Shown in pieces: positions 1 through 64,000 of a stretch of DNA of 64,000 bases. How positions within the stretch are numbered: the stretch's first letter is position 1; every line of letters starts with the position of its first letter. The translations under genes and the position numbers were made by a program. The notes beneath the pieces were generated by a model. The model had not been told where the DNA came from, searched no databases, and saw only the letters and a program-made list of their open reading frames with translations. The DNA comes from Nesterenkonia sedimenti (GTDB lineage Bacteria; Actinomycetota; Actinomycetes; Actinomycetales; Micrococcaceae), in NCBI RefSeq assembly GCF_012641515.1, contig NZ_JABAHY010000004.1, forward strand, positions 21,989 through 85,988, in the 5' to 3' direction.

Positions 1-727
1 CCGGCAGCCCGGCCTGTTCGATCACCGCGGTCAGCCGTTCCATTACCGGTTCGCGCAGGGTCGAGGGCAGCACTGCCACACCGGCAGCGGCAAGCTCCTT
101 GGTGGGCTCGACGTCGTTGAACAGCTCATCGATATAGGGCCAGACATCCTCGAGCCCGGTCCGCATCCGGCGGTGCGACTCCTCGGTGCCACCGCCGAGG
201 CGGATAACCCACTGGGCGGCGTGATCCTGGTGGTAGTCCACCTCTTTGAGGGCCTTATCCGCGATGGCGGCCAGGGTCTCATCGGTGGAGTCCACCAGGC
301 GGCTGTAGAGCTCATGGGCGTAGAAGCTGAAGATCAGCTGCCGGGCGATAGTCCGGGCGAAATCACCGTTCTCCTGCTCGACCAGACGGGCCGAACGGAA
401 CTGCTCCTCATCTCGGAAATAGGCCAGATCATCCTCGGACTTATCCCAGGCGGTGCCGGCATATGAGAGGAAGAACCGGGCGTGCCCCAGCAGATCCAGG
501 GCGATATTGCCCAGGGCGATATCCTCCTCCAGCTCCGGGGCCCGGGAGATCCAGTGCCCCAGCCTCTGGGCCAGGATCAGGGAGTCATCGCCGAGGATCA
601 GCGCATAGTTTGCGGTGGTCTCATCGGTGCTGGCCCCACTTGCCTGCAGCTCCTCGGGGGTGATGGCCTCGCCCACTGAGATCCGGGTGGCCGAATCCTG
701 GGCGGTGAAGCCTGCTGCGCTGCTCAT
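1..727 (-). CDS. paaC: Phenylacetyl-CoA epoxidase subunit PaaC (3' end beyond window)
   Basis: PaaC is the structural partner of the catalytic PaaA in the ring 1,2-phenylacetyl-CoA epoxidase, which starts aerobic phenylacetate degradation. The frame opens at an ATG at 727 that overlaps the paaB stop (ATGA) and stays open for 242 codons to the window edge. Family segments are visible: LGDDSLILAQRLGHW near residue 43, an IALDLLGHARFF stretch, and YAHELYSRL. About 10-20 C-terminal residues should lie outside. The overlap implies translational coupling with paaB. Identity rests on family resemblance plus position after paaA and paaB. Confidence 0.93.
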   Translation of the reverse strand, partial: MSSAAGFTAQDSATRISVGEAITPEELQASGASTDETTANYALILGDDSLILAQRLGHWISRAPELEEDIALGNIALDLLGHARFFLSYAGTAWDKSEDDLAYFRDEEQFRSARLVEQENGDFARTIARQLIFSFYAHELYSRLVDSTDETLAAIADKALKEVDYHQDHAAQWVIRLGGGTEESHRRMRTGLEDVWPYIDELFNDVEPTKELAAAGVAVLPSTLREPVMERLTAVIEQAGLP

Positions 728-1077
728 AGGTGGGGCACCCCTTCGGACTGCTTGTAGTAGGTCGCATGCCGGAAGGCCTTACCCTGCGGGGATTCGAAAA
801 AGCCACCTTTGGAATCGGGGTCCGAGGCGGTGATCTCCGCGGCCGGGACGACCCAGATGGAGGTCCCCTCATTGCGCCGGGTGTAGAGATCCCGGGCATT
901 GCGCACGGCCATGGTGGCATCGGGTGCATGCAGGGAGCCGGCGTGGACATGGGAGAGACCGCGGGAGTTGCGAACGAAGACTTCCCACAGCGGCCAGGCG
1001 CTGCGATCAGCGGGGTCGACGGCGACCACGCCGCCTTCCGGGATCTCTTCAGTGCCGTTGGGGGTCTGCTCCGGCAT
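724..1077 (-). CDS. paaB: Phenylacetyl-CoA epoxidase subunit PaaB
   Basis: A 117-residue small subunit that bridges PaaA/PaaC dimers in the epoxidase complex. It has the family core WPLWEVFVRNSRGLSHVHAG and the segment NARDLYTRRNEG. The length is a little above the usual ~95 residues because of an acidic N-terminal extension of about 20 residues. It lies 52 bases after paaA and overlaps paaC by four bases, so it is a middle gene of one transcript. Confidence 0.94.
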   Translation of the reverse strand: MPEQTPNGTEEIPEGGVVAVDPADRSAWPLWEVFVRNSRGLSHVHAGSLHAPDATMAVRNARDLYTRRNEGTSIWVVPAAEITASDPDSKGGFFESPQGKAFRHATYYKQSEGVPHL

Positions 1078-1129
1078 AGGGGACCTCTTCTCTGTCAGTG
1101 AAGGAATGTCAGTGGGGTGGGGGAGGGGA

Positions 1130-2170
1130 TCAGGCGCTCAGCAGTGCCGACTGCTCAGCCTGCTCCTCCTGCTTGGCTACATAGGCGGCTGCGGCCTCGC
1201 GGACCCAGGCGCCCTCATCGCGGGCCTTGCGGTAGTGGATCAGGCGCTGATGGTTCAACGGGCCGTTGCCCTTGACCACGCTGAAGAACTCATCCCAGTC
1301 CAGTTCACCGAAGTCGTAGTGGCCACGCTCTTCGTTCCACTTCAGCTCGGGATCCGGCAGGGTCAGGCCCAGGGCCTCGGCCTGCGGGACGATCATGTCC
1401 ACAAAGCGCTGGCGCAGCTCATCATTGGAGAAGCGCTTGATGTTCCACGCCATGGACTGCTGGGAGTTCGGGGACTCATCATCGGGCGGGCCGAACATCT
1501 GCAGGGCGGGACCGTAGAAACGGTTCACCGCATCCTGGGCCATCTGCTTCTGCGCTTCGGTGCCGTGGGAGAGGGTGTAGAGGATCTCCCAGCCCTGACG
1601 CTGGTGGAAGGACTCCTCCTTGCAGACCCGGACCATGGCCCGGCCATAGGGGCCGTAGCTTGCCCGGCACAGCGGGACCTGGTTGGTGATGGCCGCGCCG
1701 TCGACCAGCCAGCCGATAGCTCCCACATCGGCCCAGGTGCGTGCGGGGTAGTTGAAGATCGAGGAGTACTTGGCCTTACCGGTGTAGAGCTGGTCATACA
1801 TCTCATCCCGGGAGGTGCCCAGGGTCTCGGCCGCGGAGTAGAGGTAGAGCCCATGGCCGGCCTCATCCTGGACCTTGGCCATCAGAATGGCCTTGCGCTT
1901 CAGAGAGGGAGCGCGGGTGATCCAGTTGCCCTCGGGCTGCATGCCGATGATCTCGGAGTGGGCATGCTGGGAGACCTGGCGAACCAGTGTCTTGCGGTAG
2001 TTATTGGGCATCCAGTCCCGCGGCTCGACGCGCTTATCCTCGGCGATCAGCTCCTGGAAGCGCTCCCAGCCCACACGGGCCTCATCGGCTGCCCGCTGGG
2101 CATCCGCGCTGATCTGATCGGTGGTGGACTCACCGTCTACAGCCTGCAGCTGTGGTTTCTCTGCGGACAT
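1130..2170 (-). CDS. paaA: Phenylacetyl-CoA epoxidase catalytic subunit PaaA
   Basis: A di-iron, ferritin-like oxygenase subunit of 346 residues that inserts oxygen into the ring of phenylacetyl-CoA. Two ExxH iron motifs are visible, QDEAGHG and KEESFHQ, with the expected helical spacing, followed by [15 protein letters not shown]. The start is ATG 2170, preceded by an AGGAGG ribosome-binding site at about 2176-2181 and, further upstream, by the PaaR-like palindrome at 2188-2207. It heads the paaABC unit, which continues out of the window. Confidence 0.97.
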
Positions 2171-2187
2171 TCTCCAACCTCCTGAAT

Positions 2188-2207
2188 TACTGACCGTTCG
2201 TTCAGTA
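2188..2207. promoter_or_regulatory. PaaR-type operator in the paaA promoter
   Basis: The imperfect palindrome TACTGACCGTTCGTTCAGTA lies 18 bases upstream of the paaA start. On the minus strand a TATACT -10 hexamer (complement of 2204-2209) overlaps its edge, so bound repressor would block initiation. It resembles the ACTNACCG-type palindrome known for actinobacterial PaaR, and a related site precedes paaI at 4819-4836. Binding by the adjacent TetR protein is inferred. Confidence 0.7.
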
Positions 2208-2260
2208 TATACGAGTTATGTGAGGCGTACAACACCCTGGAGGAACCAGATCTGGGCAGC

Positions 2261-2914
2261 TCAGCCCTTCCGCAGCCCGCCCAGCAGCAGTCCACTGACT
2301 GTCTGTGCCAGGGGAGCGGCACCCTCGGCCCGTTCTGGGCGGAACCAATCCACAATGGAGTTGACCATGCCCATGGCCAGCCGGGAGGCAGTCCGGGCGT
2401 CGATATCGCTGCGGATATCACCGTCTTGCTGTGCCTGGTCGATCAGCTGGGCGATCCGCAGGGTGATCTCACGACGACGCCGCAGTGCTGCAGTCTCCAG
2501 CTCCGAGTTGCCCCGTAAGCGCAGCAGCAGGGTTACATAGGGCAGTGAGCGGGTGAGCACATTCACCGATTCGGTGATGATCGCCTCCAGCTCCTCGATG
2601 GCCCGGAGGTCCTGGGCGGCGGCGCTGGCCACTACCTCCTCCAGTTCGGCCAAAGAGTGGCTGAGGGCGGCGTCGAGGATCTCTTCCTTGGACTTCACAT
2701 GGTGATAGATAGCGGATTTGGAGATCCCCAGCTCCTCCGCGAGTGCACCCATGGACGTGGCCTCATAGCCGCGGCGGTTGAAGACCTCCACACAGACCCG
2801 CACCAGGGAGTCGCGGTCGTATCCCGGGCGGCCCCGCTTGGCCGGCTTACTGGTTGAGGCAGTGGCGGTGGTATCGGTGCTCGTCATTCGATCCACGCTA
2901 GCGGATCGACTCAC
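2261..2914 (-). CDS. paaR: TetR-family repressor of phenylacetate genes (PaaR)
   Basis: A 217-residue TetR regulator expected to release DNA when phenylacetyl-CoA binds. An N-terminal helix-turn-helix is clear (GALAEELGISKSAIYHHVKSKEEIL, about residues 55-80), followed by a C-terminal ligand domain. The GTG at 2914 overlaps the TGA of paaK (GTGA), suggesting coupling; an alternative ATG lies at 2887 nine codons in. It sits between paaK and paaA, and both flanking operons carry the same palindrome, which supports the name. No other function is obvious. Confidence 0.85.
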   Translation of the reverse strand: MSRSASVDRMTSTDTTATASTSKPAKRGRPGYDRDSLVRVCVEVFNRRGYEATSMGALAEELGISKSAIYHHVKSKEEILDAALSHSLAELEEVVASAAAQDLRAIEELEAIITESVNVLTRSLPYVTLLLRLRGNSELETAALRRRREITLRIAQLIDQAQQDGDIRSDIDARTASRLAMGMVNSIVDWFRPERAEGAAPLAQTVSGLLLGGLRKG

Positions 2915-4299
2915 TTCGGCCGCTTGTCGTAGACCCGGCGCAGTTTGCCCGAGGAGCGGGCCAGGGTATCCGGTTCGGCCAGATTGATCTGGCAGCTGGA
3001 GCCGATCTTGACCTTGATCTGCCGGCCCAGTTCGGCTGCAGCCTGCTCGGCCTGCTCCCGTGGGGTCTCCGGGCGGCGTTCGATATGGACGGTCATCTGG
3101 TCCATACGGTTCAGCCGGGTCAGTTCCAGCTGGAAATGCGGGGAGAGTCCCTCGATGCCCAGTGCGATCTCCTCGATCTGGGTGGGGAAGAGATTGACCC
3201 CGCGCAGGATGATCATGTCATCGCTGCGCCCGGTGATCCGGCCCATCCGCCGGTGGCCGCTGCGCTCAGTACCGGGCAGCAGGCGGGTGAGGTCATGGGT
3301 GCGGTAACGGATGATCGGCAGGGCCTCTTTGGTCAGGGTGGTGAAGACCAGCTCCCCGTGGTGACCCAGCGGCAGGACCTCCTCGGTCATGGGGTCGATG
3401 ATCTCTGGGCGGAAGTGGTCCTCCCAGAGGGTGCAGCCATCCTGATTGGCCCAGGACTCACCGCCGACGCCGGGGCCCATCACCTCGGAGAGGCCGTAGA
3501 TATCGCAGGCTTTGATGTTGAAGGCCTGCTCAATCTCATGGCGCATCTCCTCGGTCCAGGGCTCGGCGCCCAGAACGCCGATCTCCAGGGAGGACTCCCG
3601 TGGGTCCAGGCCGGCATTGCGGAAGGCATCGGCCAGGGCCAGCAGATAGGTGGGGGTGCAGAGGATCACCCGGGGTTTGAAGTCCTGGATGAGCTGGATC
3701 TGCTTCTCGGTCTGCCCGCCTGACATCGGGATCACCGTGGCTCCGAGCTTCTCGATCCCGTAATGGGCGCCCAGGCCTCCGGTGAACAGTCCATAGCCAT
3801 AGGCGTTATGCACGATATCCCCGGGCCTGACCCCCGAGTAGCGCAGGCAGCGGGCCAGCAGGGTCGCCCAACGGTCAATATCGCCCTCGGTATAGCCGAC
3901 CACTGTCGGCTTGCCGGTGGTGCCGGAGGAGGCGTGGATCCGGCGGACCTCATCCATGGGGACGGCGAAAGATTTGAAAGGATAGGCGTTGCGCAGGAAC
4001 TCCTTATCCGTGAAGGGGAACTTCGCCAAATCTTCCAGGGACTGCAGGTCATCGGGGCCCACGCCATGGGCGTCGTAGAGCTCGCGATAGGCGTCGATAT
4101 TGTCATAGGCGTGCCGGAGGGTCGCCTGCAGCCGCTTGAGCTGAATGGCCTCAATCTCTTCGGTGCTCAGCAGCTCCGCGGCGTCGGGCTTTGCTCGATT
4201 GGTCGGGGCCAGTTCGGTGGCGGCGATGGCGGCGGCAACTGCGTTGCGCGGCTGCTGCCCACCGGTGGCGGAGGTCTCTGGGGCAGTGGCGATGCTCAT
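2911..4299 (-). CDS. paaK: Phenylacetate--CoA ligase
   Basis: Activates phenylacetate to phenylacetyl-CoA with ATP, the entry step of the pathway. The 462-residue protein has the adenylate-forming P-loop-like motif ASSGTTGKPTVVGYT (about residue 125), the YGLSEVMGPG motif, YRTHDLTRLLPG, and the C-terminal lid with GRSDDMIILRGVN. It carries about 35 extra N-terminal residues rich in Ala and Thr. It is 14 bases downstream of paaI and overlaps paaR, so paaI-paaK-paaR form one unit. Confidence 0.97.
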   Translation of the reverse strand: MSIATAPETSATGGQQPRNAVAAAIAATELAPTNRAKPDAAELLSTEEIEAIQLKRLQATLRHAYDNIDAYRELYDAHGVGPDDLQSLEDLAKFPFTDKEFLRNAYPFKSFAVPMDEVRRIHASSGTTGKPTVVGYTEGDIDRWATLLARCLRYSGVRPGDIVHNAYGYGLFTGGLGAHYGIEKLGATVIPMSGGQTEKQIQLIQDFKPRVILCTPTYLLALADAFRNAGLDPRESSLEIGVLGAEPWTEEMRHEIEQAFNIKACDIYGLSEVMGPGVGGESWANQDGCTLWEDHFRPEIIDPMTEEVLPLGHHGELVFTTLTKEALPIIRYRTHDLTRLLPGTERSGHRRMGRITGRSDDMIILRGVNLFPTQIEEIALGIEGLSPHFQLELTRLNRMDQMTVHIERRPETPREQAEQAAAELGRQIKVKIGSSCQINLAEPDTLARSSGKLRRVYDKRPK

Positions 4300-4313
4300 G
4301 GGTGTACTACCTC

Positions 4314-4775
4314 TCAGTTCGAAAGCGGGACGGTTCGGGAACGGCCGCGGAAGACAGCAATGGTGTCTTCTCCGCGGGTGACGGTGACGTCGTAGACCCC
4401 GCTGCGCCCGGTCTGGGAGACCAGTCGGGCCTCGGCGATCAGCTCGTCGCCGTTGAAAGCGGCTTTCAGGAAGTTGATATCCGCCCCGGAGGCCACGGTG
4501 ATCCTGCCCTCCTCACCCTCGGGGTTATTGCAGGCCATGGCGAAGCAGGTATCGGCCAGGGTGAAGATCATGCCCCCATGGGCGATATCGAAGCCGTTGC
4601 ACATCTCCGGGCGAACGGTCATCCGCAGTTTGGCGTGGCCGACCTCGGCCAGCAGAACCTCCCCGCCGAGCCAGGCGGTACACCGGTCGGTCTCCAGCAT
4701 TTTGTGGTGCGGGCCGCCGGCTGGCATATGCACCCCTTCATACGTGGCAGCCGCTGCGGGGCTGGTGTCTGTCAT
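4314..4775 (-). CDS. paaI: Hotdog-fold phenylacetyl-CoA thioesterase PaaI
   Basis: A 153-residue hotdog thioesterase, the usual proofreading enzyme that rescues CoA from dead-end phenylacetate intermediates. The signature FDIAHGGMIFTLADTCFAMACN is present with the HGG loop and the catalytic acidic residue in ADT. The start ATG 4775 is preceded by a GAGGAG ribosome-binding site. It is the first gene of the paaI-paaK-paaR unit, with the second PaaR-like operator about 44 bases upstream. Confidence 0.93.
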   Translation of the reverse strand: MTDTSPAAAATYEGVHMPAGGPHHKMLETDRCTAWLGGEVLLAEVGHAKLRMTVRPEMCNGFDIAHGGMIFTLADTCFAMACNNPEGEEGRITVASGADINFLKAAFNGDELIAEARLVSQTGRSGVYDVTVTRGEDTIAVFRGRSRTVPLSN

Positions 4776-4818
4776 GGGGGCTCCTCAATGGGTGCGTCGA
4801 ATAGCGTCGACCGAATTC

Positions 4819-4836
4819 CAGACCAATCGGTCAGTA
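4819..4836. promoter_or_regulatory. Second PaaR-type operator, upstream of paaI
   Basis: Read on the minus strand, TACTGACCGATTGGTCTG keeps the TACTGACCG half-site of the paaA operator exactly and is an imperfect 16-base palindrome (CTGACCGATTGGTCTG). It lies in the paaI promoter region, so PaaR would control both catabolic units and, through paaI-paaK-paaR, its own gene. Confidence 0.65.
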
Positions 4837-4912
4837 AACAACTGAAGCACCAGCAGTACTGTGATGTCAAGCACACGGATCCCAGCAGCGGCAGCCGGTC
4901 CAGGTGCCGGTC

Positions 4913-4918
4913 TACAGT
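4913..4918 (+). promoter_or_regulatory. -10 hexamer of a leaderless gluQ transcript
   Basis: TACAGT followed by seven bases and the gluQ ATG at 4926. The spacing puts the transcription start on or next to the A of the start codon. Confidence 0.5.
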
Positions 4919-4925
4919 GGAGGTC

Positions 4926-5822
4926 ATGCCTGCCGGACGCTATGCTCCCAGCCCCTCAGGAGACCTCCATCTGGGCAATCTCCGCACCGCCCTGCTGGCC
5001 TGGCTCTTCGCCCGGGCCAGTGGGCGCAAACTGCTGCTGCGCTATGAGGATCTCGACGCCGGCCGGACCGTTGAGGGCTCCGATAACCGGCAGTGGCAGG
5101 ATATGACCGCTCTGGGCATCACCTTCCATGAGCAGCCGGTCTACCAGTCCCAACGCGGCAAAGAGTACGACGACGCCCTCACGCAGCTGCGTGAGCGGGG
5201 AATGGTCTATGAGTGTTTCTGCACCCGCCGGGAGATCCAGGAGGCGCCACGGGCCCCGCATGCGCCACCGGGGGCCTATCCGGGCAGCTGTCGACAGCTC
5301 AGTGAGGCCGAACGCGCTCGCCGTCGCCAGGAACGAAACCCCGCCCTGAGGCTGCTGGCCGGAGTTGATGAGTACACGGTGGAGGATCAGCTGCTGGGGC
5401 CTATCACTGCCGGGGTGGATGATTTTGTGCTGGTCCGCAATGACGGGGCAGCCGCCTATAACCTCGCCGTCGTCGTCGATGATCAGCTCACCGGGGTGGA
5501 CCAGGTGGTCCGCGCCGATGACCTCGCCGACTCCGCACCCCGGCAGGCCTATCTGCGTGGGCTGCTCTACGGGTCCGACGCGGCCGAGGCTGTCAGCTAT
5601 GCCCATGTTCCCCTGGTGGTCAATGGTGAGGGCAAGCGCCTGGCCAAACGCGATGGGGCTGTCACCCTGGCTGAATTGGCCGAGCAAGGGATCAGCCCCG
5701 AGGAAGTCAGGGATCAGCTGCTGGGCTCCCTCGGGCTCCCAGCAGGCGACCTCCAACAGGCCCTGGAGGCATTCGACCCCCAGGCCCTGCCCCGGGACCC
5801 CTGGGTCTGGTCTCCGGCCTGA
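4926..5822 (+). CDS. gluQ: Glutamyl-Q tRNA(Asp) synthetase
   Basis: A 298-residue truncated glutamyl-tRNA synthetase paralogue that attaches glutamate to queuosine in tRNA(Asp). It has the class I signature as HLGN (YAPSPSGDLHLGNL, residues 6-19), the second signature as KRLAKRD, and a zinc site made of CFC plus YPGSC. It lacks the anticodon-binding domain of GluRS, as expected. The reading frame is open far upstream, but homology begins at ATG 4926, which also fits the -10 hexamer at 4913. It is divergent from paaI. Confidence 0.94.
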   Translation: MPAGRYAPSPSGDLHLGNLRTALLAWLFARASGRKLLLRYEDLDAGRTVEGSDNRQWQDMTALGITFHEQPVYQSQRGKEYDDALTQLRERGMVYECFCTRREIQEAPRAPHAPPGAYPGSCRQLSEAERARRRQERNPALRLLAGVDEYTVEDQLLGPITAGVDDFVLVRNDGAAAYNLAVVVDDQLTGVDQVVRADDLADSAPRQAYLRGLLYGSDAAEAVSYAHVPLVVNGEGKRLAKRDGAVTLAELAEQGISPEEVRDQLLGSLGLPAGDLQQALEAFDPQALPRDPWVWSPA

Positions 5823-5860
5823 ACTTGCGAAGACGCGTGTTGATCAGCAAACTATGTAAT

Positions 5861-5945
5861 GAGGTCAAGAGTGCCACTGCAAAACCCCGGTTTGGTGGCC
5901 GGCAACCCTCCAGTTCGCGGTGGGGTGCCCCGGGTGACGACCTGG
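5861..5945 (+). ncRNA. SAM-IV riboswitch in the metY leader
   Basis: The sequence follows the SAM-IV layout: a closing stem GGTC (5863-5866) with GACC (5939-5942), the AAGAGTGCC core, the CCCCGG / GGCCGGCAACCCTCC segment, then the GCGGTGGGGTGCCCCGGGTGA block. It lies about 80 bases upstream of the metY start, the expected place for S-adenosylmethionine feedback on methionine synthesis. Bases between 5950 and 6010 contain further short inverted repeats that could form the expression platform. The call is from recalled consensus, not a covariance search. Confidence 0.88.
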
Positions 5946-6027
5946 CCGGACGGAAAACCCCGTCCCGGCAAGCGCGGACCTTCACTGGCTCCCAGTGCAG
6001 GTCTTTGAGACCCCTTGGAGCATCACC

Positions 6028-7374
6028 ATGAGTGACACCATTGGCACCAGCCAACCCAAATTCGAGACCCTGCAGATCCACGCCGGTGTTGAGCCGGACC
6101 CCGGCTCAGGGGCACGGGCCCTGCCCATCCAGCAGAGCACCAGCTTCGTCTTCCCCAGCACTGAGGCCGCGGCCAAACGCTTCGGCCTCGAGGAACTGGG
6201 TCCCATCTATTCCCGACTGACGAACCCCACAGTGGAGGCTGTCGAGAATAAGATCGCCGCCCTCGAAGTCGGGGTCGGGGCCCTGGCAGTGGGCTCCGGG
6301 CAGGCTGCAACCACCCTGGCGCTGCTGAACATCGCAGAGGCCGGCAGCCATGTCGTGGCCTCGCCCTCCCTCTACGGCGGAACCCAGAACCTCTTCAAGC
6401 ACACTCTGCCGAAGTTCGGCATCGAGGTCAGCTTCGTCGAAGACCCCGATGACCCCGAATCCTGGCGGGCCGCGATCCAGGAGAACACGGCAGCGTTCTT
6501 CGCCGAGACCATCGCCAACCCACGCACCGACATCCTCGATATCGAGACTGTGGCCGGGGTTGCCCACGAATACGGTGCCCCGCTGATCGTGGACAACACC
6601 CTGGCCACCCCGTATCTGCTGCGGCCGATCGACTTCGGCGCCGATGTGGTGGTCCACTCCGCCACCAAATTCCTCGGCGGGCACGGTACAGCCATTGCCG
6701 GCGTCGTCGTCGATTCCGGAAAGTTCGACTACGGGGCCTACCCCGAGCGGTTCCCCGGCTTCAGCCAGCCCGATGAGTCCTACCACGGCCTGGTCTTCGG
6801 CCGCGATCTCGGACCGGAGGGGATCTTCGGGGTCAACCTCTCCTATATCCTCAAGGCGCGGGTGCAGCTGCTGCGCGATATTGGGCCTGCCCTGTCTCCG
6901 CATAACGCCTTCGAGATCAACCTCGGTCTGGAGACTCTGAGTCTGCGCGTGGAACGCCATGTGGCCAATGCCCAGAGGGTCGCCGAGTTCCTGGATGCCC
7001 ATGAGGCCGTCCGGGCGGTCCACTACTCCGGTCTGGCCGATAATCCCTGGTACAGCCGGGGCCAGAAATACCTCCCCAAGGGTGTTGGTGCGGTGCTGAG
7101 CTTCGAGGTCTATGGCGAAACTGCCGAGGAGCAGGCCAGCCGCGGTCAGGCGCTGGTCGATGCTCTTGAGCTGCATTCCCTGGTGGCCAATGTCGGTGAT
7201 GTCCGCTCCCTGGCCATCCACCCAGCCTCGACCACCCACCGTCAGCTCAGCGAGGCCGATCAGCTGGCCGCAGGGGTCAAACCTGGGCTCGTCCGGCTCT
7301 CCGTGGGCCTGGAGCATATCGACGATATCCTCGCCGACCTCGACCAGGCGCTGGCGGCAGCGCCCAAGGCCTAA
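6028..7374 (+). CDS. metY: O-acetylhomoserine sulfhydrylase (aminocarboxypropyltransferase)
   Basis: A PLP enzyme that makes homocysteine from O-acetylhomoserine and sulfide in methionine synthesis. The 448-residue protein has the PLP-lysine motif HSATKFLGGHGTAIAG and the AEAGSHVVASPSLYGGT motif of the Cys/Met metabolism family. The start ATG 6028 follows a GGAG ribosome-binding site; an in-frame ATG 33 bases earlier sits in the riboswitch leader and is unlikely. It is followed by metX after 3 bases and is controlled by the upstream SAM-IV riboswitch. Confidence 0.96.
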   Translation: MSDTIGTSQPKFETLQIHAGVEPDPGSGARALPIQQSTSFVFPSTEAAAKRFGLEELGPIYSRLTNPTVEAVENKIAALEVGVGALAVGSGQAATTLALLNIAEAGSHVVASPSLYGGTQNLFKHTLPKFGIEVSFVEDPDDPESWRAAIQENTAAFFAETIANPRTDILDIETVAGVAHEYGAPLIVDNTLATPYLLRPIDFGADVVVHSATKFLGGHGTAIAGVVVDSGKFDYGAYPERFPGFSQPDESYHGLVFGRDLGPEGIFGVNLSYILKARVQLLRDIGPALSPHNAFEINLGLETLSLRVERHVANAQRVAEFLDAHEAVRAVHYSGLADNPWYSRGQKYLPKGVGAVLSFEVYGETAEEQASRGQALVDALELHSLVANVGDVRSLAIHPASTTHRQLSEADQLAAGVKPGLVRLSVGLEHIDDILADLDQALAAAPKA

Positions 7375-7377
7375 GCC

Positions 7378-8535
7378 ATGGCCAGCGATCAGCTTTTGGA
7401 ACGCCCCGGCGGCCTGCGCAACGACTTCGGCATCCGCCCCGACGGCGCGCTGAAGACCTACGAGGCCGGCAGCTTCCGTTTTGAAACCGGCGGCCACCTG
7501 CCTCAGGTGACCCTGGCCTATGAGACCTGGGGTCAGCTCAATGCCGCAGGGGATAACGCCGTGCTGGTCGCACACGCCCTGACCGGGGATACCCATGTGG
7601 CCTCATCCCCGGAGGATCCCGGGATCGGCTGGTGGGAAGGACTGCTGGGCCATGGCCGGCCCATCGATACCGATAAATGGTTCGTGATCGCACCGGCTAT
7701 GGTCGGCGGCTGCTACGGCTCCACGGGACCGGCCTCGGCCGATCCCGAGGGGCATCCCTGGGGCTCACGGTTCCCCTTTGTGACCATCCGGGATGCGGTC
7801 CACCTGGAGCGCCGGCTGCTGGAGCACCTTGGGGTGACCCGGCTGCATGCAGTGGTCGGCGGTTCTATGGGTGGTGCCCGGGCCCTGGAATGGGCGGCGA
7901 CCTATCCGGAGTTCGTCGGCGGCGTCGGGGTCTTCGCCTGTGGGGCAGCGGCCACCGCTGAGCAGATCGCCTTCGGTCAGGCCCAGGTCGAGGCGATCCG
8001 CAATGACCCCTTCTTCAACGGTGGGGACTACTATCCGGGGCCGGTTCCCGAGGCAGGTTTGGGCTTGGCCCGCCGGATTGCGCATATCACCTACCGCTCG
8101 GAAGCGGAGCTGCAGGGCCGGTTCGGTCGGGCACCCCAGGGGGCGGAGGACCCCTTTGACGGGGTCCAGCTGGCGGGTCCGCAGTCCCGCAGCGGGCGGT
8201 ATCAGGTGGAGTCCTATCTGGACCATCAGGCCGCGAAACTGACCAAACGTTTCGACCCCAATGCCTATATCACCCTGGCCGAGGCGCTGATGAGCCACGA
8301 TATCGGCCGAGGCCGCGGGGGAGTCCACGCTGCCCTGGGCCGGATCAGCGCTCAGCCGTTCTTGGCTGCGGTGAACACTGATCGGCTCTACTTCCCGCAT
8401 CAGTCCCAGGAGATCGCCCAGGGCATCCCCGGGGAGCATCCGGTCCATCTGATCGACTCCCCGATCGGCCACGATGGATTCCTGACCTCCGCTGAACAGC
8501 TGGGAACCGAGATCCGCCAGACCCTCGGACTGTAG
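7378..8535 (+). CDS. metX: Homoserine O-acetyltransferase
   Basis: Acetylates homoserine with acetyl-CoA and feeds metY. The 385-residue alpha/beta-hydrolase-fold enzyme has the nucleophile motif GGSMGGARALEWA, the family segment YLDHQAAKLTKRFDPNAY, and the catalytic His in SPIGHDGFL. The start ATG is 3 bases after the metY stop, so both genes share the riboswitch-controlled transcript. Confidence 0.96.
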   Translation: MASDQLLERPGGLRNDFGIRPDGALKTYEAGSFRFETGGHLPQVTLAYETWGQLNAAGDNAVLVAHALTGDTHVASSPEDPGIGWWEGLLGHGRPIDTDKWFVIAPAMVGGCYGSTGPASADPEGHPWGSRFPFVTIRDAVHLERRLLEHLGVTRLHAVVGGSMGGARALEWAATYPEFVGGVGVFACGAAATAEQIAFGQAQVEAIRNDPFFNGGDYYPGPVPEAGLGLARRIAHITYRSEAELQGRFGRAPQGAEDPFDGVQLAGPQSRSGRYQVESYLDHQAAKLTKRFDPNAYITLAEALMSHDIGRGRGGVHAALGRISAQPFLAAVNTDRLYFPHQSQEIAQGIPGEHPVHLIDSPIGHDGFLTSAEQLGTEIRQTLGL

Positions 8536-8577
8536 GGGATACTGACCGGGGGAGTTCCGCTGTGGCGGATTGGTGCG

Positions 8578-8583
8578 TACGCT
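8578..8583 (+). promoter_or_regulatory. -10 hexamer of the small leaderless ORF
   Basis: TACGCT followed by seven bases and ATG 8591. This is the same arrangement seen before many recognised genes in this window and is the main support for the small ORF. Confidence 0.4.
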
Positions 8584-8590
8584 AAGTGAC

Positions 8591-8764
8591 ATGACTGAGC
8601 ACACACAGCCGCATCAGATCCGCCATGAGGATTCCGGCACACCATCTGATGAGCATCGCCCCGGTGACCCCTCACCGTGTCCGGCCACACCCTCTGCGCC
8701 AGCCGCTATGGGCGGGATGGCCACCGGCCCGATCCCTGTGGTACGGCGGAAGCAGAACCGCTGA
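8591..8764 (+). CDS. Small Pro-rich hypothetical protein (57 aa)
   Basis: A 57-residue ORF in the gap after metX. It is hydrophilic and rich in His, Pro and Thr at the N-terminus and ends in a basic tail, GPIPVVRRKQNR. There is no signal peptide or membrane segment, and I do not recognise a family. The evidence for it being real is the TACGCT hexamer seven bases before the ATG and the absence of any other gene in the 295-base gap. The function is unknown. Confidence 0.4.
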   Translation: MTEHTQPHQIRHEDSGTPSDEHRPGDPSPCPATPSAPAAMGGMATGPIPVVRRKQNR

Positions 8765-8817
8765 ACCTTGATATCCACTGTGAACACGTAGGCAACGTTG
8801 CTGAAATAACTCCTTCG

Positions 8818-8823
8818 TACAGT
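8818..8823 (+). promoter_or_regulatory. -10 hexamer of a leaderless transcript at 8831
   Basis: TACAGT followed by seven bases and ATG 8831. This supports 8831 rather than the in-frame GTG at 8822 as the start. Confidence 0.5.
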
Positions 8824-8830
8824 GAGGCGC

Positions 8831-10309
8831 ATGACAGTGCGCCACCTCATCGCCGAGCAGGTCCTCCTGCAGGAGGGGCTGTCCGCGGCGCACATCGAGA
8901 TCCGCGATGACGGCACAATTCGCCGCATCCGGACCATCGACGCCGGTGACACCCACCACCAGGCCGCTATTGTGCGAGCCCGTGAGGTCTCCGCCGGATC
9001 CGGTATCGAACTGCTGGGATCCCGACAGGTACTGCTGCCCGGGGCAGTGGACACCTCCGTGCGGCTCAGCGAACCTGGACGCAGCCGATGGGAAGGTTTC
9101 ACCACCGGAACAATGGCAGCGGCCCTGGGCGGGGTCACCACACTCATCGATGCCCCCTCCGGTTCACTTCCCCCCACGACAGGTGTCGCATCACTGGAGG
9201 CCAAACGCCGGGCCGCCGCCGGTAAGACCTATGTGGACACCGGGTTCTTCGGCGGAATCGTCCCCGGCAACACCGATGAGCTCGAACCACTCTGGGAGGC
9301 CGGGGCACTGGGTTTCGTCGCGCATCTGGGCGGCACGGGGCTGCCGGAATTTCCCCGGGTCAGCCTCATTCAGCTCAGGGAGGCCATGCAGCGGGTCCGC
9401 CGGTTCGGAGGGCTGATCGCCGTCCACCCGGAGGAGGAACAGAGCCTCAGCTCAGCTGAACGAGGAACCCGCCGGGGGAGCCGACGTATACGCAGCTACT
9501 CCGACTGGGCAGCAGCCCGCCCGCCCGCGGCAGAACTGGCGGGAGTCCACGGGATCATCGATGCGGTCCGGGAGACCGGATGCCGCACCCATGTCCAGGA
9601 GGTGACAACTGTCGCTGCAGTTGAAGCCATCCACGGCGCCCAACAGGAGGGTCTGCCGCTCAGCGCCGGCACAGTTGCCCATTACCTCTGTTTCGCCGCC
9701 GAGCAGATCCCCGATGCATCGGCAGCATCATTCACCGCCTATCCGCCGATCCGCAGTGCGGCCGAACGCGAAGGCCTGTGGGACGGACTGCAGGAAGGAA
9801 TCCTCTCCGTGGTCGCCAGTGGGCACACTCCGGTCACTAAGGATGAGAAATACCGCCACCGGGGAGACCATCTGAGCGGTTCCCGCCCCGGAGTCTCGGG
9901 CCTGCAGGTCAGCTTCGCTGCCGTGGCAAGTGCAGCCGCCGACCGAGGAATCGGACTGGCAGAGGTCAGCCGGTGGACCGCCACCACCCCCGCCCGACTG
10001 CTGGGCCTGCCCAAGGGGAAGATCACCAGCGGCCACCGGGCCGACTTCCTGATCTTCGACCCCGAACAGACCCATGTGGTCTCAGCCGGGGGACTGGCCC
10101 ATAAGAATCCCATCACCGCCTATGAGCGTTACGAGATTCACGGCACGGTCGTTGGAGCCGTGGTGGGCGGAACAGTGTTGTTCAACGCCCAGGATGCCAC
10201 CTCCGCACTGCGCAGCGCAGGGGAGCTGATCCACAACTATGGTGCACCGGCGCAGGACAGCCCCAAGGTGCACCGACGGGGCCATCTGCGGGCGGTGAAC
10301 GCCTCATGA
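8831..10309 (+). CDS. Allantoinase-like protein without the metal site
   Basis: A 492-residue member of the cyclic amidohydrolase superfamily, closest to allantoinase (AllB): SEPGRSRWEGF, GITT-like GVTTLIDAP and the C-terminal GHRADFLIFDP are kept. The metal ligands are not. The HxH pair after VD is SVR, the carboxylated Lys of GFKCF is Val (GFVAH), the His of HVCHVSS is Glu (HVQEVTT), and the Asp of SDHSP is Gly (SGHTP). Only the His of VHPEE remains. A two-metal hydrolase cannot work this way, yet the frame is intact, so this may be a pseudoenzyme or regulatory subunit. It overlaps the IclR-like ORF by four bases. Confidence 0.8.
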   Translation: MTVRHLIAEQVLLQEGLSAAHIEIRDDGTIRRIRTIDAGDTHHQAAIVRAREVSAGSGIELLGSRQVLLPGAVDTSVRLSEPGRSRWEGFTTGTMAAALGGVTTLIDAPSGSLPPTTGVASLEAKRRAAAGKTYVDTGFFGGIVPGNTDELEPLWEAGALGFVAHLGGTGLPEFPRVSLIQLREAMQRVRRFGGLIAVHPEEEQSLSSAERGTRRGSRRIRSYSDWAAARPPAAELAGVHGIIDAVRETGCRTHVQEVTTVAAVEAIHGAQQEGLPLSAGTVAHYLCFAAEQIPDASAASFTAYPPIRSAAEREGLWDGLQEGILSVVASGHTPVTKDEKYRHRGDHLSGSRPGVSGLQVSFAAVASAAADRGIGLAEVSRWTATTPARLLGLPKGKITSGHRADFLIFDPEQTHVVSAGGLAHKNPITAYERYEIHGTVVGAVVGGTVLFNAQDATSALRSAGELIHNYGAPAQDSPKVHRRGHLRAVNAS

Positions 10310-10572
10310 GCCAGACCAGGGGAGCCGGCACCGAACGCCGCAATGGAGTCCAATCAGTGGAGCGGGCCCTAGAGATCGTCACCGTCATCGCAGGCCGCGG
10401 CGGCAACGCGACCCTGAGCGAATTGGCCTCGGCCACCGATCTGCCTGCCGCTACAGTCCACCGGCTGCTGCGGACGATGATCTCGGCCGGCTACCTCAAA
10501 CAGCTGCAGGACCGCAGCTATGGGCTCAGCCTCAAATTCGTACCCATCGGCGAAGCCGCCCGCGGCCGGTAG
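10306..10572 (+). CDS. IclR-type DNA-binding domain only (truncated regulator)
   Basis: An 88-residue ORF matching the N-terminal winged helix of IclR regulators: NGVQSVERALEIVTVIA, LSELASATDLPAATVHRLL, then SAGYLKQ and the wing. It stops with a TAG just where the ligand-binding domain should begin; full IclR proteins are about 250 residues. Its ATG overlaps the allantoinase-like stop (ATGA). Two bases later the convergent moaD ends, which suggests a deletion joined this remnant to the moa block. It may be a decayed allantoin regulator or a working short DNA-binding protein. Confidence 0.75.
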   Translation: MSQTRGAGTERRNGVQSVERALEIVTVIAGRGGNATLSELASATDLPAATVHRLLRTMISAGYLKQLQDRSYGLSLKFVPIGEAARGR

Positions 10573-10574
10573 GT

Positions 10575-10829
10575 CTACCCGCCGGCGAAGGGCGGAAGGA
10601 CATCGACGACGTCGCCTGCTGCCACCGTGCCCTTTTCCACCGGAGTGCGGGTGCCGTTGACCAGGAAACTCGACTGGCGACAGACCCGCTGAAGGGATTC
10701 ACCCCGCTGAGAGAGCTCCTCGAGGACTTCGGCCAGCGGCCGCGAGGGCTTCTCCAGCTGCACAGTAAGCTCATGGGTGCCGGCAGCATCGGCAGCAGCG
10801 GCATAGAGCCGGATGGTCAGCGTAGACAT
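10575..10829 (-). CDS. moaD: Molybdopterin synthase small subunit MoaD
   Basis: An 84-residue ubiquitin-like sulfur carrier that donates sulfur during molybdopterin formation. It has the beta-grasp core (STLTIRLYAAAADAAG) and ends in the diagnostic Gly-Gly (PPFAGG), which is activated as a thiocarboxylate. It starts one base after the moaA stop, so it is co-transcribed. MoaE is encoded in the divergent operon at 13746. Confidence 0.92.
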   Translation of the reverse strand: MSTLTIRLYAAAADAAGTHELTVQLEKPSRPLAEVLEELSQRGESLQRVCRQSSFLVNGTRTPVEKGTVAAGDVVDVLPPFAGG

Positions 10830-10830
10830 C

Positions 10831-11937
10831 TCAGCCTCCGATCGCAGACATCGAGCGGTCCGGGCGGGTGAAGCCCGGCAGATCGAAACCGGGACGATCA
10901 GTGCCATGGGCGGCCGGTTTGGCCCACATAGCCTCAGCCCAACGTTGAGCAATCTGCTCATCAGTCGCCCCCTGACGCAGCAGATCCATGAGATCAGTCT
11001 CCTCGCGGGAGAACAGGCAGCTCATCACCCGGCCCTCGGCGGTGATCCGGGTCCTGGTGCAGGCAGCGCAGAATGGTTCGGTGACACTGGCGATAATGCC
11101 CACCCGGCCCAGAACAGGTGCCGAGGCGTCGTCGTCGATCTCACGGACATCAAAACGCTCCGCCGGAGCCCCACCGCGGTCCTCATCCGTTGGGCTCAAC
11201 CGGTAGCTGCGGCTGAGCAGCTCACGGGTCTCGGCAGCAGTCACCGTGGCCTCACGCTGCCAGGTCTTCTCCGCCTCCAGGGGCATCTGCTCAATGAACC
11301 GCAGTTCGAAACCGTTCTTCAGGGACCAGGCCAGCAGATCCGGGGCCTGAGCATCATTGACCCCTTTGACCAGCACCGCGTTGATCTTCAAAGGGGTCAG
11401 CCCAACCTCAGCAGCGGCATTGACCCCGCGTAGCACTGCCGGCAGCTGATCCCGCCGGGTCAGCTGGGCGAAAGTCTCCCGGTGGACCGAGTCCAGAGAG
11501 ATATTGACCCTGGTCAGACCCGCATCCTTCAGTGCCTGCGCGCGCTTATCCAGGCCGATCGCATTGGTGGTCAGAGCCACCGGAAGCTCAGGGTGATCAG
11601 CACGGATACCGGCGATCACATCCTCGAGGTCCTTACGCACCAGGGGCTCACCCCCAGTCAGGCGCAGCTCGCCGATGCCGAGGAGATCGACGCCGATCCG
11701 CACCAGGCGGCGGACTTCCTCAGCCGATAGCAGTTGATCCTTGGCCAGCCAGGGCAGCCCATCGGCGGGCATGCAGTAGGTGCAGCGCAGATTGCATTTA
11801 TCGATCAGGGAGAGGCGCATATCCGTGGCGCGGCGGCCGAACCGATCCAGCAGACCATCTTCGAAGCTCAGGTCCTCGGGAGGCTGTTCTGGCACAGGGA
11901 TCACCCGGGGATCGGGGAGCGCTACCCTGGAACCCAT
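10831..11937 (-). CDS. moaA: GTP 3',8-cyclase MoaA
   Basis: A radical SAM enzyme that with MoaC turns GTP into cyclic pyranopterin monophosphate. The 368-residue protein has the radical SAM cluster motif CNLRCTYCM, the LTGGEPL motif, the C-terminal second cluster (CAACTRTRITAEG ... CLF) and a terminal Gly-Gly. The proposed ATG at 11937 shares two bases with the moeA ATG on the other strand. A TAGAAT hexamer (complement of 11946-11951) lies eight bases upstream, inside moeA. Confidence 0.95.
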   Translation of the reverse strand: MGSRVALPDPRVIPVPEQPPEDLSFEDGLLDRFGRRATDMRLSLIDKCNLRCTYCMPADGLPWLAKDQLLSAEEVRRLVRIGVDLLGIGELRLTGGEPLVRKDLEDVIAGIRADHPELPVALTTNAIGLDKRAQALKDAGLTRVNISLDSVHRETFAQLTRRDQLPAVLRGVNAAAEVGLTPLKINAVLVKGVNDAQAPDLLAWSLKNGFELRFIEQMPLEAEKTWQREATVTAAETRELLSRSYRLSPTDEDRGGAPAERFDVREIDDDASAPVLGRVGIIASVTEPFCAACTRTRITAEGRVMSCLFSREETDLMDLLRQGATDEQIAQRWAEAMWAKPAAHGTDRPGFDLPGFTRPDRSMSAIGG

Positions 11938-11951
11938 GACTGTCCATTCTA
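11923..11951. promoter_or_regulatory. Interlocked divergent promoters of moeA and moaA
   Basis: TACCCT (11923-11928, plus) is seven bases before the moeA ATG at 11936 and lies within the moaA coding region. TAGAAT (complement of 11946-11951, minus) is eight bases before the moaA ATG at 11937 and lies within the moeA coding region. The two ATGs share a CATG. Confidence 0.5.
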
Positions 11952-13270
11952 CGCCCCAGCGCCAGCCGGCACAGCCCAATGGGCAGCAGCCGGGTCGGCG
12001 CGCCGGTGTAGATGAGCATATCGACAGGCTGCACCGTCTCCTGGCCCCGGTGCTGCAGAACCGGGAGTCGATAACTCTCGACGTCGACCAAGGCCCCGGC
12101 GGCCGACTGGTCAGTGCCGCCGAGGTGAAATCCCCGGTGCCGCTGCCGGGCTTCGACAACTCCCAGATGGACGGCTTCGCCCTGCGGCTGAGCGATCTCG
12201 TCGCCGCCGGCGATGAGGGAGCCTCACCCCGACTGCGATTGGCTGGGATAGTCCCTGCCGGAACTGCGGCCGCTGAGCTGGTGCCCGGGACCTGCCAGGC
12301 GGTGATGACCGGCTCGCCGATCCCTGCCGGGGCTGATGCGGTCATCCCCGTGGAGCGAACCGCCGATGGGTTCAGCGTCCTGGACGCTCATGCAGCCGGT
12401 GAGCACCCGTTTGTCCACTTCACCGAGCTTCAGGACCAAGACCTCCAGACCGGCCGATTCATCCGCACTGCCGGATCCGATCTTCAGCAGGGCGCGGTGA
12501 TCCTGCAGGCCGGGGATGTCATGACCCCGGCGCGGTGGGGACTGCTGGCCGGCTGTGGGATCCGCGAAATCACCGCCCTGTCGCCGATCCGAACCCTGGT
12601 GGTCACCACCGGAGAAGAAGTCCAGGCCCCCGGTGAGCCCCTGGCCCCGGGACAGCTCTACGACGCCAGCCGGGCCCTGATCCGCGAGGCCTGCCAGGCA
12701 TTCGGCCACCAGGTGGCCACAGCACGTGTCCCCAGTGATGAACCGGCCATCTTCATCCAGACCCTGGAGGCCCTGCAGCAGCAACACCAGCCGCAGCTGA
12801 TCATCACCGCCGGAGGGATCAGCGCCGGTGCCTATGAGGTCGTCCGCCAGGGCCTTCAAGCCCGTGGAGTGGAATTCGGGTCGGTGGCACAGCAGCCCGG
12901 TGGCCCCCAGGGCTGGGGGCGGCTGGGGGATGCCGCCCTGGTGGCTATGCCCGGCAATCCGGTCAGCACCGCGGTGACCCTGCAGGTGCTGCTGCACCCA
13001 GTGTTGGCTGCGCTGGACCCGGCCTGCCCGCCCCAGCGCAGAGTCCTGGTGCATACCGCGGAGCAGCTGAGCTCACCGGCGGGGCTGCGCCAATACCGGC
13101 GCGTGCGGCTGCAGACCCCAGAGGATAGGGCAGTGGCAGAAGCCCATCCGGTGGGCGGGCCCAGCTCACATCTGCTGGCGCATCTGGCCGCCGCCGATGC
13201 CCTGCTGGAACTACGCGAAGACGATACTGAGGTCCCTGCGGGGACAGAACGGGAGGCCATCCTGCTATGA
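11936..13270 (+). CDS. moeA: Molybdopterin molybdotransferase MoeA
   Basis: Inserts molybdate into adenylylated molybdopterin. The 444-residue protein has the MoeA N-terminal motif PLPGFDNSQMDGFAL, the TGSPIPAGADAVIPVE motif, and the GGISAGAYE and MPGNPVST motifs of the MoCF domain. ATG 11936 fits the leaderless -10 at 11923. The gene overlaps moaC by four bases and opens the moeA-moaC-moaE operon. Confidence 0.95.
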   Translation: MTVHSTPQRQPAQPNGQQPGRRAGVDEHIDRLHRLLAPVLQNRESITLDVDQGPGGRLVSAAEVKSPVPLPGFDNSQMDGFALRLSDLVAAGDEGASPRLRLAGIVPAGTAAAELVPGTCQAVMTGSPIPAGADAVIPVERTADGFSVLDAHAAGEHPFVHFTELQDQDLQTGRFIRTAGSDLQQGAVILQAGDVMTPARWGLLAGCGIREITALSPIRTLVVTTGEEVQAPGEPLAPGQLYDASRALIREACQAFGHQVATARVPSDEPAIFIQTLEALQQQHQPQLIITAGGISAGAYEVVRQGLQARGVEFGSVAQQPGGPQGWGRLGDAALVAMPGNPVSTAVTLQVLLHPVLAALDPACPPQRRVLVHTAEQLSSPAGLRQYRRVRLQTPEDRAVAEAHPVGGPSSHLLAHLAAADALLELREDDTEVPAGTEREAILL

Positions 13271-13749
13271 ACCAGAAGCTCACCCATGTCCGCGGTGACG
13301 GCAGCGCCCAGATGGTTGATATCTCCGCCAAAGATGTCACCGAGCGTAAGGCAGCAGCCACCACGGTGGTCACCACTACCGAGGAGGTCACCGCCATGCT
13401 GGCGGAGAACTCCCTGGCCAAGGGAGATGCCCTGGGTACCGCGCGCATCGCCGGGATTATGGCCGCCAAACGCACCTCGGAACTGGTTCCGCTGTGCCAC
13501 CCGCTGCCGATCGCCAAGGTCACCGTGGACCTCGAGGTTGATACCCCCAAGCCGGGGCAGGTGCTGATCACCGCCGAGGTCAAGACCACCGGCCGCACCG
13601 GAGTGGAGATGGAAGCCCTCACCGCCGCATCAGTGGCGGGGCTGACCCTCTACGACATGATCAAAGGTGTCCACCGCGAGGCCGTGATCACCGAGACCAA
13701 AGTCCTGGCCAAATCCGGAGGCGCCTCCGGGGACTGGAGCCGAGCATGA
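13267..13749 (+). CDS. moaC: Cyclic pyranopterin monophosphate synthase MoaC
   Basis: Completes the rearrangement of the MoaA product to cyclic pyranopterin monophosphate. The 160-residue protein has the family N-terminus MVDISAKDVTERKA, the AKRTSELVPLCHPLPI motif with the active-site His, and VEMEALTAASVAGLTLYDM. ATGA overlaps join it to moeA before and moaE after. Confidence 0.97.
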   Translation: MNQKLTHVRGDGSAQMVDISAKDVTERKAAATTVVTTTEEVTAMLAENSLAKGDALGTARIAGIMAAKRTSELVPLCHPLPIAKVTVDLEVDTPKPGQVLITAEVKTTGRTGVEMEALTAASVAGLTLYDMIKGVHREAVITETKVLAKSGGASGDWSRA

Positions 13750-14165
13750 CCACAGTCCACACCGCCATCTCCGAAACCGCCCTGGATCCCGCCCAGGCAG
13801 AGGAGGAGGCCTGGTCGGAGGAGTGCGGCGCCGTCGTCGTCTTCTCCGGAATTGTCCGGGACCACGATGGCGGCCGCTCGGTGAACCGGCTCAGCTACAG
13901 CGCCCATCCCAGCGCCGCGGATGTGCTGGCCGAAGTATGCCAGAGCATCAGCAGCCGGCACCCCGGGGTGCGGATCTGGGCCGCCCACCGGGTGGGGGAT
14001 CTGGCCATCGGCGATCACGCCCTGGTGGCCGCCTGCGCATCAGCGCACCGGGCCGAGGCCTTCGCCGCCTGCGCGGAACTGGTCGAGGAGATCAAAGCCG
14101 AGGTGCCGATCTGGAAGAAGCAGTTCTACACCGACGGCAGCACCGACTGGGTCGGGATCCAGTAG
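13746..14165 (+). CDS. moaE: Molybdopterin synthase large subunit MoaE
   Basis: Catalytic subunit of molybdopterin synthase, partner of MoaD. The 139-residue protein shows GAVVVFSGIVRDHDGGRSV, the HRVGDLAIGD segment and the C-terminal VPIWKKQ motif with the active-site lysines. It overlaps moaC by four bases. No mogA or moaB is visible in the window. Confidence 0.96.
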   Translation: MTTVHTAISETALDPAQAEEEAWSEECGAVVVFSGIVRDHDGGRSVNRLSYSAHPSAADVLAEVCQSISSRHPGVRIWAAHRVGDLAIGDHALVAACASAHRAEAFAACAELVEEIKAEVPIWKKQFYTDGSTDWVGIQ

Positions 14166-14179
14166 CTACCCCTCGAGGC

Positions 14180-15076
14180 TCAGGGGGTGGACTCTTCAGA
14201 TTCCTCGCTGCCGCCGCCTGGGGGCATAGACCCGCCGAAGAGCGGTTCGATATTCGGACGCTTAGCGGTGATGTTATCCCCGGAGGAGCGTCCACGTAGA
14301 CGCCGCAGCACCCAGGGGAAGAGGTGATGCCGGGCCCAGACCGCATCATCGACCCGGGCCTCACGCCAGGACCGCTCCACCGGCGGCTGGGGCTGGACCG
14401 GATCCAGGTCATGAGGAACATTCAGAGTATCGAGCACCATCCGGGCGATCGTGTGATGCCCCAGGGCGGAGAAATGCAGCCGGTCCTCATCCCACATCTC
14501 CTTGGCGGTCAGCTCCCGCAGGCTCCACATATCGGCGACGACGGCGTCGTACCGTGCCGCGACAGTGCGCACATTCTCATTGAAGATCGCGACCTTGCCG
14601 CGGATTGAACCCATCACCGGGGTATCGCGGACATCCGGGCCGTTGAACAGCACGATGGTCGCCCCGGTAGTGGCCAGCAGCTGGACCATCGTGTCCAGGA
14701 CCCGGGCGGTCTCATCGGGATCGGAACCGGGGCGAATAACGTCATTGCCACCGGCGCAGAGGGTGATCAGATCCGGTTTCAGCTCCAGGGCCGGGGCGAT
14801 CTGCTCATCGCGGATCTGCCGGATCAACCGGCCGCGCACCGCGAGATTCGCATAGGCGAAGTTCTCGGTCCCATTGGCCAGCTCCTGGGCGATCCGGTCA
14901 GCCCATCCCCGGTGATACCCCGGACGGGAGGGATCCGGATCACCGATCCCCTCAGTGAAGGAGTCACCAAGGGCCACATACCGCTGCCACGGGTGTTTCG
15001 CGTGGGCGGGATCAGCCCCTTCGACGGTCTCGTATTCAGGTGCTGCGCTGGGGGTGGTGTCTTCGGTTCCGGTCAC
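14180..15076 (-). CDS. SGNH/GDSL-type hydrolase
   Basis: A 298-residue esterase-like protein. Block I GDSFTEG holds the nucleophile Ser, block III is AGGND, and block V DRLHFSALGH holds the Asp-His pair. There is no signal peptide, so it is probably cytoplasmic. The substrate is unknown. The frame is open to 15214, but GTG 15076 is preferred: homology starts soon after and a CACAAT hexamer lies six bases upstream. It is convergent with moaE and divergent from the next esterase. Confidence 0.82.
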   Translation of the reverse strand: MTGTEDTTPSAAPEYETVEGADPAHAKHPWQRYVALGDSFTEGIGDPDPSRPGYHRGWADRIAQELANGTENFAYANLAVRGRLIRQIRDEQIAPALELKPDLITLCAGGNDVIRPGSDPDETARVLDTMVQLLATTGATIVLFNGPDVRDTPVMGSIRGKVAIFNENVRTVAARYDAVVADMWSLRELTAKEMWDEDRLHFSALGHHTIARMVLDTLNVPHDLDPVQPQPPVERSWREARVDDAVWARHHLFPWVLRRLRGRSSGDNITAKRPNIEPLFGGSMPPGGGSEESEESTP

Positions 15077-15123
15077 ATCCTCATTGTGTATGAACTGACC
15101 AGTAACGTCCATTGCGAGGTCGA

Positions 15124-15129
15124 TAGGGT
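15124..15129 (+). promoter_or_regulatory. -10 hexamer of the leaderless esterase gene
   Basis: TAGGGT, seven bases before ATG 15137. Confidence 0.45.
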
Positions 15130-15136
15130 GGTGCCT

Positions 15137-15799
15137 ATGGCAACTGATTACACGGTGGAATGGTCCCGGTCCGAATCCGAGCGGGAAGGCACACCCCTGG
15201 CGGTGCTGCTGCACGGTTATGGGGCCAATGAGCAGGACCTCTTAGGTCTGGTTCCCGGACTGCCCCAGGAGTTCACCTACGCCAGCGTGCGCGCACCGGT
15301 GTCCATGGGCTTCGGCGCCTACACCTGGTTCGAACTGGATGTTGAGCGCCTGGCCTACTCCTCCAGTGCCGCCCGACAGGCGGTTGAGGACCTCTGGGAG
15401 TGGATCGACTCCGTGCGCGGCAACCACTCCTCGGTGACCCTGATCGGCTTCTCCATGGGAATGGCCATGGCCACCTCACTGCTGCGCACCCGGCCGGAGG
15501 CCTTCGCCGCCGTCGTCGGGCTCTCCGGATTTGCGGTGGACCCCAACCGCGGGGAGGAGCTGGAAGGCTATTTCGACGACGACGCCCTTGCCGCACAGAA
15601 GATCCCGTTCTTCTGGGGACGCGATCAGGAGGACCCCATCATCCCCGGTGAGCAGATCGACTACACCCACCGCTGGGCCAACCAGACGGTGAAGCTGACC
15701 AAGGTGCTCTACGCCGGGGCGGGCCACGGTGTGGTGCCCCAGGAGATCGGGCATATCAACGAGTTCCTCACCGCGACAGTGCTCAAGGGCCAGCGGTAG
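15137..15799 (+). CDS. Phospholipase/carboxylesterase-type alpha/beta hydrolase
   Basis: A 220-residue small serine esterase of the phospholipase/carboxylesterase (YpfH/EstB) family. LHGYGANEQDL forms the oxyanion loop, GFSMGMAMA holds the nucleophile Ser, RDQEDPIIP probably the Asp and GAGHGVVP the His. There is no signal peptide. ATG 15137 is chosen because the TAGGGT hexamer sits seven bases upstream. The substrate cannot be assigned. Confidence 0.85.
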   Translation: MATDYTVEWSRSESEREGTPLAVLLHGYGANEQDLLGLVPGLPQEFTYASVRAPVSMGFGAYTWFELDVERLAYSSSAARQAVEDLWEWIDSVRGNHSSVTLIGFSMGMAMATSLLRTRPEAFAAVVGLSGFAVDPNRGEELEGYFDDDALAAQKIPFFWGRDQEDPIIPGEQIDYTHRWANQTVKLTKVLYAGAGHGVVPQEIGHINEFLTATVLKGQR

Positions 15800-15813
15800 G
15801 GCAGCGCCCGGAT

Positions 15814-16056
15814 TCAGGACTCGGAGGTGACCTCGAGGGTCGCTGAGGGGAGTCCGACTTCCTCGCCGTCGAAGACGACCCTCTGGCCGGGGCGGACCTG
15901 AGCCCCGCGCCGGGTCTCCACCTTGCCGTCGAGGGTGACCAGACCCTCGGCAATCACCTCACGGGCCACCACACCGTTCTCCACGGCACCGACCAGTTTC
16001 AGCAGCTGCCCCAGCCGAATGGACTCATCCCGGATGGGCACTTCGAAGGTCTCCAT
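15814..16056 (-). CDS. S4-domain RNA-binding protein (YbcJ/RlbA-like)
   Basis: An 80-residue stand-alone S4 RNA-binding domain: IRLGQLLKLVGAVENGVVAREVIAEGLV then LDGKVETRRGAQVRPG, which matches the S4 loop. Such proteins are thought to act in ribosome or tRNA biology, but the target is not known. The start ATG 16056 lies six bases after a TAGTCT hexamer (complement of 16063-16068), so the transcript is probably leaderless. Confidence 0.85.
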   Translation of the reverse strand: METFEVPIRDESIRLGQLLKLVGAVENGVVAREVIAEGLVTLDGKVETRRGAQVRPGQRVVFDGEEVGLPSATLEVTSES

Positions 16057-16062
16057 AAATCC

Positions 16063-16072
16063 AGACTACTGT
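16063..16072. promoter_or_regulatory. Overlapping divergent -10 hexamers
   Basis: Minus strand TAGTCT (complement of 16063-16068) serves the S4 gene; plus strand TACTGT (16067-16072) is seven bases before ATG 16080. The two hexamers share two bases, so the polymerases would exclude each other. Confidence 0.5.
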
Positions 16073-16079
16073 TATCTCC

Positions 16080-17057
16080 ATGACTGACAGCAATGCCGCA
16101 CCGCGCTCGCCGCTGGTGTGGGCTTCACTGCTGCTGGTGATGCTCGCCGCGGGGATGGCCATCCCTGGTCAGGGGAGGGTCAACGCCGCCCTGGCAGCAG
16201 AGACCCAAGACCCCTATCTGGCCGCCGCGATCAGCTTCTCCACCGGTCTGATCGCCATCACCCTCATCGCAGCACTGACCCCCGGGGGTCGGCGCAGCAT
16301 GGCCCGGATCCGTCCGGCCTTCCAGCGCGGCGAGGTCCGCTGGTGGTACCTGTTGGCCGGGTGTGCCGGTGCCTATTTCGTGTTGACCCAGACGCTGACC
16401 ATCGGGCTGATCGGAGTGGCGGTCTTCACTGTGGCCGTGGTGACCGGCCAGACAGTGGGCGGACTGCTCTGGGACCGGATCGGCCTGGGACCGGCCGGTC
16501 GCAAACCGATCACCGGCTTCCGCGTCATCGGGGCGATCTTGACCGTGCTGGCGGTGCTCTGGTCAGTCTCACCGCAGCTGCGCGAGACCGAACATGAACT
16601 GCTGATCCTGCTGCTGTTGGTGGTCCTGCCCTTCTCCGGCGGCTTCCTCAACGCCGGCCAGCAGGCACTGAACGGCCGCCAATCCGCCGCCTACCGCAGC
16701 CCCATCCCCGCAACCTTCTTCAACTTCCTCTCCGGAACACTGCTGCTGTTACTGGTCTGGGCGGTGAAACTGATTCTCGACGGCGGGGTGCCCGGCCAGC
16801 TACCCACCCAATGGTGGTACTACATCGGCGGGCCCCTGGGCATCGTCTTCATCGCCCTGGGCGCGGTCTTGGTCACCAAAGTCGGGGTGCTGGTGGCCGC
16901 CATGGGCATGATCGCCGGTCAACTCTTGGGCGCCCTTCTGCTGGATCTGATGGCCCCGGCCCCGGGCTCGGTGGTGACCACCGCGACAGTGCTGGGCACC
17001 GTGCTGACTCTGGTCGCCGTCGTCGTCGCTTCTCTTCCCGACTTCCGACGACGGTAG
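16080..17057 (+). CDS. DMT-superfamily integral membrane protein (DUF606/YdcZ type)
   Basis: A 325-residue membrane protein with about ten transmembrane segments arranged as two repeats. The repeats include [15 protein letters not shown] near residue 25 and [15 protein letters not shown] near residue 192, the pattern of the YdcZ/DUF606 family. Transport is likely, but the substrate is unknown. The -10 at 16067 supports ATG 16080. It ends ten bases before glyS, and its stop TAG is part of the glyS -10 hexamer. Confidence 0.82.
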
Positions 17058-17060
17058 GAT
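17055..17060 (+). promoter_or_regulatory. -10 hexamer of leaderless glyS, overlapping the upstream stop codon
   Basis: TAGGAT, whose first three bases are the stop of the preceding gene, followed by seven bases and ATG 17068. This favours 17068 over the in-frame ATG at 17059, which falls within the hexamer. Confidence 0.5.
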
Positions 17061-17067
17061 GATTCCC

Positions 17068-18447
17068 ATGCCTGAATCCACGCTCGACAAAGTCATCAAC
17101 CTGGCCAAACGCCGCGGCTTCGTCTACCAGTCCGGTGAGATCTACGGCGGCTCCCGCTCCGCCTGGGACTACGGCCCGTTGGGCACGGAGCTGAAGGAGA
17201 ACATCAAAGCCGAATGGTGGCAGACCTTCGTGCGTGGACGCGGGGATATGGTCGGGCTGGACTCGGCGATCATCCTGCCCTCGGCAGTGTGGAAGGCCTC
17301 CGGGCATGTCGATACCTTCACCGACCCCCTGGTCGAATGCACCCAGTGCCATAAGCGCCACCGCGAGGACCACCTCATTGAGGCCTTCGAGGAGAAGAAG
17401 GGCCGGGCCCCCGAGGGCGGTCTGGCTGAGGTGCCCTGCCCCGACTGCGGCACCAAGGGCAAGTTCACCGAACCCCGCGAATTCTCCGGACTGGTGAAGT
17501 CCTACCTGGGTGTTGTCGATGACGAATCCGGCCTGCACTACCTGCGCCCGGAGACCGCCCAGGGCATCTTCACCCAGTTCGCCAATGTGGTCACCACTGC
17601 CCGGAAGAAGCCTCCCTTCGGCATCGGCCAGATCGGTAAGGCCTTCCGCAATGAGATCACTCCGGGCAACTTCATCTTCCGCACCCGCGAGTTCGAGCAG
17701 ATGGAGATCGAGTACTTTGTCCCGCCCGCTGAGGCCGGTGGGCACTTCGACAGCTGGGTGCAGGCCTGCGTTGCCTGGTTCACCGATCTCGGCCTGAACC
17801 CGGAGAACCTGCGTGAGTTCGATGTGCCGGCCGATGAGCGGGCCCACTACTCCGACCGGACCATCGACCTGGAGTACCGCTTCGGCTTCCCCGGCTCCGA
17901 ATGGGGTGAGCTGATGGGTATCGCCAACCGCACCGATTACGACCTCGGCCAGCACATCGAGCACTCCGGCAAGGAGCTCTCCTACTTCGACCAGGCCTCC
18001 GGAGAGCGGTACGTGCCCTATGTGATCGAGCCCAGCTTCGGTCTGACTCGTTCAATGATGGCCTTCTTGGTGGACTCCTACGCCGAGGATGAGGCACCGA
18101 ACACCAAGGGCGGTGTGGATGTGCGGACCGTGCTGAAACTGCACCCCAAACTGGCCCCGGTCAAGGCCGCGGTGCTGCCGCTGTCGAAGAAGCCTGAGCT
18201 GGCCGAGCCGGCCGGTAAGCTGGCCGATTCCCTGCGCAAGCATTGGAATATTGACTACGACGACGCCGGTGCCATCGGCCGCCGCTACCGCCGCCAGGAC
18301 GAGATCGGCACACCCTTCTGCATCACCTTCGACTTCGACTCCCTGGAGGACCAGGCGGTCACCATCCGCGACCGCGATGAGATGACCCAGGAGCGGGTCA
18401 GCCTCGACCAGGTGCAGAGCTATCTGGCCGCCAAACTGCTGGGTTAG
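17068..18447 (+). CDS. glyS: Glycyl-tRNA synthetase (class II, single chain)
   Basis: Charges tRNA(Gly) with glycine. The 459-residue alpha2-type enzyme has [20 protein letters not shown] near the N-terminus, a zinc-binding CTQCHKR and CPDCG pair, motif 2 [19 protein letters not shown], the motif 3 region ending in [10 protein letters not shown], and a C-terminal anticodon domain. ATG 17068 is chosen from the promoter spacing. Confidence 0.97.
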
Positions 18448-18506
18448 GAATCCCTTGGCCCCACACGCTTTGCGCGCGGGGGCAAAGGGGTCTACGCTAG
18501 CTGGCG

Positions 18507-19460
18507 ATGTTGCCGACCGCGCCTGAGGGCACTCCAACGCTGACTCTCGAATCCGGCCTCACGGTCCGCCCGTGGGCCGAAGGGGACGACCTCAAGCTCC
18601 TGGAGCTCTGGGGGGACCCCGAGAATCCCATGCACCACCAGGACCGCAGCCTCCTGCGGCCCTCCTCCAACGACCCCTGGTCCCGCTGCATTGTGGCGGA
18701 GGATGAGGGGGTGCCGGTGGCCGCTGCCACCATTTTCCGGTCCTCTCTGCACCCGGATCGGCTCTCCTTCTACATCGAGGTCGCCCCGGAGCAGCGCCGC
18801 AAAGGTGTTGCCGCCCAGCTGCTGCAGATCCTGGAGGCAGAGGTCCCCAACTGTGAGGTGCAGTCCCTGAAGGCCCGCTGCGCCAAGGGCTCGGCCGCCC
18901 AGTGCTTCCTGAAGGACAACGGGTTCCGGAAGATCCAGCACTCCCGCAAGGTCATCATCCAGCCGGGCAGCCTGGCAGTCCCGGATGTGGAGAACCTGCC
19001 GATCGACCTCGAGGACATCGCCACCGGTTCGGTGGAGCTGACCCAGCTGGTCGCCGACTTCTACAACGCCGTCCACGAGTGGGACCGCTCCGAGATGACC
19101 ATCGGCCGGGCCCAGCAGATGCTGCTGGCACCCGAGGCCGGTGCCACCGGGGCCGTCGTCCTGCGGGATACCTCCTCCGAGGATGAGAGCAACCGGCCGA
19201 TCACTGCCTTCGCGGTCAGCTACACCCCGCAGCGCACCGAAGATCCGGCCGATGTTCTGCTGGGCTGGGACCCCGAACTGCGCGAGGACCAGGCCGAATA
19301 CGCCGTCCGGCAGCTTCTGGGACTGGTGGCCGCCCGCTACCCGGTCTCTGTGGAGGTCGACGATGCCATGGTCCCGCTGAAGACCGTCACCGATGAGCTG
19401 GCCGCCCGGGACGAGGCCGAGGTGGACTTCGAAGCTCTGATCTACGCCCGGGACGCCTGA
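18507..19460 (+). CDS. GNAT-family N-acetyltransferase (two GNAT-like halves)
   Basis: A 317-residue protein with an N-terminal GNAT domain. The acetyl-CoA motif is QRRKGVAAQLL after a YIEVAPE strand, at about residues 90-110. The second half keeps a weaker GNAT-like layout without an obvious acetyl-CoA loop, as in several actinobacterial acetyltransferases. A TACGCT hexamer (18493-18498) lies eight bases before the ATG. The substrate is unknown. Confidence 0.8.
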   Translation: MLPTAPEGTPTLTLESGLTVRPWAEGDDLKLLELWGDPENPMHHQDRSLLRPSSNDPWSRCIVAEDEGVPVAAATIFRSSLHPDRLSFYIEVAPEQRRKGVAAQLLQILEAEVPNCEVQSLKARCAKGSAAQCFLKDNGFRKIQHSRKVIIQPGSLAVPDVENLPIDLEDIATGSVELTQLVADFYNAVHEWDRSEMTIGRAQQMLLAPEAGATGAVVLRDTSSEDESNRPITAFAVSYTPQRTEDPADVLLGWDPELREDQAEYAVRQLLGLVAARYPVSVEVDDAMVPLKTVTDELAARDEAEVDFEALIYARDA

Positions 19461-19480
19461 GTACCCCGCTTAGCCCACTT

Positions 19481-19542
19481 TTCATAGGGTTATGGACTCT
19501 TCATAGGGCTATATCCCTATGAAAGTTGCAAAGCCCTATGAA
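19481..19542. promoter_or_regulatory. Four-box symmetric inverted-repeat array upstream of dusB
   Basis: The nonamer TTCATAGGG occurs at 19481-19489 and 19500-19508, and its reverse complement CCCTATGAA at 19515-19523 and 19534-19542. Box centres are 19, 15 and 19 bases apart, so the array is symmetric about position 19511.5. A TTGACC sequence (19546-19551) follows. It looks like a multi-site operator 29-90 bases before the dusB GTG. The boxes are too A/T-rich and lack a U-tract for a normal terminator. The binding protein is unknown. Confidence 0.65.
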
Positions 19543-19570
19543 AACTTGACCGATACCGGACAATAGTGCT

Positions 19571-20779
19571 GTGACCGAGATTCTTGAACGCCCGACGACG
19601 CCGCCTGAGGCGTCTGAGACGCCAGTGCAGCCTCTGCTGCCCCCGCTGCGCCTGGGCCCCATCACCGTGGACACCCCGGTGGTGCTGGCACCCATGGCCG
19701 GGATCACCAATACCGCATTCCGCCGGCTCTGCCGCGAATACGGTGGCGGACTCTACGTCAACGAGATGGTCACCGCCCGCGCCCTGGTCGAACGCCGGCC
19801 GGAATCCCTGCGGATCATCAAACATGAGCCGGATGAGGTGCCGCGCTCCGTACAGCTCTACTCGGTGGACCCCGTGACCACCGGGCACGCGGTGCGCATG
19901 CTGGTCGAAGAGGATCGGGCTGATCACATCGACCTCAACTTCGGCTGCCCCGTTCCCAAGGTCACCCGCAAAGGCGGCGGCTCAGCCCTGCCCTGGAAGA
20001 CCAAGCTCTTCGAATCCATCGTCTCCACGGCAGTGCGTGAGGCTTCCCGGGGCAATATCCCGGTGACCGTGAAGATGCGCAAAGGTATCGACGAGGACCA
20101 TCTGACCTATATCAACGCCGGCAAGGTCGCCCGCGACTCCGGAGTCGTGGCCGTGGCCCTGCATGGACGCACCGCCCGGCAGCACTACTCCGGGCAGGCC
20201 GACTGGGACGCCATCAAACGGCTGCGGGACTCCCTGACTGATATCCCGGTGCTGGGCAACGGTGATATCTGGAGTGCGGAGGACGCTGTCCGGATGGTGG
20301 AGCAGACCGGGGTCGACGGCGTCGTCGTCGGTCGTGGTTGTCAAGGTCGCCCCTGGCTCTTCGGGGACCTGCAGGCTGCCTTCGAAGGTAGGCCTGAACG
20401 CCACCAGCCAGGTGTTTCGGTGGTCTGTCAGACCCTGCTGCGGCATGCCGAGATGCTCATCCCATACTTCGACGGCGACGAGCGCAAGGCCATGCAGGAT
20501 ATCCGTAAACATGTTGCCTGGTACTTCAAGGGCTATCCGGTGGGCTCGAAGCTGCGCACCCAGCTGGTGACCGTGGAGTCCCTCGCCCAGCTTCAGGATC
20601 TCTTGGGCCAGCTGGATCAGAGCATCGGTTATCCCGGTGAGGATGCCGAAGGGCCCCGTGGTCGGGCCGGATCCCCCAAGAAGGTGCATCTGCCCGAGGA
20701 CTGGCTGGTCGACCGGGAGCTCAACGAGGACCAGCGCGCGATGATCCAGGCTGCCGAGGTCGACACCTCCGGGGGCTGA
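19571..20779 (+). CDS. dusB: tRNA-dihydrouridine synthase
   Basis: A flavoenzyme that reduces uridines in the tRNA D-loop. The 402-residue protein has PMAGITNTAFRRL at the FMN site, the catalytic Cys in NFGCPVPKVTRKGGG, the KMRKGI and ALHGRTARQHYSG motifs, and GNGDIWS. It starts at GTG 19571; no strong ribosome-binding site is visible. It precedes dgt as is common in actinobacteria, and a striking repeat array lies in its promoter region. Confidence 0.93.
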   Translation: MTEILERPTTPPEASETPVQPLLPPLRLGPITVDTPVVLAPMAGITNTAFRRLCREYGGGLYVNEMVTARALVERRPESLRIIKHEPDEVPRSVQLYSVDPVTTGHAVRMLVEEDRADHIDLNFGCPVPKVTRKGGGSALPWKTKLFESIVSTAVREASRGNIPVTVKMRKGIDEDHLTYINAGKVARDSGVVAVALHGRTARQHYSGQADWDAIKRLRDSLTDIPVLGNGDIWSAEDAVRMVEQTGVDGVVVGRGCQGRPWLFGDLQAAFEGRPERHQPGVSVVCQTLLRHAEMLIPYFDGDERKAMQDIRKHVAWYFKGYPVGSKLRTQLVTVESLAQLQDLLGQLDQSIGYPGEDAEGPRGRAGSPKKVHLPEDWLVDRELNEDQRAMIQAAEVDTSGG

Positions 20780-20837
20780 ACCTCCTTCCTGGGCCGGTAG
20801 GCTGGGAGCACCGTGAAGTGAGGGAAGGCAACAACAG

Positions 20838-22163
20838 ATGACCGTGCGCAATGTCGAACGGGTGGAGGGGCAGTACGTTGCCCTGGCCCCGGGCTATTCC
20901 GAGGTGGATGAAGACCGCTGGGTGCCCGAGCACGGAAAATCCGTCTACCGCTCAAGCTTCGAACGCGACCGGGCCCGGCTGCTGCACTCCTCAGCTCTGC
21001 GCCGCCTGGGAGCGAAGACCCAGGTTGTCTCACCCAGTAATGATGACTTCTCCCGCACTAGGCTGACCCACACCTTGGAGGTCGCCCAGGTGGGACGGGA
21101 ACTGGGCCGGCTGCTGGGCTGCGATCCCGACGTCGTCGACGGCGCCTGCCTCTCCCATGATCTGGGCCACCCGCCCTTCGGGCACCACGGGGAGAAGGTG
21201 CTCAATGACCTCTCTGCCGATATCGGCGGCTTCGAGGGCAATGCCCAAACCCTGCGTATCCTCACCCGACTGGAGACCAAACGCTTCCACCCTGATGGAC
21301 GTTCGGCGGGGCTCAACCTCACCCGGGCCTCCCTGGACGCCGCGGTCAAATACCCCTGGCGGGCCCATGAGGCACCGCTGAAACCAGATGGCACCCGCAG
21401 CCAGAAATTCGGCGCCTATGAGGATGACCTCGAGGTCTTCAGGTGGCTGCGACAGGATGTCACCGGAACCCGCAAATGCATGGAAGCCCAGGTGATGGAC
21501 GCCGCCGATGACATCGCCTATTCCGTTCATGACGTCGAGGACGGCATCGTCAACGGCCGGTTCCAGCTGAAGTTCCTCACCGACTCCGTCCAACGAGCCC
21601 GGGTCATCCAGACCACCCAGGAGTGGTACCTCCCGGAGACCCCGGAGGACCAGATCGACGCCGCCATCGCCCGTTTGGAGACCAGCCAGAACTGGGTCCA
21701 CGAATCCGATGGATCCCGGCGATCCCTGGCGGCCCTGAAGAATATGACCTCCGAGCTGATCGGCCGGTTCTGCCACGCATTCTGGAGTGCCACCCGCCAG
21801 GCCTATGGCGACCGCCCTCTGGTCCGGCACGAATCTGATCTTGTGATCCCGCCGGAGACCCTGGAGGAGATCTGCGTGATGAAGGGGATCGCAGCCCACT
21901 ACATCATGGCCTCGCGGGAGCAGCTGCCGGTCTACACCCGGCAGACCGAAGTCCTCAAAGAGCTGCACAGCCTGCTGGTCGAGACCGGAGACCGGTTCCT
22001 GGAACCACCCTTCCAAGCAGACTTCCGTGCCGCCGAGGATGACGCCGGGCGGCATCGAGCCATCATCGACCAGATCGCCTCATTGACCGACGGGGCCTGC
22101 CTGGAGTGGTATGCGACCCTGGTCAAGGGCCAGCCGGTCACCAATGTCCTGTTCTCATCCTAG
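20838..22163 (+). CDS. dgt: Deoxyguanosinetriphosphate triphosphohydrolase-like protein
   Basis: An HD-domain dNTP triphosphohydrolase of 441 residues. Metal-binding motifs are RLTHTLEVAQVGRELG and CLSHDLGHPPFGHHGE, with AGGI-like EGNAQTLRIL after them and a later DAADDIAYSVHDVEDG. The start ATG 20838 follows GAGGGAAGG. It sits between dusB and the SDR gene, with dnaG further downstream. Confidence 0.93.
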   Translation: MTVRNVERVEGQYVALAPGYSEVDEDRWVPEHGKSVYRSSFERDRARLLHSSALRRLGAKTQVVSPSNDDFSRTRLTHTLEVAQVGRELGRLLGCDPDVVDGACLSHDLGHPPFGHHGEKVLNDLSADIGGFEGNAQTLRILTRLETKRFHPDGRSAGLNLTRASLDAAVKYPWRAHEAPLKPDGTRSQKFGAYEDDLEVFRWLRQDVTGTRKCMEAQVMDAADDIAYSVHDVEDGIVNGRFQLKFLTDSVQRARVIQTTQEWYLPETPEDQIDAAIARLETSQNWVHESDGSRRSLAALKNMTSELIGRFCHAFWSATRQAYGDRPLVRHESDLVIPPETLEEICVMKGIAAHYIMASREQLPVYTRQTEVLKELHSLLVETGDRFLEPPFQADFRAAEDDAGRHRAIIDQIASLTDGACLEWYATLVKGQPVTNVLFSS

Positions 22164-22170
22164 GAGCGCT

Positions 22171-22761
22171 ATGAAGATCGCCGTCATCGGAGGCAATGGA
22201 ACTGTTGGGCGGGCTGCACGACTCGGCCTGGAAGCCGACCACGAGGTGATCAGCCTCTCCCGCAGCACAAGCCCCGGAGTGGACCTCACGGAACCGGAGA
22301 CCATCAGCACAGCCCTGGCGGCGATCGGCCCCGTGGATGCTCTGGTCTCGGCAGCCGGGGTGACACCAGGGGGAGCGGTGGAGGATCTCACTGAGGAGGA
22401 TCTTCTGGCCGGGTTCCGCGGCAAGGCACTGAGCCAGCTCAGTGTGGTCACCCGCGGCCTGGACTACGTCAACGACGGCGGCTCGATCACCTTGACCAGC
22501 GGCATCATCGGTAAAGAACGGATCGCCAAAGGCGCCCCAGCAGCCATGGCCAATGGTGCACTCGATGCCTTCGTCTACGCCGCCGCTCCGGAAATGCCGC
22601 GGGGTATCCGACTCAACATCGTCAGCCCCAATGTGCTCAAAAGCGCAACCTCATATCACCCGAAGTTCCCCGGTTTCACCCCGGTGCCCGATGAGCTGGT
22701 CGGCAGGGCATATGTGCGTGCGGTCCAGGGACTGGATACTGGACGGATCTTCGAGGTCTGA
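22171..22761 (+). CDS. Short-chain dehydrogenase/reductase family protein
   Basis: A 196-residue compact SDR protein. The nucleotide-binding motif IGGNGTVGRAA begins at residue 6, DALVSAAG is the NNAG-like motif, and a Thr/Ser-rich strand ITLTSGIIGKE stands at the active-site Ser position. The usual YxxxK is not clear (KGAPAAMANGAL), so catalysis is uncertain; similar short SDRs of this kind are common. Start ATG 22171 has AGGAG overlapping the dgt stop, so it is coupled to dgt. Confidence 0.8.
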   Translation: MKIAVIGGNGTVGRAARLGLEADHEVISLSRSTSPGVDLTEPETISTALAAIGPVDALVSAAGVTPGGAVEDLTEEDLLAGFRGKALSQLSVVTRGLDYVNDGGSITLTSGIIGKERIAKGAPAAMANGALDAFVYAAAPEMPRGIRLNIVSPNVLKSATSYHPKFPGFTPVPDELVGRAYVRAVQGLDTGRIFEV

Positions 22762-22825
22762 AACACCCTCTGAGACCTCCGTGTCAGCAGCCTGAAACAT
22801 TCAGCCATGTAATGTGGGTGCTGGC

Positions 22826-22839
22826 CGTCACAATGGGGT
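22826..22839 (+). promoter_or_regulatory. Motif shared by the pyc and ppc promoters
   Basis: CGTCACAATGGGGT, 36 bases before the pyc ATG. The ppc leader has CGTGACAATGGGGT at 29844-29857, 13 of 14 bases the same. ACAAT could be part of a -10 element. Shared regulation is inferred. Confidence 0.35.
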
Positions 22840-22875
22840 GGCGGCTATTTGAATGACCCCGGAAGGTTCTGACTG

Positions 22876-25800
22876 ATGTTTTCAAAGATTCTGGTAGCCA
22901 ACCGCGGCGAGATCGCGATCCGCGCCCTACGAGCCGGTGTGGAGCTTGGCGCCCGTACTGTGGCCGTCTACCCACATGAGGACCGCAACTCCCTGCACCG
23001 GCAGAAAGCCGATGAATCCTACCGCATCGGCGAGGAGGGACATCCGGTTCGGGCATACCTCGATGTCGAGGAAATCTTGCGGATCGCTAAGGACTCCGGA
23101 GCCGATGCCATCTACCCCGGCTACGGCTTCCTCTCCGAGAACCCAGATCTGGCCCGCGCTGCCGAAGAGGCGGGTATCACCTTCATCGGGCCCCCTGCTG
23201 ATGTGCTCGAATCCACCGGGGATAAGGTCAAGGCCCTGCGGGCGGCGAAATCAGCCGGTGTCCCGGTTCTGGACTCCTCCGAACCCTCCAAGGATGTCGA
23301 TGAGCTCATCGCTGCTGCTGAGCAGATCGGCTTCCCGGTCTTCGTCAAAGCCGTAGCTGGCGGTGGCGGGCGCGGTATGCGCCGGGTGGAGACCCGCGAA
23401 CAGCTGCCCGATGCGCTGAAGGCGGCGATGAACGAGGCCGATACTGCCTTCGGCAACCCCACGGTATTCATTGAGCAGGCAGTGGTCCGCCCCCGGCATA
23501 TTGAGGTTCAGATCCTCGCCGATGGGCAGGGCAATGTGGTCCACCTCTTCGAACGAGACTGCTCCCTGCAGCGCCGCCACCAGAAGGTGGTTGAGATCGC
23601 CCCGGCCCCCAATCTGGACGAGGAAGTCCGGCAGGCCCTGCATGCCGATGCCGTGGCCTTCGCCAAAGCCATGGGCTACCGCAATGCCGGGACCGTGGAG
23701 TTCCTCCTGGAGACCGCAGGGGAGCGGGCTGGACAGCATGTCTTCATCGAGATGAACCCCCGTATCCAGGTTGAACACACCGTCACCGAGGAGATCACCG
23801 ATATCGACCTGGTGGCCTCCCAGATGCGGATCGCCGCCGGGGAGAGCCTGGCCGATCTCGGCATCGTCCAGGAGGAGCTGCGAGTCCGCGGTTCGGCCAT
23901 GCAGTGCCGGATCACCACAGAGGACCCCGCCAATGACTTCCGGCCCGATGTTGGATCGATCACCGCCTACCGCTCCGCCGGTGGTTCAGGAATCCGGCTC
24001 GACGGTGGCACCGCCTATACCGGCGCGGAGATCAGCCCGCATTTCGACTCCATGCTGGTGAAACTCACCGCCCGCGGCCGCAACTACCTCACGGCCGTGG
24101 CCAGGGCCCGTCGAGCACTGGCCGAATTCCGCATCCGTGGTGTGGCTACCAATATCCCCTTCCTGCTCAATGTGCTGGACTCCGAGGAATTCCTCGCAGG
24201 AGATGTGGCCACCGACTTCATCGATAAACACCCTGAGCTGGCCAAAGCCAACCGGTCCCAGGACCGCGGCTCTAAGGCTCTGCAGTACCTGGCTGATATC
24301 ACTGTCAACCAGCCGCATGGTCCCCGGGTGCAGGGCATCGACCCTCGGGATAAGCTGCCCAGGTTCCCCGGCGATAAGCATGATGAGCCGGATCGTTCAC
24401 CCTTCGACGGTCCCTCCGATCAGCCGAAACCCCCGGGCTGGCGCGACCTCCTATTGGCCGAAGGCCCCGAAGCCTTTACCGCCCAGCTGCGGAAGAACAC
24501 TGCCCTGGCGGTCACTGATACCACCTTCCGGGATGCCCACCAGTCCCTGCTGGCCACTAGGGTGCGCACCCGCGATCTGCTGGCTGCTGCCCCTGCGGTC
24601 GCACATGTCACCCCGGGGCTGTTCTCCGCTGAGGTCTGGGGAGGGGCGACCTATGATGTGGCCCTGCGGTTCCTCTCCGAGGACCCCTGGGACCGCCTGG
24701 CCTGGCTGCGGGCGGAAATGCCGAATATTCCGCTGCAGATGCTGCTGCGCGGACGCAATACTGTCGGCTACACCCCCTATCCGCTGAAGGTTACCCAGGC
24801 CTTCGTGGAGGAGGCCGCCGCCACCGGTGTCGATATCTTCCGGATCTTCGACGCACTCAACGACGCCGACCAGGTCATCCCCGCCATCGAGGCCGTGCGA
24901 GCCACCGGTACCGCAGTGGCCGAGGCGGCCCTGTGCTACACCGGGAACCTCACCGATCCCGATGAGGACCTCTACACCCTGGACTACTACCTGGATCTGG
25001 CCCAGCGGTTCGTCGACGCCGGGGCCCATATCCTGGCGATCAAGGATATGGCCGGTCTGCTGCGGCCAACAGCTGCCAAGATCCTGGTCACCGCCCTGCG
25101 GGAGCGTTTCGATCTGCCGGTGCATCTGCACACCCACGACACCGCTGGCGGCCAGCTGGCCACCCTTCTGGCCGCAGCCGAGGCCGGGGTCGACGCGGTG
25201 GACACTGCTACTGCATCAATGGCCTCGACCACCTCTCAGCCACCGGCCTCTGCACTGGTTGCAGCGCTGGAGAACACCGAACGAGACACGGGTCTGGGCC
25301 TTGAGGCCGTGGCATCTCTGGAGCCCTATTGGGAGGCCATCCGAGGGATCTACCAGCCCTTCGAATCAGGACTTCCAGCACCGACCGGCCGGGTCTACCG
25401 GCATGAGATCCCCGGTGGCCAGCTCTCGAACCTGCGACAGCAGGCCATCGCCCTGGGTCTGGGGGAGCGGTTCGAGCAGATCGAGGATATGTACTACGCC
25501 GCCGATAAGATGCTGGGCCGGCTGGTCAAAGTTACCCCCTCATCCAAAGTGGTCGGTGATCTTGCCCTGCAGCTGGTCGGTGCCGGGGCCGACCCCCAGG
25601 AGTTCGAACAGAACCCGCAGAGCTTCGACCTGCCGGATTCGGTGATCCAATTCCTGGCCGGACAGCTCGGTGACCCCCCAGGTGGCTGGACGGAGCCTTT
25701 CCGGTCCAAAGCCCTGGAAGGGCGCACCGTCAAACCGGTGGAGGAGGACCTCTTCGCGGAGGACTCCCAGGCCCTGGATGCCGATTCCAGCACCCGGCGG

Positions 25801-26319
25801 GCAGCTCTGAACCGGCTGCTCTTCCCCGGGCCCACACGCGACTTCGAGGCGGCCCGGGAGAAATACGGTGATGTCCACGTGCTGCACACCCGGGACTACC
25901 TCTACGGAATGACCTCCGGCCATGAACATGTGATCTCCCTGGGCAAGGGTGTGCGCCTCCTGGTGACCCTGCAGACCATCTCCGAACCCGATGAGAAGGG
26001 GATGCGGGCAGTGATGTGCACTCTCAACGGCCAGGCCCGCCAGGTGATGGTCCGCGATGAGTCCGTGGAATCGAAGGTCGCCGTCGCGGAGAAGGCAGAT
26101 GCCAATAACGCCGGGCATATCGCCGCGCCCTTCGCAGGTGCTGTCTCTGTCCAGGTCGCACAGGGGGAAAGCGTTGAAGCCGGTCAGACCATCGCCACGA
26201 TCGAGGCGATGAAGATGGAGTCCGGGATCACCGCGCCCACCAGTGGGACAGTGGCCAGGGTGGCCATCGATGCGGTGCAGCAGGTTGAGGGTGGAGACCT
26301 CATCCTCGTTGTGGAATAA
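22876..26319 (+). CDS. pyc: Pyruvate carboxylase
   Basis: Carboxylates pyruvate to oxaloacetate with biotin and ATP. The 1147-residue single-chain enzyme has a biotin carboxylase domain (residues 1-450; VANRGEIAIRALRA, KAVAGGGGRGMRRV, FIEMNPRIQVEHTVTE), a carboxyltransferase domain (about 530-1000; TTFRDAHQSLLATR, a LHTHDTAGG metal motif) and a C-terminal biotinyl domain with EAMKMES, the lysine being about residue 1113. With ppc seven kilobases away, the cell has both anaplerotic carboxylases. Confidence 0.98.
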   Translation: MFSKILVANRGEIAIRALRAGVELGARTVAVYPHEDRNSLHRQKADESYRIGEEGHPVRAYLDVEEILRIAKDSGADAIYPGYGFLSENPDLARAAEEAGITFIGPPADVLESTGDKVKALRAAKSAGVPVLDSSEPSKDVDELIAAAEQIGFPVFVKAVAGGGGRGMRRVETREQLPDALKAAMNEADTAFGNPTVFIEQAVVRPRHIEVQILADGQGNVVHLFERDCSLQRRHQKVVEIAPAPNLDEEVRQALHADAVAFAKAMGYRNAGTVEFLLETAGERAGQHVFIEMNPRIQVEHTVTEEITDIDLVASQMRIAAGESLADLGIVQEELRVRGSAMQCRITTEDPANDFRPDVGSITAYRSAGGSGIRLDGGTAYTGAEISPHFDSMLVKLTARGRNYLTAVARARRALAEFRIRGVATNIPFLLNVLDSEEFLAGDVATDFIDKHPELAKANRSQDRGSKALQYLADITVNQPHGPRVQGIDPRDKLPRFPGDKHDEPDRSPFDGPSDQPKPPGWRDLLLAEGPEAFTAQLRKNTALAVTDTTFRDAHQSLLATRVRTRDLLAAAPAVAHVTPGLFSAEVWGGATYDVALRFLSEDPWDRLAWLRAEMPNIPLQMLLRGRNTVGYTPYPLKVTQAFVEEAAATGVDIFRIFDALNDADQVIPAIEAVRATGTAVAEAALCYTGNLTDPDEDLYTLDYYLDLAQRFVDAGAHILAIKDMAGLLRPTAAKILVTALRERFDLPVHLHTHDTAGGQLATLLAAAEAGVDAVDTATASMASTTSQPPASALVAALENTERDTGLGLEAVASLEPYWEAIRGIYQPFESGLPAPTGRVYRHEIPGGQLSNLRQQAIALGLGERFEQIEDMYYAADKMLGRLVKVTPSSKVVGDLALQLVGAGADPQEFEQNPQSFDLPDSVIQFLAGQLGDPPGGWTEPFRSKALEGRTVKPVEEDLFAEDSQALDADSSTRRAALNRLLFPGPTRDFEAAREKYGDVHVLHTRDYLYGMTSGHEHVISLGKGVRLLVTLQTISEPDEKGMRAVMCTLNGQARQVMVRDESVESKVAVAEKADANNAGHIAAPFAGAVSVQVAQGESVEAGQTIATIEAMKMESGITAPTSGTVARVAIDAVQQVEGGDLILVVE

Positions 26320-26347
26320 GCCCTCGGCGTCTGTCCCGCGGCTTATT
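26315..26347. terminator. Hairpin between convergent pyc and ybaK
   Basis: AATAAGCC (26315-26322) and GGCTTATT (26340-26347) can pair around a 17-base loop region that itself is GC-rich. The repeat covers both stop codons, so it could stop transcription from either side. The stem is short. Confidence 0.4.
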
Positions 26348-26828
26348 TGGAAATATCCCCAAGGGTCACATTGAAGGCTGAAAACAGCTCCTCGGCGTCG
26401 ACGAACAGATTCAGATCCGGTTCGCCGGCGCCGAGGGACACCTGCCCACTGATCGATGCATCAGCGTAGATGGGAAGTTCCTCAGCAGTGCCGAAGGGGT
26501 TGATCGTCCCCGGTCGATAGCCGGTGGCGGCAAAGCCCTCATCCGGAGAGGCCATCGACATCTTCTTCATACCCGCCAGTTTGCGCAGCTTCGCCCAGTC
26601 CACCTGCTTATCACCGGGTATCAGCGCCAAGACATAGGAGTGTTCCGAGGTGGTCTGGGTCAGTTTGGCCTTAGCCACCAGTGTTTTGACGATCTCGCCG
26701 GGGGAGACCTCCAGATTGGCGGCGGCCTCCTCCAAGGAGGTGGCCTGCCCACGTTCGGTGAATTCGACACTGACTCCACGGGCCTCGGCAGCGGCAGCCA
26801 CACGGTCCCGACCAGATAACTCGCTCAT
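26343..26828 (-). CDS. YbaK/EbsC-type aminoacyl-tRNA deacylase
   Basis: A 161-residue editing-domain protein that hydrolyses mischarged tRNA, most likely Cys-tRNA(Pro). The family layout is present: GEIVKTLVAKAK (lysine of the active site), PGDKQVDWAKLRKLAGMKKMSMA, and the GY-PGTINPFG loop. A TAAGCT hexamer on the minus strand lies eight bases before ATG 26828. It is convergent with pyc and divergent from dnaG. Confidence 0.9.
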   Translation of the reverse strand: MSELSGRDRVAAAAEARGVSVEFTERGQATSLEEAAANLEVSPGEIVKTLVAKAKLTQTTSEHSYVLALIPGDKQVDWAKLRKLAGMKKMSMASPDEGFAATGYRPGTINPFGTAEELPIYADASISGQVSLGAGEPDLNLFVDAEELFSAFNVTLGDISK

Positions 26829-26899
26829 AGCTCACCAGCTTAAGCCCGATGTTCACCCAGGGGTTTTCCCCAGGGAAGAGGACAGTGCCCCTGCGAGGG

Positions 26900-26905
26900 T
26901 AGATT
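26900..26905 (+). promoter_or_regulatory. -10 hexamer of leaderless dnaG
   Basis: TAGATT, seven bases before ATG 26913. Confidence 0.5.
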
Positions 26906-26912
26906 GGTCCCT

Positions 26913-28766
26913 ATGGCTGGACTGATCAAGCGTGAGGATATCGATGCGGTGCGAGAACGCGCCGATCTGCGCGAGGTCGTCGAACAGTATGTGACCCTGA
27001 AGAAAGCCGGAATCGGCTCCTGGAAAGGCCTGTGTCCCTTCCACGACGAACGCACCCCCAGCTTCCACATCCGGCCCCAGGTGGGCACCTACCACTGCTT
27101 CGGCTGCGGGGAATCCGGGGACGTCATCGCCTTCCTACAGGCCATGGAGCACACCACCTTCCAAGAGACCGTGGAGCGTCTGGCTGAGAAATACGGCATC
27201 GAACTGCGGTATGAGGACGGCGGCAAAGGTCCAGATAAGGCTGAGGTCGGACGCCGGCAGCGGCTGCTGGATGCGCATAAGATCGCCGATGAGTTCTTCC
27301 AACGTGCCCTGGGCTCCCCAGAGGCTCAGATCGCCCGAGACTTCCTCACCGGCCGCGGCTTTACCAAGGACCACGCCGAGAAATACGGGGTCGGCTACTC
27401 ACTGCAAGGCTGGAACAACCTCCTGGGGCATCTGCGCAATAAGGGCTTCCGCGATGAGGAGCTCAAAGACACCGGCCTGTTCTCCGAGGGCCGCCGAGGC
27501 CTCTACGACAGGTTCCGCGGGCGGCTGATGTGGCCCATCGGGGACATGACTGGCAACACCGTGGGTTTCGGCGGACGGCGCCTCTATGAGGAGGACCAGG
27601 GACCGAAATACCTCAACTCCCCAGAGACTCCCATCTATAAGAAATCACAAGTCCTGTACGGGATTGAGCACGCCAAACGGAATATCGCCAAGAAACGTCA
27701 GCTGGTCGTCGTCGAGGGGTATACCGACGTCATGGCCTGCCATATCGCTGGTGTGGACACTGCGGTGGCCACCTGTGGCACCGCCTTCGGTGAAGGACAT
27801 ATCAAGATCGCCAGGCGTCTGCTCTCCGACGACGGCACTCCCGCCGAGGTGGTCTTCACTTTCGACGGTGACGAGGCCGGGCAACAGGCAGCGGTCAAAG
27901 CCTTCAACGAAGCCCACCAGTTCAACGCCCAGACCTTCATCGCCGTCGGCCCCGACGGTATGGACCCCTGCGATGTACGCCAGCACCGCGGCGATGAGGC
28001 AGTCCAAGCCGTCATCGAGGCCAAAACACCCCTGGTGGAATTCGTGCTGCGACGCCGGCTGCGCGAATGGGACCTCAGCAGTATCGAAGGTCGGCATGGT
28101 GCGCTGCGAGCAGCAGCACCGGTGCTGACCCAGATCCGAGATGACTCCCTGCGTTCGGCATATACCCGCGAACTGGCCGGCTGGATGGGCGTGGACCCCG
28201 ATGAGGTCGAAAAAGCCATGACTGAGGCGCCCCGGGCACAGCCCCGCCGGCAGAGCGCGCCTGAGGAGAACTCGACCCCCGGGCCCCAGTACCAGCGGCC
28301 CGACACCCGGGACCCAGCGGTGATGATGGAACGCCAGGCTCTGGAAGTCATCCTTCAACATCCCGCCCGGCTCACCGCCGAACAGTGGGAGGAGATCTTC
28401 ACCGTTCGGTTCACCGCACCGGCCCACCAGGCCCTGCACGATGGGATCCGCATCGCCGCAGCAGAAGCCACCGACCCCCGTACCTGGGTCGAAACGGTGC
28501 GCCAGGAAGTCCCCGAACCACTGCGGCCACTGGTCTCCGAACTGGCGGTCACCGCCCTGCCGGCCAAAACTGAGGCTCACCTCGACCGGTACTGCTATGA
28601 GATCCTCAACCGCCTGGTCGAGCTGAAGATCCAACACGAGAAGGCCAACCTCCTCGGCCAGCTGCAACGCATGGACCCGGCAGCCTCACCAGAGGAATAC
28701 CGTAAGGTCAACGCCGAACTGATGGAACTGGAGCGTCGTCGTCGTAGTCTGCGAGCCGCTGAATAG
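26913..28766 (+). CDS. dnaG: DNA primase
   Basis: Makes RNA primers at the replication fork. The 617-residue protein has the N-terminal CHC2 zinc finger (CPFHDERTPSFH and CFGCGESGD), the RNA polymerase domain, a TOPRIM core with VVEGYTDVMA and FDGDEAG, and a C-terminal DnaB-interacting helical part after a Pro-rich linker near residue 430-480. ATG 26913 is supported by the TAGATT spacing. Confidence 0.97.
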   Translation: MAGLIKREDIDAVRERADLREVVEQYVTLKKAGIGSWKGLCPFHDERTPSFHIRPQVGTYHCFGCGESGDVIAFLQAMEHTTFQETVERLAEKYGIELRYEDGGKGPDKAEVGRRQRLLDAHKIADEFFQRALGSPEAQIARDFLTGRGFTKDHAEKYGVGYSLQGWNNLLGHLRNKGFRDEELKDTGLFSEGRRGLYDRFRGRLMWPIGDMTGNTVGFGGRRLYEEDQGPKYLNSPETPIYKKSQVLYGIEHAKRNIAKKRQLVVVEGYTDVMACHIAGVDTAVATCGTAFGEGHIKIARRLLSDDGTPAEVVFTFDGDEAGQQAAVKAFNEAHQFNAQTFIAVGPDGMDPCDVRQHRGDEAVQAVIEAKTPLVEFVLRRRLREWDLSSIEGRHGALRAAAPVLTQIRDDSLRSAYTRELAGWMGVDPDEVEKAMTEAPRAQPRRQSAPEENSTPGPQYQRPDTRDPAVMMERQALEVILQHPARLTAEQWEEIFTVRFTAPAHQALHDGIRIAAAEATDPRTWVETVRQEVPEPLRPLVSELAVTALPAKTEAHLDRYCYEILNRLVELKIQHEKANLLGQLQRMDPAASPEEYRKVNAELMELERRRRSLRAAE

Positions 28767-28796
28767 GAAAGTGGCCACCAGTCGCGGGCAGTGCGA

Positions 28797-28802
28797 TACC
28801 TT
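28797..28802 (+). promoter_or_regulatory. -10 hexamer of the leaderless lipoprotein gene
   Basis: TACCTT, six bases before ATG 28809. Confidence 0.45.
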
Positions 28803-28808
28803 GGCGCC

Positions 28809-29786
28809 ATGACTCCTTTGGCCGCCAGAAGACCGCACCGCTCCGCCGCGCTCACCGCAGTCCTCACCCTGGGGCTGGCAGTCACCGCCTGCAACGGTGA
28901 AGATAACGGAGCAAATGCCGGAAGCAATCCCTCACCGGTACCCGATGTGGACGCGCCCTCACCCGAGGGAATGCTGACCACCGACTACCCGGCCACCGTG
29001 ATGGACACCGGCGAGAACCCGGAACTCTGCCTCGGCGCCATCGCTGAGTCCTATCCACCCCAATGCGGGGGCCCCCAACTGATCGGCTGGGACTGGGATG
29101 ACCAGGACCCCGAGACATACGAGGAGGCCGAGGACACCCGCTGGGGTGAATACGTGCTGATCGGCGACTACGACCCCCATGAGGGGACCTTCGAAGTCGA
29201 AAGGTTCACCCCGGCTGAGGAATGGGACGGGGATATCAACGAGCACCAGGTGGACTTCACCAGCCCCTGCGAGGAGTTCCATGACGAAGCCGAGCTCGAA
29301 GACCCAGACCTCGTCTCCGAAGAGCAGATGCACGAGGCACTGGCCGTGGCCGAACAGGCCAACGGCTACGCCGGATCCTGGATTGATCAGTCCCTGAACC
29401 CCAACGCCGAGGAGGACATCAATGATCCCGACCTCGATGAGGAAGAGCGGCTGGAACTGGAGGCATCCCTCAACGACCCCGAATACGTCATCCTCAACGT
29501 CCAGGTCACCCAGGATCCCGATCCCGCCTACGACGCCATCCGAGAGGAATGGGGCGGCATGCTGTGCGTGACCGAGGTCGAACGCGGTCATGAAGAGCTG
29601 CGCGATATCCAGCAGGCGTTGATGTCACTCTCGGTAGTCCAGTCGGCCTACGAACAGCCGGTGGAGAACTCGGTGATCGTCGATGTCGACTACGACGACG
29701 GGACCCTGCAGTCCCAATTCGATGAGACCTACGGCGAGGGAACAGTGCAGGTAGTGCCCCGGCTGCAGCCGGCTGACCAGAAGTAG
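28809..29786 (+). CDS. Acidic secreted lipoprotein of unknown function
   Basis: A 325-residue protein with a twin-Arg-free basic N-terminus, a hydrophobic stretch ALTAVLTLGLAVTAC and a lipobox ending in VTAC with Cys at about residue 28. The mature part is strongly acidic (many Asp and Glu) and has four or so Cys, for example in ELCLG, PPQCGG, SPCEEF and GMLCVTE, which could form disulfides. I recognise no enzyme motif. It stands alone between dnaG and ppc. Surface anchoring follows from the lipobox; the role is unknown. Confidence 0.75.
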   Translation: MTPLAARRPHRSAALTAVLTLGLAVTACNGEDNGANAGSNPSPVPDVDAPSPEGMLTTDYPATVMDTGENPELCLGAIAESYPPQCGGPQLIGWDWDDQDPETYEEAEDTRWGEYVLIGDYDPHEGTFEVERFTPAEEWDGDINEHQVDFTSPCEEFHDEAELEDPDLVSEEQMHEALAVAEQANGYAGSWIDQSLNPNAEEDINDPDLDEEERLELEASLNDPEYVILNVQVTQDPDPAYDAIREEWGGMLCVTEVERGHEELRDIQQALMSLSVVQSAYEQPVENSVIVDVDYDDGTLQSQFDETYGEGTVQVVPRLQPADQK

Positions 29787-29843
29787 GAGCCTCCACCTGC
29801 ACCAGCCGAGGGGTTGATACGGTGTAACCCACTGCACAACCCG

Positions 29844-29857
29844 CGTGACAATGGGGT
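29844..29857 (+). promoter_or_regulatory. Motif shared by the ppc and pyc promoters
   Basis: CGTGACAATGGGGT, 53 bases before the ppc ATG; its near-copy lies before pyc at 22826-22839. Confidence 0.35.
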
Positions 29858-29910
29858 CCCGCCCAATACCAGGCCATACCGGTCTGGAGGATTGAGGAGG
29901 ACACTGCAGC

Positions 29911-32589
29911 ATGACCGCATCGGACCCCACCGTGGACCACTCGCGCAGCGCAGCCGAACACCAGATCCCCGAAGCAATGCGACGTGATGTCGGCCTGCTC
30001 GGCTCACTGCTGGGCACAGTTCTGGAGGAATACGGTTCACCCGGCCTGCTTGAGGATGTCGAGACACTGCGCGGGCTGACTATCGCCGCAGTCGAGGACG
30101 ATACCGAGGAGACCCTGGCCAAGGCCGAGGAGTTCGTGGAATCCCTCTCCGCCGAACGCGCCAAAGAGGTCGCCCGGGCCTTCACCTGTTACTTCCTGCT
30201 GGCCAACCTCGCCGAGGAACAGCACCGGGTCCGCACCCTCCGGGCCCGCGACGGTGAGATCTCCCTGGAGGAGCAGAAACCCTCGGACTCGGTGGCCGCA
30301 GCCTTCACCCACCTCGCCGGGGAAGTGGGCCACCAGGAGGCTGAGCGTCGACTTCAGGAGCTGCGCTTCCATCCGGTTCTCACCGCCCACCCCACCGAGG
30401 CCCGGCGCAATGCGATCACCGCCAGCATCCGCCGGATCGGTGCCCTGCTGGATGAGCGCGATGGCCCCCGGATGGGACCGGCCGCCCAGGCCCGGAACCT
30501 CCGGGAGATCACCGAAGAGATCGACAATATGTGGCGCACCGCCCAGCTGCGGGTCTCCAATCCCTCACCCCTGGATGAGGTGCGCACCGCCCTCGGAGTC
30601 TTCGAATCCTCCTTCTCCACAGTCTTCACCGAGGCCTATCGCCGGATGGACGACTGGCTGCAGAACCGCCGGGCCGGCAGCTCAGCACCCAAGGTCCCGG
30701 CCTTCATCCGGCTGGGCTCCTGGATCGCCGGCGACCGTGACGGCAACCCCAATGTCACCGCTTCCATCACCCGTCAGGCCGTAGCCCAGGCCGCCGACCG
30801 GGTGCTGGGCAATCTGGAACAGCGCACCCGCGTCGTCGGACTTTCCCTGACCCTGGATGAGCGGTACACCCCGCCGAATGCGGAGCTGACAGCCTTGTGG
30901 AACCGGATCAAACAGCTCTCCGAGGAGCTGGCCGAGCAGGCAGTCCAGCACTCACCCAAGGAACCTCATCGGCAGGTGCTGCTGGGCATCGCAGGACGAG
31001 TGGAAGCCACCCGCCAGCGCAATGCAGACCTCGCCTACCGGGTCCCCGAGGAGCTCATCGAAGACCTCCGCATCGTGCAGTCCTCCCTGGTTGAGGCTGG
31101 GGCACAGCGGTCCGCCTACGGGGACCTTCAGGAGCTCATCTGGCAGGTGGAGACCTTCGGCTTCCACCTCGCCGAACTGGAGGTCCGCCAACACTCCGCC
31201 GTGCACACCCAGACCCTGCAGTGGCTGCAGGACCCCAATGCGGTGGAGAAATCCGCCGTCCCACCCGAGGAGGTGCTGGAGACCTTCCGGGCCATCGCCT
31301 CCCTGCAGCAGCGCTACGGGGTCAACGCCACCCGACGCTATATCGTCTCCTTCACTCAGAGCGCGCAGAACCTCGCCGATGTCTACCGCCTGGCAGAAGA
31401 AGCCCTCGGCGGGGCCGATCAGGCACCTGTGCTCGATGTCATCCCCCTGTTCGAAACCTACGACGACCTCCAGAACGCCCCCAAGATCCTGGAAGAGGCG
31501 CTGCAGAACCCGCAGCTGCAGCAGCGGCTGGAACAGACCGGTCGGCGGATGGAAGTCATGCTCGGCTACTCCGACTCATCCAAGGACGTCGGCCCGGTAG
31601 CCGCGACCCTGGCGCTGTATACCGCACAGGAGAAGATCGCTGCCTGGGCAGTGGAGAACAACATCCAACTGACCCAATTCCACGGTCGCGGCGGCGCCCT
31701 GGGCCGAGGCGGCGGTCCGGCTAACCGGGCGATCCTGGCCCAACCCCCACACTCGGTGGACCTACGGTTCAAAGTCACCGAACAGGGCGAGGTCATCGAC
31801 GCCCGCTACGGCAACCCCGAGATCGCCCTGCGGCATATCGAACAGGTGGCCGCCGCGACCCTGATGGCCAGCGCACCCTCCACCGAGAAGCGCAATGCCG
31901 CAGCCGCTGAGAAATACGCAGAGCTGGCCCAGCAGCTCGATGACGCCTCACGGAAACGCTTCCACCAGCTGGTCCACGCCGAAGGCTTTGCCCCCTGGTT
32001 CGCCCAGGTCACACCCCAGGACGAAATCGGCCTGCTGGCCATCGGATCCCGCCCGGCCAAACGTGGACTCTCCGTGGAATCTCTCGAAGACCTCCGCGCC
32101 ATCCCCTGGAACTTCGCCTGGGGACAGGCAAGGATCAATCTCACCGGATGGTACGGCCTCGGCACCGCCCTGGAGACAGTCGGTGACCTCGACCTGCTCC
32201 GCAATGCCTATGCCGAATGGCCCCTGTTCACCGCCATGGTGGACAACATCGAGATGTCCTTGGCCAAAACTGATAAACGCATCGCCCGGCGCTACCTCGG
32301 CCTCGGACAGGAACAGGAACTGGCCACAGCAGTGCTCGAGGAACTCGAGCTGACCGAGAAGTGGATCCTGGCCATCACCGGCCAGGACCGGCTGCTGGCC
32401 CAACACCGGGTCCTGGGCCGAGCGGTGCAGCTGCGCAACCCCTATGTGGACGCCCTGAGCCTGATCCAACTGCGGGCACTGAAGAAACTGCGCTCCAGCA
32501 CCCTGTCCGAAGAGGAGATCCAAGACCCCCGGAACCTGCTGCTGATCACCCTCAAAGGGGTCGCCGCCGGCCTGCAGAACACCGGCTGA
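29911..32589 (+). CDS. ppc: Phosphoenolpyruvate carboxylase
   Basis: Carboxylates PEP to oxaloacetate. The 892-residue protein has the catalytic His in FHPVLTAHPTEARR (about residue 160), GSWIAGDRDGNPNVT, MLGYSDSSKDVGPVAA, the mobile loop FHGRGGALGRGGGP, and the C-terminal TG end (LQNTG). A GAGGAGGA ribosome-binding site precedes ATG 29911. The promoter region shares a 14-base motif with pyc. Confidence 0.98.
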   Translation: MTASDPTVDHSRSAAEHQIPEAMRRDVGLLGSLLGTVLEEYGSPGLLEDVETLRGLTIAAVEDDTEETLAKAEEFVESLSAERAKEVARAFTCYFLLANLAEEQHRVRTLRARDGEISLEEQKPSDSVAAAFTHLAGEVGHQEAERRLQELRFHPVLTAHPTEARRNAITASIRRIGALLDERDGPRMGPAAQARNLREITEEIDNMWRTAQLRVSNPSPLDEVRTALGVFESSFSTVFTEAYRRMDDWLQNRRAGSSAPKVPAFIRLGSWIAGDRDGNPNVTASITRQAVAQAADRVLGNLEQRTRVVGLSLTLDERYTPPNAELTALWNRIKQLSEELAEQAVQHSPKEPHRQVLLGIAGRVEATRQRNADLAYRVPEELIEDLRIVQSSLVEAGAQRSAYGDLQELIWQVETFGFHLAELEVRQHSAVHTQTLQWLQDPNAVEKSAVPPEEVLETFRAIASLQQRYGVNATRRYIVSFTQSAQNLADVYRLAEEALGGADQAPVLDVIPLFETYDDLQNAPKILEEALQNPQLQQRLEQTGRRMEVMLGYSDSSKDVGPVAATLALYTAQEKIAAWAVENNIQLTQFHGRGGALGRGGGPANRAILAQPPHSVDLRFKVTEQGEVIDARYGNPEIALRHIEQVAAATLMASAPSTEKRNAAAAEKYAELAQQLDDASRKRFHQLVHAEGFAPWFAQVTPQDEIGLLAIGSRPAKRGLSVESLEDLRAIPWNFAWGQARINLTGWYGLGTALETVGDLDLLRNAYAEWPLFTAMVDNIEMSLAKTDKRIARRYLGLGQEQELATAVLEELELTEKWILAITGQDRLLAQHRVLGRAVQLRNPYVDALSLIQLRALKKLRSSTLSEEEIQDPRNLLLITLKGVAAGLQNTG

Positions 32590-32602
32590 GCACTGCCGGT
32601 AG

Positions 32603-32608
32603 AGTTGA
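32603..32608 (+). promoter_or_regulatory. -10 hexamer of the leaderless permease gene
   Basis: A TAGAGT hexamer in the 23-base gap after ppc, seven bases or so before ATG 32613. The position is given to within two bases. Confidence 0.4.
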
Positions 32609-32612
32609 GCCC

Positions 32613-33998
32613 ATGGCCCGACGACGTATTCTGCCCGGCTTCGGCTGGAGTCTCCACGGAGACGGCAAGACCATCCGCCCGGGCGATGTAGTCGCCCCCG
32701 ATGAACGCCTCAGCTGGTTCCAGACCACCGGCGTGGGCATGCAGCATGTGGTCGCCATGTTCGGTGCGACCTTCCTGGTCCCGGTCATCACCGGTTTCCC
32801 ACCATCGACCACCCTGTTGTTCTCCGGTATCGGAACCCTGTTGTTCCTGGTGATCACCGCAGGGCGAGTCCCCAGCTACCTCGGCTCATCCTTCGCCTTC
32901 CTGGCCCCAGTAGGTGCAGCAACCGCCCAATACGGCATGGGCGGAGCCCTGGGCGGAATCTTCATGGCCGGCCTGGGCCTGCTGCTGGTCGGCCTCATCG
33001 TCCACTTCGCCGGCCCTGCCTGGATCCAACGCCTGATGCCGCCGGTGGTCACCGGCTCCATTGTGGCCCTGATCGGCCTCAACCTCGCCCCAGCCGCCTG
33101 GGACAATGTCCAAGAAGGACCGGTCACCGCCACGGCGACCATCGTGGCCATGCTGGTCTGCGGTGTGCTCTTCCGCGGCCTGTTGGGCCGCCTGTCCATC
33201 CTGCTGGGCGTCGTCGTCGGTTATATCGTCGCCGTCATCCGCAATGAGGTCGACTTCTCCGAGATCGGGGAGGCCGGCTGGGTGGGGCTGCCGGAGTTCA
33301 CCACCCCGACCTTCCACATCGGGGTGATCGGCCTGTTCATCCCGGTGATCCTGGTGCTGGTGGCCGAGAACGTCGGCCATGTGAAATCCGTGGGCCTGAT
33401 GACCAAACGCGATCTGGACCCGGTCACCGGACGGGCACTGATGGCCGATGGTGCCGCGACCATGCTCGCCGGCACCGGAGGCGGCTCCGGCACCACAACC
33501 TACGCGGAAAACATCGGCGTTATGGCCTCCTCCAAGGTCTACTCCACCGCCGCCTACTGGGTGGCCGGAACCTTCGCAATCCTGCTGGCCCTGGTGCCGA
33601 AATTCGGGGCCGTGGTCAATACAATCCCCGATGGCGTCCTCGGCGGGGCCGGGACCGTGCTCTACGGCATGATCGGCATCCTCGGGGTGCGCATCTGGGT
33701 GCAGAACCGGGTCGACTTCTCCAATCCCATCAACCTCGCAGTGGCCGGTGTTCCCCTGATCATCGCCATCGCCGACTACACCATCACCTTCGGAGACGTG
33801 GTCCTCAAAGGCATTGCCGTGGGCTCCCTCTCCGCCTTGGCCATTCACCACGGGATGAGTGCGATCGCCCGCTGGCGAGGAACCGATGCCGGCTATGAGG
33901 ACAGCGACCCCGAAGCCATCGCAACCCCGATCAACCGCAGGGATATCGACCATCTGGAAGCCGGCGGAGACCTCGACGACGACCTCTCCGGCAAATAA
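32613..33998 (+). CDS. Uracil/xanthine permease family (NCS2) transporter
   Basis: A 461-residue membrane protein with 12-14 predicted segments. NCS2 motifs are visible: GMQHVVAMFGATFLVP near residue 43, the substrate-binding ENVGHVKSVGLMTKRD, and GGSGTTTYAENIGVMA. The likely substrate is uracil, with proton symport, but xanthine or urate cannot be excluded. The C-terminus is a hydrophilic acidic tail. It follows ppc by 23 bases but has its own -10. Confidence 0.9.
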   Translation: MARRRILPGFGWSLHGDGKTIRPGDVVAPDERLSWFQTTGVGMQHVVAMFGATFLVPVITGFPPSTTLLFSGIGTLLFLVITAGRVPSYLGSSFAFLAPVGAATAQYGMGGALGGIFMAGLGLLLVGLIVHFAGPAWIQRLMPPVVTGSIVALIGLNLAPAAWDNVQEGPVTATATIVAMLVCGVLFRGLLGRLSILLGVVVGYIVAVIRNEVDFSEIGEAGWVGLPEFTTPTFHIGVIGLFIPVILVLVAENVGHVKSVGLMTKRDLDPVTGRALMADGAATMLAGTGGGSGTTTYAENIGVMASSKVYSTAAYWVAGTFAILLALVPKFGAVVNTIPDGVLGGAGTVLYGMIGILGVRIWVQNRVDFSNPINLAVAGVPLIIAIADYTITFGDVVLKGIAVGSLSALAIHHGMSAIARWRGTDAGYEDSDPEAIATPINRRDIDHLEAGGDLDDDLSGK

Positions 33999-34040
33999 CC
34001 GCCCAACCCCGCCACAGCCGTGCGAGATAGGAGCACCCCC

Positions 34041-36236
34041 ATGACCAAGCGCCTGATCAACCCGGAGTCCGACCCCTTCCTCTGGTTGGAAGATGTTGAG
34101 GGAGATCAGGCGCTGACCTGGGTGGAGGAACGCAACCGGCAGGCTGAACAGGCCCTGCAGGATCAGGAGTTCGCCCGGCTGAAGGACTCCCTGCGTGAGA
34201 TCCTCGACGCCTCAGACCGGATCCCCGGGGTCACCAAACGCGGCGATTGGTTCTATAACTTCTGGACTGACACCGAGCACCCCCAGGGAATCTGGCGGCG
34301 CACCACCCTGGAGTCCTACCGGAGTGAGACCCCCGAATGGGAGACCCTGCTCGATCTCGATGCGCTCTCCGAGACCGAGGGCATCACCTGGGTCTGGCAC
34401 GGGGCAGCGGTGCTTCGCCCGGAACAAACCACAGATGAGGAGATCCCCGGCTACTCCCGGGCGCTGATCGACCTCTCCCCAGGAGGTTCGGATGCCGATG
34501 TCACCCGAGAGTTCGACCTCAACACCGGCAAATTCATCGAACCCCAGGACGGCGGGTTCTACCGGCCTGAAGGCAAGGGCGGGCTCAGCTGGATCGATGC
34601 CCATACGGTCTACGCCTACACCGATCAGCCGGGTCCTTCTGATGAGGCCCCAGTGACCACCTCCGGCTATCCCCGGGTCGCTACCCGGTGGCAGCGCGGC
34701 ACTGAACTCTCCGAGGCGGAACCGATCATCTCGGTTGCCGAGGACGATATGCTCGCCACCGCCGGATATGACTCCACTCCGGGGCATGAGCGGCATCTGG
34801 CCACCCGCGTGCTCGGCTTCTACGACTCCGAGACCTATCTCATCGACTATGAGGAGGGCGAACCCCGGCTGACCCGCGTGGATGTCCCCACCGATGTGCG
34901 CACCGGCTTCCACCGAGACCTCATCTTCTTCGCACCCCGCACCGATGCCCGAGTGGCTGGGGTCGATCTCCCCGGCGGCAGCCTCTATGTGGCCGACGCC
35001 GAAGAGTTCATCCGCGGGGCAGCGGCAGACGAAACAAACGACGACGACGGCGAACCGCGTCCGGTGGAGCTCACCCCGCTGTTTATTCCCACGGAGTCCA
35101 CCTCCCTGCAGGGCATCACCGCGACGAGGAACATCTTCGCCCTGACCATCATGGAGGACGTCGTCGAGCACGTCGAAGCCCACTGGCGGGATGAACAGGG
35201 CCAGTGGACCTCCCAGCGGGTCCTCTCCGGAATCACCGGCTCCCTATCCGTGGGGGCCTATGACTCCCGGGAGACCGACGATATCTGGATCACCGCCAAT
35301 GACTTCCTGACCCCGACCACCAAATACTTGGGAACACTGGCCCCGGTGCTGGAGGGCAGGACCGAGACCTATGAGGTCATCAAACAGGCCCCTGAACGCT
35401 TCGACTCCGAGGGGCTGGCTGCCGTCCAGCGGTTCGCAACCAGCGAGGACGGCACTGAGGTCCCGTATTTCCTGATCGGACCGGCAGAAGCGGTTGAGGC
35501 TGCTACCGAGGGCGCGCCACGGGAATCAATTGCCGGCACCGAGACCAAACCGACCCTGCTCTACGGGTACGGAGGCTTCGAGATCTCCCTGAAGCCGCGC
35601 TATCTGCCGCTGGTGGGCAAAGCCTGGCTGGAGACCGGCGGAGTCTTCGCCATGGCCAATATTCGCGGGGGAGGGGAGTACGGGCCCCGATGGCATCAGG
35701 CAGCGCTGAAGGAGAACCGACCCCGGACCTATGAGGACTTCGCCGCTGTGGCCCGCGACCTGGTCAGCACCGGGGTGACCACAGTCGAGCAGCTGGCCTG
35801 CCAGGGCGGTTCCAATGGTGGGCTGCTGACCGGCAATATGCTCACCCGCTACCCGGAGCTCTTCGGAGCGGTAGTCATCCAAGTGCCGCTGCTGGATATG
35901 AAGCGTTATGCGCAGCTGCTGGCCGGGGCCTCCTGGCGGGCCGAATACGGGGATCCGGAGACCTCCGACTGGGAATTCATCCAGAACTTCTCCGCCTACC
36001 ACCTCCTGGACCGGCAGCAGCAGTATCCGCCGGTTCTGCTGACGACCAGCACCAAGGATGATCGGGTCCACCCCGGCCACGCCCGAAAGATGACAGCAGC
36101 CCTGGAGGAAATTGGTGCCGATGTCACCTACTGGGAGAACACCCAGGGCGGCCACGGCGGGGCGGCCAACCCTGAACAGCAGGCCACAATGAACGCCCTG
36201 ATCTACCGGTGGTTAGGCCAACAGCTCGGGATCTGA
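34041..36236 (+). CDS. Prolyl oligopeptidase family serine peptidase (S9A)
   Basis: A 731-residue cytoplasmic peptidase. It has an N-terminal beta-propeller region beginning with DPFLWLEDVEGDQAL and a C-terminal hydrolase domain with nucleophile GGSNGGLL, Asp in TKDDRVHPGHA and His in QGGHGGA. GYGGFEISLKPRY and NIRGGGEYGPRWHQAA are typical S9 segments. ATG 34041 follows AGGAG. The peptide substrate is unknown. Confidence 0.92.
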   Translation: MTKRLINPESDPFLWLEDVEGDQALTWVEERNRQAEQALQDQEFARLKDSLREILDASDRIPGVTKRGDWFYNFWTDTEHPQGIWRRTTLESYRSETPEWETLLDLDALSETEGITWVWHGAAVLRPEQTTDEEIPGYSRALIDLSPGGSDADVTREFDLNTGKFIEPQDGGFYRPEGKGGLSWIDAHTVYAYTDQPGPSDEAPVTTSGYPRVATRWQRGTELSEAEPIISVAEDDMLATAGYDSTPGHERHLATRVLGFYDSETYLIDYEEGEPRLTRVDVPTDVRTGFHRDLIFFAPRTDARVAGVDLPGGSLYVADAEEFIRGAAADETNDDDGEPRPVELTPLFIPTESTSLQGITATRNIFALTIMEDVVEHVEAHWRDEQGQWTSQRVLSGITGSLSVGAYDSRETDDIWITANDFLTPTTKYLGTLAPVLEGRTETYEVIKQAPERFDSEGLAAVQRFATSEDGTEVPYFLIGPAEAVEAATEGAPRESIAGTETKPTLLYGYGGFEISLKPRYLPLVGKAWLETGGVFAMANIRGGGEYGPRWHQAALKENRPRTYEDFAAVARDLVSTGVTTVEQLACQGGSNGGLLTGNMLTRYPELFGAVVIQVPLLDMKRYAQLLAGASWRAEYGDPETSDWEFIQNFSAYHLLDRQQQYPPVLLTTSTKDDRVHPGHARKMTAALEEIGADVTYWENTQGGHGGAANPEQQATMNALIYRWLGQQLGI

Positions 36237-36276
36237 ACGGTCAGCCGAGGGCGATAACTGAGAGGCGGGACCTGGG

Positions 36277-36725
36277 ATGGCGCGGATCCTCTTCGCTCCC
36301 GAGACTTTCAACCTGGGCGAGACATCGCGCGGGGTGGAGATTGCCCGGGCGATGCGCCACCGGGGTCACGAGGTTCATTTCATAGGTTACTGCCAGCACA
36401 TCGCCTCGCCGGACTTATCGACGCCTCAATTATTCACGGCGGTGAAGGAACCGTTCAGACCGCCTGCCAGTATGGAGTTCCCTTCGCGGGTATTGGCCTG
36501 CAGTTGGAGCAGACCTGGAATATCGAAGACTGCGTCAGATATGGCAATTCCCTGAGAATTCGTGGTCGGGATATTGGGCGCAGACGTCTTGGCAGCATTG
36601 TGCTGCGGCTTCTGGAGGACCCCACGCTGAAGGAACGAGCTCTCCGACTGGCCCAGGCTGCAGCCTCCATCGACGGGCCTGAGCGAAGTGCTGAAGAAAT
36701 CGAAAAAGTCCTCGCTCAGGTTTAG
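36277..36725 (+). pseudogene. Glycosyltransferase (GT1/MGT type), internally deleted remnant
   Basis: The first ~45 codons from ATG 36277 (MARILFAPETFNLGETSRG, then RAMRHRGHEVHF) are a GT1 N-terminus. From about 36420, in a different frame, DASIIHGGEGTVQTACQYG and GIGLQLEQTWN give the C-terminal donor-binding motif through a normal stop at 36725. The ~250 residues between are missing and the frame is shifted, so this is a deletion pseudogene. No function remains. Confidence 0.8.
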
Positions 36726-36741
36726 CCTGACGGGTACGAAA

Positions 36742-36762
36742 ATCCTCCCGAGAGGGTAGGAT
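36742..36762 (+). promoter_or_regulatory. Short hairpin with -10 hexamer upstream of the ABC genes
   Basis: ATCCTCCC and GGGTAGGAT can pair around GAGA with one bulge. TAGGAT at 36757-36762 is also a good -10 hexamer, about 57 bases before the ABC ATG. It could be a promoter with an overlapping operator or a weak terminator of the remnant gene. Confidence 0.3.
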
Positions 36763-36819
36763 AGACCTTGCCTTTGGCCCTTTCTTTTTATCCCCCTGAT
36801 TCCAGGAAGAGACTCGTGC

Positions 36820-37860
36820 ATGAGTTCCTATTCTTCTGACCTGGCCATTGAATGCCGTGGTCTGGTCAAGCGCTTCGGCGATAACACCGCAGTCGATGGT
36901 GTCGACCTCACCATCCCCCGCGGCGGCATCTACGGTGTCCTCGGCCCCAACGGCGCCGGTAAGACCACAACCATCCGGATGCTGGCCACCCTGCTTCGCC
37001 CCGATGGCGGCGAGGCCCAGGTGCTGGGTCATGATGTCTTCGCAGAACCGAAGACCATCCGCGAGAAGATCGCCCTGACCGGTCAGTTCGCCTCACTGGA
37101 CGAGGACCTCACCGGCCTGGAGAACCTCATCCTGCTCGGCAGGCTGCTGGGCTTCGGCAAGAACGCAGCACGCGAGCGCGGCTGGGACCTCCTGGAGGCC
37201 TTCAACCTCGCCGATGCCGCCGACCGCCAGGTGAAGAAATACTCCGGCGGTATGCGCCGCCGCCTGGATATCGCAGGCTCCCTGATGGTCACCCCAGAAC
37301 TGATGTTCCTGGATGAGCCCACCACAGGTATCGACCCCCGCAGCCGCAACCAGGTCTGGGACATCATCCGAACCCTGGTCGCAGGCGGCACAACGATCCT
37401 GCTGACCACCCAGTACCTGGAAGAGGCCGACCAGCTAGCCGACCGCATCGCAGTGATCGACCACGGCAAAGTCATCGCCGAGGGCACCCCTGGTCAGCTG
37501 AAGGCCCAGGTCGGTGCCGGTGCGCTGAAGGTCCGGGTCGAAAACCCCGCCGACCGGGAAACCGCCGCCCATATCCTGGAGACCACTGTCGGCAGCAATG
37601 TCGTCCGGGAGAAGGACGCCGCAGCCCTGACCGCCCGACTGGGCCAAGGAGCAAGCGCAACCCCAGCCCTGCAGGCACTGGAGGAATCAGGCATCGCCAT
37701 CGAAACCTTCGCCATGGGCCAGCCCAGCCTGGACGAAGTCTTCCTAGCCCTGACCGGTAAGCCAGTCGAAGCCGAAGATACTGAAACCACAGAAGAAGAC
37801 CACGACGCCGGGGCATCTGCAGCCGCCGCCGGAGGAGCCGCTGCAGGAGGAGCATCATGA
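36820..37860 (+). CDS. ABC exporter ATP-binding protein (DrrA type)
   Basis: The 346-residue ATPase of a two-gene ABC-2 exporter. It has Walker A GPNGAGKTT (about residue 45), the signature KYSGGMRRRLDIAGSL, and Walker B MFLDEPTTGID, then the C-terminal domain of daunorubicin-resistance ATPases and an Ala/Gly-rich tail. It overlaps the permease gene by four bases. Drug or lipid efflux is likely; the substrate is unknown. Confidence 0.9.
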   Translation: MSSYSSDLAIECRGLVKRFGDNTAVDGVDLTIPRGGIYGVLGPNGAGKTTTIRMLATLLRPDGGEAQVLGHDVFAEPKTIREKIALTGQFASLDEDLTGLENLILLGRLLGFGKNAARERGWDLLEAFNLADAADRQVKKYSGGMRRRLDIAGSLMVTPELMFLDEPTTGIDPRSRNQVWDIIRTLVAGGTTILLTTQYLEEADQLADRIAVIDHGKVIAEGTPGQLKAQVGAGALKVRVENPADRETAAHILETTVGSNVVREKDAAALTARLGQGASATPALQALEESGIAIETFAMGQPSLDEVFLALTGKPVEAEDTETTEEDHDAGASAAAAGGAAAGGAS

Positions 37861-38777
37861 GCAACGAGATCAACACTGGGCTCGTGAACAACGGGCGCAA
37901 TAACGCCCCGACTGCCACTGCAGGAGCCGAAGCGGAAAACGCAGACGCCATCCGCAATGTGCTGCTGCCTACCGAACAGCGCCCGACCCCCGCCGGACCG
38001 ATCTCTGGCTCCCTGACCTACGGCTGGCGGGCGATGCTGAAGATCAAACACATCCCCACCCAGCTGTTCGACGTCACGGTCTTCCCGTTGATGATGACGG
38101 TGATGTTCACCTTCATCTTCGGTGGGGCCATGGGCGCGGTGGTCTCCGGCACCGGTGAGACCGGGGGAGTCGCGATTAGCGAATACGTCCAGTTCTTCAT
38201 CCCCGGAATCTTCGTCCAGACCCTGATTATGATCACCATGTACACCGGGATGACCTTGAATAAGGACATCTCCAAGGGGATCTTCGACCGGTTCCGGTCC
38301 CTGCCCACCTGGCGTCCGGCACAGCTGGTTGGTGCCCTGCTGGGCGACCAGGTCCGCTACACCCTGGCCGGTGTCATCATCCTGGGCGTCGGCTTCGCCG
38401 TGGGCTTCCGCCCCGAGGGAGGTCTGGAGGGCGTGGTCGCAGCCTTCGCCCTGCTGCTGGTCTTCAGCTTCTGCCTGTCCTGGATCTGGACCACATTCTC
38501 CCTGCTGCTGCCCACCGAGGAAGCGGTTATGGGAGTCTCGATGACCCTGATCTTCCCACTGACCTTCGCCTCCAATATCTTCGTGCCCACCCAAACAATG
38601 CCCGACTGGCTGCAGCCGGTGGTGGATGCCAACCCCGTCAGCGTAGTGGTGGCCAGCATCCGCGATTTCATGCTCGGCACCAATGAAGGGAACCTCCTGG
38701 TGGTCGGCATCTACTGTGTTGTGCTGGTAGCAGTCTTCGCGCCTATCTCCATGTACCTCTACAACCGAAAGTCCTGA
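37857..38777 (+). CDS. ABC-2 type exporter permease (DrrB type)
   Basis: The 306-residue membrane partner of the preceding ATPase. It has about six membrane segments after a ~60-residue hydrophilic N-terminus. The family segments FIPGIFVQTLIMITMYTG, DRFRSLP (after DISKGIF) and FPLTFASNIFVPTQTMP are present, typical of DrrB permeases. Start ATG 37857 overlaps the ATPase stop. Confidence 0.9.
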   Translation: MSNEINTGLVNNGRNNAPTATAGAEAENADAIRNVLLPTEQRPTPAGPISGSLTYGWRAMLKIKHIPTQLFDVTVFPLMMTVMFTFIFGGAMGAVVSGTGETGGVAISEYVQFFIPGIFVQTLIMITMYTGMTLNKDISKGIFDRFRSLPTWRPAQLVGALLGDQVRYTLAGVIILGVGFAVGFRPEGGLEGVVAAFALLLVFSFCLSWIWTTFSLLLPTEEAVMGVSMTLIFPLTFASNIFVPTQTMPDWLQPVVDANPVSVVVASIRDFMLGTNEGNLLVVGIYCVVLVAVFAPISMYLYNRKS

Positions 38778-38831
38778 CCTAGGAACGCAATTGCTACGCT
38801 CAGGAACCCCAGGTTTCTGAGAGGAGATGCG

Positions 38832-39620
38832 GTGCAGGTACTGACTGAAATCAACGACGACATCGCGGAGATCGCTGCCGGTGCACAGCGGGTGGCAGTG
38901 CTCACCGGGGCCGGCATCTCGGCAGAAAGCAATGTGCCCACCTTCCGGGAAGTCCAGACCGGCCTGTGGGAGCGATTCTCCGCCCAGGACCTGGCCACCC
39001 CAGAGGCCTTCGAGGCCAACCCCGCGTTGGTGTGGACCTGGTACCGGTGGCGTCAGTCTCTGATCCAACAGGTTGAGCCCAATCCGGGGCATACCGCTCT
39101 TGCTCAATGGCAGCAGCAGCTGCGGCAGGAGGGGGGAGAACTGAGCATCACCACCCAGAATGTCGATGACCTGCACGAACGTGCCGGAGCCGAGGTCCTG
39201 GGGCACCTGCACGGCAGTATCTTCGCCCACCGCTGTCTGGACTGCGGAGACCCTGTTGAACTGCCCGATCCGGCCTACGACGGATTCGAAGCGCCCCCGG
39301 AGCCTGAAGAGCCCCCACAGTGTGCAACCTGCGGCGGGCACATCCGGCCCGGGGTGGTGTGGTTCGGCGAAATGCTGCCCATGGAGGCCTTCGACGCCGC
39401 CACGGCCGCCATCCGTTCAGCTGATGTGGTGGTTGTAGCAGGCACATCCGGTATTGTGCAGCCGGCAGCCTCCCTGCCCCTGCTGGCATTGGAACGTGGC
39501 ACCCCACTGATCGAGATCAACCCCGAGGAGACCGAGATCAGTGAGGCCATGGACTTCTGCCTGCGCGGGCCCTCCGGAGTTATGCTGCCCGCGTTAGTGC
39601 CACCTCGCAGACGAAAGTAG
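38832..39620 (+). CDS. cobB: Sirtuin-type NAD-dependent protein deacylase
   Basis: Removes acyl groups from lysines using NAD. The 262-residue protein has TGAGISAESNVPTFRE at the NAD site, TQNVDDLHERAGA, the catalytic His in GHLHGS, a zinc site with CLDCG and CATCG, and PGVVWFGE. It starts at GTG 38832 behind GAGAGGAG. The gene ends eight bases before the UppP-like gene. Confidence 0.93.
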   Translation: MQVLTEINDDIAEIAAGAQRVAVLTGAGISAESNVPTFREVQTGLWERFSAQDLATPEAFEANPALVWTWYRWRQSLIQQVEPNPGHTALAQWQQQLRQEGGELSITTQNVDDLHERAGAEVLGHLHGSIFAHRCLDCGDPVELPDPAYDGFEAPPEPEEPPQCATCGGHIRPGVVWFGEMLPMEAFDAATAAIRSADVVVVAGTSGIVQPAASLPLLALERGTPLIEINPEETEISEAMDFCLRGPSGVMLPALVPPRRRK

Positions 39621-39627
39621 GTCTTCA

Positions 39628-40551
39628 GTGACCATCTGGGAAGCCATTCTCCTGGGCGCAATCCAGGGGCTGTTCATGTTCATCCCGGTCAGCTCCTCCT
39701 CCCATCTGGTGATCGCCCAGCACTGGTTGGCTGATGCCGGCTCAGCCATCCCCGGTCCGGACACCCCGGAAATGATCTTCTTCAACCTGGTGGTTCACCT
39801 GGGCACGATGGTCTCAGTGGCAGTGGTTATGTGGCGGCCACTGCTGCGGCTGCTGCGCGGGACGCTGCGGGAACTGATATGGTTCGCCCGGCGCAAGACC
39901 CTGCGTCATCTCATCCACCTCAAACTGATGCTGCTGGGTGTGATCGTCGTCGGCATCACCGGCGTGCTGGGTCTGTTCATCCGCGAGTACGGCACCGAAG
40001 TCTTCGCCACCCCATGGATCGTTGCCATCCTGCTGCTGGTCACTGCCGCGATCCTGTGGTGGACCGATAAGGTCAGCCACACCTGGCGCGGGGCAGCCCA
40101 GATGACCATCTGGGTCGCCGTCGTCATCGGTCTGGCCCAAGCCCTGGCCCTGCTGCCGGGGATCTCGCGGTCCGGGATCACCATCGCAGCAGCCCTGGCC
40201 CTGGGCATGCACCGCAAAATCGCCGCCCAGTTCAGCTTCTTCGTCGCCATACCCACAATCGTTTCCGCAACAGCGGTGCAGTCGCGCAGCCTGATCGGCC
40301 ACGAGGGCGGCTTCAGCATCAGCGCCGAGGCCTACTGGGTCGCCTTCCTGGTGGCGGCAGTGGTCGGCGCAGCAGCCCTCTGGTTGGTCCTCACCCTGCT
40401 CTACCGCGCAAAATTCCGGATCTTCGCCGTCTACGTGGTGATCTTCGCGGCCTTCATCCTGATCTTCCAGCCCGACCTCAGTGATCCGCCGCCTGTCGAC
40501 GAAACCCCCGCCCACGAGGATCAGGACGCAGAAACCTCCGCGAGGTCCTGA
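39628..40551 (+). CDS. uppP: Undecaprenyl-diphosphatase-like protein with altered active-site motif
   Basis: A 307-residue membrane protein with the BacA/UppP fold. The first motif is QGLFMFIPVSSSSH where UppP has (E/Q)GLTEFLPVSSTGH, so the second acidic residue of (E/Q)xxxE is Met. The second motif PGISRSGITIAAALALG keeps the Arg. Either another residue substitutes or this paralogue has a changed role. The C-terminal tail is hydrophilic and acidic. GTG start at 39628. No other UppP is in the window. Confidence 0.8.
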   Translation: MTIWEAILLGAIQGLFMFIPVSSSSHLVIAQHWLADAGSAIPGPDTPEMIFFNLVVHLGTMVSVAVVMWRPLLRLLRGTLRELIWFARRKTLRHLIHLKLMLLGVIVVGITGVLGLFIREYGTEVFATPWIVAILLLVTAAILWWTDKVSHTWRGAAQMTIWVAVVIGLAQALALLPGISRSGITIAAALALGMHRKIAAQFSFFVAIPTIVSATAVQSRSLIGHEGGFSISAEAYWVAFLVAAVVGAAALWLVLTLLYRAKFRIFAVYVVIFAAFILIFQPDLSDPPPVDETPAHEDQDAETSARS

Positions 40552-40606
40552 GGATCACCGCCAGGGCACGATAACCTGATGCGGTGAGAGACGACGGGAG
40601 CGATAC

Positions 40607-40918
40607 ATGCTGTGGCTGAACATTCTGGCACTGCTGATCATCGCCGTCGTCGTCGTGCTGCTGCTGGGCAAATGGAACGGCGAGCCGGCCCCGCGCGAGG
40701 ACACGCCCGAGAACCTCTCTTCCGTCGATCAACTGCTTGAACGCACCCATGGCGTTCTGAGTGCCGACGACCTCGAAAATGTAGAGCTGGATCCCGCTGT
40801 ACGCGGGTATCGGATGGACCAGGTCGATAAGCTCCTGGACGCCTTAGCGCAGCAGCTTCGAGAGCCTGACCAGGGCACATCAGCTGATTCCACAGATGTC
40901 AACAGGCCGGACCCGTAG
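40607..40918 (+). CDS. Small membrane-anchored DivIVA-domain protein
   Basis: A 103-residue protein with one N-terminal membrane segment (NILALLIIAVVVVLLLG) and a short DivIVA-like motif AVRGYRMDQVDKLLDALAQQL. Such small proteins are widespread in actinobacteria near the tatB region and may sit at curved membrane or growth poles. ATG 40607 follows GGGAG. The role is inferred only from the domain. Confidence 0.8.
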   Translation: MLWLNILALLIIAVVVVLLLGKWNGEPAPREDTPENLSSVDQLLERTHGVLSADDLENVELDPAVRGYRMDQVDKLLDALAQQLREPDQGTSADSTDVNRPDP

Positions 40919-40998
40919 CGTCACCTCCGCGGAGTGATAGATAATAGATACGTAAGAACCGTAATGTCAGCACGACAATGGAAGAGGATGGACCCCCG

Positions 40999-41169
40999 AT
41001 GGCTGCTATGAAACCGCGTACTGGCGACGGCCCGATGGAAGTCACCCAGGAAGGACGCAGCCTCATCATGCGCGTGCCGATCGACGGTGGGGGACGCCTG
41101 GTTCTTGAGATCAATAATGAAGAAGCTGAGGCACTGAAGACCTGCCTCATCGAAGCCGTCGGCGAGTAG
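40999..41169 (+). CDS. DUF3117 family protein
   Basis: A 56-residue protein matching the actinobacterial DUF3117 family, which begins MAAMKPRTGDGPMEVTQEGR as here. ATG 40999 is chosen by family convention; an earlier ATG at 40978 would add seven residues. It is a small conserved protein of unknown function that accompanies the DivIVA-domain protein and O-methyltransferase in many actinobacteria. Confidence 0.9.
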   Translation: MAAMKPRTGDGPMEVTQEGRSLIMRVPIDGGGRLVLEINNEEAEALKTCLIEAVGE

Positions 41170-41178
41170 CCGCCGGGC

Positions 41179-41826
41179 CTACTGTCGGGACTGTTTGACC
41201 GCCACCAGAACACCGGTACCGGTGGGCAGGAGTGAGGTGACAGTCCGCTGATCCTCACGCAGGCTGCGCTCCACAGCGCGCAGAGCCTGCACTTCAGGGT
41301 CCCGAACTGCCGGCTTGACCACGCGATCTCCGGCCAGAGCATCGCTGATCACCAAGATCCCCGCCGGCTTCAACAGGCGCAGGCCCTGCTGTGCGTAGAA
41401 CTCCATCTCGTCGACCCCGGCGCCGATATGCACCAGATCGTAACCGGCAGTCGTCAGCCGGGGGAGCACCTCAGTTGCCTTGCCGGTGATCAGACGCGTC
41501 TTAGCAGCAGCAATGGGTTCACTGCGGAACAGCCTGCGCGCAATCGAGACCGCATCGGAGTCAGCATCGATCCCGGTCAGGACAGCATCTTTGGCCGCCC
41601 CTCGCAATAGCGCCGTCCCGGAGAGCCCAACCCCGGTGCCGATTTCAACAATCCCACGGGCCGGACCGATAGCAGCCAGGGTGGTCAACAGGGCCAAAGT
41701 TCCCTCAGAAGGGGAGGGCACTCCGAGATCTACGGCCGCCTGCCGCGCCTCTGCGAAAAGTTCATCCTCGGGAAGATGCTCCTCGGCATACGCCCAGCTA
41801 GCGTGTTTGGCGTTCTGAGCAGGCAT
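41179..41826 (-). CDS. SAM-dependent O-methyltransferase
   Basis: A 215-residue class I methyltransferase similar to the O-methyltransferase normally next to sigE in actinobacteria. The SAM site is VEIGTGVGLSGTALLRG, followed by GIDADSDAVS. The N-terminus SWAYAEEHLPEDE matches that group. The substrate is unknown. In relatives sigE, an anti-sigma gene and htrA lie between this gene and tatB; none is found here. Confidence 0.88.
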   Translation of the reverse strand: MPAQNAKHASWAYAEEHLPEDELFAEARQAAVDLGVPSPSEGTLALLTTLAAIGPARGIVEIGTGVGLSGTALLRGAAKDAVLTGIDADSDAVSIARRLFRSEPIAAAKTRLITGKATEVLPRLTTAGYDLVHIGAGVDEMEFYAQQGLRLLKPAGILVISDALAGDRVVKPAVRDPEVQALRAVERSLREDQRTVTSLLPTGTGVLVAVKQSRQ

Positions 41827-41966
41827 GGCGAAGAGATCCCTTGAGACGATGGTCTACAAACAGTTGCGCCTCATCCTATATCCGCTCCCCGGGATGCCAG
41901 ACCACACGGTGGGCTTCCCAGCAAAAATTAAGGATATTCACAGAAAAGGGGTCCAGAATAGCGGGG

Positions 41967-42812
41967 ATGCCCGGCACGACTAGCAGTACCCACCGTCGCG
42001 CAAGGAGACCCGGACGAGTCCATCTCGGCTGGGTTTTCGGCGTTTTCGTGGCATCTGTAGCTGCAGTCACCTGTTTAGTTGTGGCCCTCGCCTGGTTCCT
42101 CGGCGGTCGGGCTGCCCCGAATGCCGCCAGCGTTCAGGAACTGCTTCCCCCTGAGCCGAGGCAGCACACCGATGCCGAAACCGCAGAAGATGCGGCCATG
42201 CTCTCGGCAGTACAGCCCTCGGCAGAGTCTGAAGAAGAGGACTATCTCGACAGGGGAGTGGCAGCAGTGCTGCCTGGAGCCATGCCGGGAGCCGAGATCA
42301 AGGAACTGCCGGTGGAGAATCTCAGCGACCTCAAATCCCTGGGCTGGGCAGTACCCTACCTCTCCCGCAACGGTTATGAGCACAGGTACATCGAGACCGG
42401 TTCGCTGGAGGGAATTCGCACCATCCAGGTTCATATGGCCGATGGCGAATACTTCATCAATGTCGCCGAAACCCGGGTCGAAGAGGACGGGGCGGAACTG
42501 GAACCCATTGAGGAGACACTGCATAACGTAGTCGACCTCCAGCATGTCCACGCCGAGGAGCTTGAGCTCAGCACCGGTCAGGAGGCGGTCCTATACTCCG
42601 CCGAGGATGCCCGGGTATGGACCACAGCCGTCGAGACCGGTTATGCCCAGTACGTCATCACCTCCAGCCAACCGGTGGAAACAGCCCCGGAGGTGACCTC
42701 ATGGGTGATGGTCACGGACCGCTCCCGGGTCCAGCTCATGCCCTCCTCGCCTGGTCCTGCCGACCGACTTGAGCGCGGTTTCGACGAAATGCGCTCCTGG
42801 TTCAGCGACTGA
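41967..42812 (+). CDS. Membrane-anchored protein of unknown function
   Basis: A 281-residue protein with a basic N-terminus, one membrane segment at about residues 22-45 (GWVFGVFVASVAAVTCLVVALAWFLG region), then an acidic extracellular part. I see no enzyme or zinc-binding anti-sigma motif. It lies where an anti-sigma factor would be in relatives, but the sequence does not support that. The start at ATG 41967 is chosen because the membrane anchor follows. The function is unknown. Confidence 0.65.
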   Translation: MPGTTSSTHRRARRPGRVHLGWVFGVFVASVAAVTCLVVALAWFLGGRAAPNAASVQELLPPEPRQHTDAETAEDAAMLSAVQPSAESEEEDYLDRGVAAVLPGAMPGAEIKELPVENLSDLKSLGWAVPYLSRNGYEHRYIETGSLEGIRTIQVHMADGEYFINVAETRVEEDGAELEPIEETLHNVVDLQHVHAEELELSTGQEAVLYSAEDARVWTTAVETGYAQYVITSSQPVETAPEVTSWVMVTDRSRVQLMPSSPGPADRLERGFDEMRSWFSD

Positions 42813-42854
42813 ACCCAAGAACCACGGCCACCACGCCTGCCCCCGATTCCCTGC

Positions 42855-42893
42855 TAGAGTCAGTTCTGTCATCTGGTAATCGATAACCGATAG
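42855..42893 (+). promoter_or_regulatory. hglS promoter with candidate operator 1
   Basis: A TAGAGT -10 hexamer (42855-42860) is followed by the motif ATCGATAACCGATAG at 42879-42893. The core ATCG-ATAAC-CGAT is an inverted repeat. Related motifs lie before the cyclodeaminase-family gene (44495) and the FAD oxidase gene (50005). This is the best copy. Confidence 0.6.
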
Positions 42894-42938
42894 CGCCGTG
42901 GGGCGAGGTGTCCAGGCGGCAGCTGCAAGGAGGCAGTG

Positions 42939-44372
42939 GTGAGTTTTCAACAGCTCTGGCAACTCAGGGCCCGGTTCGCATTGAGCCTTTCCGAGATGTA
43001 TGGCACCGAAGTGCCCGCTTACAACACCCTGGTGGATGTCTCCACCGAGGTGAACCGCGATTTCCTCAAGGCCGAAGGCGCCGATGCTGAACGCTTGGGC
43101 AGCATCGAGCGAGTCACCGCCGAACGCCACGGTGCCATCCGAGTCGGCTCACCTGAGGAGATGTCCCAGGTCGCCCGAGTCTTCGCAGCATTCGGCATGT
43201 ATCCGGTGGGCTTCTACGACCTGCGCGATGCGGCCAAATCCTCAGTCCCGGTGGTCTCAACGGCCTTCCGGCCCATCGATAAGGAGGAGCTGGCGAAGAA
43301 CCCCTTCCGGGTTTTCACCTCCATGCTCGCCGCCGATGATCCCCGGTTCTTCGACGCGGATCTGCAGAAGCGGCTCCGGGAGTTCATCAATAACCGCACA
43401 CTCTTCCCTCAGGAGCTGCTGGAGCTCGCCGATAAGGCCGCAGCCAATAAGGGGCTCGAGGATGCCGAGGCAGACCGCCTGCTTGAGATGGCAACTGCCT
43501 CCTTCGAACTCTCTGATGATCCTGTGGACTACGCCTGGTACAAGGAGCTTGAGGCGATATCCGCAGTCGCTGCCGATATCGGTGGGGTCACCAGTACCCA
43601 TATCAACCACCTCACCCCACGGGTGCTGGACATCGATGACCTCTACCGCCGGATGGAAGAACGCGGCATCACCATGATCGATGAGGTGCAGGGGCCACCG
43701 GCCTGGGAAGGGCCCGATGTGCTGCTGCGCCAGACCTCCTTCCGGGCCCTGGATGAGAAACGAGTCTTCCGATTTGAAGACGGCACCGTCGGTCCCGGTG
43801 AGCTGCGCGTCCGCTTCGGAGAGGTCGAACAGCGCGGAATTGCGCTGACGCCGAAGGGACGGGACCTCTACGACAAGATGGTCGTCGAAACTGACTACAG
43901 GCTCTCTTCAGGACAGGGCAGTGTGCGCACAGAGGTGGCCCAGCAGGTCTGGGCCGAGAACTTGCCGCGGACAGAGAAGGAACTGGCCCTGGCGGGGTTG
44001 GGCTTCTTCACCTACACCGTCAACCAGCAGGCCTTGGCCAATGCAGGCGAGACCTACAGTGGCCGCAGGCTCACCCTTGCTGAGCTGATCGAGGCGGAGG
44101 TGGTCACCGCCCATCCGATCGTCTATGAAGACTTCCTGCCCCGCTCCGCCGCCGGTATCTTCCAGTCCAATCTCACCGATAAAGGGTCCCGCGATGATGC
44201 TCAGCAGGGCACCGACTACGACATCACTGTGATGTCCGAAATCGTAGGCCGGGAGGTCGCGGACCCCTATGCCCTCTACGAAGTCCAACAGAATGAATCC
44301 ATTGCTCTGGTGGAAAAACAATTGGGCGCCACCATCACGCCATTGGAAACCCGTAACGCAGCTCTGACCTAA
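42939..44372 (+). CDS. hglS: 2-oxoadipate dioxygenase/decarboxylase (DUF1338, HglS type)
   Basis: Fe(II) enzyme that turns 2-oxoadipate into D-2-hydroxyglutarate in lysine catabolism, as known for the DUF1338 protein of Pseudomonas putida. The 477-residue protein keeps the candidate metal and substrate residues: His64 with Arg68 in ERHGAIR, His224 in STHINHLTPR and a Glu in RFGEVEQRG near 295. An AAGGAGG site is five bases before GTG 42939. It is monocistronic, closed by a strong terminator. The ALDH7 and OCD-type genes nearby support this role. Confidence 0.85.
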   Translation: MSFQQLWQLRARFALSLSEMYGTEVPAYNTLVDVSTEVNRDFLKAEGADAERLGSIERVTAERHGAIRVGSPEEMSQVARVFAAFGMYPVGFYDLRDAAKSSVPVVSTAFRPIDKEELAKNPFRVFTSMLAADDPRFFDADLQKRLREFINNRTLFPQELLELADKAAANKGLEDAEADRLLEMATASFELSDDPVDYAWYKELEAISAVAADIGGVTSTHINHLTPRVLDIDDLYRRMEERGITMIDEVQGPPAWEGPDVLLRQTSFRALDEKRVFRFEDGTVGPGELRVRFGEVEQRGIALTPKGRDLYDKMVVETDYRLSSGQGSVRTEVAQQVWAENLPRTEKELALAGLGFFTYTVNQQALANAGETYSGRRLTLAELIEAEVVTAHPIVYEDFLPRSAAGIFQSNLTDKGSRDDAQQGTDYDITVMSEIVGREVADPYALYEVQQNESIALVEKQLGATITPLETRNAALT

Positions 44373-44391
44373 ACCCCTGATCAGACGAGAG

Positions 44392-44429
44392 AAAAAGTAC
44401 CTCCAGCTCAAAGTCTGGAGGTACTTTTT
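44392..44429. terminator. Rho-independent terminator after hglS
   Basis: AAAAAGTACCTCCAG (44392-44406) pairs perfectly with CTGGAGGTACTTTTT (44415-44429) around an eight-base loop. It has T-runs in both directions. Confidence 0.9.
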
Positions 44430-44465
44430 CTGTCATAAACCCTTTTCTGGAGACCAGCTGACTGC

Positions 44466-44509
44466 TAGAGTGCAATTTCACAGGCCGGCAGGTCATCGAT
44501 AATCGACAG
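44466..44509 (+). promoter_or_regulatory. Promoter of the cyclodeaminase-transporter operon with operator 2
   Basis: TAGAGT (44466-44471) in the same CTGCTAGAGT context as before hglS, then ATCGATAATCGACAG at 44495-44509. A GAGGGG ribosome-binding site follows. Confidence 0.55.
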
Positions 44510-44523
44510 ATTGAGGGGTTTAT

Positions 44524-45465
44524 ATGTCGTCAGAATCCGGTGCGCCGATGTGGATCGGTGCCGAGGAGGTCGCCGAGCTGATGCCGATGCGCGCAGCCGT
44601 CGATGCCTTAGAAGCCACTCTAGTGGCAGGATTCGACCCCGAGGACGACGGACAGCGCTCCCGGCTCGACACCCCCGCAGGACAGCTGCTTCAGATGCCA
44701 TCGGCCACCACCGAATGGGTCGGCACCAAAGTGGTGACCCTTCGCCCGGGCAACGACAAAGCAGGAATCCCGGTCATTCAGGGCCTCTACCTGCTCTTCG
44801 ACGGTGAACACCACACCCCGGTAGCAACCCTGGACGGCGCGGCACTGACGACCCTTCGCACACCGGCCACCACAGCCCTGGCCATCCGCCACACTGCAGC
44901 CCCTGATGCCAACCGAGCCGTCATCTTCGGCACCGGTGTCCAGGCACATGCCCATATCGAAGCCCTCCAAGCGGTTATGAACCTTGAACATATCGATGTG
45001 GTCGGCCGCAGTGCAGATAAAGCCCAGGCCGTAGTGGAGACCGCCCGCGCCAGGGGAGTCAGTGCAGAAGTTGCCGAGGCCGAGGCCGTTGCCGAGGCCG
45101 ATGTCGTGGTCACCTGCACCGCCTCCCCAGAACCACTCTTCGACTCCAGTCTTCTGCCCGACCATGCCGCGGTAGCCGCCATCGGATCCCATGATGGCCA
45201 GCACCGCGAGACTGATACCGCCTTGGTGAAACGGGCACTGACCATTGTCGAGTCCCAGACCAGCGCGCAGAAGGAAGCCGGAGACCTCCTCATCCCCGCC
45301 GCAGCCGGAGACTTCGACTTCGCCTCAGCGATCACACTCAAAGACCTCGTCACCGGCAAAGTGAAGCTGCCGGCAGATACTCCCCGGTTCTTCAAAGGCA
45401 CCGGTATGCCCTGGCAAGACCTATCCGTAGTGGCGGGGATCTACGCACTCAAGAGAGGGAAATAG
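44524..45465 (+). CDS. Ornithine cyclodeaminase/mu-crystallin family imine reductase
   Basis: A 313-residue NAD(P)-binding protein. It has GTKVVTLRPGN near residue 68, TLDGAALTTLRTPATTALA, and the Rossmann motif IFGTGVQAHAHIEAL. The family includes ketimine reductases for delta1-piperideine-2-carboxylate. In this setting I infer reduction of that imine, which comes from D- or L-lysine, to L-pipecolate; proline-type imines are an alternative. It is followed closely by the transporter genes, so one operon. Confidence 0.8.
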   Translation: MSSESGAPMWIGAEEVAELMPMRAAVDALEATLVAGFDPEDDGQRSRLDTPAGQLLQMPSATTEWVGTKVVTLRPGNDKAGIPVIQGLYLLFDGEHHTPVATLDGAALTTLRTPATTALAIRHTAAPDANRAVIFGTGVQAHAHIEALQAVMNLEHIDVVGRSADKAQAVVETARARGVSAEVAEAEAVAEADVVVTCTASPEPLFDSSLLPDHAAVAAIGSHDGQHRETDTALVKRALTIVESQTSAQKEAGDLLIPAAAGDFDFASAITLKDLVTGKVKLPADTPRFFKGTGMPWQDLSVVAGIYALKRGK

Positions 45466-45467
45466 GA

Positions 45468-45716
45468 ATGTCGTCCACAGCAGAACCGGCAGAACATACT
45501 GCACGGCGTCGGCCTATCTGGACCGAACCCGGCATCATCCTGCTCACTGTGCTCCTGGTGATGTCAGCAGTGATCTTCACCTGGTGGCCCAAGGAGCCCC
45601 ACCCCGGAGGTATCGCCCTGGTCGGCTGGCTGATGTTCGCCACCATGCCAGTCTCCATCGCGCTGACCGGCATTTATGTCATCTGGATGGAACGACGCGA
45701 GAAGGCGAGGGCATAA
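45468..45716 (+). CDS. DUF3311-type small subunit of a sodium:solute symporter
   Basis: An 82-residue protein with two membrane segments (IILLTVLLVMSAVIFTWWP and LMFATMPVSIALTGIYVIW). Such proteins are encoded directly before symporters and are thought to be accessory subunits. It lies 2 bases after the reductase gene and 3 bases before the symporter. Confidence 0.85.
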   Translation: MSSTAEPAEHTARRRPIWTEPGIILLTVLLVMSAVIFTWWPKEPHPGGIALVGWLMFATMPVSIALTGIYVIWMERREKARA

Positions 45717-45719
45717 GCC

Positions 45720-47183
45720 ATGGCTGAGAACATTCGCCTCACCGAAAGTCTCATCGTCGCGGTGTATCTGCTGGCGATGATCGGCATCGGTATCTACTTC
45801 TCCAAACGAGCCCAACGTTCAGAGGATCAGTACTGGACCGCGGGACGGAATATCAACAGCTTCGTCGGAGGTGTGGCACTCTTCGCCGCTCTGGCATCTG
45901 CCAGCTCCCTGATGGGCGCAGTCGGAGGTGGCGTCTCCCTGGGGCTGCCCTTCCTGATGACCTACGGCTTCGCAGCCACCGCCATCCTGCCTTTCGTGGT
46001 GTTCCTGGTCTCCGGCCAGATCCGCCGCACCGGAGTCCGGACACTGCCGGAGTACTTCAAAATCCGCTACAACAAGGCAGTGGCCGGGGTTGCCGCGGTT
46101 ATCGTCGTCATCGCGATGACCTTCTATATGGTCCCGCAGCTGACCGCCTCAGGACTCATCGGTGGATACGTCTTGGGCTGGGAGTTCAACACCGCCGTCA
46201 TCGTACTCGGCATCGGCTTCACCCTCTACGCTGCCCTGGGCGGGATGTGGGCGATCACCTATACCGACCTCATCCAGGGTCTGGTCATGGTCACCGGTTT
46301 GGCGATTGTTGCCACCGTGATCTGGGTCCAGCACGACGGCGCCTTCAACCTCATCGAAGAGGCACTGGCGGTAGATCCCGAACTCGGTGATATCAGCCAG
46401 CACTGGATGACCTACTTCGGCATCTTCCTGGCCTTCCTCTGGTTCGGCGTGATCTCCCCATCAGCGGTGATGCGTAACTTCGCCTCGAAATCCGCCAAGG
46501 TCGCACGCCGCTCGGCCTTCGTCGCAGCGATCCTGTATGCCTCAGTCTTCGTCTTCGGATTCATGATGGCTGCAGCCGGAGCCCGGATGGGCATCATTGG
46601 GGACTTGGACAACGCCGATATGGTCTTCCTGCACGTCATCGAGGCCTATCTGCCCCCACTGGTTGCAGGCATTCTTCTGGCGGCACTGATCTCAGCGATC
46701 ATGTCCTCAGCCGATGCGATGCTGCTGGCCATCTCCGCAGGTGTCTCCCAGGACATCTATAAGGAATTCATCAACCCCGAGGCCCGGGAGAAGACCGTGG
46801 TGCGCCTGGGGCTGGTGGTGATGTTCGTAGCCGTCGGCGTCGGCATCGTCATCACCCTGGCCGAACCCGGGTTGATCGCAGTGATGGTCGGCTGGGTCGG
46901 CGGCGCACTGCTTTCGGCCTTCGGCTTCCCGATTGTGCTGGGCATCTGGTGGAAGCGAGCCAATGCAGCCGGTGCCATGGCCGGGATGCTCGGCGGTGGC
47001 ATCACCTTCGTCATTCTGGTCTCCGGGGAGTACTTCGCCCTGGTAGCCGAACCGATTATCGCCGCCCCGGTCTCACTGGTCCTGATGATCACTGTCAGCC
47101 TCCTGACGGCCCCGCCACCACAGCACATCCAGGATCAGGTGGACCTCATGCACACCGATGTCCCCGACCGGGTGGAGGCATAA
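45720..47183 (+). CDS. Sodium:solute symporter family transporter
   Basis: A 487-residue SSS-family protein with about 13 membrane segments. It has the family segments QYWTAGRNINSFVGG, ASASSLMGAVGGG, RTLPEYFKIRYN and SAIMSSADAMLLAISA. By position it may import lysine, pipecolate or another cyclic amino acid, an inference only. The C-terminus is a hydrophilic 35-residue tail. Confidence 0.88.
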   Translation: MAENIRLTESLIVAVYLLAMIGIGIYFSKRAQRSEDQYWTAGRNINSFVGGVALFAALASASSLMGAVGGGVSLGLPFLMTYGFAATAILPFVVFLVSGQIRRTGVRTLPEYFKIRYNKAVAGVAAVIVVIAMTFYMVPQLTASGLIGGYVLGWEFNTAVIVLGIGFTLYAALGGMWAITYTDLIQGLVMVTGLAIVATVIWVQHDGAFNLIEEALAVDPELGDISQHWMTYFGIFLAFLWFGVISPSAVMRNFASKSAKVARRSAFVAAILYASVFVFGFMMAAAGARMGIIGDLDNADMVFLHVIEAYLPPLVAGILLAALISAIMSSADAMLLAISAGVSQDIYKEFINPEAREKTVVRLGLVVMFVAVGVGIVITLAEPGLIAVMVGWVGGALLSAFGFPIVLGIWWKRANAAGAMAGMLGGGITFVILVSGEYFALVAEPIIAAPVSLVLMITVSLLTAPPPQHIQDQVDLMHTDVPDRVEA

Positions 47184-47186
47184 CCT

Positions 47187-47762
47187 GTGGCCACACAACT
47201 GATCGGCGAGAAAGAGAAGCCGCTCAGCGATAAGGCCCTGATCGCCGGGGTGCGGAGGGGGCTGGGACCGATCCGTCGGTTCCGGGTCTCCTCCGCCCAG
47301 GCGGCCTCGGCCATCACCTCCAAGACGCTGATCCACCACCCCATGTGGCTGGCCAAGATCCTGACCTTCGCCGACCGGCCGCCCTTCCCACCCAAAGTGC
47401 GGCCAAATGTGGCCTTTGTAGATGCCGTCTCCGGCTACCGGGGAGTGATGGAAACTGTTCCACCACTGTGGGAGACCACCGACGACGACGCCTCGGCTCG
47501 CCAGATCAAACCCAAGATCACCACCGAGGAGAAGGCCAAACCCTATGTGCGGGCAGTCTTGGACAAAGTGGACCGCAGCTACATGATGAAGAAACCCCGG
47601 CACAGTATCGAGGAGCTGAACCTCGTGTATCTGCCGCTGTGGAAGGTCAAGCTGGCACTGCCCGGGGCCCCGGAGGAGATGGTCATCAATGCCAATACCG
47701 GGGAACCTGAGACCTATCTGGCCCGCCAATGGTCAAGCACATCCTGGCACACCCTGGACTGA
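47187..47762 (+). CDS. Unknown 191-residue protein in the symporter operon
   Basis: A soluble, basic-then-neutral protein starting at GTG 47187, three bases after the symporter stop. A segment NLVYLPLWKVKLALPG followed by VINANTGEPETYLARQW looks like a folded beta-rich domain, but I recognise no family. There is no signal or membrane segment. Tight spacing suggests it serves transport or the same metabolic route. The function is unknown. Confidence 0.6.
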   Translation: MATQLIGEKEKPLSDKALIAGVRRGLGPIRRFRVSSAQAASAITSKTLIHHPMWLAKILTFADRPPFPPKVRPNVAFVDAVSGYRGVMETVPPLWETTDDDASARQIKPKITTEEKAKPYVRAVLDKVDRSYMMKKPRHSIEELNLVYLPLWKVKLALPGAPEEMVINANTGEPETYLARQWSSTSWHTLD

Positions 47763-47791
47763 ACCGGTCCCAGCTGAGCCGACTGCACCAT

Positions 47792-47797
47792 TAGAAT
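47792..47797 (+). promoter_or_regulatory. -10 hexamer of leaderless tatB
   Basis: TAGAAT, six bases before GTG 47804. Confidence 0.5.
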
Positions 47798-47803
47798 CGT
47801 TCT

Positions 47804-48307
47804 GTGCCTGGCATCAACTTCTACGAGTTCTTCATACTCCTTGGTCTGGCCCTGGTTCTGCTGGGGCCCGAACGGTTGCCGCAGTACGCCCAGGCACTGG
47901 CCCGCTGGGTACGCAAAGCCCGCGTCTGGGCAGATGATGCAAAAGTCCGGTTCAAAGAAGAGACCGGCACTGACTTCGATGAGGTCGACTGGCAGAAATA
48001 CGACCCCCGTCAGTATGACCCCCGGCGGATCATCCGCGAGGCGCTCGCCGATGAATACAACGAGGTGCGCTCCACGGCCAAGGATGTGCAGAAATCAGTG
48101 GATCCCCGGGAGCTCTTCGCCGGAACGGGGGCTAAGAAATCAGGGGCCCTGGCCGCTGGGGTCGCCGGTTCGGCAGCCACCACTGCCGCATCATCTGAGG
48201 ATGGGGCAGCCGAGGGAGATGCTGAGACCTCCGAGGCCGAGGCAGCTGAACTGGATGTGGATCCGCTGGAGAACAATCCGACTCCCTACGACACCGAGGC
48301 CACCTAA
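47804..48307 (+). CDS. tatB: Sec-independent translocase protein TatB
   Basis: A 167-residue component of the twin-arginine translocon. One N-terminal membrane helix (FYEFFILLGLALVLLGPERLP, with the conserved Gly-Pro) is followed by an amphipathic helix (QALARWVRKARVWADDAK) and a long acidic, Ala-rich tail. It has its own -10 in the intergenic gap and interrupts the presumed lysine genes. Confidence 0.9.
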   Translation: MPGINFYEFFILLGLALVLLGPERLPQYAQALARWVRKARVWADDAKVRFKEETGTDFDEVDWQKYDPRQYDPRRIIREALADEYNEVRSTAKDVQKSVDPRELFAGTGAKKSGALAAGVAGSAATTAASSEDGAAEGDAETSEAEAAELDVDPLENNPTPYDTEAT

Positions 48308-48354
48308 AGCCGAAGGTTCTAGAAGAGATGGGCCGGCGTCGTCGTCGGCTGTAC

Positions 48355-49119
48355 TCAGCCGCCCAGGAAGAGGCTGCGGATCCCCATTCCCAGCGCCAGA
48401 AGACCACCCAAGAGCGCGATGACGGTGACCACCCTGCGCATCCCGTTCTCATCCATATGCCGCTGGACCCATTCGCCGAAGTACATACCGACGATGATCA
48501 TCACCACCGTGCCTGCCCAGGCCCACCAGGGCAGAGTCGGCAGCTGGCCGTCATCGAGGGCGAGTTTGGTGCAGAACGAGGTGGTGGCAGCCACCAGCCA
48601 CAGCGGCTGGATAGTGGCGATCATGGACTGAATCCGCCAGCCGGAGAGCACTGTGTAGATCGCGATTGGGGGAGCCCCTACTCCCACCAGGACTGTTCCG
48701 GCCCCGACGGCTCCGCCGGTGGCCAGGCGGGTGACCGGCCCGTCGATGCGCATATTGATCCGGTGGATCACCAATGAGACCGCCAGTCCGAAGATCACCA
48801 TCAGCCCGACCCCAAGGTAGAGATAGCCCTCATGGGCCCGGACTGAGAGCCAAGCGGCCGGCGGCATGATCAGCAGACAGGGCAGGGCCAGCCAGATCAG
48901 CCGGCGCCACTCGATCAGCCGCCAGGTCCGCCACATCACGAACAGGGGAGCGAAGATGGAAAGGAAATTCGAGAGCATCACGCCCTCATGTGCTCCGATG
49001 AGCAGGACCAGGAAGGGCGCCAGGACGAGGCCGAATCCGGAGCCGGAGACCCGCTGAATAACTGAGGTGGCGAACACCAATAACAGGATGATCAGCGGGA
49101 TCAGAACCAGGCTGGACAA
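48355..49119 (-). CDS. TauE/SafE (TSUP) family membrane transporter
   Basis: A 254-residue protein with about eight membrane segments and the N-terminal VIQRVSGSGFGLVLAPFLVLL, typical of the TSUP family of anion or sulfonate exporters. TTG 49119 is preferred as start with AAAGG before it; the frame is open further upstream without homology. A TAGACT hexamer (complement of 49157-49162) followed by ACCGATAG suggests control by the adjacent regulator. The substrate is unknown. Confidence 0.78.
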   Translation of the reverse strand: MSSLVLIPLIILLLVFATSVIQRVSGSGFGLVLAPFLVLLIGAHEGVMLSNFLSIFAPLFVMWRTWRLIEWRRLIWLALPCLLIMPPAAWLSVRAHEGYLYLGVGLMVIFGLAVSLVIHRINMRIDGPVTRLATGGAVGAGTVLVGVGAPPIAIYTVLSGWRIQSMIATIQPLWLVAATTSFCTKLALDDGQLPTLPWWAWAGTVVMIIVGMYFGEWVQRHMDENGMRRVVTVIALLGGLLALGMGIRSLFLGG

Positions 49120-49147
49120 CTGAGGCCTTTCGAACAGTGGAATTGCA

Positions 49148-49162
49148 CTATCGGTCAGTCTA
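49148..49162 (-). promoter_or_regulatory. TSUP promoter with operator half-site
   Basis: On the minus strand TAGACT is directly followed by GACCGATAGTGC, close to the ACCGATAGCGC right half of operator 1. It lies between the divergent TSUP and GntR genes. Confidence 0.35.
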
Positions 49163-49234
49163 CGCCTGGGGCAGTGGCCGCACAGTGGGCCGATGGCGGG
49201 TAGTAGACTGCTGAGGACCGTGGAGAGGACCGAC

Positions 49235-49918
49235 GTGACGCAGCAGCCGTTGACCATCAACTCTGGCCCGGAGAAGGTATGGGCCAGTGGTTCGGTGACC
49301 CGTCAGACTCTAAAGGACTCCACTGAGGCGATGATCCGCCGGGCCCTGCTCAGCGGCCAGATGAAACCCGGTGAGATCTATTCGGCCAATGCGCTGGCCA
49401 CCCAGTTGGGGATCTCGAACTCGCCCGCCCGCGAAGCCATGATGTCCCTGGTCGATAAGGGACTTCTGGAATTGGTGCGCAACCGTGGCTTCAGGGTCGT
49501 GGAGCTGACGGAGCAGGACAAACTGGAGGTCTATGAGCTGCGGATGCTCATCGAGGTCGAGGCAGTCCGCCGGGCCGCCCAGCGTGACCTGGCGGTGGAC
49601 CAGCAGCAGAACCTGCGGGAGCTGGCTGCCAAAACAGTTGAAATCTCCACCCATGAGGACGTCTCGGAGTATTTGGAGCTCGACCAGACCTTCCACGCCA
49701 ACCTTGTGGGGCTGGTGGGTAACACCCGATGGCTGAATGTAGTCAATACTCTGCGGGATCAATCCCGGGTCAACGGCTTCTATCTGTATCTGACCGAGAA
49801 CAACGGGTTGGAACAGACCGCACATGAACATGTGGAGATCGCTGAGACGGTTATCACCGGCGAGGTGGAGAAAGCTGCGGAACTGATGATCCGCCACCTC
49901 GACTACGCCAAACCCTGA
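49235..49918 (+). CDS. GntR-family (FadR subfamily) transcriptional regulator
   Basis: A 227-residue regulator with an N-terminal winged helix (SANALATQLGISNSPAREAMMSLVDKGLLELVRNRGFRV region) and a C-terminal FCD ligand domain (ELRMLIEVEAVRRAA, DQTFHANLV, HEHVEIAETV, where His and Asp residues bind a metal). GTG 49235 follows a GGAGAGGA site (49222-49229), better than the earlier start at 49193. It lies among the lysine/pipecolate genes and is the natural candidate to bind the shared motif. Confidence 0.88.
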   Translation: MTQQPLTINSGPEKVWASGSVTRQTLKDSTEAMIRRALLSGQMKPGEIYSANALATQLGISNSPAREAMMSLVDKGLLELVRNRGFRVVELTEQDKLEVYELRMLIEVEAVRRAAQRDLAVDQQQNLRELAAKTVEISTHEDVSEYLELDQTFHANLVGLVGNTRWLNVVNTLRDQSRVNGFYLYLTENNGLEQTAHEHVEIAETVITGEVEKAAELMIRHLDYAKP

Positions 49919-49974
49919 CTGTTCTCCCTTCGGTCAGAGGGGCTCAGCTCAGGCTTGTAAATCCCTGCGTGATC

Positions 49975-50019
49975 TTGACAACAGAATAGCCATCCTCCAG
50001 AGTTGTCGATAACCAATAA
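49975..50019 (+). promoter_or_regulatory. Promoter of the oxidase-dehydrogenase operon with operator 3
   Basis: TTGACA (49975-49980), 17 bases, then CAGAGT (49998-50003), directly followed by GTCGATAACCAATAA at 50005-50019. The operator overlaps the presumed transcription start. Confidence 0.55.
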
Positions 50020-50034
50020 GGGAGGATTCTGCTT

Positions 50035-51228
50035 GTGAATGACCGCACCGTCCCTTTGAGGCTGCCCACCGATGCCATCACGCAGCCCGAGGCCGCCGAT
50101 GTGGTGATCATCGGTGGTGGAATTATGGGAACCTCCATCGCCTACCACCTGGCCAAAGCCGGAGTGCAGAACATCGTCCTGGTCGAACAGTTCGAACTCG
50201 GCAGCGGATCCTCGGCCAAACCACTGGGGGGAGTCCGGGCGAATTTCTCCGACCCAGGGAATATCCAACTGGGCCAGCGCTCCCTGGAGCGCTTTGCCAG
50301 TTTCGACCAAGACTTCAGCGTCGATATCGAACTCTCCCGTGTCGGCTACCTCTTTCTAGCCCGCACCCCCGAGCAACTGGCCGGAATGGAAGAAGCCACC
50401 GCCGCGCAGAACCGCCTGGGTGTGAGCTCTCGGATGATCAGCCCCGAGGAGGCAGGGCAGCTGAATCCTTATATCAACCCGGAGGCGCTGCTGGGCGCCT
50501 CCTTCTCCCCGGAGGACGGGCACGCCCATCCGGTCGCCGTCGTCCAGTGCTATGCCGCTGCAGCCGAAGACCTCGGCGTGACGATCCTGCCGCGGACCGA
50601 AGTGCTTGATATTGACCGAGCCGATAACGTCATCCGTTCGGTGACCACTAACCGTGGTCGAATCCGTGCCGAAGCAGTCATCTGCTGTGCTGGAGCCTGG
50701 AGCGGAGGAATCGGTGAGCTAGCCGGTGTTGAGCTTCCGGTGGTCCCGGTGCGCCGGATGATCGGGTTGACCCCGCAGACACCCACTGGTCACCCCACCG
50801 TGCCGTTTACTTTGGACCTGGGAACCACCTTCTACTTCCACAATTACCGCAATGGCCTCCTGCTAGGGATCTCACATCAACAGGAACCCGGACCCAACCG
50901 CGAGTACTCCAATGAGTGGTTGGCAGAGTTCAACGCGGCAGCCGAGATCTGCGCCCCGGGGCTTGCTACCCCGGAACTGGCCGCCGGATGGGCCGGGTTC
51001 TACGAGACAACACCGGACCACAACGCACTGATCGGCCAGGATTCGCAGGTTGCGGGATTCTTCTACGCCACCGGATTCTCCGGACACGGTTTCCTCCAAG
51101 GCCCAGCCGTGGGAGAACTGGTCGCAGACCTCTACTGTGGCAGGGAGTCCTTTATGGATCCCGCACAGTTCTCCGCCGAGCGGTTCAGCCGCAGCGAAGC
51201 GGTCCTGCACGAAGCCAACATCATCTAG
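50035..51228 (+). CDS. FAD-dependent amino acid oxidoreductase (DadA/SoxB-like, likely pipecolate oxidase)
   Basis: A 397-residue flavoprotein. The FAD motif is VVIIGGGIMGTSIAYHLAKAG (about residues 22-42), followed by an EQFELGSGSSAKPLGG segment; the C-terminus has GWAGFYETTPDHNALIG and ATGFSGHGFLQGPAVGE. Family members oxidise secondary or D-amino acids. With ALDH7 directly downstream I infer oxidation of L-pipecolate to piperideine-6-carboxylate; sarcosine or D-proline are alternatives. GTG start with GGGAGG upstream. Confidence 0.83.
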   Translation: MNDRTVPLRLPTDAITQPEAADVVIIGGGIMGTSIAYHLAKAGVQNIVLVEQFELGSGSSAKPLGGVRANFSDPGNIQLGQRSLERFASFDQDFSVDIELSRVGYLFLARTPEQLAGMEEATAAQNRLGVSSRMISPEEAGQLNPYINPEALLGASFSPEDGHAHPVAVVQCYAAAAEDLGVTILPRTEVLDIDRADNVIRSVTTNRGRIRAEAVICCAGAWSGGIGELAGVELPVVPVRRMIGLTPQTPTGHPTVPFTLDLGTTFYFHNYRNGLLLGISHQQEPGPNREYSNEWLAEFNAAAEICAPGLATPELAAGWAGFYETTPDHNALIGQDSQVAGFFYATGFSGHGFLQGPAVGELVADLYCGRESFMDPAQFSAERFSRSEAVLHEANII

Positions 51229-51245
51229 AAAAGGAGCAGAACACC

Positions 51246-52754
51246 ATGTCAGACCTCATCGAGCAGACTAAGGCCGCATTGGAAGCCTGTGGCGTCGACC
51301 TCGCCTCACTCAGCGGAGACCTCACCGCACGCAACCCCATCGACGGCAAGGACCTGCTCAACGTTCCCAAGCACAGTGGACACGATGTGGCCGAGGCCGT
51401 CGAGAAGGCAGAGGCTGCTTTCCCGGCATGGCGCGATACTCCCGCGCCGGTGCGTGGCCAGACCGTCAAGCGCTGGGGTGAGCTGCTGGCCGAGTACAAG
51501 AAGGACCTCGCCTTCCTGGTCCAGGTCGATGCCGGAAAGATCACCTCCGAGGCTGAGGGGGAGGTTCAGGAGATGATCGATATCTGCGAATTCGCCCTGG
51601 GCCAGTCCCGGATGCTCTACGGCAAGACCATGCCCTCCGAGCGGCCCGGCCACCGACTGATGGAGACCTGGCACCCCCTGGGCGTGGTCGGGATCATCAC
51701 CGCGTTCAACTTCCCCGTGGCCCCCTACTCCTGGAATACCGCCAATGCCCTGGTGGCAGGCGACACTGTGGTGTGGAAGCCCTCGGAGATCGCAACGCTT
51801 TCTGCCCTGGCCACCGACGCCCTGCTGGCCCGGGCGGTCAAGGAGACCGGGGCTCCTGAAGGGATCCACCAGATCGTGCTCACTGACCGGGAAGGCGGTG
51901 AGGCGTTGGTGGATAACCCCAAGGTCAAACTGGTCTCTGCCACCGGTTCCACTCGGATGGGCCGTGAGGTCGGTCCCCGGGTGGCTCAGCGGTTCGGCAA
52001 ATGCCTGCTGGAGCTCGGGGGTAACAACGCCGCCATCGTCAGCGATAAGGCTGATCTCGAGCTCACCCTGCGCGGTGCCGCTTTCTCCGCAGCAGGCACC
52101 GCCGGTCAGCGCTGCACGACTCTTCGCCGGCTGATCGTCCACGAATCTGTGGCCGACCAGCTGACCGAGAAGCTCGTGGCAGCCTATAAGACCCTGAGCA
52201 TCGGGGATCCCCGTGAGGAGGGCATTCTGGTGGGTCCGCTGATTCACGAGGGCGCCTATGAGGGCATGCAGAAAGCACTGGCAGCTGCTAAGGACCAGGG
52301 CGGTGAGGTTCTGGTCGGCGGGTCTCGTGTATTGGAGGATGAGTACCCCGATGCCTTCTACGTGGAACCGGCCATTGTGAAGATGCCAGGTCAGACTGAG
52401 GTCGTCACGCAGGAGACTTTCGCGCCGATCCTCTATGTCCTGACCTACAAGACCCTGGATGAGGCCATTGAACTGCACAACAGTGTGCCCCAGGGGCTCT
52501 CCTCCTCGATCTTCACCGAGGATCAGCGGGAGGCCGAGTTGTTCCTTTCAGCTGCCGGCTCGGACTGCGGTATTGCCAATGTGAACATCGGCACCTCCGG
52601 AGCAGAGATCGGCGGTGCCTTCGGCGGGGAGAAAGAAACCGGCGGCGGCCGCGAATCCGGCTCTGATGCCTGGAAGGCCTATATGCGCCGGGCTACCAAT
52701 ACCGTGAACTACTCCGGTGAACTGCCCCTGGCCCAGGGCGTGGAGTTCATCTGA
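51246..52754 (+). CDS. amaB: Aminoadipate-semialdehyde dehydrogenase (ALDH7/AmaB)
   Basis: Oxidises alpha-aminoadipate semialdehyde, the open form of piperideine-6-carboxylate, to 2-aminoadipate. The 502-residue protein has the ALDH7 motifs ITAFNFPVAPYSWN, ELGGNNAAIV with the base Glu, GQRCTTLRR with the nucleophile Cys290, and GGAFGGEKETGGGRESGSDAWK, diagnostic for the antiquitin group. AAAAGGAGC precedes ATG 51246, and it lies 17 bases after the oxidase gene. The operon ends in a strong terminator. Confidence 0.93.
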   Translation: MSDLIEQTKAALEACGVDLASLSGDLTARNPIDGKDLLNVPKHSGHDVAEAVEKAEAAFPAWRDTPAPVRGQTVKRWGELLAEYKKDLAFLVQVDAGKITSEAEGEVQEMIDICEFALGQSRMLYGKTMPSERPGHRLMETWHPLGVVGIITAFNFPVAPYSWNTANALVAGDTVVWKPSEIATLSALATDALLARAVKETGAPEGIHQIVLTDREGGEALVDNPKVKLVSATGSTRMGREVGPRVAQRFGKCLLELGGNNAAIVSDKADLELTLRGAAFSAAGTAGQRCTTLRRLIVHESVADQLTEKLVAAYKTLSIGDPREEGILVGPLIHEGAYEGMQKALAAAKDQGGEVLVGGSRVLEDEYPDAFYVEPAIVKMPGQTEVVTQETFAPILYVLTYKTLDEAIELHNSVPQGLSSSIFTEDQREAELFLSAAGSDCGIANVNIGTSGAEIGGAFGGEKETGGGRESGSDAWKAYMRRATNTVNYSGELPLAQGVEFI

Positions 52755-52777
52755 TCTTCGACTGACCCAAATACCTT

Positions 52778-52833
52778 CGAGGTCGGTGAAGGCCCCGGAT
52801 ATCCTCCGGCAGGCTTTCACCGACCTCGTTTTT
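52778..52833. terminator. Terminator between amaB and the IclR remnant
   Basis: CGAGGTCGGTGAA (52778-52790) pairs with TTCACCGACCTCG (52816-52828) around an inner small hairpin, then TTTTT to 52833. It overlaps the last codons of the convergent IclR gene. Confidence 0.88.
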
Positions 52834-53545
52834 GCCACTGCGCATCGGAAGTTGGCCAAGGCCGTTCCGATGCCCCCAGAATCTGCGAGACTTCCCATGC
52901 TGCCTCAGCTATAAGCGGCCCGAGGACATGTGCTCGCTCAGTGCTCATTCGAATAGCTGGCACGGAAATGCTCAAGGCACCGATGGGCTGATGTGAATGA
53001 TCAAACACAGGAGCCGCTACGCTGCGGATACCTGGCGTCCGTTCACCCAATGGGTGAGCCCATCCGCGACTGCGTGTTGCCGCGATATCTCGGAGCACCG
53101 CTTCTGAGGTAACCACCGTGGCAGAGGTGTCCGGGGGTAGTTCCTGATCTAACCACCACCGTTGTCGATCCTCGGAGAGGAAAGCCAAGATGGTGCGGCC
53201 TGGAGCACCATGGGGGAGCGGAAGCGGAATGCCGAATTCGGTATAGCTGCGCCGGAGGTCCTGATGGCTTTCGACTTGATCAATGACCGCGCGGTATCCG
53301 TTGGGCATCAGCTCATGCAATCCCACAGTCTCATTGACCTGGTCCCTCACGCGTGTCATGACCGGAAGGGCGGCTTCGCGAAGAGTCGTCGGCAGAGCGC
53401 CGTTTCTGGCTAGTTGCACAATCAGCGGACCCAGACTGTACCGATGGGCGGAATCTTGGTGAACTAGACCGTTTTCAGCCATTGCCCGCAATAAGCGATG
53501 AGTCGTACTGGTGGATAGCTCGGTCATGTTACCGAGGACGTCGTG
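52817..53545 (-). pseudogene. IclR-family regulator truncated at its N-terminus by an IS30 remnant
   Basis: An intact IclR ligand domain (HELMPNGYRAVIDQVESHQ, GAPGRTILAFL, GIRSVAAPVFD, GALSISVPAIRMS) follows part of the winged helix (NMTELSTSTTHRLLRAM). The first ~25-30 residues, its promoter and start codon are replaced by IS30 sequence at about 53540. It is convergent with amaB and may once have regulated the catabolic genes. The readable frame continues into the IS but is not a real start. Confidence 0.8.
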
Positions 53546-54150
53546 CTCTCCGAACGGCCGGCAGAGGCCGATGATCGCGCAGTTCCGGGGCACTGGGAGG
53601 GCGATCTGATCATCGGCACAGGCCGGTCCGCGATCGGCACGCTCATCGAACGCTCCAGCCGCTCCACGCTACTGGTACACCTGCCCCGGCTGGAGGGATG
53701 GGGCAAGACCCCAGCAGTGAAGAACGGGGCCGCGCTCGGAGGATATGGCGCTGTCGCGATGAACGCAGCGCTGGCTTCATCGATCACGGCCCTGCCGATC
53801 CAGCTACGTAAAACGCTGACCTGGGATCGCGGGAAAGAGCTCTCCGGGCACGCGCAGTTCACTCTCAATACCGGTACGAAGGTGTTCTTCGCGGACCCGC
53901 ACTCGCCTTGGCAGCGACCGACGAACGAGAATACCAATGGTCTGCTGCGGCAGTACTTCCCGAAGGGTACTGACCTGTCGCGGTGGTCGGCCGAAGATCT
54001 CGAGGCGGTGGCCCTCGCGCTCAACAACCGGCCCCGCAAGGTCCTCGGCTGGAGAACCCCGGCAGAGGTATTCACCGAGCAGCTACAATCGCTTCAACAA
54101 CCCGGTGTTGCATCGACCAGTTGAATCCGCCCTCGGTGAGGGAGCTCATG
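53546..54150 (+). mobile_element. IS30-family element, 3' remnant with transposase C-terminus
   Basis: In frame from about 53546 to the stop at 54122-54124, it has the IS30 integrase core: PGHWEGDLIIGTG with the first Asp, LTWDRGKELSGH with the second and PTNENTNGLLRQYFPKGTD with the Glu. The N-terminal helix-turn-helix half is missing. A presumed right end, TTGCATCGACCAGTTGAATC, lies at 54107-54126. It is non-autonomous and its left end removed the start of the IclR gene. Confidence 0.85.
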
Positions 54151-54202
54151 ATTCACGTAACATGAGGCACGATGTGATGAACCAGGTCGAGGGGAAGGGC
54201 CC

Positions 54203-56152
54203 ATGATGTCCGGCGATGAGGTATCAACCGCCCAGCGAGGCCCCGAGGAGGCGGGCCCAGCCTTCAGCCTGATGGAGATCGAACCAGGGACGGCTGTTCT
54301 GTTCGGCGACGAGCCCTGTCCAGGGCTGGATCTCCAGCCCTTCGAATTGTTGGACTCGCGCACCCGTCAGCAGCTGAGCAATATCGGATCGGGGCCGACT
54401 GAGGGCGGGTCAACGATTACTCATCAGTACGTGAGTCTGATTCTGCTTAATGCTGACTATCTGGCCGGGGAAGAGGAACTGGTCATGGGTGGGACTACCA
54501 CGGTGGCTGACAGGTTGAACGAGGCGCGGTTGGCCGTGGATCTGGAAGAGCAGATGTCTAAAGAGGAGATCCTTGCGGGGTATCTCAATATTGTGCTGCT
54601 AGGTCGGCAGAACTATGGGGTTGAAGCTGCTGCCCAGTTCTACTGGGGAATCCCGGCTAGTGAGTTGAACATTCAACAGTCGGCGACCCTTGCGGGGGTG
54701 GTCCAGGCCCCTAATTACTATGATCCGATTGGTAATCCGGAAGTGACAGTTGATCGGCGCAATACCGTGCTGGGGACGATGCTGCGCAACGGGTATATCA
54801 GCGAAGAAGAACACGCTGAGGCCGTTGAAGCTGACCTGGCTGTAGACCCTCAACCGGTACAGTCCGGCTGTATTGCCGCTGAGACTGCCCCGTACTTTTG
54901 TGACTATGTGCAGCGCCTGATCCTGGCCGATGAAACTTTCGGAGAGACCCTAGAGGAGCGTGAAGAGCTGCTGCTCCGTGGCGGCCTACGGATCACGACG
55001 ACATTGGATCCTGATGCGCAGTCACAGGCTCAGCAACAGGTCAACGACACCGTCGAGCCCGGAGACTCCTCGGGCGCGGTGGCGACTTTGACGTCCTTAG
55101 ACCCGGAGACCGGCGACATACTGGCCATGGCCCAGTCCACCCAATACAGCCCCGAAGATGATGAGGCTGCCGGGCTGACCACGATGAATTTCAACGTCGA
55201 TGCCACCTATGGGGAGTCCGGTGGCTTCCCGGTGGGCTCGACCTTGAAGCCATTTGTGGCCGCCGCCTGGTTGGAAGAGGGAGGTTCGATGGATGATGTG
55301 GTTGATGCCAGCACCACCGACTACGACTACGGGGAGCCCTGGGAGGCAAGTTGTATGCCCGGCGGAGAGATCGAACTGCTGCCCGATGGGGACGCTGACG
55401 AGTCCGACAGTTGGTCGACCACCAATTCCATCGGTGGCATGACCCAAGATATGACCTTGGACTACGGCCTCTTCCACTCGGTGAACACTGCCACAGTGGC
55501 CACCGCCAATGACATGGACCTGTGCGCGATCACCACTCTGACCGAGCGGTTGGATATTCGCTCTGCCAGTTCCGGAAACCTGCTGACCCCTGATACCCCA
55601 GCATTCGTACTGGGCGGAATTGAGCTTTCACCGATGACCCTGGCCTCGGCTTACGCGACATTCGCCAACGAGGGTGTGCGCTGCGAGGAACGCGCACTTC
55701 TGGAAATCACCGATGCCCAGGGAAACGAATACCCGGTCCCTGAAACCGACTGCGAGCAGGTCATTGACGCCGATATCGCCGCTGAAGTCAACGACTCGAT
55801 GATCAACATCGCCGAACAAGGTGCAGCCAATGGCAACCCGGCTTTCCCGATGGTGGGCAAGACCGGGACCTCCAATACTGGATCGAACACCTGGTTTGTG
55901 GGTTCCACTGAAGGCATGACCACTGCCGCCCATGTGGGCCGCTGGGAAGACATCGGGTCCCTCTGGGGTTCCACGGTCAACGGGCAGTACTACGAGGAGT
56001 TCTTCGGCTCCACACTGGCTGCTCCCATGTGGAATGACTACATGAACGCAGCCGCCGGTAACTATCCCACTGGTGACTTTCCCGAGGCTGAGGACTCACC
56101 CTTCGATGACCGCCGAAGCTCCCGCTACGGCTCATCAGATGCCACCGGATAG
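54203..56152 (+). CDS. Class A penicillin-binding protein without anchor and with degenerate glycosyltransferase start
   Basis: 649 residues. The second half of GT51 is clear (GGSTITHQYVS, EILAGYLNIVLLG, GVEAAAQFYWG) and the transpeptidase domain is complete: SxxK in GGFPVGSTLKP, SVNT and KTGTSNTG. The N-terminus has no membrane segment and no catalytic EDxxFxxHxG motif, being replaced by an unrelated 50-residue stretch. Stops upstream rule out a longer frame. It may be a truncated, uncatalytic remnant; GAGGGGAAGG precedes ATG 54203, so it could still be translated. It leads an operon with the next two genes. Confidence 0.72.
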   Translation: MMSGDEVSTAQRGPEEAGPAFSLMEIEPGTAVLFGDEPCPGLDLQPFELLDSRTRQQLSNIGSGPTEGGSTITHQYVSLILLNADYLAGEEELVMGGTTTVADRLNEARLAVDLEEQMSKEEILAGYLNIVLLGRQNYGVEAAAQFYWGIPASELNIQQSATLAGVVQAPNYYDPIGNPEVTVDRRNTVLGTMLRNGYISEEEHAEAVEADLAVDPQPVQSGCIAAETAPYFCDYVQRLILADETFGETLEEREELLLRGGLRITTTLDPDAQSQAQQQVNDTVEPGDSSGAVATLTSLDPETGDILAMAQSTQYSPEDDEAAGLTTMNFNVDATYGESGGFPVGSTLKPFVAAAWLEEGGSMDDVVDASTTDYDYGEPWEASCMPGGEIELLPDGDADESDSWSTTNSIGGMTQDMTLDYGLFHSVNTATVATANDMDLCAITTLTERLDIRSASSGNLLTPDTPAFVLGGIELSPMTLASAYATFANEGVRCEERALLEITDAQGNEYPVPETDCEQVIDADIAAEVNDSMINIAEQGAANGNPAFPMVGKTGTSNTGSNTWFVGSTEGMTTAAHVGRWEDIGSLWGSTVNGQYYEEFFGSTLAAPMWNDYMNAAAGNYPTGDFPEAEDSPFDDRRSSRYGSSDATG

Positions 56153-56155
56153 CTG

Positions 56156-57241
56156 ATGCAACCAATGACACCTTCACTAAAGACCACCGCAGAGCAGAAT
56201 TCTGCCGTGCGGCTGACCGGATTAGACGCCGCCCGAGCTCTGGCACTCTTCGGGATGATCATCGTCAACGTCGATGTCACCGCCCACCCGCAGGGCATCG
56301 AAGAATTGGTGGTCCGGCTATTCCATGGCCGAGCATCAATCCTGTTTATTGTGCTGGCCGGTATCGGATTCACGTTCCTGGCCCGCAGCAAGAAGGTCAC
56401 AAGCGGGGGCATCTGGCCAACCGTGACATGGAGATCCGCCCTGCTACTTGCCCTGGGGCTGTCTTTGCAGCTGCTGCCCACAGCAGTCAATGTGATCCTC
56501 GCCCTCTACGCCGGACTCTTCCTGATCGGCGGATTGGTGGTGAGATGGTCCAGCAGGAGTTTGCTGACTGGGGCGGCCATGTTCCTTCTACTGGGCCCCG
56601 TGGTTTACATTCTGCTGAGAAGCAACACTGATCTGCCGACTACGTCCGCGAGTTTTGGACAGAGCCCAATGGAGGCTGCTGCCTCGGTGCTGTTGACCGG
56701 GCCGTATCCGCTGATCGTGTGGGCTGCACCGTTTATGTTCGGCATGTGGATCGGCCGGTTGAAACTGCACTTACCGAGCACAGCGTGGCGGCTGCTCTCC
56801 TGGGGCCTGGTCGCGGCAGGGGCCGGCATCCTGGCTTCTCGGACGCTGATGTGGGGCCTTGGCGAGCCGAACATTACTGAGATCGGATTTGATCACCTTG
56901 TGCTTTCGGCAGGACACTCTGAGATGCCGCTATGGCTCATCTCATCCACTGGCAGTGCGATAGCGGTGATCGGACTGATGCTGATCATCACCCCCAGACT
57001 CGGAGCATTTGCACATCCTCTGGTCATCACCGGCCAGTTGGCCCTGACCTGCTACGCATTACATTTGGTGGCGATCGCGGTGATCGTGCGCCCTGAAAGC
57101 CCAGACCCGAACCCTTCGATCCTGATCAGCCTGCTCATCATTATCGGACTCATCCTCCTCAGCCTCACCTGGGGAGCTCTCAAACTACGCGGCCCCTTGG
57201 AAACTTTGCTCAGGATCCCCTCGATATTCACTAGGAGATAG
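56156..57241 (+). CDS. DUF418/heparan N-acetyltransferase-like membrane protein
   Basis: A 361-residue membrane protein with about ten segments. It begins LTGLDAARALALFGMIIVNV, the signature of the DUF418/DUF1624 group, and shows GRASILFIVLAGIGFTFLAR. Members may acylate cell-envelope sugars, but the function here is unknown. Three bases separate it from the PBP gene and two from the next gene. Confidence 0.8.
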   Translation: MQPMTPSLKTTAEQNSAVRLTGLDAARALALFGMIIVNVDVTAHPQGIEELVVRLFHGRASILFIVLAGIGFTFLARSKKVTSGGIWPTVTWRSALLLALGLSLQLLPTAVNVILALYAGLFLIGGLVVRWSSRSLLTGAAMFLLLGPVVYILLRSNTDLPTTSASFGQSPMEAAASVLLTGPYPLIVWAAPFMFGMWIGRLKLHLPSTAWRLLSWGLVAAGAGILASRTLMWGLGEPNITEIGFDHLVLSAGHSEMPLWLISSTGSAIAVIGLMLIITPRLGAFAHPLVITGQLALTCYALHLVAIAVIVRPESPDPNPSILISLLIIIGLILLSLTWGALKLRGPLETLLRIPSIFTRR

Positions 57242-57243
57242 CC

Positions 57244-58932
57244 ATGCACAGCAAAACACACCGACACCCATTCACGACAAGCGCTGCGATGTTGATCACC
57301 TCCGGAATTGTGGTAACCGCCTGCAGCACCGAGGAACCGACCCCGGAAGAACCCGCACCCACCTCAGCAGAGCCCTCCGCGACCGCAGCGGCCCCTGAAG
57401 ACGAGGACCAAGAAGAGGTCGAAGAAGCCGCAGCAGTATTGGACCAGCAGGGCATCAGTGCGGGAAACCAGGAGGCGGTCGACGCCGCTGAAGAAATCTT
57501 TGCTCAAGGCGGCAACGCAGTTGACGCTGCTATTGCGGCAGCGTTCGCCGTCTCAGTGGCTGAACCGCTGTCCTCGGGAGTTGGCGGTGGCGGTTCGGTC
57601 ATCATCGCTGAACCAGGACAGGAACCGGTATTCATTGACTACCGAGAGGTCGTCAACAGCTCAGGCGACATCCCCTCCAATCAGATCGGTGTCCCAGGTT
57701 TTGTCGCCGGAATGGGGCAACTACACGCTGACTACGGACAGCTGGAGTGGGCTGAACTGCTCGCCCCAGCCATCGGATTAGGAGAAGATGGGGTAGATGT
57801 CGCCCCCTATCTGGCCGAACGTATCGCCACCGGCAACGGTCCAGAGTATCTGGCCGGCAACGAGACCTTTAACCCCGGGGGAACACCCTTAAACGCCGGA
57901 GAAACCCTAGTCCAGCCGGAGCTGGCCCACACTCTGCAACAACTCGCCGATCAAGGATGGCAAGAGCTCTACACCGGAGACCTCGCCGAGTCATTGGCGG
58001 ATCAGATCGACGGGGTCGACTCCCAGAGCCTGGAGAACTACGAGGTCGTCACCGATGTCCCAGTGCGCGGTGACCTCGGTGACTACCAAGTCGTTTCCGC
58101 AGCGCCAGCCCTGCCTGGGGCAGCCCTGATTCAGCTACTGCAGATCGCTGAAGCCGAAGGCATTGCGGAGATGCCAGCCGAGAGTCCGGAGTACGTCGAT
58201 GCGCTCTCCCGGGCCTGGAACATCGCCGAAGACACCATCCAAACCCAACTCGGTGACCCTGCTTTCGTGGATGTGCCCGTCGAAGAGATTACTGATTCCG
58301 GGGTCAACGCCGAGATACAAGCCACCGGAGAAGACCAAGCGCCCCAGGCCGCCCCCGCCGCGCCAGAAGATTCCGCCGATCCGAACACCACACACATCTC
58401 CGTCGTCGACGAAGACGGGATCACAGTCTCGATGACCAATACGCTCACCGATTTCTGGGGGTCTGGAGAATTCGTCGATGGCTATTTCATGAATAACGCA
58501 CTTTCACGCTTCGACACCGTGAACTCGGCCGCGAACCAGCCAGAACCAGGACGACGCAGTGTGACCTGGTCCAACCCGACCATGGTCTTCGATGATCAAG
58601 ACCGGCCCGTGATGGCTATCGGAAGTCCCGGAGGCATCCAGCTGATCAACGCCCTGGCCACCGTCATCACACAATGGACACTGCACGAGGCTGACCTCCA
58701 AGAAGCGGTCAACACCACCCGATACCGCTCCGACGGGACCCTGCTCTACGCCGAAGAAGGCCAACTCTCCGACATCCAGGACGAACTGAACAGCCTCGGC
58801 TGGCAGATCGAAGACTGGCCCTCAACCAGCTTCGGCTCGGTCCAAGCACTGACCATCGACTACGAAAACGGCACCATCACAGGAGCAGACGACCCCCGCC
58901 GCGCCGGCACCCACACCGTCATCGACCACTAA
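57244..58932 (+). CDS. ggt: Gamma-glutamyltranspeptidase lipoprotein
   Basis: A 562-residue Ntn-hydrolase that cleaves gamma-glutamyl bonds, for example in glutathione. It has an N-terminal signal ending in the lipobox VVTAC (Cys about residue 28) and an acidic linker, then GNAVDAAIAAAFA, GGGGSVIIAE, a DYREVV segment and the autocatalytic Thr in TTHISVVDEDG. GSPGGIQLIN is the small-subunit motif. The lipobox points to anchoring on the outer face of the membrane. Confidence 0.88.
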   Translation: MHSKTHRHPFTTSAAMLITSGIVVTACSTEEPTPEEPAPTSAEPSATAAAPEDEDQEEVEEAAAVLDQQGISAGNQEAVDAAEEIFAQGGNAVDAAIAAAFAVSVAEPLSSGVGGGGSVIIAEPGQEPVFIDYREVVNSSGDIPSNQIGVPGFVAGMGQLHADYGQLEWAELLAPAIGLGEDGVDVAPYLAERIATGNGPEYLAGNETFNPGGTPLNAGETLVQPELAHTLQQLADQGWQELYTGDLAESLADQIDGVDSQSLENYEVVTDVPVRGDLGDYQVVSAAPALPGAALIQLLQIAEAEGIAEMPAESPEYVDALSRAWNIAEDTIQTQLGDPAFVDVPVEEITDSGVNAEIQATGEDQAPQAAPAAPEDSADPNTTHISVVDEDGITVSMTNTLTDFWGSGEFVDGYFMNNALSRFDTVNSAANQPEPGRRSVTWSNPTMVFDDQDRPVMAIGSPGGIQLINALATVITQWTLHEADLQEAVNTTRYRSDGTLLYAEEGQLSDIQDELNSLGWQIEDWPSTSFGSVQALTIDYENGTITGADDPRRAGTHTVIDH

Positions 58933-59054
58933 CTGACGCACCTCTAGCTTGGTAGCCGTTGTCTTCAGTACCGTCGGAGCAGCAATGAACTGAGCAGTGT
59001 CTAGGCTATCGCTCAGCACCATTCTCTTGCTCGACAACGGACTTACCCATCTGG
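58933..59054. other. Gap with no gene after ggt
   Basis: I see no gene, RNA or clear repeat here. It is the left border of the block that looks foreign; the exact junction cannot be placed. Confidence 0.4.
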
Positions 59055-59363
59055 TCAACCAACATCATCACACCCTGGGGTATATAGTGTGCGGCCACTT
59101 GCGGGGGGCTGATGCAGGGATAGGGCGGCCACCTCGGCGGGTCGGTCTCCTGGAATCGAGACTCCGCCTGAATCGACCCTCAGCTGCCTGCTCCCGTCCC
59201 CACTGCGAAAGCCGGCCGGGCAACCGGCCAGAGCCGCGGCCGCGGAGGCGAGGGCATGAGAATTGACCTCGCCGGCCATGAGTTCGTCGAAGCAGGCGAT
59301 GACGCGCAGACCCAGGCTCGCCTCGGGATCGAGCTTGGCAATCCTGCCGAGCAGCTCCTGCAC
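59055..59363 (-). pseudogene. PucR/CdaR-type regulator, N-terminal remnant
   Basis: From ATG 59363 the ORF reads MQELLGRIAKLDPEASLGLRV and CFDELMAGE, which resembles the N-terminal part of PucR/CdaR activators. It ends after about 100 residues, the last 40 probably read from flanking DNA. The helix-turn-helix and most of the protein are missing, so it is a broken end of the foreign block. Similarity is by eye only. Confidence 0.5.
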
Positions 59364-59448
59364 GTCACCACCTCCTCGTTCGTCCGTCGGTCGACGATTG
59401 GCAGTCCACGACTGTCGCCCGACGGTCGCGATTCGCCTCGGTCGCGAA

Positions 59449-60630
59449 TCAGCCTTTCAGAGCATCGTAGACTGCCGTCTCCATCTCGAGGTACCCACCG
59501 ACGGATTCGGGGTCGGCGAAGGGGAAGATCTGTGTGGCCCAGTACCCGCCGATCTTGTTCTGTCGGTCGAACCAGTAGTAGAGGTTGGCAAGACCCGCCC
59601 ATGCGGCGGCGCCGGCCGGGCGTCCGGTCGGGGCGTCCTCCTCGTTGATCATGAACGTGTATCCCCAGGTCTTCGGCATGCCGGGGAAGAACTCAGCATC
59701 GTTGGACAAGCTCGGGATGACTCCGGGCAGCAGTTTCACCCGAAGATCGCCGAGGTGGTTCTGCGTGGCCATGTCCACCGTTTCGGGGCGGAGGACGACG
59801 GTTCCGTCGTCGGCTGCTCCGTCGTTGAGCCACATCCTGATGAACTTCAGGTAGTCATCGACGGTCGAGAAGAGTCCGTGGCCGCCCATCTCCACCTCCG
59901 GTTCGGGCAGCATGAAGTCGGTCGCCGCGAGTTCGCCGTCGGTGCGCTGGTGCATCGTGGCCTGCCGCTCCTGCATCGACGCGGTCGGACGGAAGGTGCT
60001 GTCGTCCATGCCCAGCGGTTCGAGGACTCTGGTGCGCATCGCCTCACCCAGAGTCTTTCCGGTGATGCCTTCGATGACCTGGCCGACCCAATCTATGTTC
60101 GACCCGTACTCCCACTGGGTGCCGGGATCGAACAGCAGCGGAGTCTCCAACGCCTTCCTGGTGGCGGTGACGATGCTCGGCTGGCCGTGTTCGCGGGCGA
60201 GCCGTTCGTACTTCTCGTTGAAGAAGTCATAGCCGAAGCCGGCGGTGTGCAGCAGCAGCTGTTTGGTGGTCGGGTCGCTGGAGGGTGCCCGGAGGATCGG
60301 TTCTCCACCGCCGTCGAAGCCGTCGATGACCTGCACGTCGGCCAGTCCTGGGGCATAGTCCTTCGCCGGGGCGTCGAGGTCGAGCTCTCCCGACTCCACC
60401 AGCTGCAGTGCCACGGTGCCGGTCAGGGCCTTCGTCGTGGAGAAGATCATGAACACGGAGTCCGTGGTCATCGGCTGTGGATCGTCGAGGGAGCGAACTC
60501 CTGCAGCAGTGAGACTGATGGTCTCCTTGTCGGTGGTCACTCCGGCGACGACGCCGGGGACGCCGCCGCTGTCGACCGTCTTCGTGGCCACGCGGACAAC
60601 TGCGTCATTGACAGCTGTGTTCTCAGACAT
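59449..60630 (-). CDS. Beta-lactamase family serine hydrolase (EstB type)
   Basis: A 393-residue cytoplasmic class C beta-lactamase-fold hydrolase. The SxxK motif is STTK in [12 protein letters not shown], and WEYGSNIDW gives the YxN motif. There is no signal peptide, so esterase activity is more likely than antibiotic hydrolysis. It follows the esterase gene at 60641 by ten bases and so shares its transcript. Codon choice differs from its neighbours to the left. Confidence 0.88.
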
Positions 60631-60640
60631 GATGTTCCTT

Positions 60641-61600
60641 TCAGTCGGCCAGGAGCTTCTCGATCCAGGCCATTCGGGTGCTGATCATTCCTTGCGCAAG
60701 GTGTGTATGGGCGGCGAAGATGTCGAAGGCGTGGAAGCCTCCGGGCCACACGTGCAGCTCCGCTTCGCTGCCGTCGTTCCAGAGGGCCGAGGCGTAGGCG
60801 ACGGCTTCGTCCCGGAAGATCTCTGCCGAGCCCACGTCGATGTAGGCGGGCGGCAGATCGGTGAGGTCGTTGGCACGCGATGGTGCGATGTAGGGCGAGA
60901 CCGCCTCGGTGCGGTAGTCACCGCCGAGCATCGCCTGCCATCCGGTTTCGTTGCTCACCCGATCCCAGACGCCGATGCCGTCGAACTGAAGGGTCGACGG
61001 TGTGATGCCTCGGTCGTCGAGCATCGGGTAGATGAGCAGTTGGCCCTTGAGCTGCGGTCCGTGCCGGTCGCGGGCCGCCAGCGCCATCCCGGCGGCCAGT
61101 CCCCCTCCGGAGCTGGCTCCGGCGACGATGAGTCGGGCGGGGTCGACGCCGAGGGTGTCCGCGTTCTCTGCCGTCCACAGGAGCGCGGCGTACATGTCCT
61201 CACGCGCATACGGGTCTTGGAACTCGGGTGCCAGGCGGTATTCGGGGCAGATGAGGATCGCACCGATTCTCTCGACCCAGTCGAGGTTGAGGCCGAGCGC
61301 GCTGAAGCGATCGCCGAACATCAATCCGCCGGAGTGGGCGTAGACGATCGTCGGTCGTCGTCCGGTGTCCCCGGATCGTCTGAAGACGGAGACGGTGATG
61401 TCCTCGCCGAGGTGACCCGGCACCTGATATTCGGAATGTTCGACCCGACGGCCGCTAAGAGTCTCCGCGAGCGGCTCCGAGGCGTACGAGACTCGCATGA
61501 AGTCGATGAGCGAAGGAGTGATGGTCGGCGGAAAGACTCCGCCGATGACGGACAGATTCGCGGCGAGCTCCGCGTCGAATCGTGACCGTCGTTGTGTCAT
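60641..61600 (-). CDS. HSL-family alpha/beta hydrolase (LipN-like)
   Basis: A 319-residue esterase of the hormone-sensitive-lipase group. The oxyanion motif is HSGGLMFGD in place of the usual HGGG, the nucleophile lies in [26 protein letters not shown] carries the Asp and PGGFHAFD the His. There is no signal peptide. It starts the two-gene unit with the EstB-type hydrolase. The substrate may be an ester of a carbon source; not known. Confidence 0.88.
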
Positions 61601-61694
61601 GTCACCAAGTATGCCAACCTGTCGCCGAGCGCACTACCGCCAAGCCTTCGCGGTTTCGCCGCGTGGGCCCGACAGTTGTCGGGTGCGCCTCACT

Positions 61695-61907
61695 TCACCC
61701 GATGAACCCCATCACCGACTCTTTGACCTGGAGGATCGCCAAGAATCCGAAGAGTGCCAGGCACACGGTGAGCAGCAGATTCGACCACCACGTGTTGCGC
61801 AGACCGGTCGGCACGGATCCGCGGTTGAGGATGACGAGCAGGGCGAGCGCGAGCACCGGCAGGATGAAGGCACTGATCGCAACGTAGACAAGAAGGGACT
61901 GCCGCAC
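61695..61907 (-). pseudogene. Membrane transporter C-terminal remnant
   Basis: Seventy residues with two membrane segments (VAISAFILPVLALALLVIL and NLLLTVCLALFGFLAIL), cut at the 5' side by the IS3-family element. It resembles the end of Nramp-type metal-ion transporters, a weak guess. The ATG at 61907 is at the IS junction and is accidental. Confidence 0.5.
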
Positions 61908-62440
61908 CGATAGGTGACAGTTAAAGTCACGCCGCGAGAGCGACGCCAGTCTTCATGATTGCTTCGTACTCCACTGGGGTCAATCCCGACAGTCGCTTCT
62001 GCCGCCGGCGGCGGTGATAGGTCCGCTCGATCCAGGTTACGATCGCGATCCGCAGCTGATCCCGGGTCTGCCAGGACCGTCGATCCATGACGTTTTTCTG
62101 AAGCAGCGAGAAGAAGCTCTCCATCGCCGCATTGTCCCCCGCGGCGCCGACTCTGCCCATCGATCCGACCAGGTCATGCCGGTTCAGAGCACGCACCAGT
62201 TTCCGGGCTCGAAACTGCGATCCGCGATCGGTGTGGAACACGCACCCGGGCACATCACCGCGCCGGGTTACGGCGTTGTTGACTGCGTCCACAGCCAGAC
62301 GGGCCTTCATCCGGTCACTGATCGAGTAGCCCACGATCCGGTTGGAGAAGACGTCCTTGACCGCGCACAGATACAGCTTGCCCTCAGCGGTGCGGTGCTC
62401 GGTGTAGGGGTCGGCCAGCAGCGCCCTGTCAGCCTTTGGG
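61908..62440 (-). mobile_element. IS3-family insertion sequence, split by a group II intron
   Basis: The 3' part of the transposase gene (stop at 61927) reads LADPYTEHRTAEGKLYLCAVKDVFSNRIVGYS, then HTDRGSQFRARK, AGDNAAMESFFSLLQKNV and RTYHRRRRQKRLSGLTPVEYE, the rve core of IS3-type OrfB with DDE residues. The 5' part is missing here because the group II intron is inserted at about 62420-62450. The IS right end lies near 61910. The transposase is inactive as it stands unless the intron splices out. Confidence 0.82.
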
Positions 62441-62467
62441 TTGGTGGGTTTCTGCTGGGCGCCCTCC

Positions 62468-62501
62468 GAACCGGACGTGCCCATTCCTGAGCATCCGGCT
62501 C
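62468..62501 (-). ncRNA. Group II intron domain V
   Basis: On the minus strand the 34-base hairpin begins GAGCCGGATG and ends CACGTCCGGTTC, with the stem GAGCCGGA / TCCGGTTC and a central bulge, the size and layout of a domain V catalytic stem-loop. It lies ten bases after the maturase stop. Confidence 0.85.
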
Positions 62502-62510
62502 TCCATGTGA

Positions 62511-63938
62511 TCATGCCAAGGCACTCGTCCATGGTGTCAGGATACGAGTTCCGCGATACCGATAGCGGGCCACGGTGACCTGCTGGCATCGGAAGAACTC
62601 AACTCCTTGGTCGCGGATCTGCCAACCCGGCAGATGGCGACGCACCAGGGTGCGCATTCGCAGTTTCGGGTGTCGTTTCTTCAGCCAGCCAACGATCCGC
62701 CAGAAGGCGAAGTGGTCGAGGTAGCTGAAGAGGTGTTTCACGACTCCGTGCTGAAAGTATGTGCACCAGCCCCGCAGCGCCGGATTGAGCCGGCGTAGCA
62801 GGTCAGCGAGTGTTCGATGGGATGCCCGAGGGGTCAGCGTCCGCACCTTATCCTTGATAGAAGCTATCGACTTCCGTGACGGATAGGTATAGATCGCTCT
62901 CTTCCCGCCATGACCTCTGATCCGGCGGCGCTGGATGCGCCACCCGAGGAAGTCGAACCCGGTGTCCATGTGGGTAATCATCGTCTTCTCGACCGACAGG
63001 CGCAGACCCATCGGCGCGAGCACATTAGCGACTTCGTCCCAGAGCGTGTCGGCATCGGCGCGAGTCCCGCGGACGAGGACGACGAAGTCGTCCGCGTAGC
63101 GGACCAGTTTCATCGTCGCGCCCCCGGCGCGTTGATGCTTCGTGCGCGACCATTGCGGCCCGAGCGCGTCCCACTTGTGTTGGAAATGCTCGTCCACCAC
63201 GGACAGGGCGATGTTCGCCAGCAGCGGCGAGAGGATCCCGCCTTGCGGGGTGCCGGTGTAGGTGTTCCTGTTCACGCCGTCCTCGCTGAGGACCCCCGCT
63301 CTCAGGAACCCGCGGATCAGTCGCAGCACACGCTTGTCGGTGATGCGACCGCGGACGCGCTGCATGAGCGCGCCGTGATCGATCTCGTCGAAGCACGCGG
63401 TGATGTCCGCTTCGAACACCTGCACGTAACCACCTGAGGCGTAGTAGTGGACCTCCGCGATCGCGTCCTGCGCCCGTCTGCGCGGCCGGAACCCATACGA
63501 GGACGGCACGAAGTCCGCCTCGAAAATCGGTTCCAGCACCAGCTTCAGGGAAGCTTGAACGATCCGGTCCATCATCGTCGGAATCCCCAACGACCGGACT
63601 TTGCCATTCGCTTTCGGGATCGACTTCTGACGCACTCGCTCCGGGACGAACTCACCTGCCTTCACGCTCTCGCGTAGCTCAGCGAGCATCCCGTGCACCT
63701 TCTGCGGCATCACGGATCGCGGTGCGATCCCATCGACTCCGGCGGTGCGGCCTCCCTTGTTGCCCTGCACCCGGGTCCACGCCGCAACGAGGAACCCGGG
63801 GTCATAGACCAGGTTGAACACATCATCGAAACGACGACCAGGATCGGTCATCGCCCATTGGTGCAGTTTCGTCTGCATCCTCAGTACTGGCGACCACGCC
63901 TGTGTTGAGTCGGCTGGCCACGAAACATCCGCATTCAC
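62511..63938 (-). CDS. ltrA: Group II intron reverse transcriptase/maturase
   Basis: A 475-residue intron-encoded protein that helps splicing and copies the intron into new sites. RT motifs are visible: TAGVDGI, KSIPKANGKVRSLGIPT, SYGFRPRRRAQDAI, TGTPQGGILSPLLANI and the active-site YADDFVV, then the maturase/X domain GWCTYFQHGVVKHLF. No HNH endonuclease domain is present. It starts at GTG 63938 or at ATG 63878. The frame is intact, so the element may be active. Confidence 0.95.
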   Translation of the reverse strand: MNADVSWPADSTQAWSPVLRMQTKLHQWAMTDPGRRFDDVFNLVYDPGFLVAAWTRVQGNKGGRTAGVDGIAPRSVMPQKVHGMLAELRESVKAGEFVPERVRQKSIPKANGKVRSLGIPTMMDRIVQASLKLVLEPIFEADFVPSSYGFRPRRRAQDAIAEVHYYASGGYVQVFEADITACFDEIDHGALMQRVRGRITDKRVLRLIRGFLRAGVLSEDGVNRNTYTGTPQGGILSPLLANIALSVVDEHFQHKWDALGPQWSRTKHQRAGGATMKLVRYADDFVVLVRGTRADADTLWDEVANVLAPMGLRLSVEKTMITHMDTGFDFLGWRIQRRRIRGHGGKRAIYTYPSRKSIASIKDKVRTLTPRASHRTLADLLRRLNPALRGWCTYFQHGVVKHLFSYLDHFAFWRIVGWLKKRHPKLRMRTLVRRHLPGWQIRDQGVEFFRCQQVTVARYRYRGTRILTPWTSALA

Positions 63939-64000
63939 GGCTGTATCTCCCTTACTGTTTCTCGATCCTGCGATCTCACTGGGCCTCTTCGCCGTGTGAC

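Follow-up and report, generated by a model that had tools for sequence, protein, structure and literature searches.

A candidate pipecolate catabolic island in Nesterenkonia sedimenti, with HglS, ALDH7, a proline-dehydrogenase-like flavoenzyme and a putative GntR-type regulon

The window analysed here, a 64,000-nucleotide stretch of the Nesterenkonia sedimenti genome, carries around tatB a group of genes that a sequence-only reading had interpreted as an island for lysine and pipecolate catabolism, and every gene named in that reading was recovered in place by open reading frames and family models (Table 1). The 82-aa ORF, the 191-aa orphan and the TauE permease are additions to its gene list. 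tatB is a housekeeping gene in mid-island, and both it and the TauE/SafE permease gene belong to a tatB-tauE site that lies outside the island proper: when the surroundings of tauE were compared in five genus members lacking hglS, this site was found uninterrupted in three relatives (L136-L138), while L140 and L141 match the window at tauE only, perhaps through paralogues. tatB adjoins a homologue of the gene labelled 41841 in three relatives without hglS, and TauE homologues (63-70%) stand beside tatB in four relatives. The two terminator-like hairpins are absent from the output of a terminator pattern scan.

Table 1. Features of the island and its surroundings (window positions)
Feature	Position	Strand	Basis or remark
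putative operator GTAATCGATAAC	42876..42887	.	1 mismatch to GTTATCGATAAC; 60 nt before hglS
hglS, predicted 2-oxoadipate dioxygenase/decarboxylase	42936..44372	+	DUF1338, Pfam PF07063 E 1.4e-140; NCBIfam NF050083 (mycobacterial-type model)
terminator-like hairpin 3' of hglS	44390..44431	+	fold -27.7 kcal/mol, z -7.5
weaker putative operator GTCATCGATAAT	44492..44503	.	2 mismatches to GTTATCGATAAC; 32 nt before OCD
OCD/mu-crystallin-family reductase	44524..45465	+	PF02423 E 1.2e-41
82-aa ORF next to symporter gene	45468..45716	+	open frame
sodium:solute symporter (SSS)	45720..47183	+	PF00474 E 1.8e-62
orphan 191-aa protein, directly 3' of symporter gene	47187..47762	+	no family over cut-off
tatB	47804..48307	+	TatB models, below their cut-offs
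TauE/SafE permease, between TatB and regulator	48355..49260	-	PF01925
GntR/FCD regulator, start uncertain, overlaps TauE frame	49193..49918	+	PF07729, PF00392
putative operator GTTGTCGATAAC	50002..50013	.	1 mismatch to GTTATCGATAAC; 33 nt before FAD oxidase gene
DAO-family FAD oxidoreductase	50035..51228	+	PF01266 E 8.3e-77
ALDH7	51246..52754	+	NCBIfam NF050084
terminator-like hairpin 3' of ALDH7	52778..52828	+	fold -41.4 kcal/mol, z -7.5

The lower part of the route proposed earlier, from piperideine-6-carboxylate (P6C) or aminoadipate semialdehyde to aminoadipate and from 2-oxoadipate to D-2-hydroxyglutarate, is backed by matches to two curated equivalog models, HglS scoring 745.9 bits against NF050083 (cut-off 600) and ALDH7 scoring 801.1 bits against NF050084 (cut-off 730), so that at the level of the model the latter is an L-piperidine-6-carboxylate/aminoadipate-semialdehyde dehydrogenase; it also matches the Pcd structure 6rtr at 722.7 bits. 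A second HglS model, NF049974, was failed at 400 bits (cut-off 550). Alignment to the solved HglS structure 6w1g_A (287 bits) conserves the metal ligands and Arg74 and preserves the segments erHgaiRvg, HiNHltpR and rfgEveqrg, whose His and Glu residues presumably include those of the metal triad. Counted by hand in this alignment, Ser403 of the Val402-Ser403 loop is conserved and Val402 of the solved enzyme becomes Arg; PMC7286885 describes the Val402 contact as one made through the backbone amide, and also gives the substrate role of Arg74 and the HHE metal triad.

The flavoenzyme exceeds no NCBIfam equivalog cut-off: its best-scoring model is sarcosine oxidase beta (TIGR01373 soxB, 137 bits, cut-off 529), and it fails the AmaA-type L-pipecolate oxidase model NF050086 at 80 bits (cut-off 600). 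It falls nearest to the L-proline dehydrogenase chain B/SoxB branch of the DAO family, its nearest solved relative being the L-proline dehydrogenase 1y56_B of P. horikoshii at 209.5 bits, with other family structures at 124.9 bits or less; the same chain ranks first in Foldseek for the AF2 model (pLDDT 90.1; TMq 0.87, 31% identity). The earlier designation "DadA-like" consequently fits the DAO family as a whole but not the closest structure. We take 1y56_B to be a single subunit of a larger enzyme, whereas the oxidase gene has no adjoining gene for a partner subunit in the window annotation. Proline is the five-ring homologue of six-ring pipecolate, which we counted toward a pipecolate substrate. 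Neighbourhood and kinship to L-proline dehydrogenase together back the pipecolate-type oxidase suggested earlier, and we propose that the protein is an L-pipecolate dehydrogenase/oxidase that would yield P6C. Sarcosine, dimethylglycine and fructosyl-amino-acid oxidases belong to the same family, and the enzyme might instead act on a substituted lysine, either saccharopine or an N-epsilon-carboxyalkyl lysine, freeing aminoadipate semialdehyde, or oxidise a different secondary amine, in which case the island would not serve pipecolate; we consider this improbable, given that L-proline dehydrogenase is clearly the closest structure and that, among 80 HglS loci sampled from relatives, all nine with an OCD reductase gene (at least 200 bits) also have the oxidase.

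The OCD protein lies below all equivalog cut-offs (best NCBIfam model PRK06141, 180.4 bits, cut-off 322) and fails the LhpI-type P2C/Pyr2C reductase model NF045512 (127.6 bits, cut-off 400), which leaves the previously suggested step from piperideine-2-carboxylate (P2C) to pipecolate supported at the level of the broad OCD family but not by any equivalog match. Among solved structures the ketimine reductase CRYM comes closest (102.8 bits; 173.5 bits by profile), and the protein is probably a P2C (ketimine) reductase. Lysine cyclodeaminases belong to the same superfamily, and a cyclodeaminase turning L-lysine into L-pipecolate in one step would dispense with a lysine-opening enzyme; we nevertheless judge this assignment very unlikely, since the cyclodeaminase structures are matched at 61 bits (92.9 bits by profile), below CRYM, and since the Asp of AlaDH (aigADgpgkqE), presumably at the position of the catalytic Asp of cyclodeaminases, is an invariant His in the OCD subfamily (aigSHdgqhrE; H223 in 12 of 12), a correspondence drawn through the AlaDH alignment. 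Asp236 of lysine cyclodeaminase takes part in substrate binding according to a passage of a review (PMC9854754).

The symporter scores above the cut-off of TIGR00813, its best equivalog model being PutP (168.6 bits, below the cut-off of 515.5), and it is a possible importer of pipecolate or another imino acid. The 82-aa ORF, which has no Pfam match and is 76% identical in N. ebinurensis, would by our own reading encode a membrane protein. The 191-aa orphan occurs in one of 394 class genomes, namely N. sedimenti itself, and at 73% in N. ebinurensis; its structure model, built from 2 sequences (pLDDT 36), was useless.

The linkage of DUF1338 and ALDH7 genes, whose comparison across actinobacteria had been advised, goes beyond chance: of the 74 HglS loci with both genes (80 examined), 71 have them as same-strand neighbours, whichever comes first. 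ALDH7 is thus present in 74 of the 80 loci, the FAD oxidase in 28 (a cut oxidase gene at the contig edge of L052, 127 bits, being left out) and lysine 6-aminotransferase (LAT) in 27; in 21 of the 28 loci with the oxidase, its gene stands directly 5' of hglS and in the same orientation. No locus has both oxidase and LAT (0/80; p 3e-7, kinship ignored), and the oxidase therefore appears to be an alternative feeder of P6C, although this mutual exclusion partly reflects lineage. For the 25 loci with neither gene over the limit, some of which are short or cut contigs where that absence is not firm, no common feeder emerged among 10 ORFs from seven loci (six of the 25, and L019): seven had no match at 1e-35, two were transporters, and one, in L057, was an ornithine transaminase (TIGR01885 over cut-off). 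In a same-family draw of 120 genomes including N. sedimenti, all seven genomes with the oxidase are among the nine with HglS (p 6e-10, kinship ignored), and within the genus HglS is found in 2 of 30 genomes, the island being patchily distributed. Family-level gene identities, linkage, the palindrome with its regulator association described below, and the island's absence from relatives are computed results.

The mycobacterial Lat-Pcd lysine cluster, which we take to be Rv3290c-Rv3293 with Rv3292 as the hglS gene, likewise has an HglS relative (54% in L066) and a P6C dehydrogenase side by side, but there P6C is fed by LAT (745 bits in L066, cut-off 520.8) and here it would be fed by the FAD oxidase. 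According to a 2019 paper (PMC6746716), the Lat/Pcd branch is unique to mycobacteria, which have retained just its first two reactions; Rv3292 has no occurrence in that source. Co-occurrence of HglS and LAT in the 27 loci suggests that the branch extends beyond those two reactions.

Lysine, which the original interpretation also named, is not supported as a direct substrate: the N. sedimenti genome has no LAT over cut-off (best 164.9 bits, cut-off 520.8) and no orthologue of the OCD-linked DadA-like protein of Arthrobacter (best 31.8 bits). LAT was also missing from all 120 genomes of the family draw, at a strictness where the control matched no genome either, which makes that absence weak. 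Four Arthrobacter loci (L009, L011, L013, L050) and one of Cryobacterium (L012) have the oxidase operon divergent from genes for OCD, a DadA-like protein (PRK00711 at 176 bits in L011, though below the cut-off of 383) and a polar amino-acid ABC importer, an arrangement consistent with D-lysine or D-pipecolate catabolism, in which a D-amino-acid dehydrogenase would supply P2C, OCD would reduce it to L-pipecolate and the remaining steps would follow as in P. putida. The kinship of OCD to CRYM agrees with such a route; for the N. sedimenti island, however, we hold it to be unlikely, as the DadA-like orthologue is missing and the linked importer is an SSS and not an ABC system.

The window indeed holds no aminotransferase gene, as had been remarked. 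Among the further genes of related loci are a YdiJ-like dehydrogenase and an ELFV amino-acid dehydrogenase, the latter in 24 of 80 loci and a candidate family for the deamination of aminoadipate; the N. sedimenti genome offers no more than a 31% match to ELFV, at 66 bits, which we regarded as a glutamate dehydrogenase of the ordinary kind. Class III transaminases give eight matches in this genome, of which annotation covered a single gene, some 21 kb beyond the right end of the window; it falls below the aminoadipate transaminase model (378 bits, cut-off 650) and passes GABA transaminase cut-offs (735.8 bits, cut-off 639), and we gave it no assignment. It adjoins acyl-CoA dehydrogenase and TPP-enzyme genes. 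A YdiJ-like homologue of D-2-hydroxyglutarate dehydrogenase (contig C23, 50% identity) scores 365.6 bits, below the model cut-off of 1350.

The palindrome GTTATCGATAAC, a motif chosen post hoc after inspecting the sequence, recurs with one or two mismatches upstream of three probable transcription units, three of its four matches in the window lying 32-60 nt before the hglS, OCD and oxidase genes (0.46 matches expected). Genome-wide there are three sites with at most one mismatch, of which the one outside the island (contig C1) lies inside a 287-aa ORF and was treated as chance; at two mismatches, the level of the OCD copy, the genome has 65 sites a strand and the control 17. Across related loci, a match of at least 9/10 stands before the oxidase gene in 13 of the 15 that hold a regulator homologue (at least 190 bits) and in 1 of the 16 that do not (Fisher p 6.4e-6), the rate in random stretches being 0.014. 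Locus L008 has the motif and lacks a GntR homologue, N. ebinurensis has it before hglS and OCD and not before the oxidase gene, and upstream of the regulator's own gene the window holds no copy (best 6/10). A promoter scan gave no site at the putative operator places. These patterns suggest that the GntR/FCD protein may read GTTATCGATAAC and control the three units, on which it would act as a repressor.

Taken together, we think it likely that the island genes form a peripheral module that breaks down L-pipecolate and probably also P2C; substrates, direction of steps and transport we infer from sequence. The sodium symporter, perhaps with the two small proteins as partners, would bring in the imino acid; OCD would convert P2C to L-pipecolate; the FAD enzyme would oxidise the C-N bond distal to the carboxylate to give P6C; ALDH7 would yield L-2-aminoadipate, an unlinked enzyme, presumably a transaminase, 2-oxoadipate, and HglS D-2-hydroxyglutarate, which the unlinked YdiJ-like dehydrogenase may return to 2-oxoglutarate. 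The GntR/FCD protein would probably govern the three transcription units through GTTATCGATAAC. The D-lysine/pipecolate route of P. putida runs through AmaA oxidase, AmaB (an ALDH7) and HglS with the same order of intermediates, and the analogy drawn earlier stands for the HglS fold with its substrate Arg and for the ALDH7 step but not for the oxidase, in view of its failure against the AmaA model; we know of no P. putida counterpart of the regulator and palindrome. The reductase also differs, being OCD-type here and reportedly a putative malate/lactate dehydrogenase in P. putida (reference cited in PMC4113996). The same source, in the sections that concern us, describes hydroxyproline/proline neighbourhoods with DAAO, OCD reductase and aldehyde dehydrogenase, that is, the same three superfamilies, with OCD members assigned as pyrroline-2-carboxylate reductases; they differ in having five-ring substrates, and these sections make no mention of HglS or ALDH7.

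The impression that such a setting is little described in actinobacteria agrees with the literature matches listed, among which there is no actinobacterial pipecolate island. A wider formulation, to which we give even chances, is that there exists in Micrococcales and Corynebacterium a previously undescribed GntR regulon, recognisable by GTTATCGATAAC (or, for some Arthrobacter, GTTATATATAAC), which runs a modular pipecolate pathway. In this pathway a proline-dehydrogenase-like flavoenzyme would stand in for LAT as P6C feeder, many members would use an ELFV dehydrogenase instead of the aminoadipate transaminase, and the import system would vary between SSS, AGCS and ABC transporters; the most complete version, in Arthrobacter, would lead from D-lysine or D-pipecolate to 2-oxoglutarate within one locus. 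If true, actinobacteria would degrade pipecolate by a route that has a flavoenzyme, a regulator and an operator of its own, its regulon would be predictable from a 12-base sequence, and the actinobacterial aminoadipate branch would continue via HglS into central metabolism, with feeders upstream that can be exchanged for one another.

The lysine/pipecolate catabolic island that the sequence-only reading had placed around tatB contains two enzymes that exceed curated cut-offs, HglS (745.9 bits against 600 for NF050083) and ALDH7 (801.1 against 730 for NF050084, L-piperidine-6-carboxylate dehydrogenase); of the other enzymes then named, in contrast, the OCD protein falls below all equivalog cut-offs and the DAO-family FAD enzyme below that of the model for AmaA-type pipecolate oxidase (80 bits against 600), the latter surpassing the cut-off in 0 of 25 NCBIfam models (the best 25 of 44 matched). 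The block probably divides into three transcription units, namely hglS, the OCD gene through the 191-aa orphan, and the FAD gene with ALDH7, whose start lies 17 bases past it; folding places strong hairpins directly past hglS and past ALDH7, neither of which a pattern-based terminator scan reported. The orphan, adjoining the symporter gene, matches no family above cut-off and is present in a single one of 394 class genomes, namely its own, with a 73% counterpart in N. ebinurensis. Right past the island and next to an IclR gene lies a fragment (53543-54124), presumably IS30-like, that weakly resembles an integrase core (PF00665, 23.3 bits, below cut-off).

Genes of the island and its tatB neighbourhood (window coordinates)
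Feature	Position	Strand	Family model
hglS	42936-44372	+	NCBIfam NF050083
OCD-family gene	44524-45465	+	
82-aa ORF	45468-45716	+	
SSS symporter gene	45720-47183	+	
191-aa orphan gene	47187-47762	+	
tatB	47804-48307	+	
TauE permease gene	48355-49260	minus	
GntR/FCD regulator gene	49193-49918	+	
DAO-family FAD gene	50035-51228	+	
ALDH7	51246-52754	+	NCBIfam NF050084

The closest solved relative of the FAD enzyme is the L-proline dehydrogenase of P. horikoshii (1y56_B; 209.5 bits against 124.9 for the second), which also ranks first in a Foldseek search with the enzyme's model (pLDDT 90.1; TMq 0.87, 31% identity). L-Proline dehydrogenase produces pyrroline-5-carboxylate, and a like reaction on pipecolate, which has one ring atom more, would yield piperideine-6-carboxylate (P6C), the substrate of ALDH7. 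The OCD protein is closest among solved structures to the ketimine reductase CRYM and to alanine dehydrogenase, lysine cyclodeaminase scoring lower, and 12 of 12 aligned members carry a His (H223) at alanine dehydrogenase's Asp position; judging from sequence, we favour reduction of piperideine-2-carboxylate as its probable role.

Comparison of DUF1338 plus ALDH7 neighbourhoods across actinobacteria reveals that the linkage is conserved, ALDH7 being found in 74 of the 80 HglS loci analysed (the best of 104 confirmed in a genome scan). With bit-score limits for neighbour genes set after a first map of the loci, the FAD enzyme occurs in 28 and lysine 6-aminotransferase (LAT) in 27, 25 having neither and none both, a zero overlap whose chance is 3e-7 on the assumption of independent loci, which these are not. 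In 21 of its 28 loci the FAD gene is the immediate 5' neighbour of hglS and shares its strand. The 28 loci span Kocuria, Yaniella, Arthrobacter, Corynebacterium, Cryobacterium, Nesterenkonia, Promicromonospora, Streptomyces and Rhodococcus, while LAT loci are chiefly from Mycobacterium, Mycolicibacterium, Prescottella and other Rhodococcus. Oxidase and LAT thus seem to feed P6C as alternatives, a pattern confounded by lineage. Six loci (L026, L028, L030-L033) combine HglS, ALDH7 and an ELFV-type amino-acid dehydrogenase with neither feeder above the limit, and perhaps use a third feeder of P6C or aminoadipate. A Propionibacteriales MAG (L057, 6056-7390) has an ornithine transaminase gene (TIGR01885, above cut-off) 5' of ALDH7 and hglS. 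In L066 and other mycobacterial loci the LAT gene shares the locus and a 157-aa gene lies between, which we tentatively label lrp (no family at 1e-20). There hglS adjoins the P6C dehydrogenase gene alongside LAT, in contrast with the account in PMC6746716 that mycobacteria kept just the first two reactions.

Further steps can be followed in relatives. Downstream of ALDH7, Yaniella L037 and Arthrobacter L011 carry an ELFV gene (best model GdhB, 190 and 177 bits, below the cut-off of 620) as well as a gene for a YdiJ-like D-2-hydroxyglutarate dehydrogenase (453 and 413 bits, below 1350). ELFV genes accompany the oxidase in 16 of its 28 loci and occur in 8 of the 25 loci with neither feeder, against none of the 27 with LAT, a distribution which suggests that in such loci 2-aminoadipate may be deaminated by a dehydrogenase, not a transaminase. 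The N. sedimenti genome has at best a distant ELFV match (31%, 66 bits) and, on contig C23, a YdiJ-like homologue (50% identity; 365.6 bits to the YdiJ model, below cut-off). A divergent polar amino-acid ABC importer, an OCD gene and a DadA-like gene occur in Arthrobacter L009, L011, L013 and L050 and Cryobacterium L012; the four Arthrobacter loci would thus hold, on paper, a complete route from D-lysine or D-pipecolate to 2-oxoglutarate. Linked importers follow lineage (21 loci): ABC in Arthrobacter/Cryobacterium, AGCS in Yaniella/Kocuria/Corynebacterium and SSS in Nesterenkonia. Corynebacterium L004 (13029-14165) and L003 (4096) have an aminotransferase gene, a candidate aminoadipate transaminase, the models shown being below cut-off, and no ELFV gene above the limit. 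To the right of the window (L113 1509-7052, contig C34), acyl-CoA dehydrogenase, GABA transaminase, TPP enzyme and GlcD-like oxidase genes adjoin.

A putative operator, GTTATCGATAAC, has four matches with at most two mismatches in the 64 kb against 0.46 expected (0 of 100 shuffles reached four), none perfect; three lie 60, 32 and 33 nt 5' of hglS, the OCD gene (a weak copy) and the FAD gene, and none 5' of the regulator's own gene. The 3.1-Mb genome has no perfect and three one-mismatch sites, two in the island and one within an ORF, and is noisy at two mismatches (65 sites a strand in all against 17 for the control). Counting against the proposed operator, besides the weak OCD copy and the lack of one 5' of the regulator's own gene, N. 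ebinurensis has copies 5' of hglS and OCD and none 5' of the FAD gene. Perfect copies precede the FAD gene in Kocuria (L001), Yaniella (L002, L037), Corynebacterium (L003) and an Actinomycetaceae MAG (L008), and in L003 and L037 one also stands 5' of the GntR gene; five Arthrobacter loci (L005, L009, L011, L013, L050) have GTTATATATAAC 5' of the FAD gene. Across 31 loci (the 28 oxidase loci plus L142, L143 and L147), GTTATNNATAAC scores at least 9/10 within 260 nt 5' of the FAD gene in 13 of the 15 that hold a GntR homologue and in 1 of the 16 that lack one (Fisher p 6.4e-6, loci treated as unrelated by descent), an exploratory association, the motif having been picked after inspecting window and relatives; random stretches from the same loci reach that score in 1.4%.

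A family draw of 120 genomes contains HglS in nine, including all seven with the FAD enzyme, and HglS occurs in 2 of 30 genus genomes. In three genus members that lack it (L136-L138), 30-50 nt separate the homologue of the 41841 gene from tatB, and tauE comes next (two further members were uninformative); in the window 4,992 nt, occupied by hglS through the orphan, separate the two, the remaining island genes lying past tauE, and in N. ebinurensis the same genes (66-90% identity) lie past tauE in different order. Given the uninterrupted site and the differing order, insertion and rearrangement seem to have brought the island to tatB by chance, with no functional link. All enzyme classes of the island are already known; among the matches listed by a literature search, which covers subscription journals thinly, the gene combination, such a flavoenzyme as a pipecolate feeder and the operator were not reported. 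Of the two substrates first proposed, lysine recedes, because the N. sedimenti genome has no LAT above cut-off and lacks an orthologue of the DadA-like protein seen in Arthrobacter, and we therefore read the island, from its gene content, as one that would serve pipecolate.
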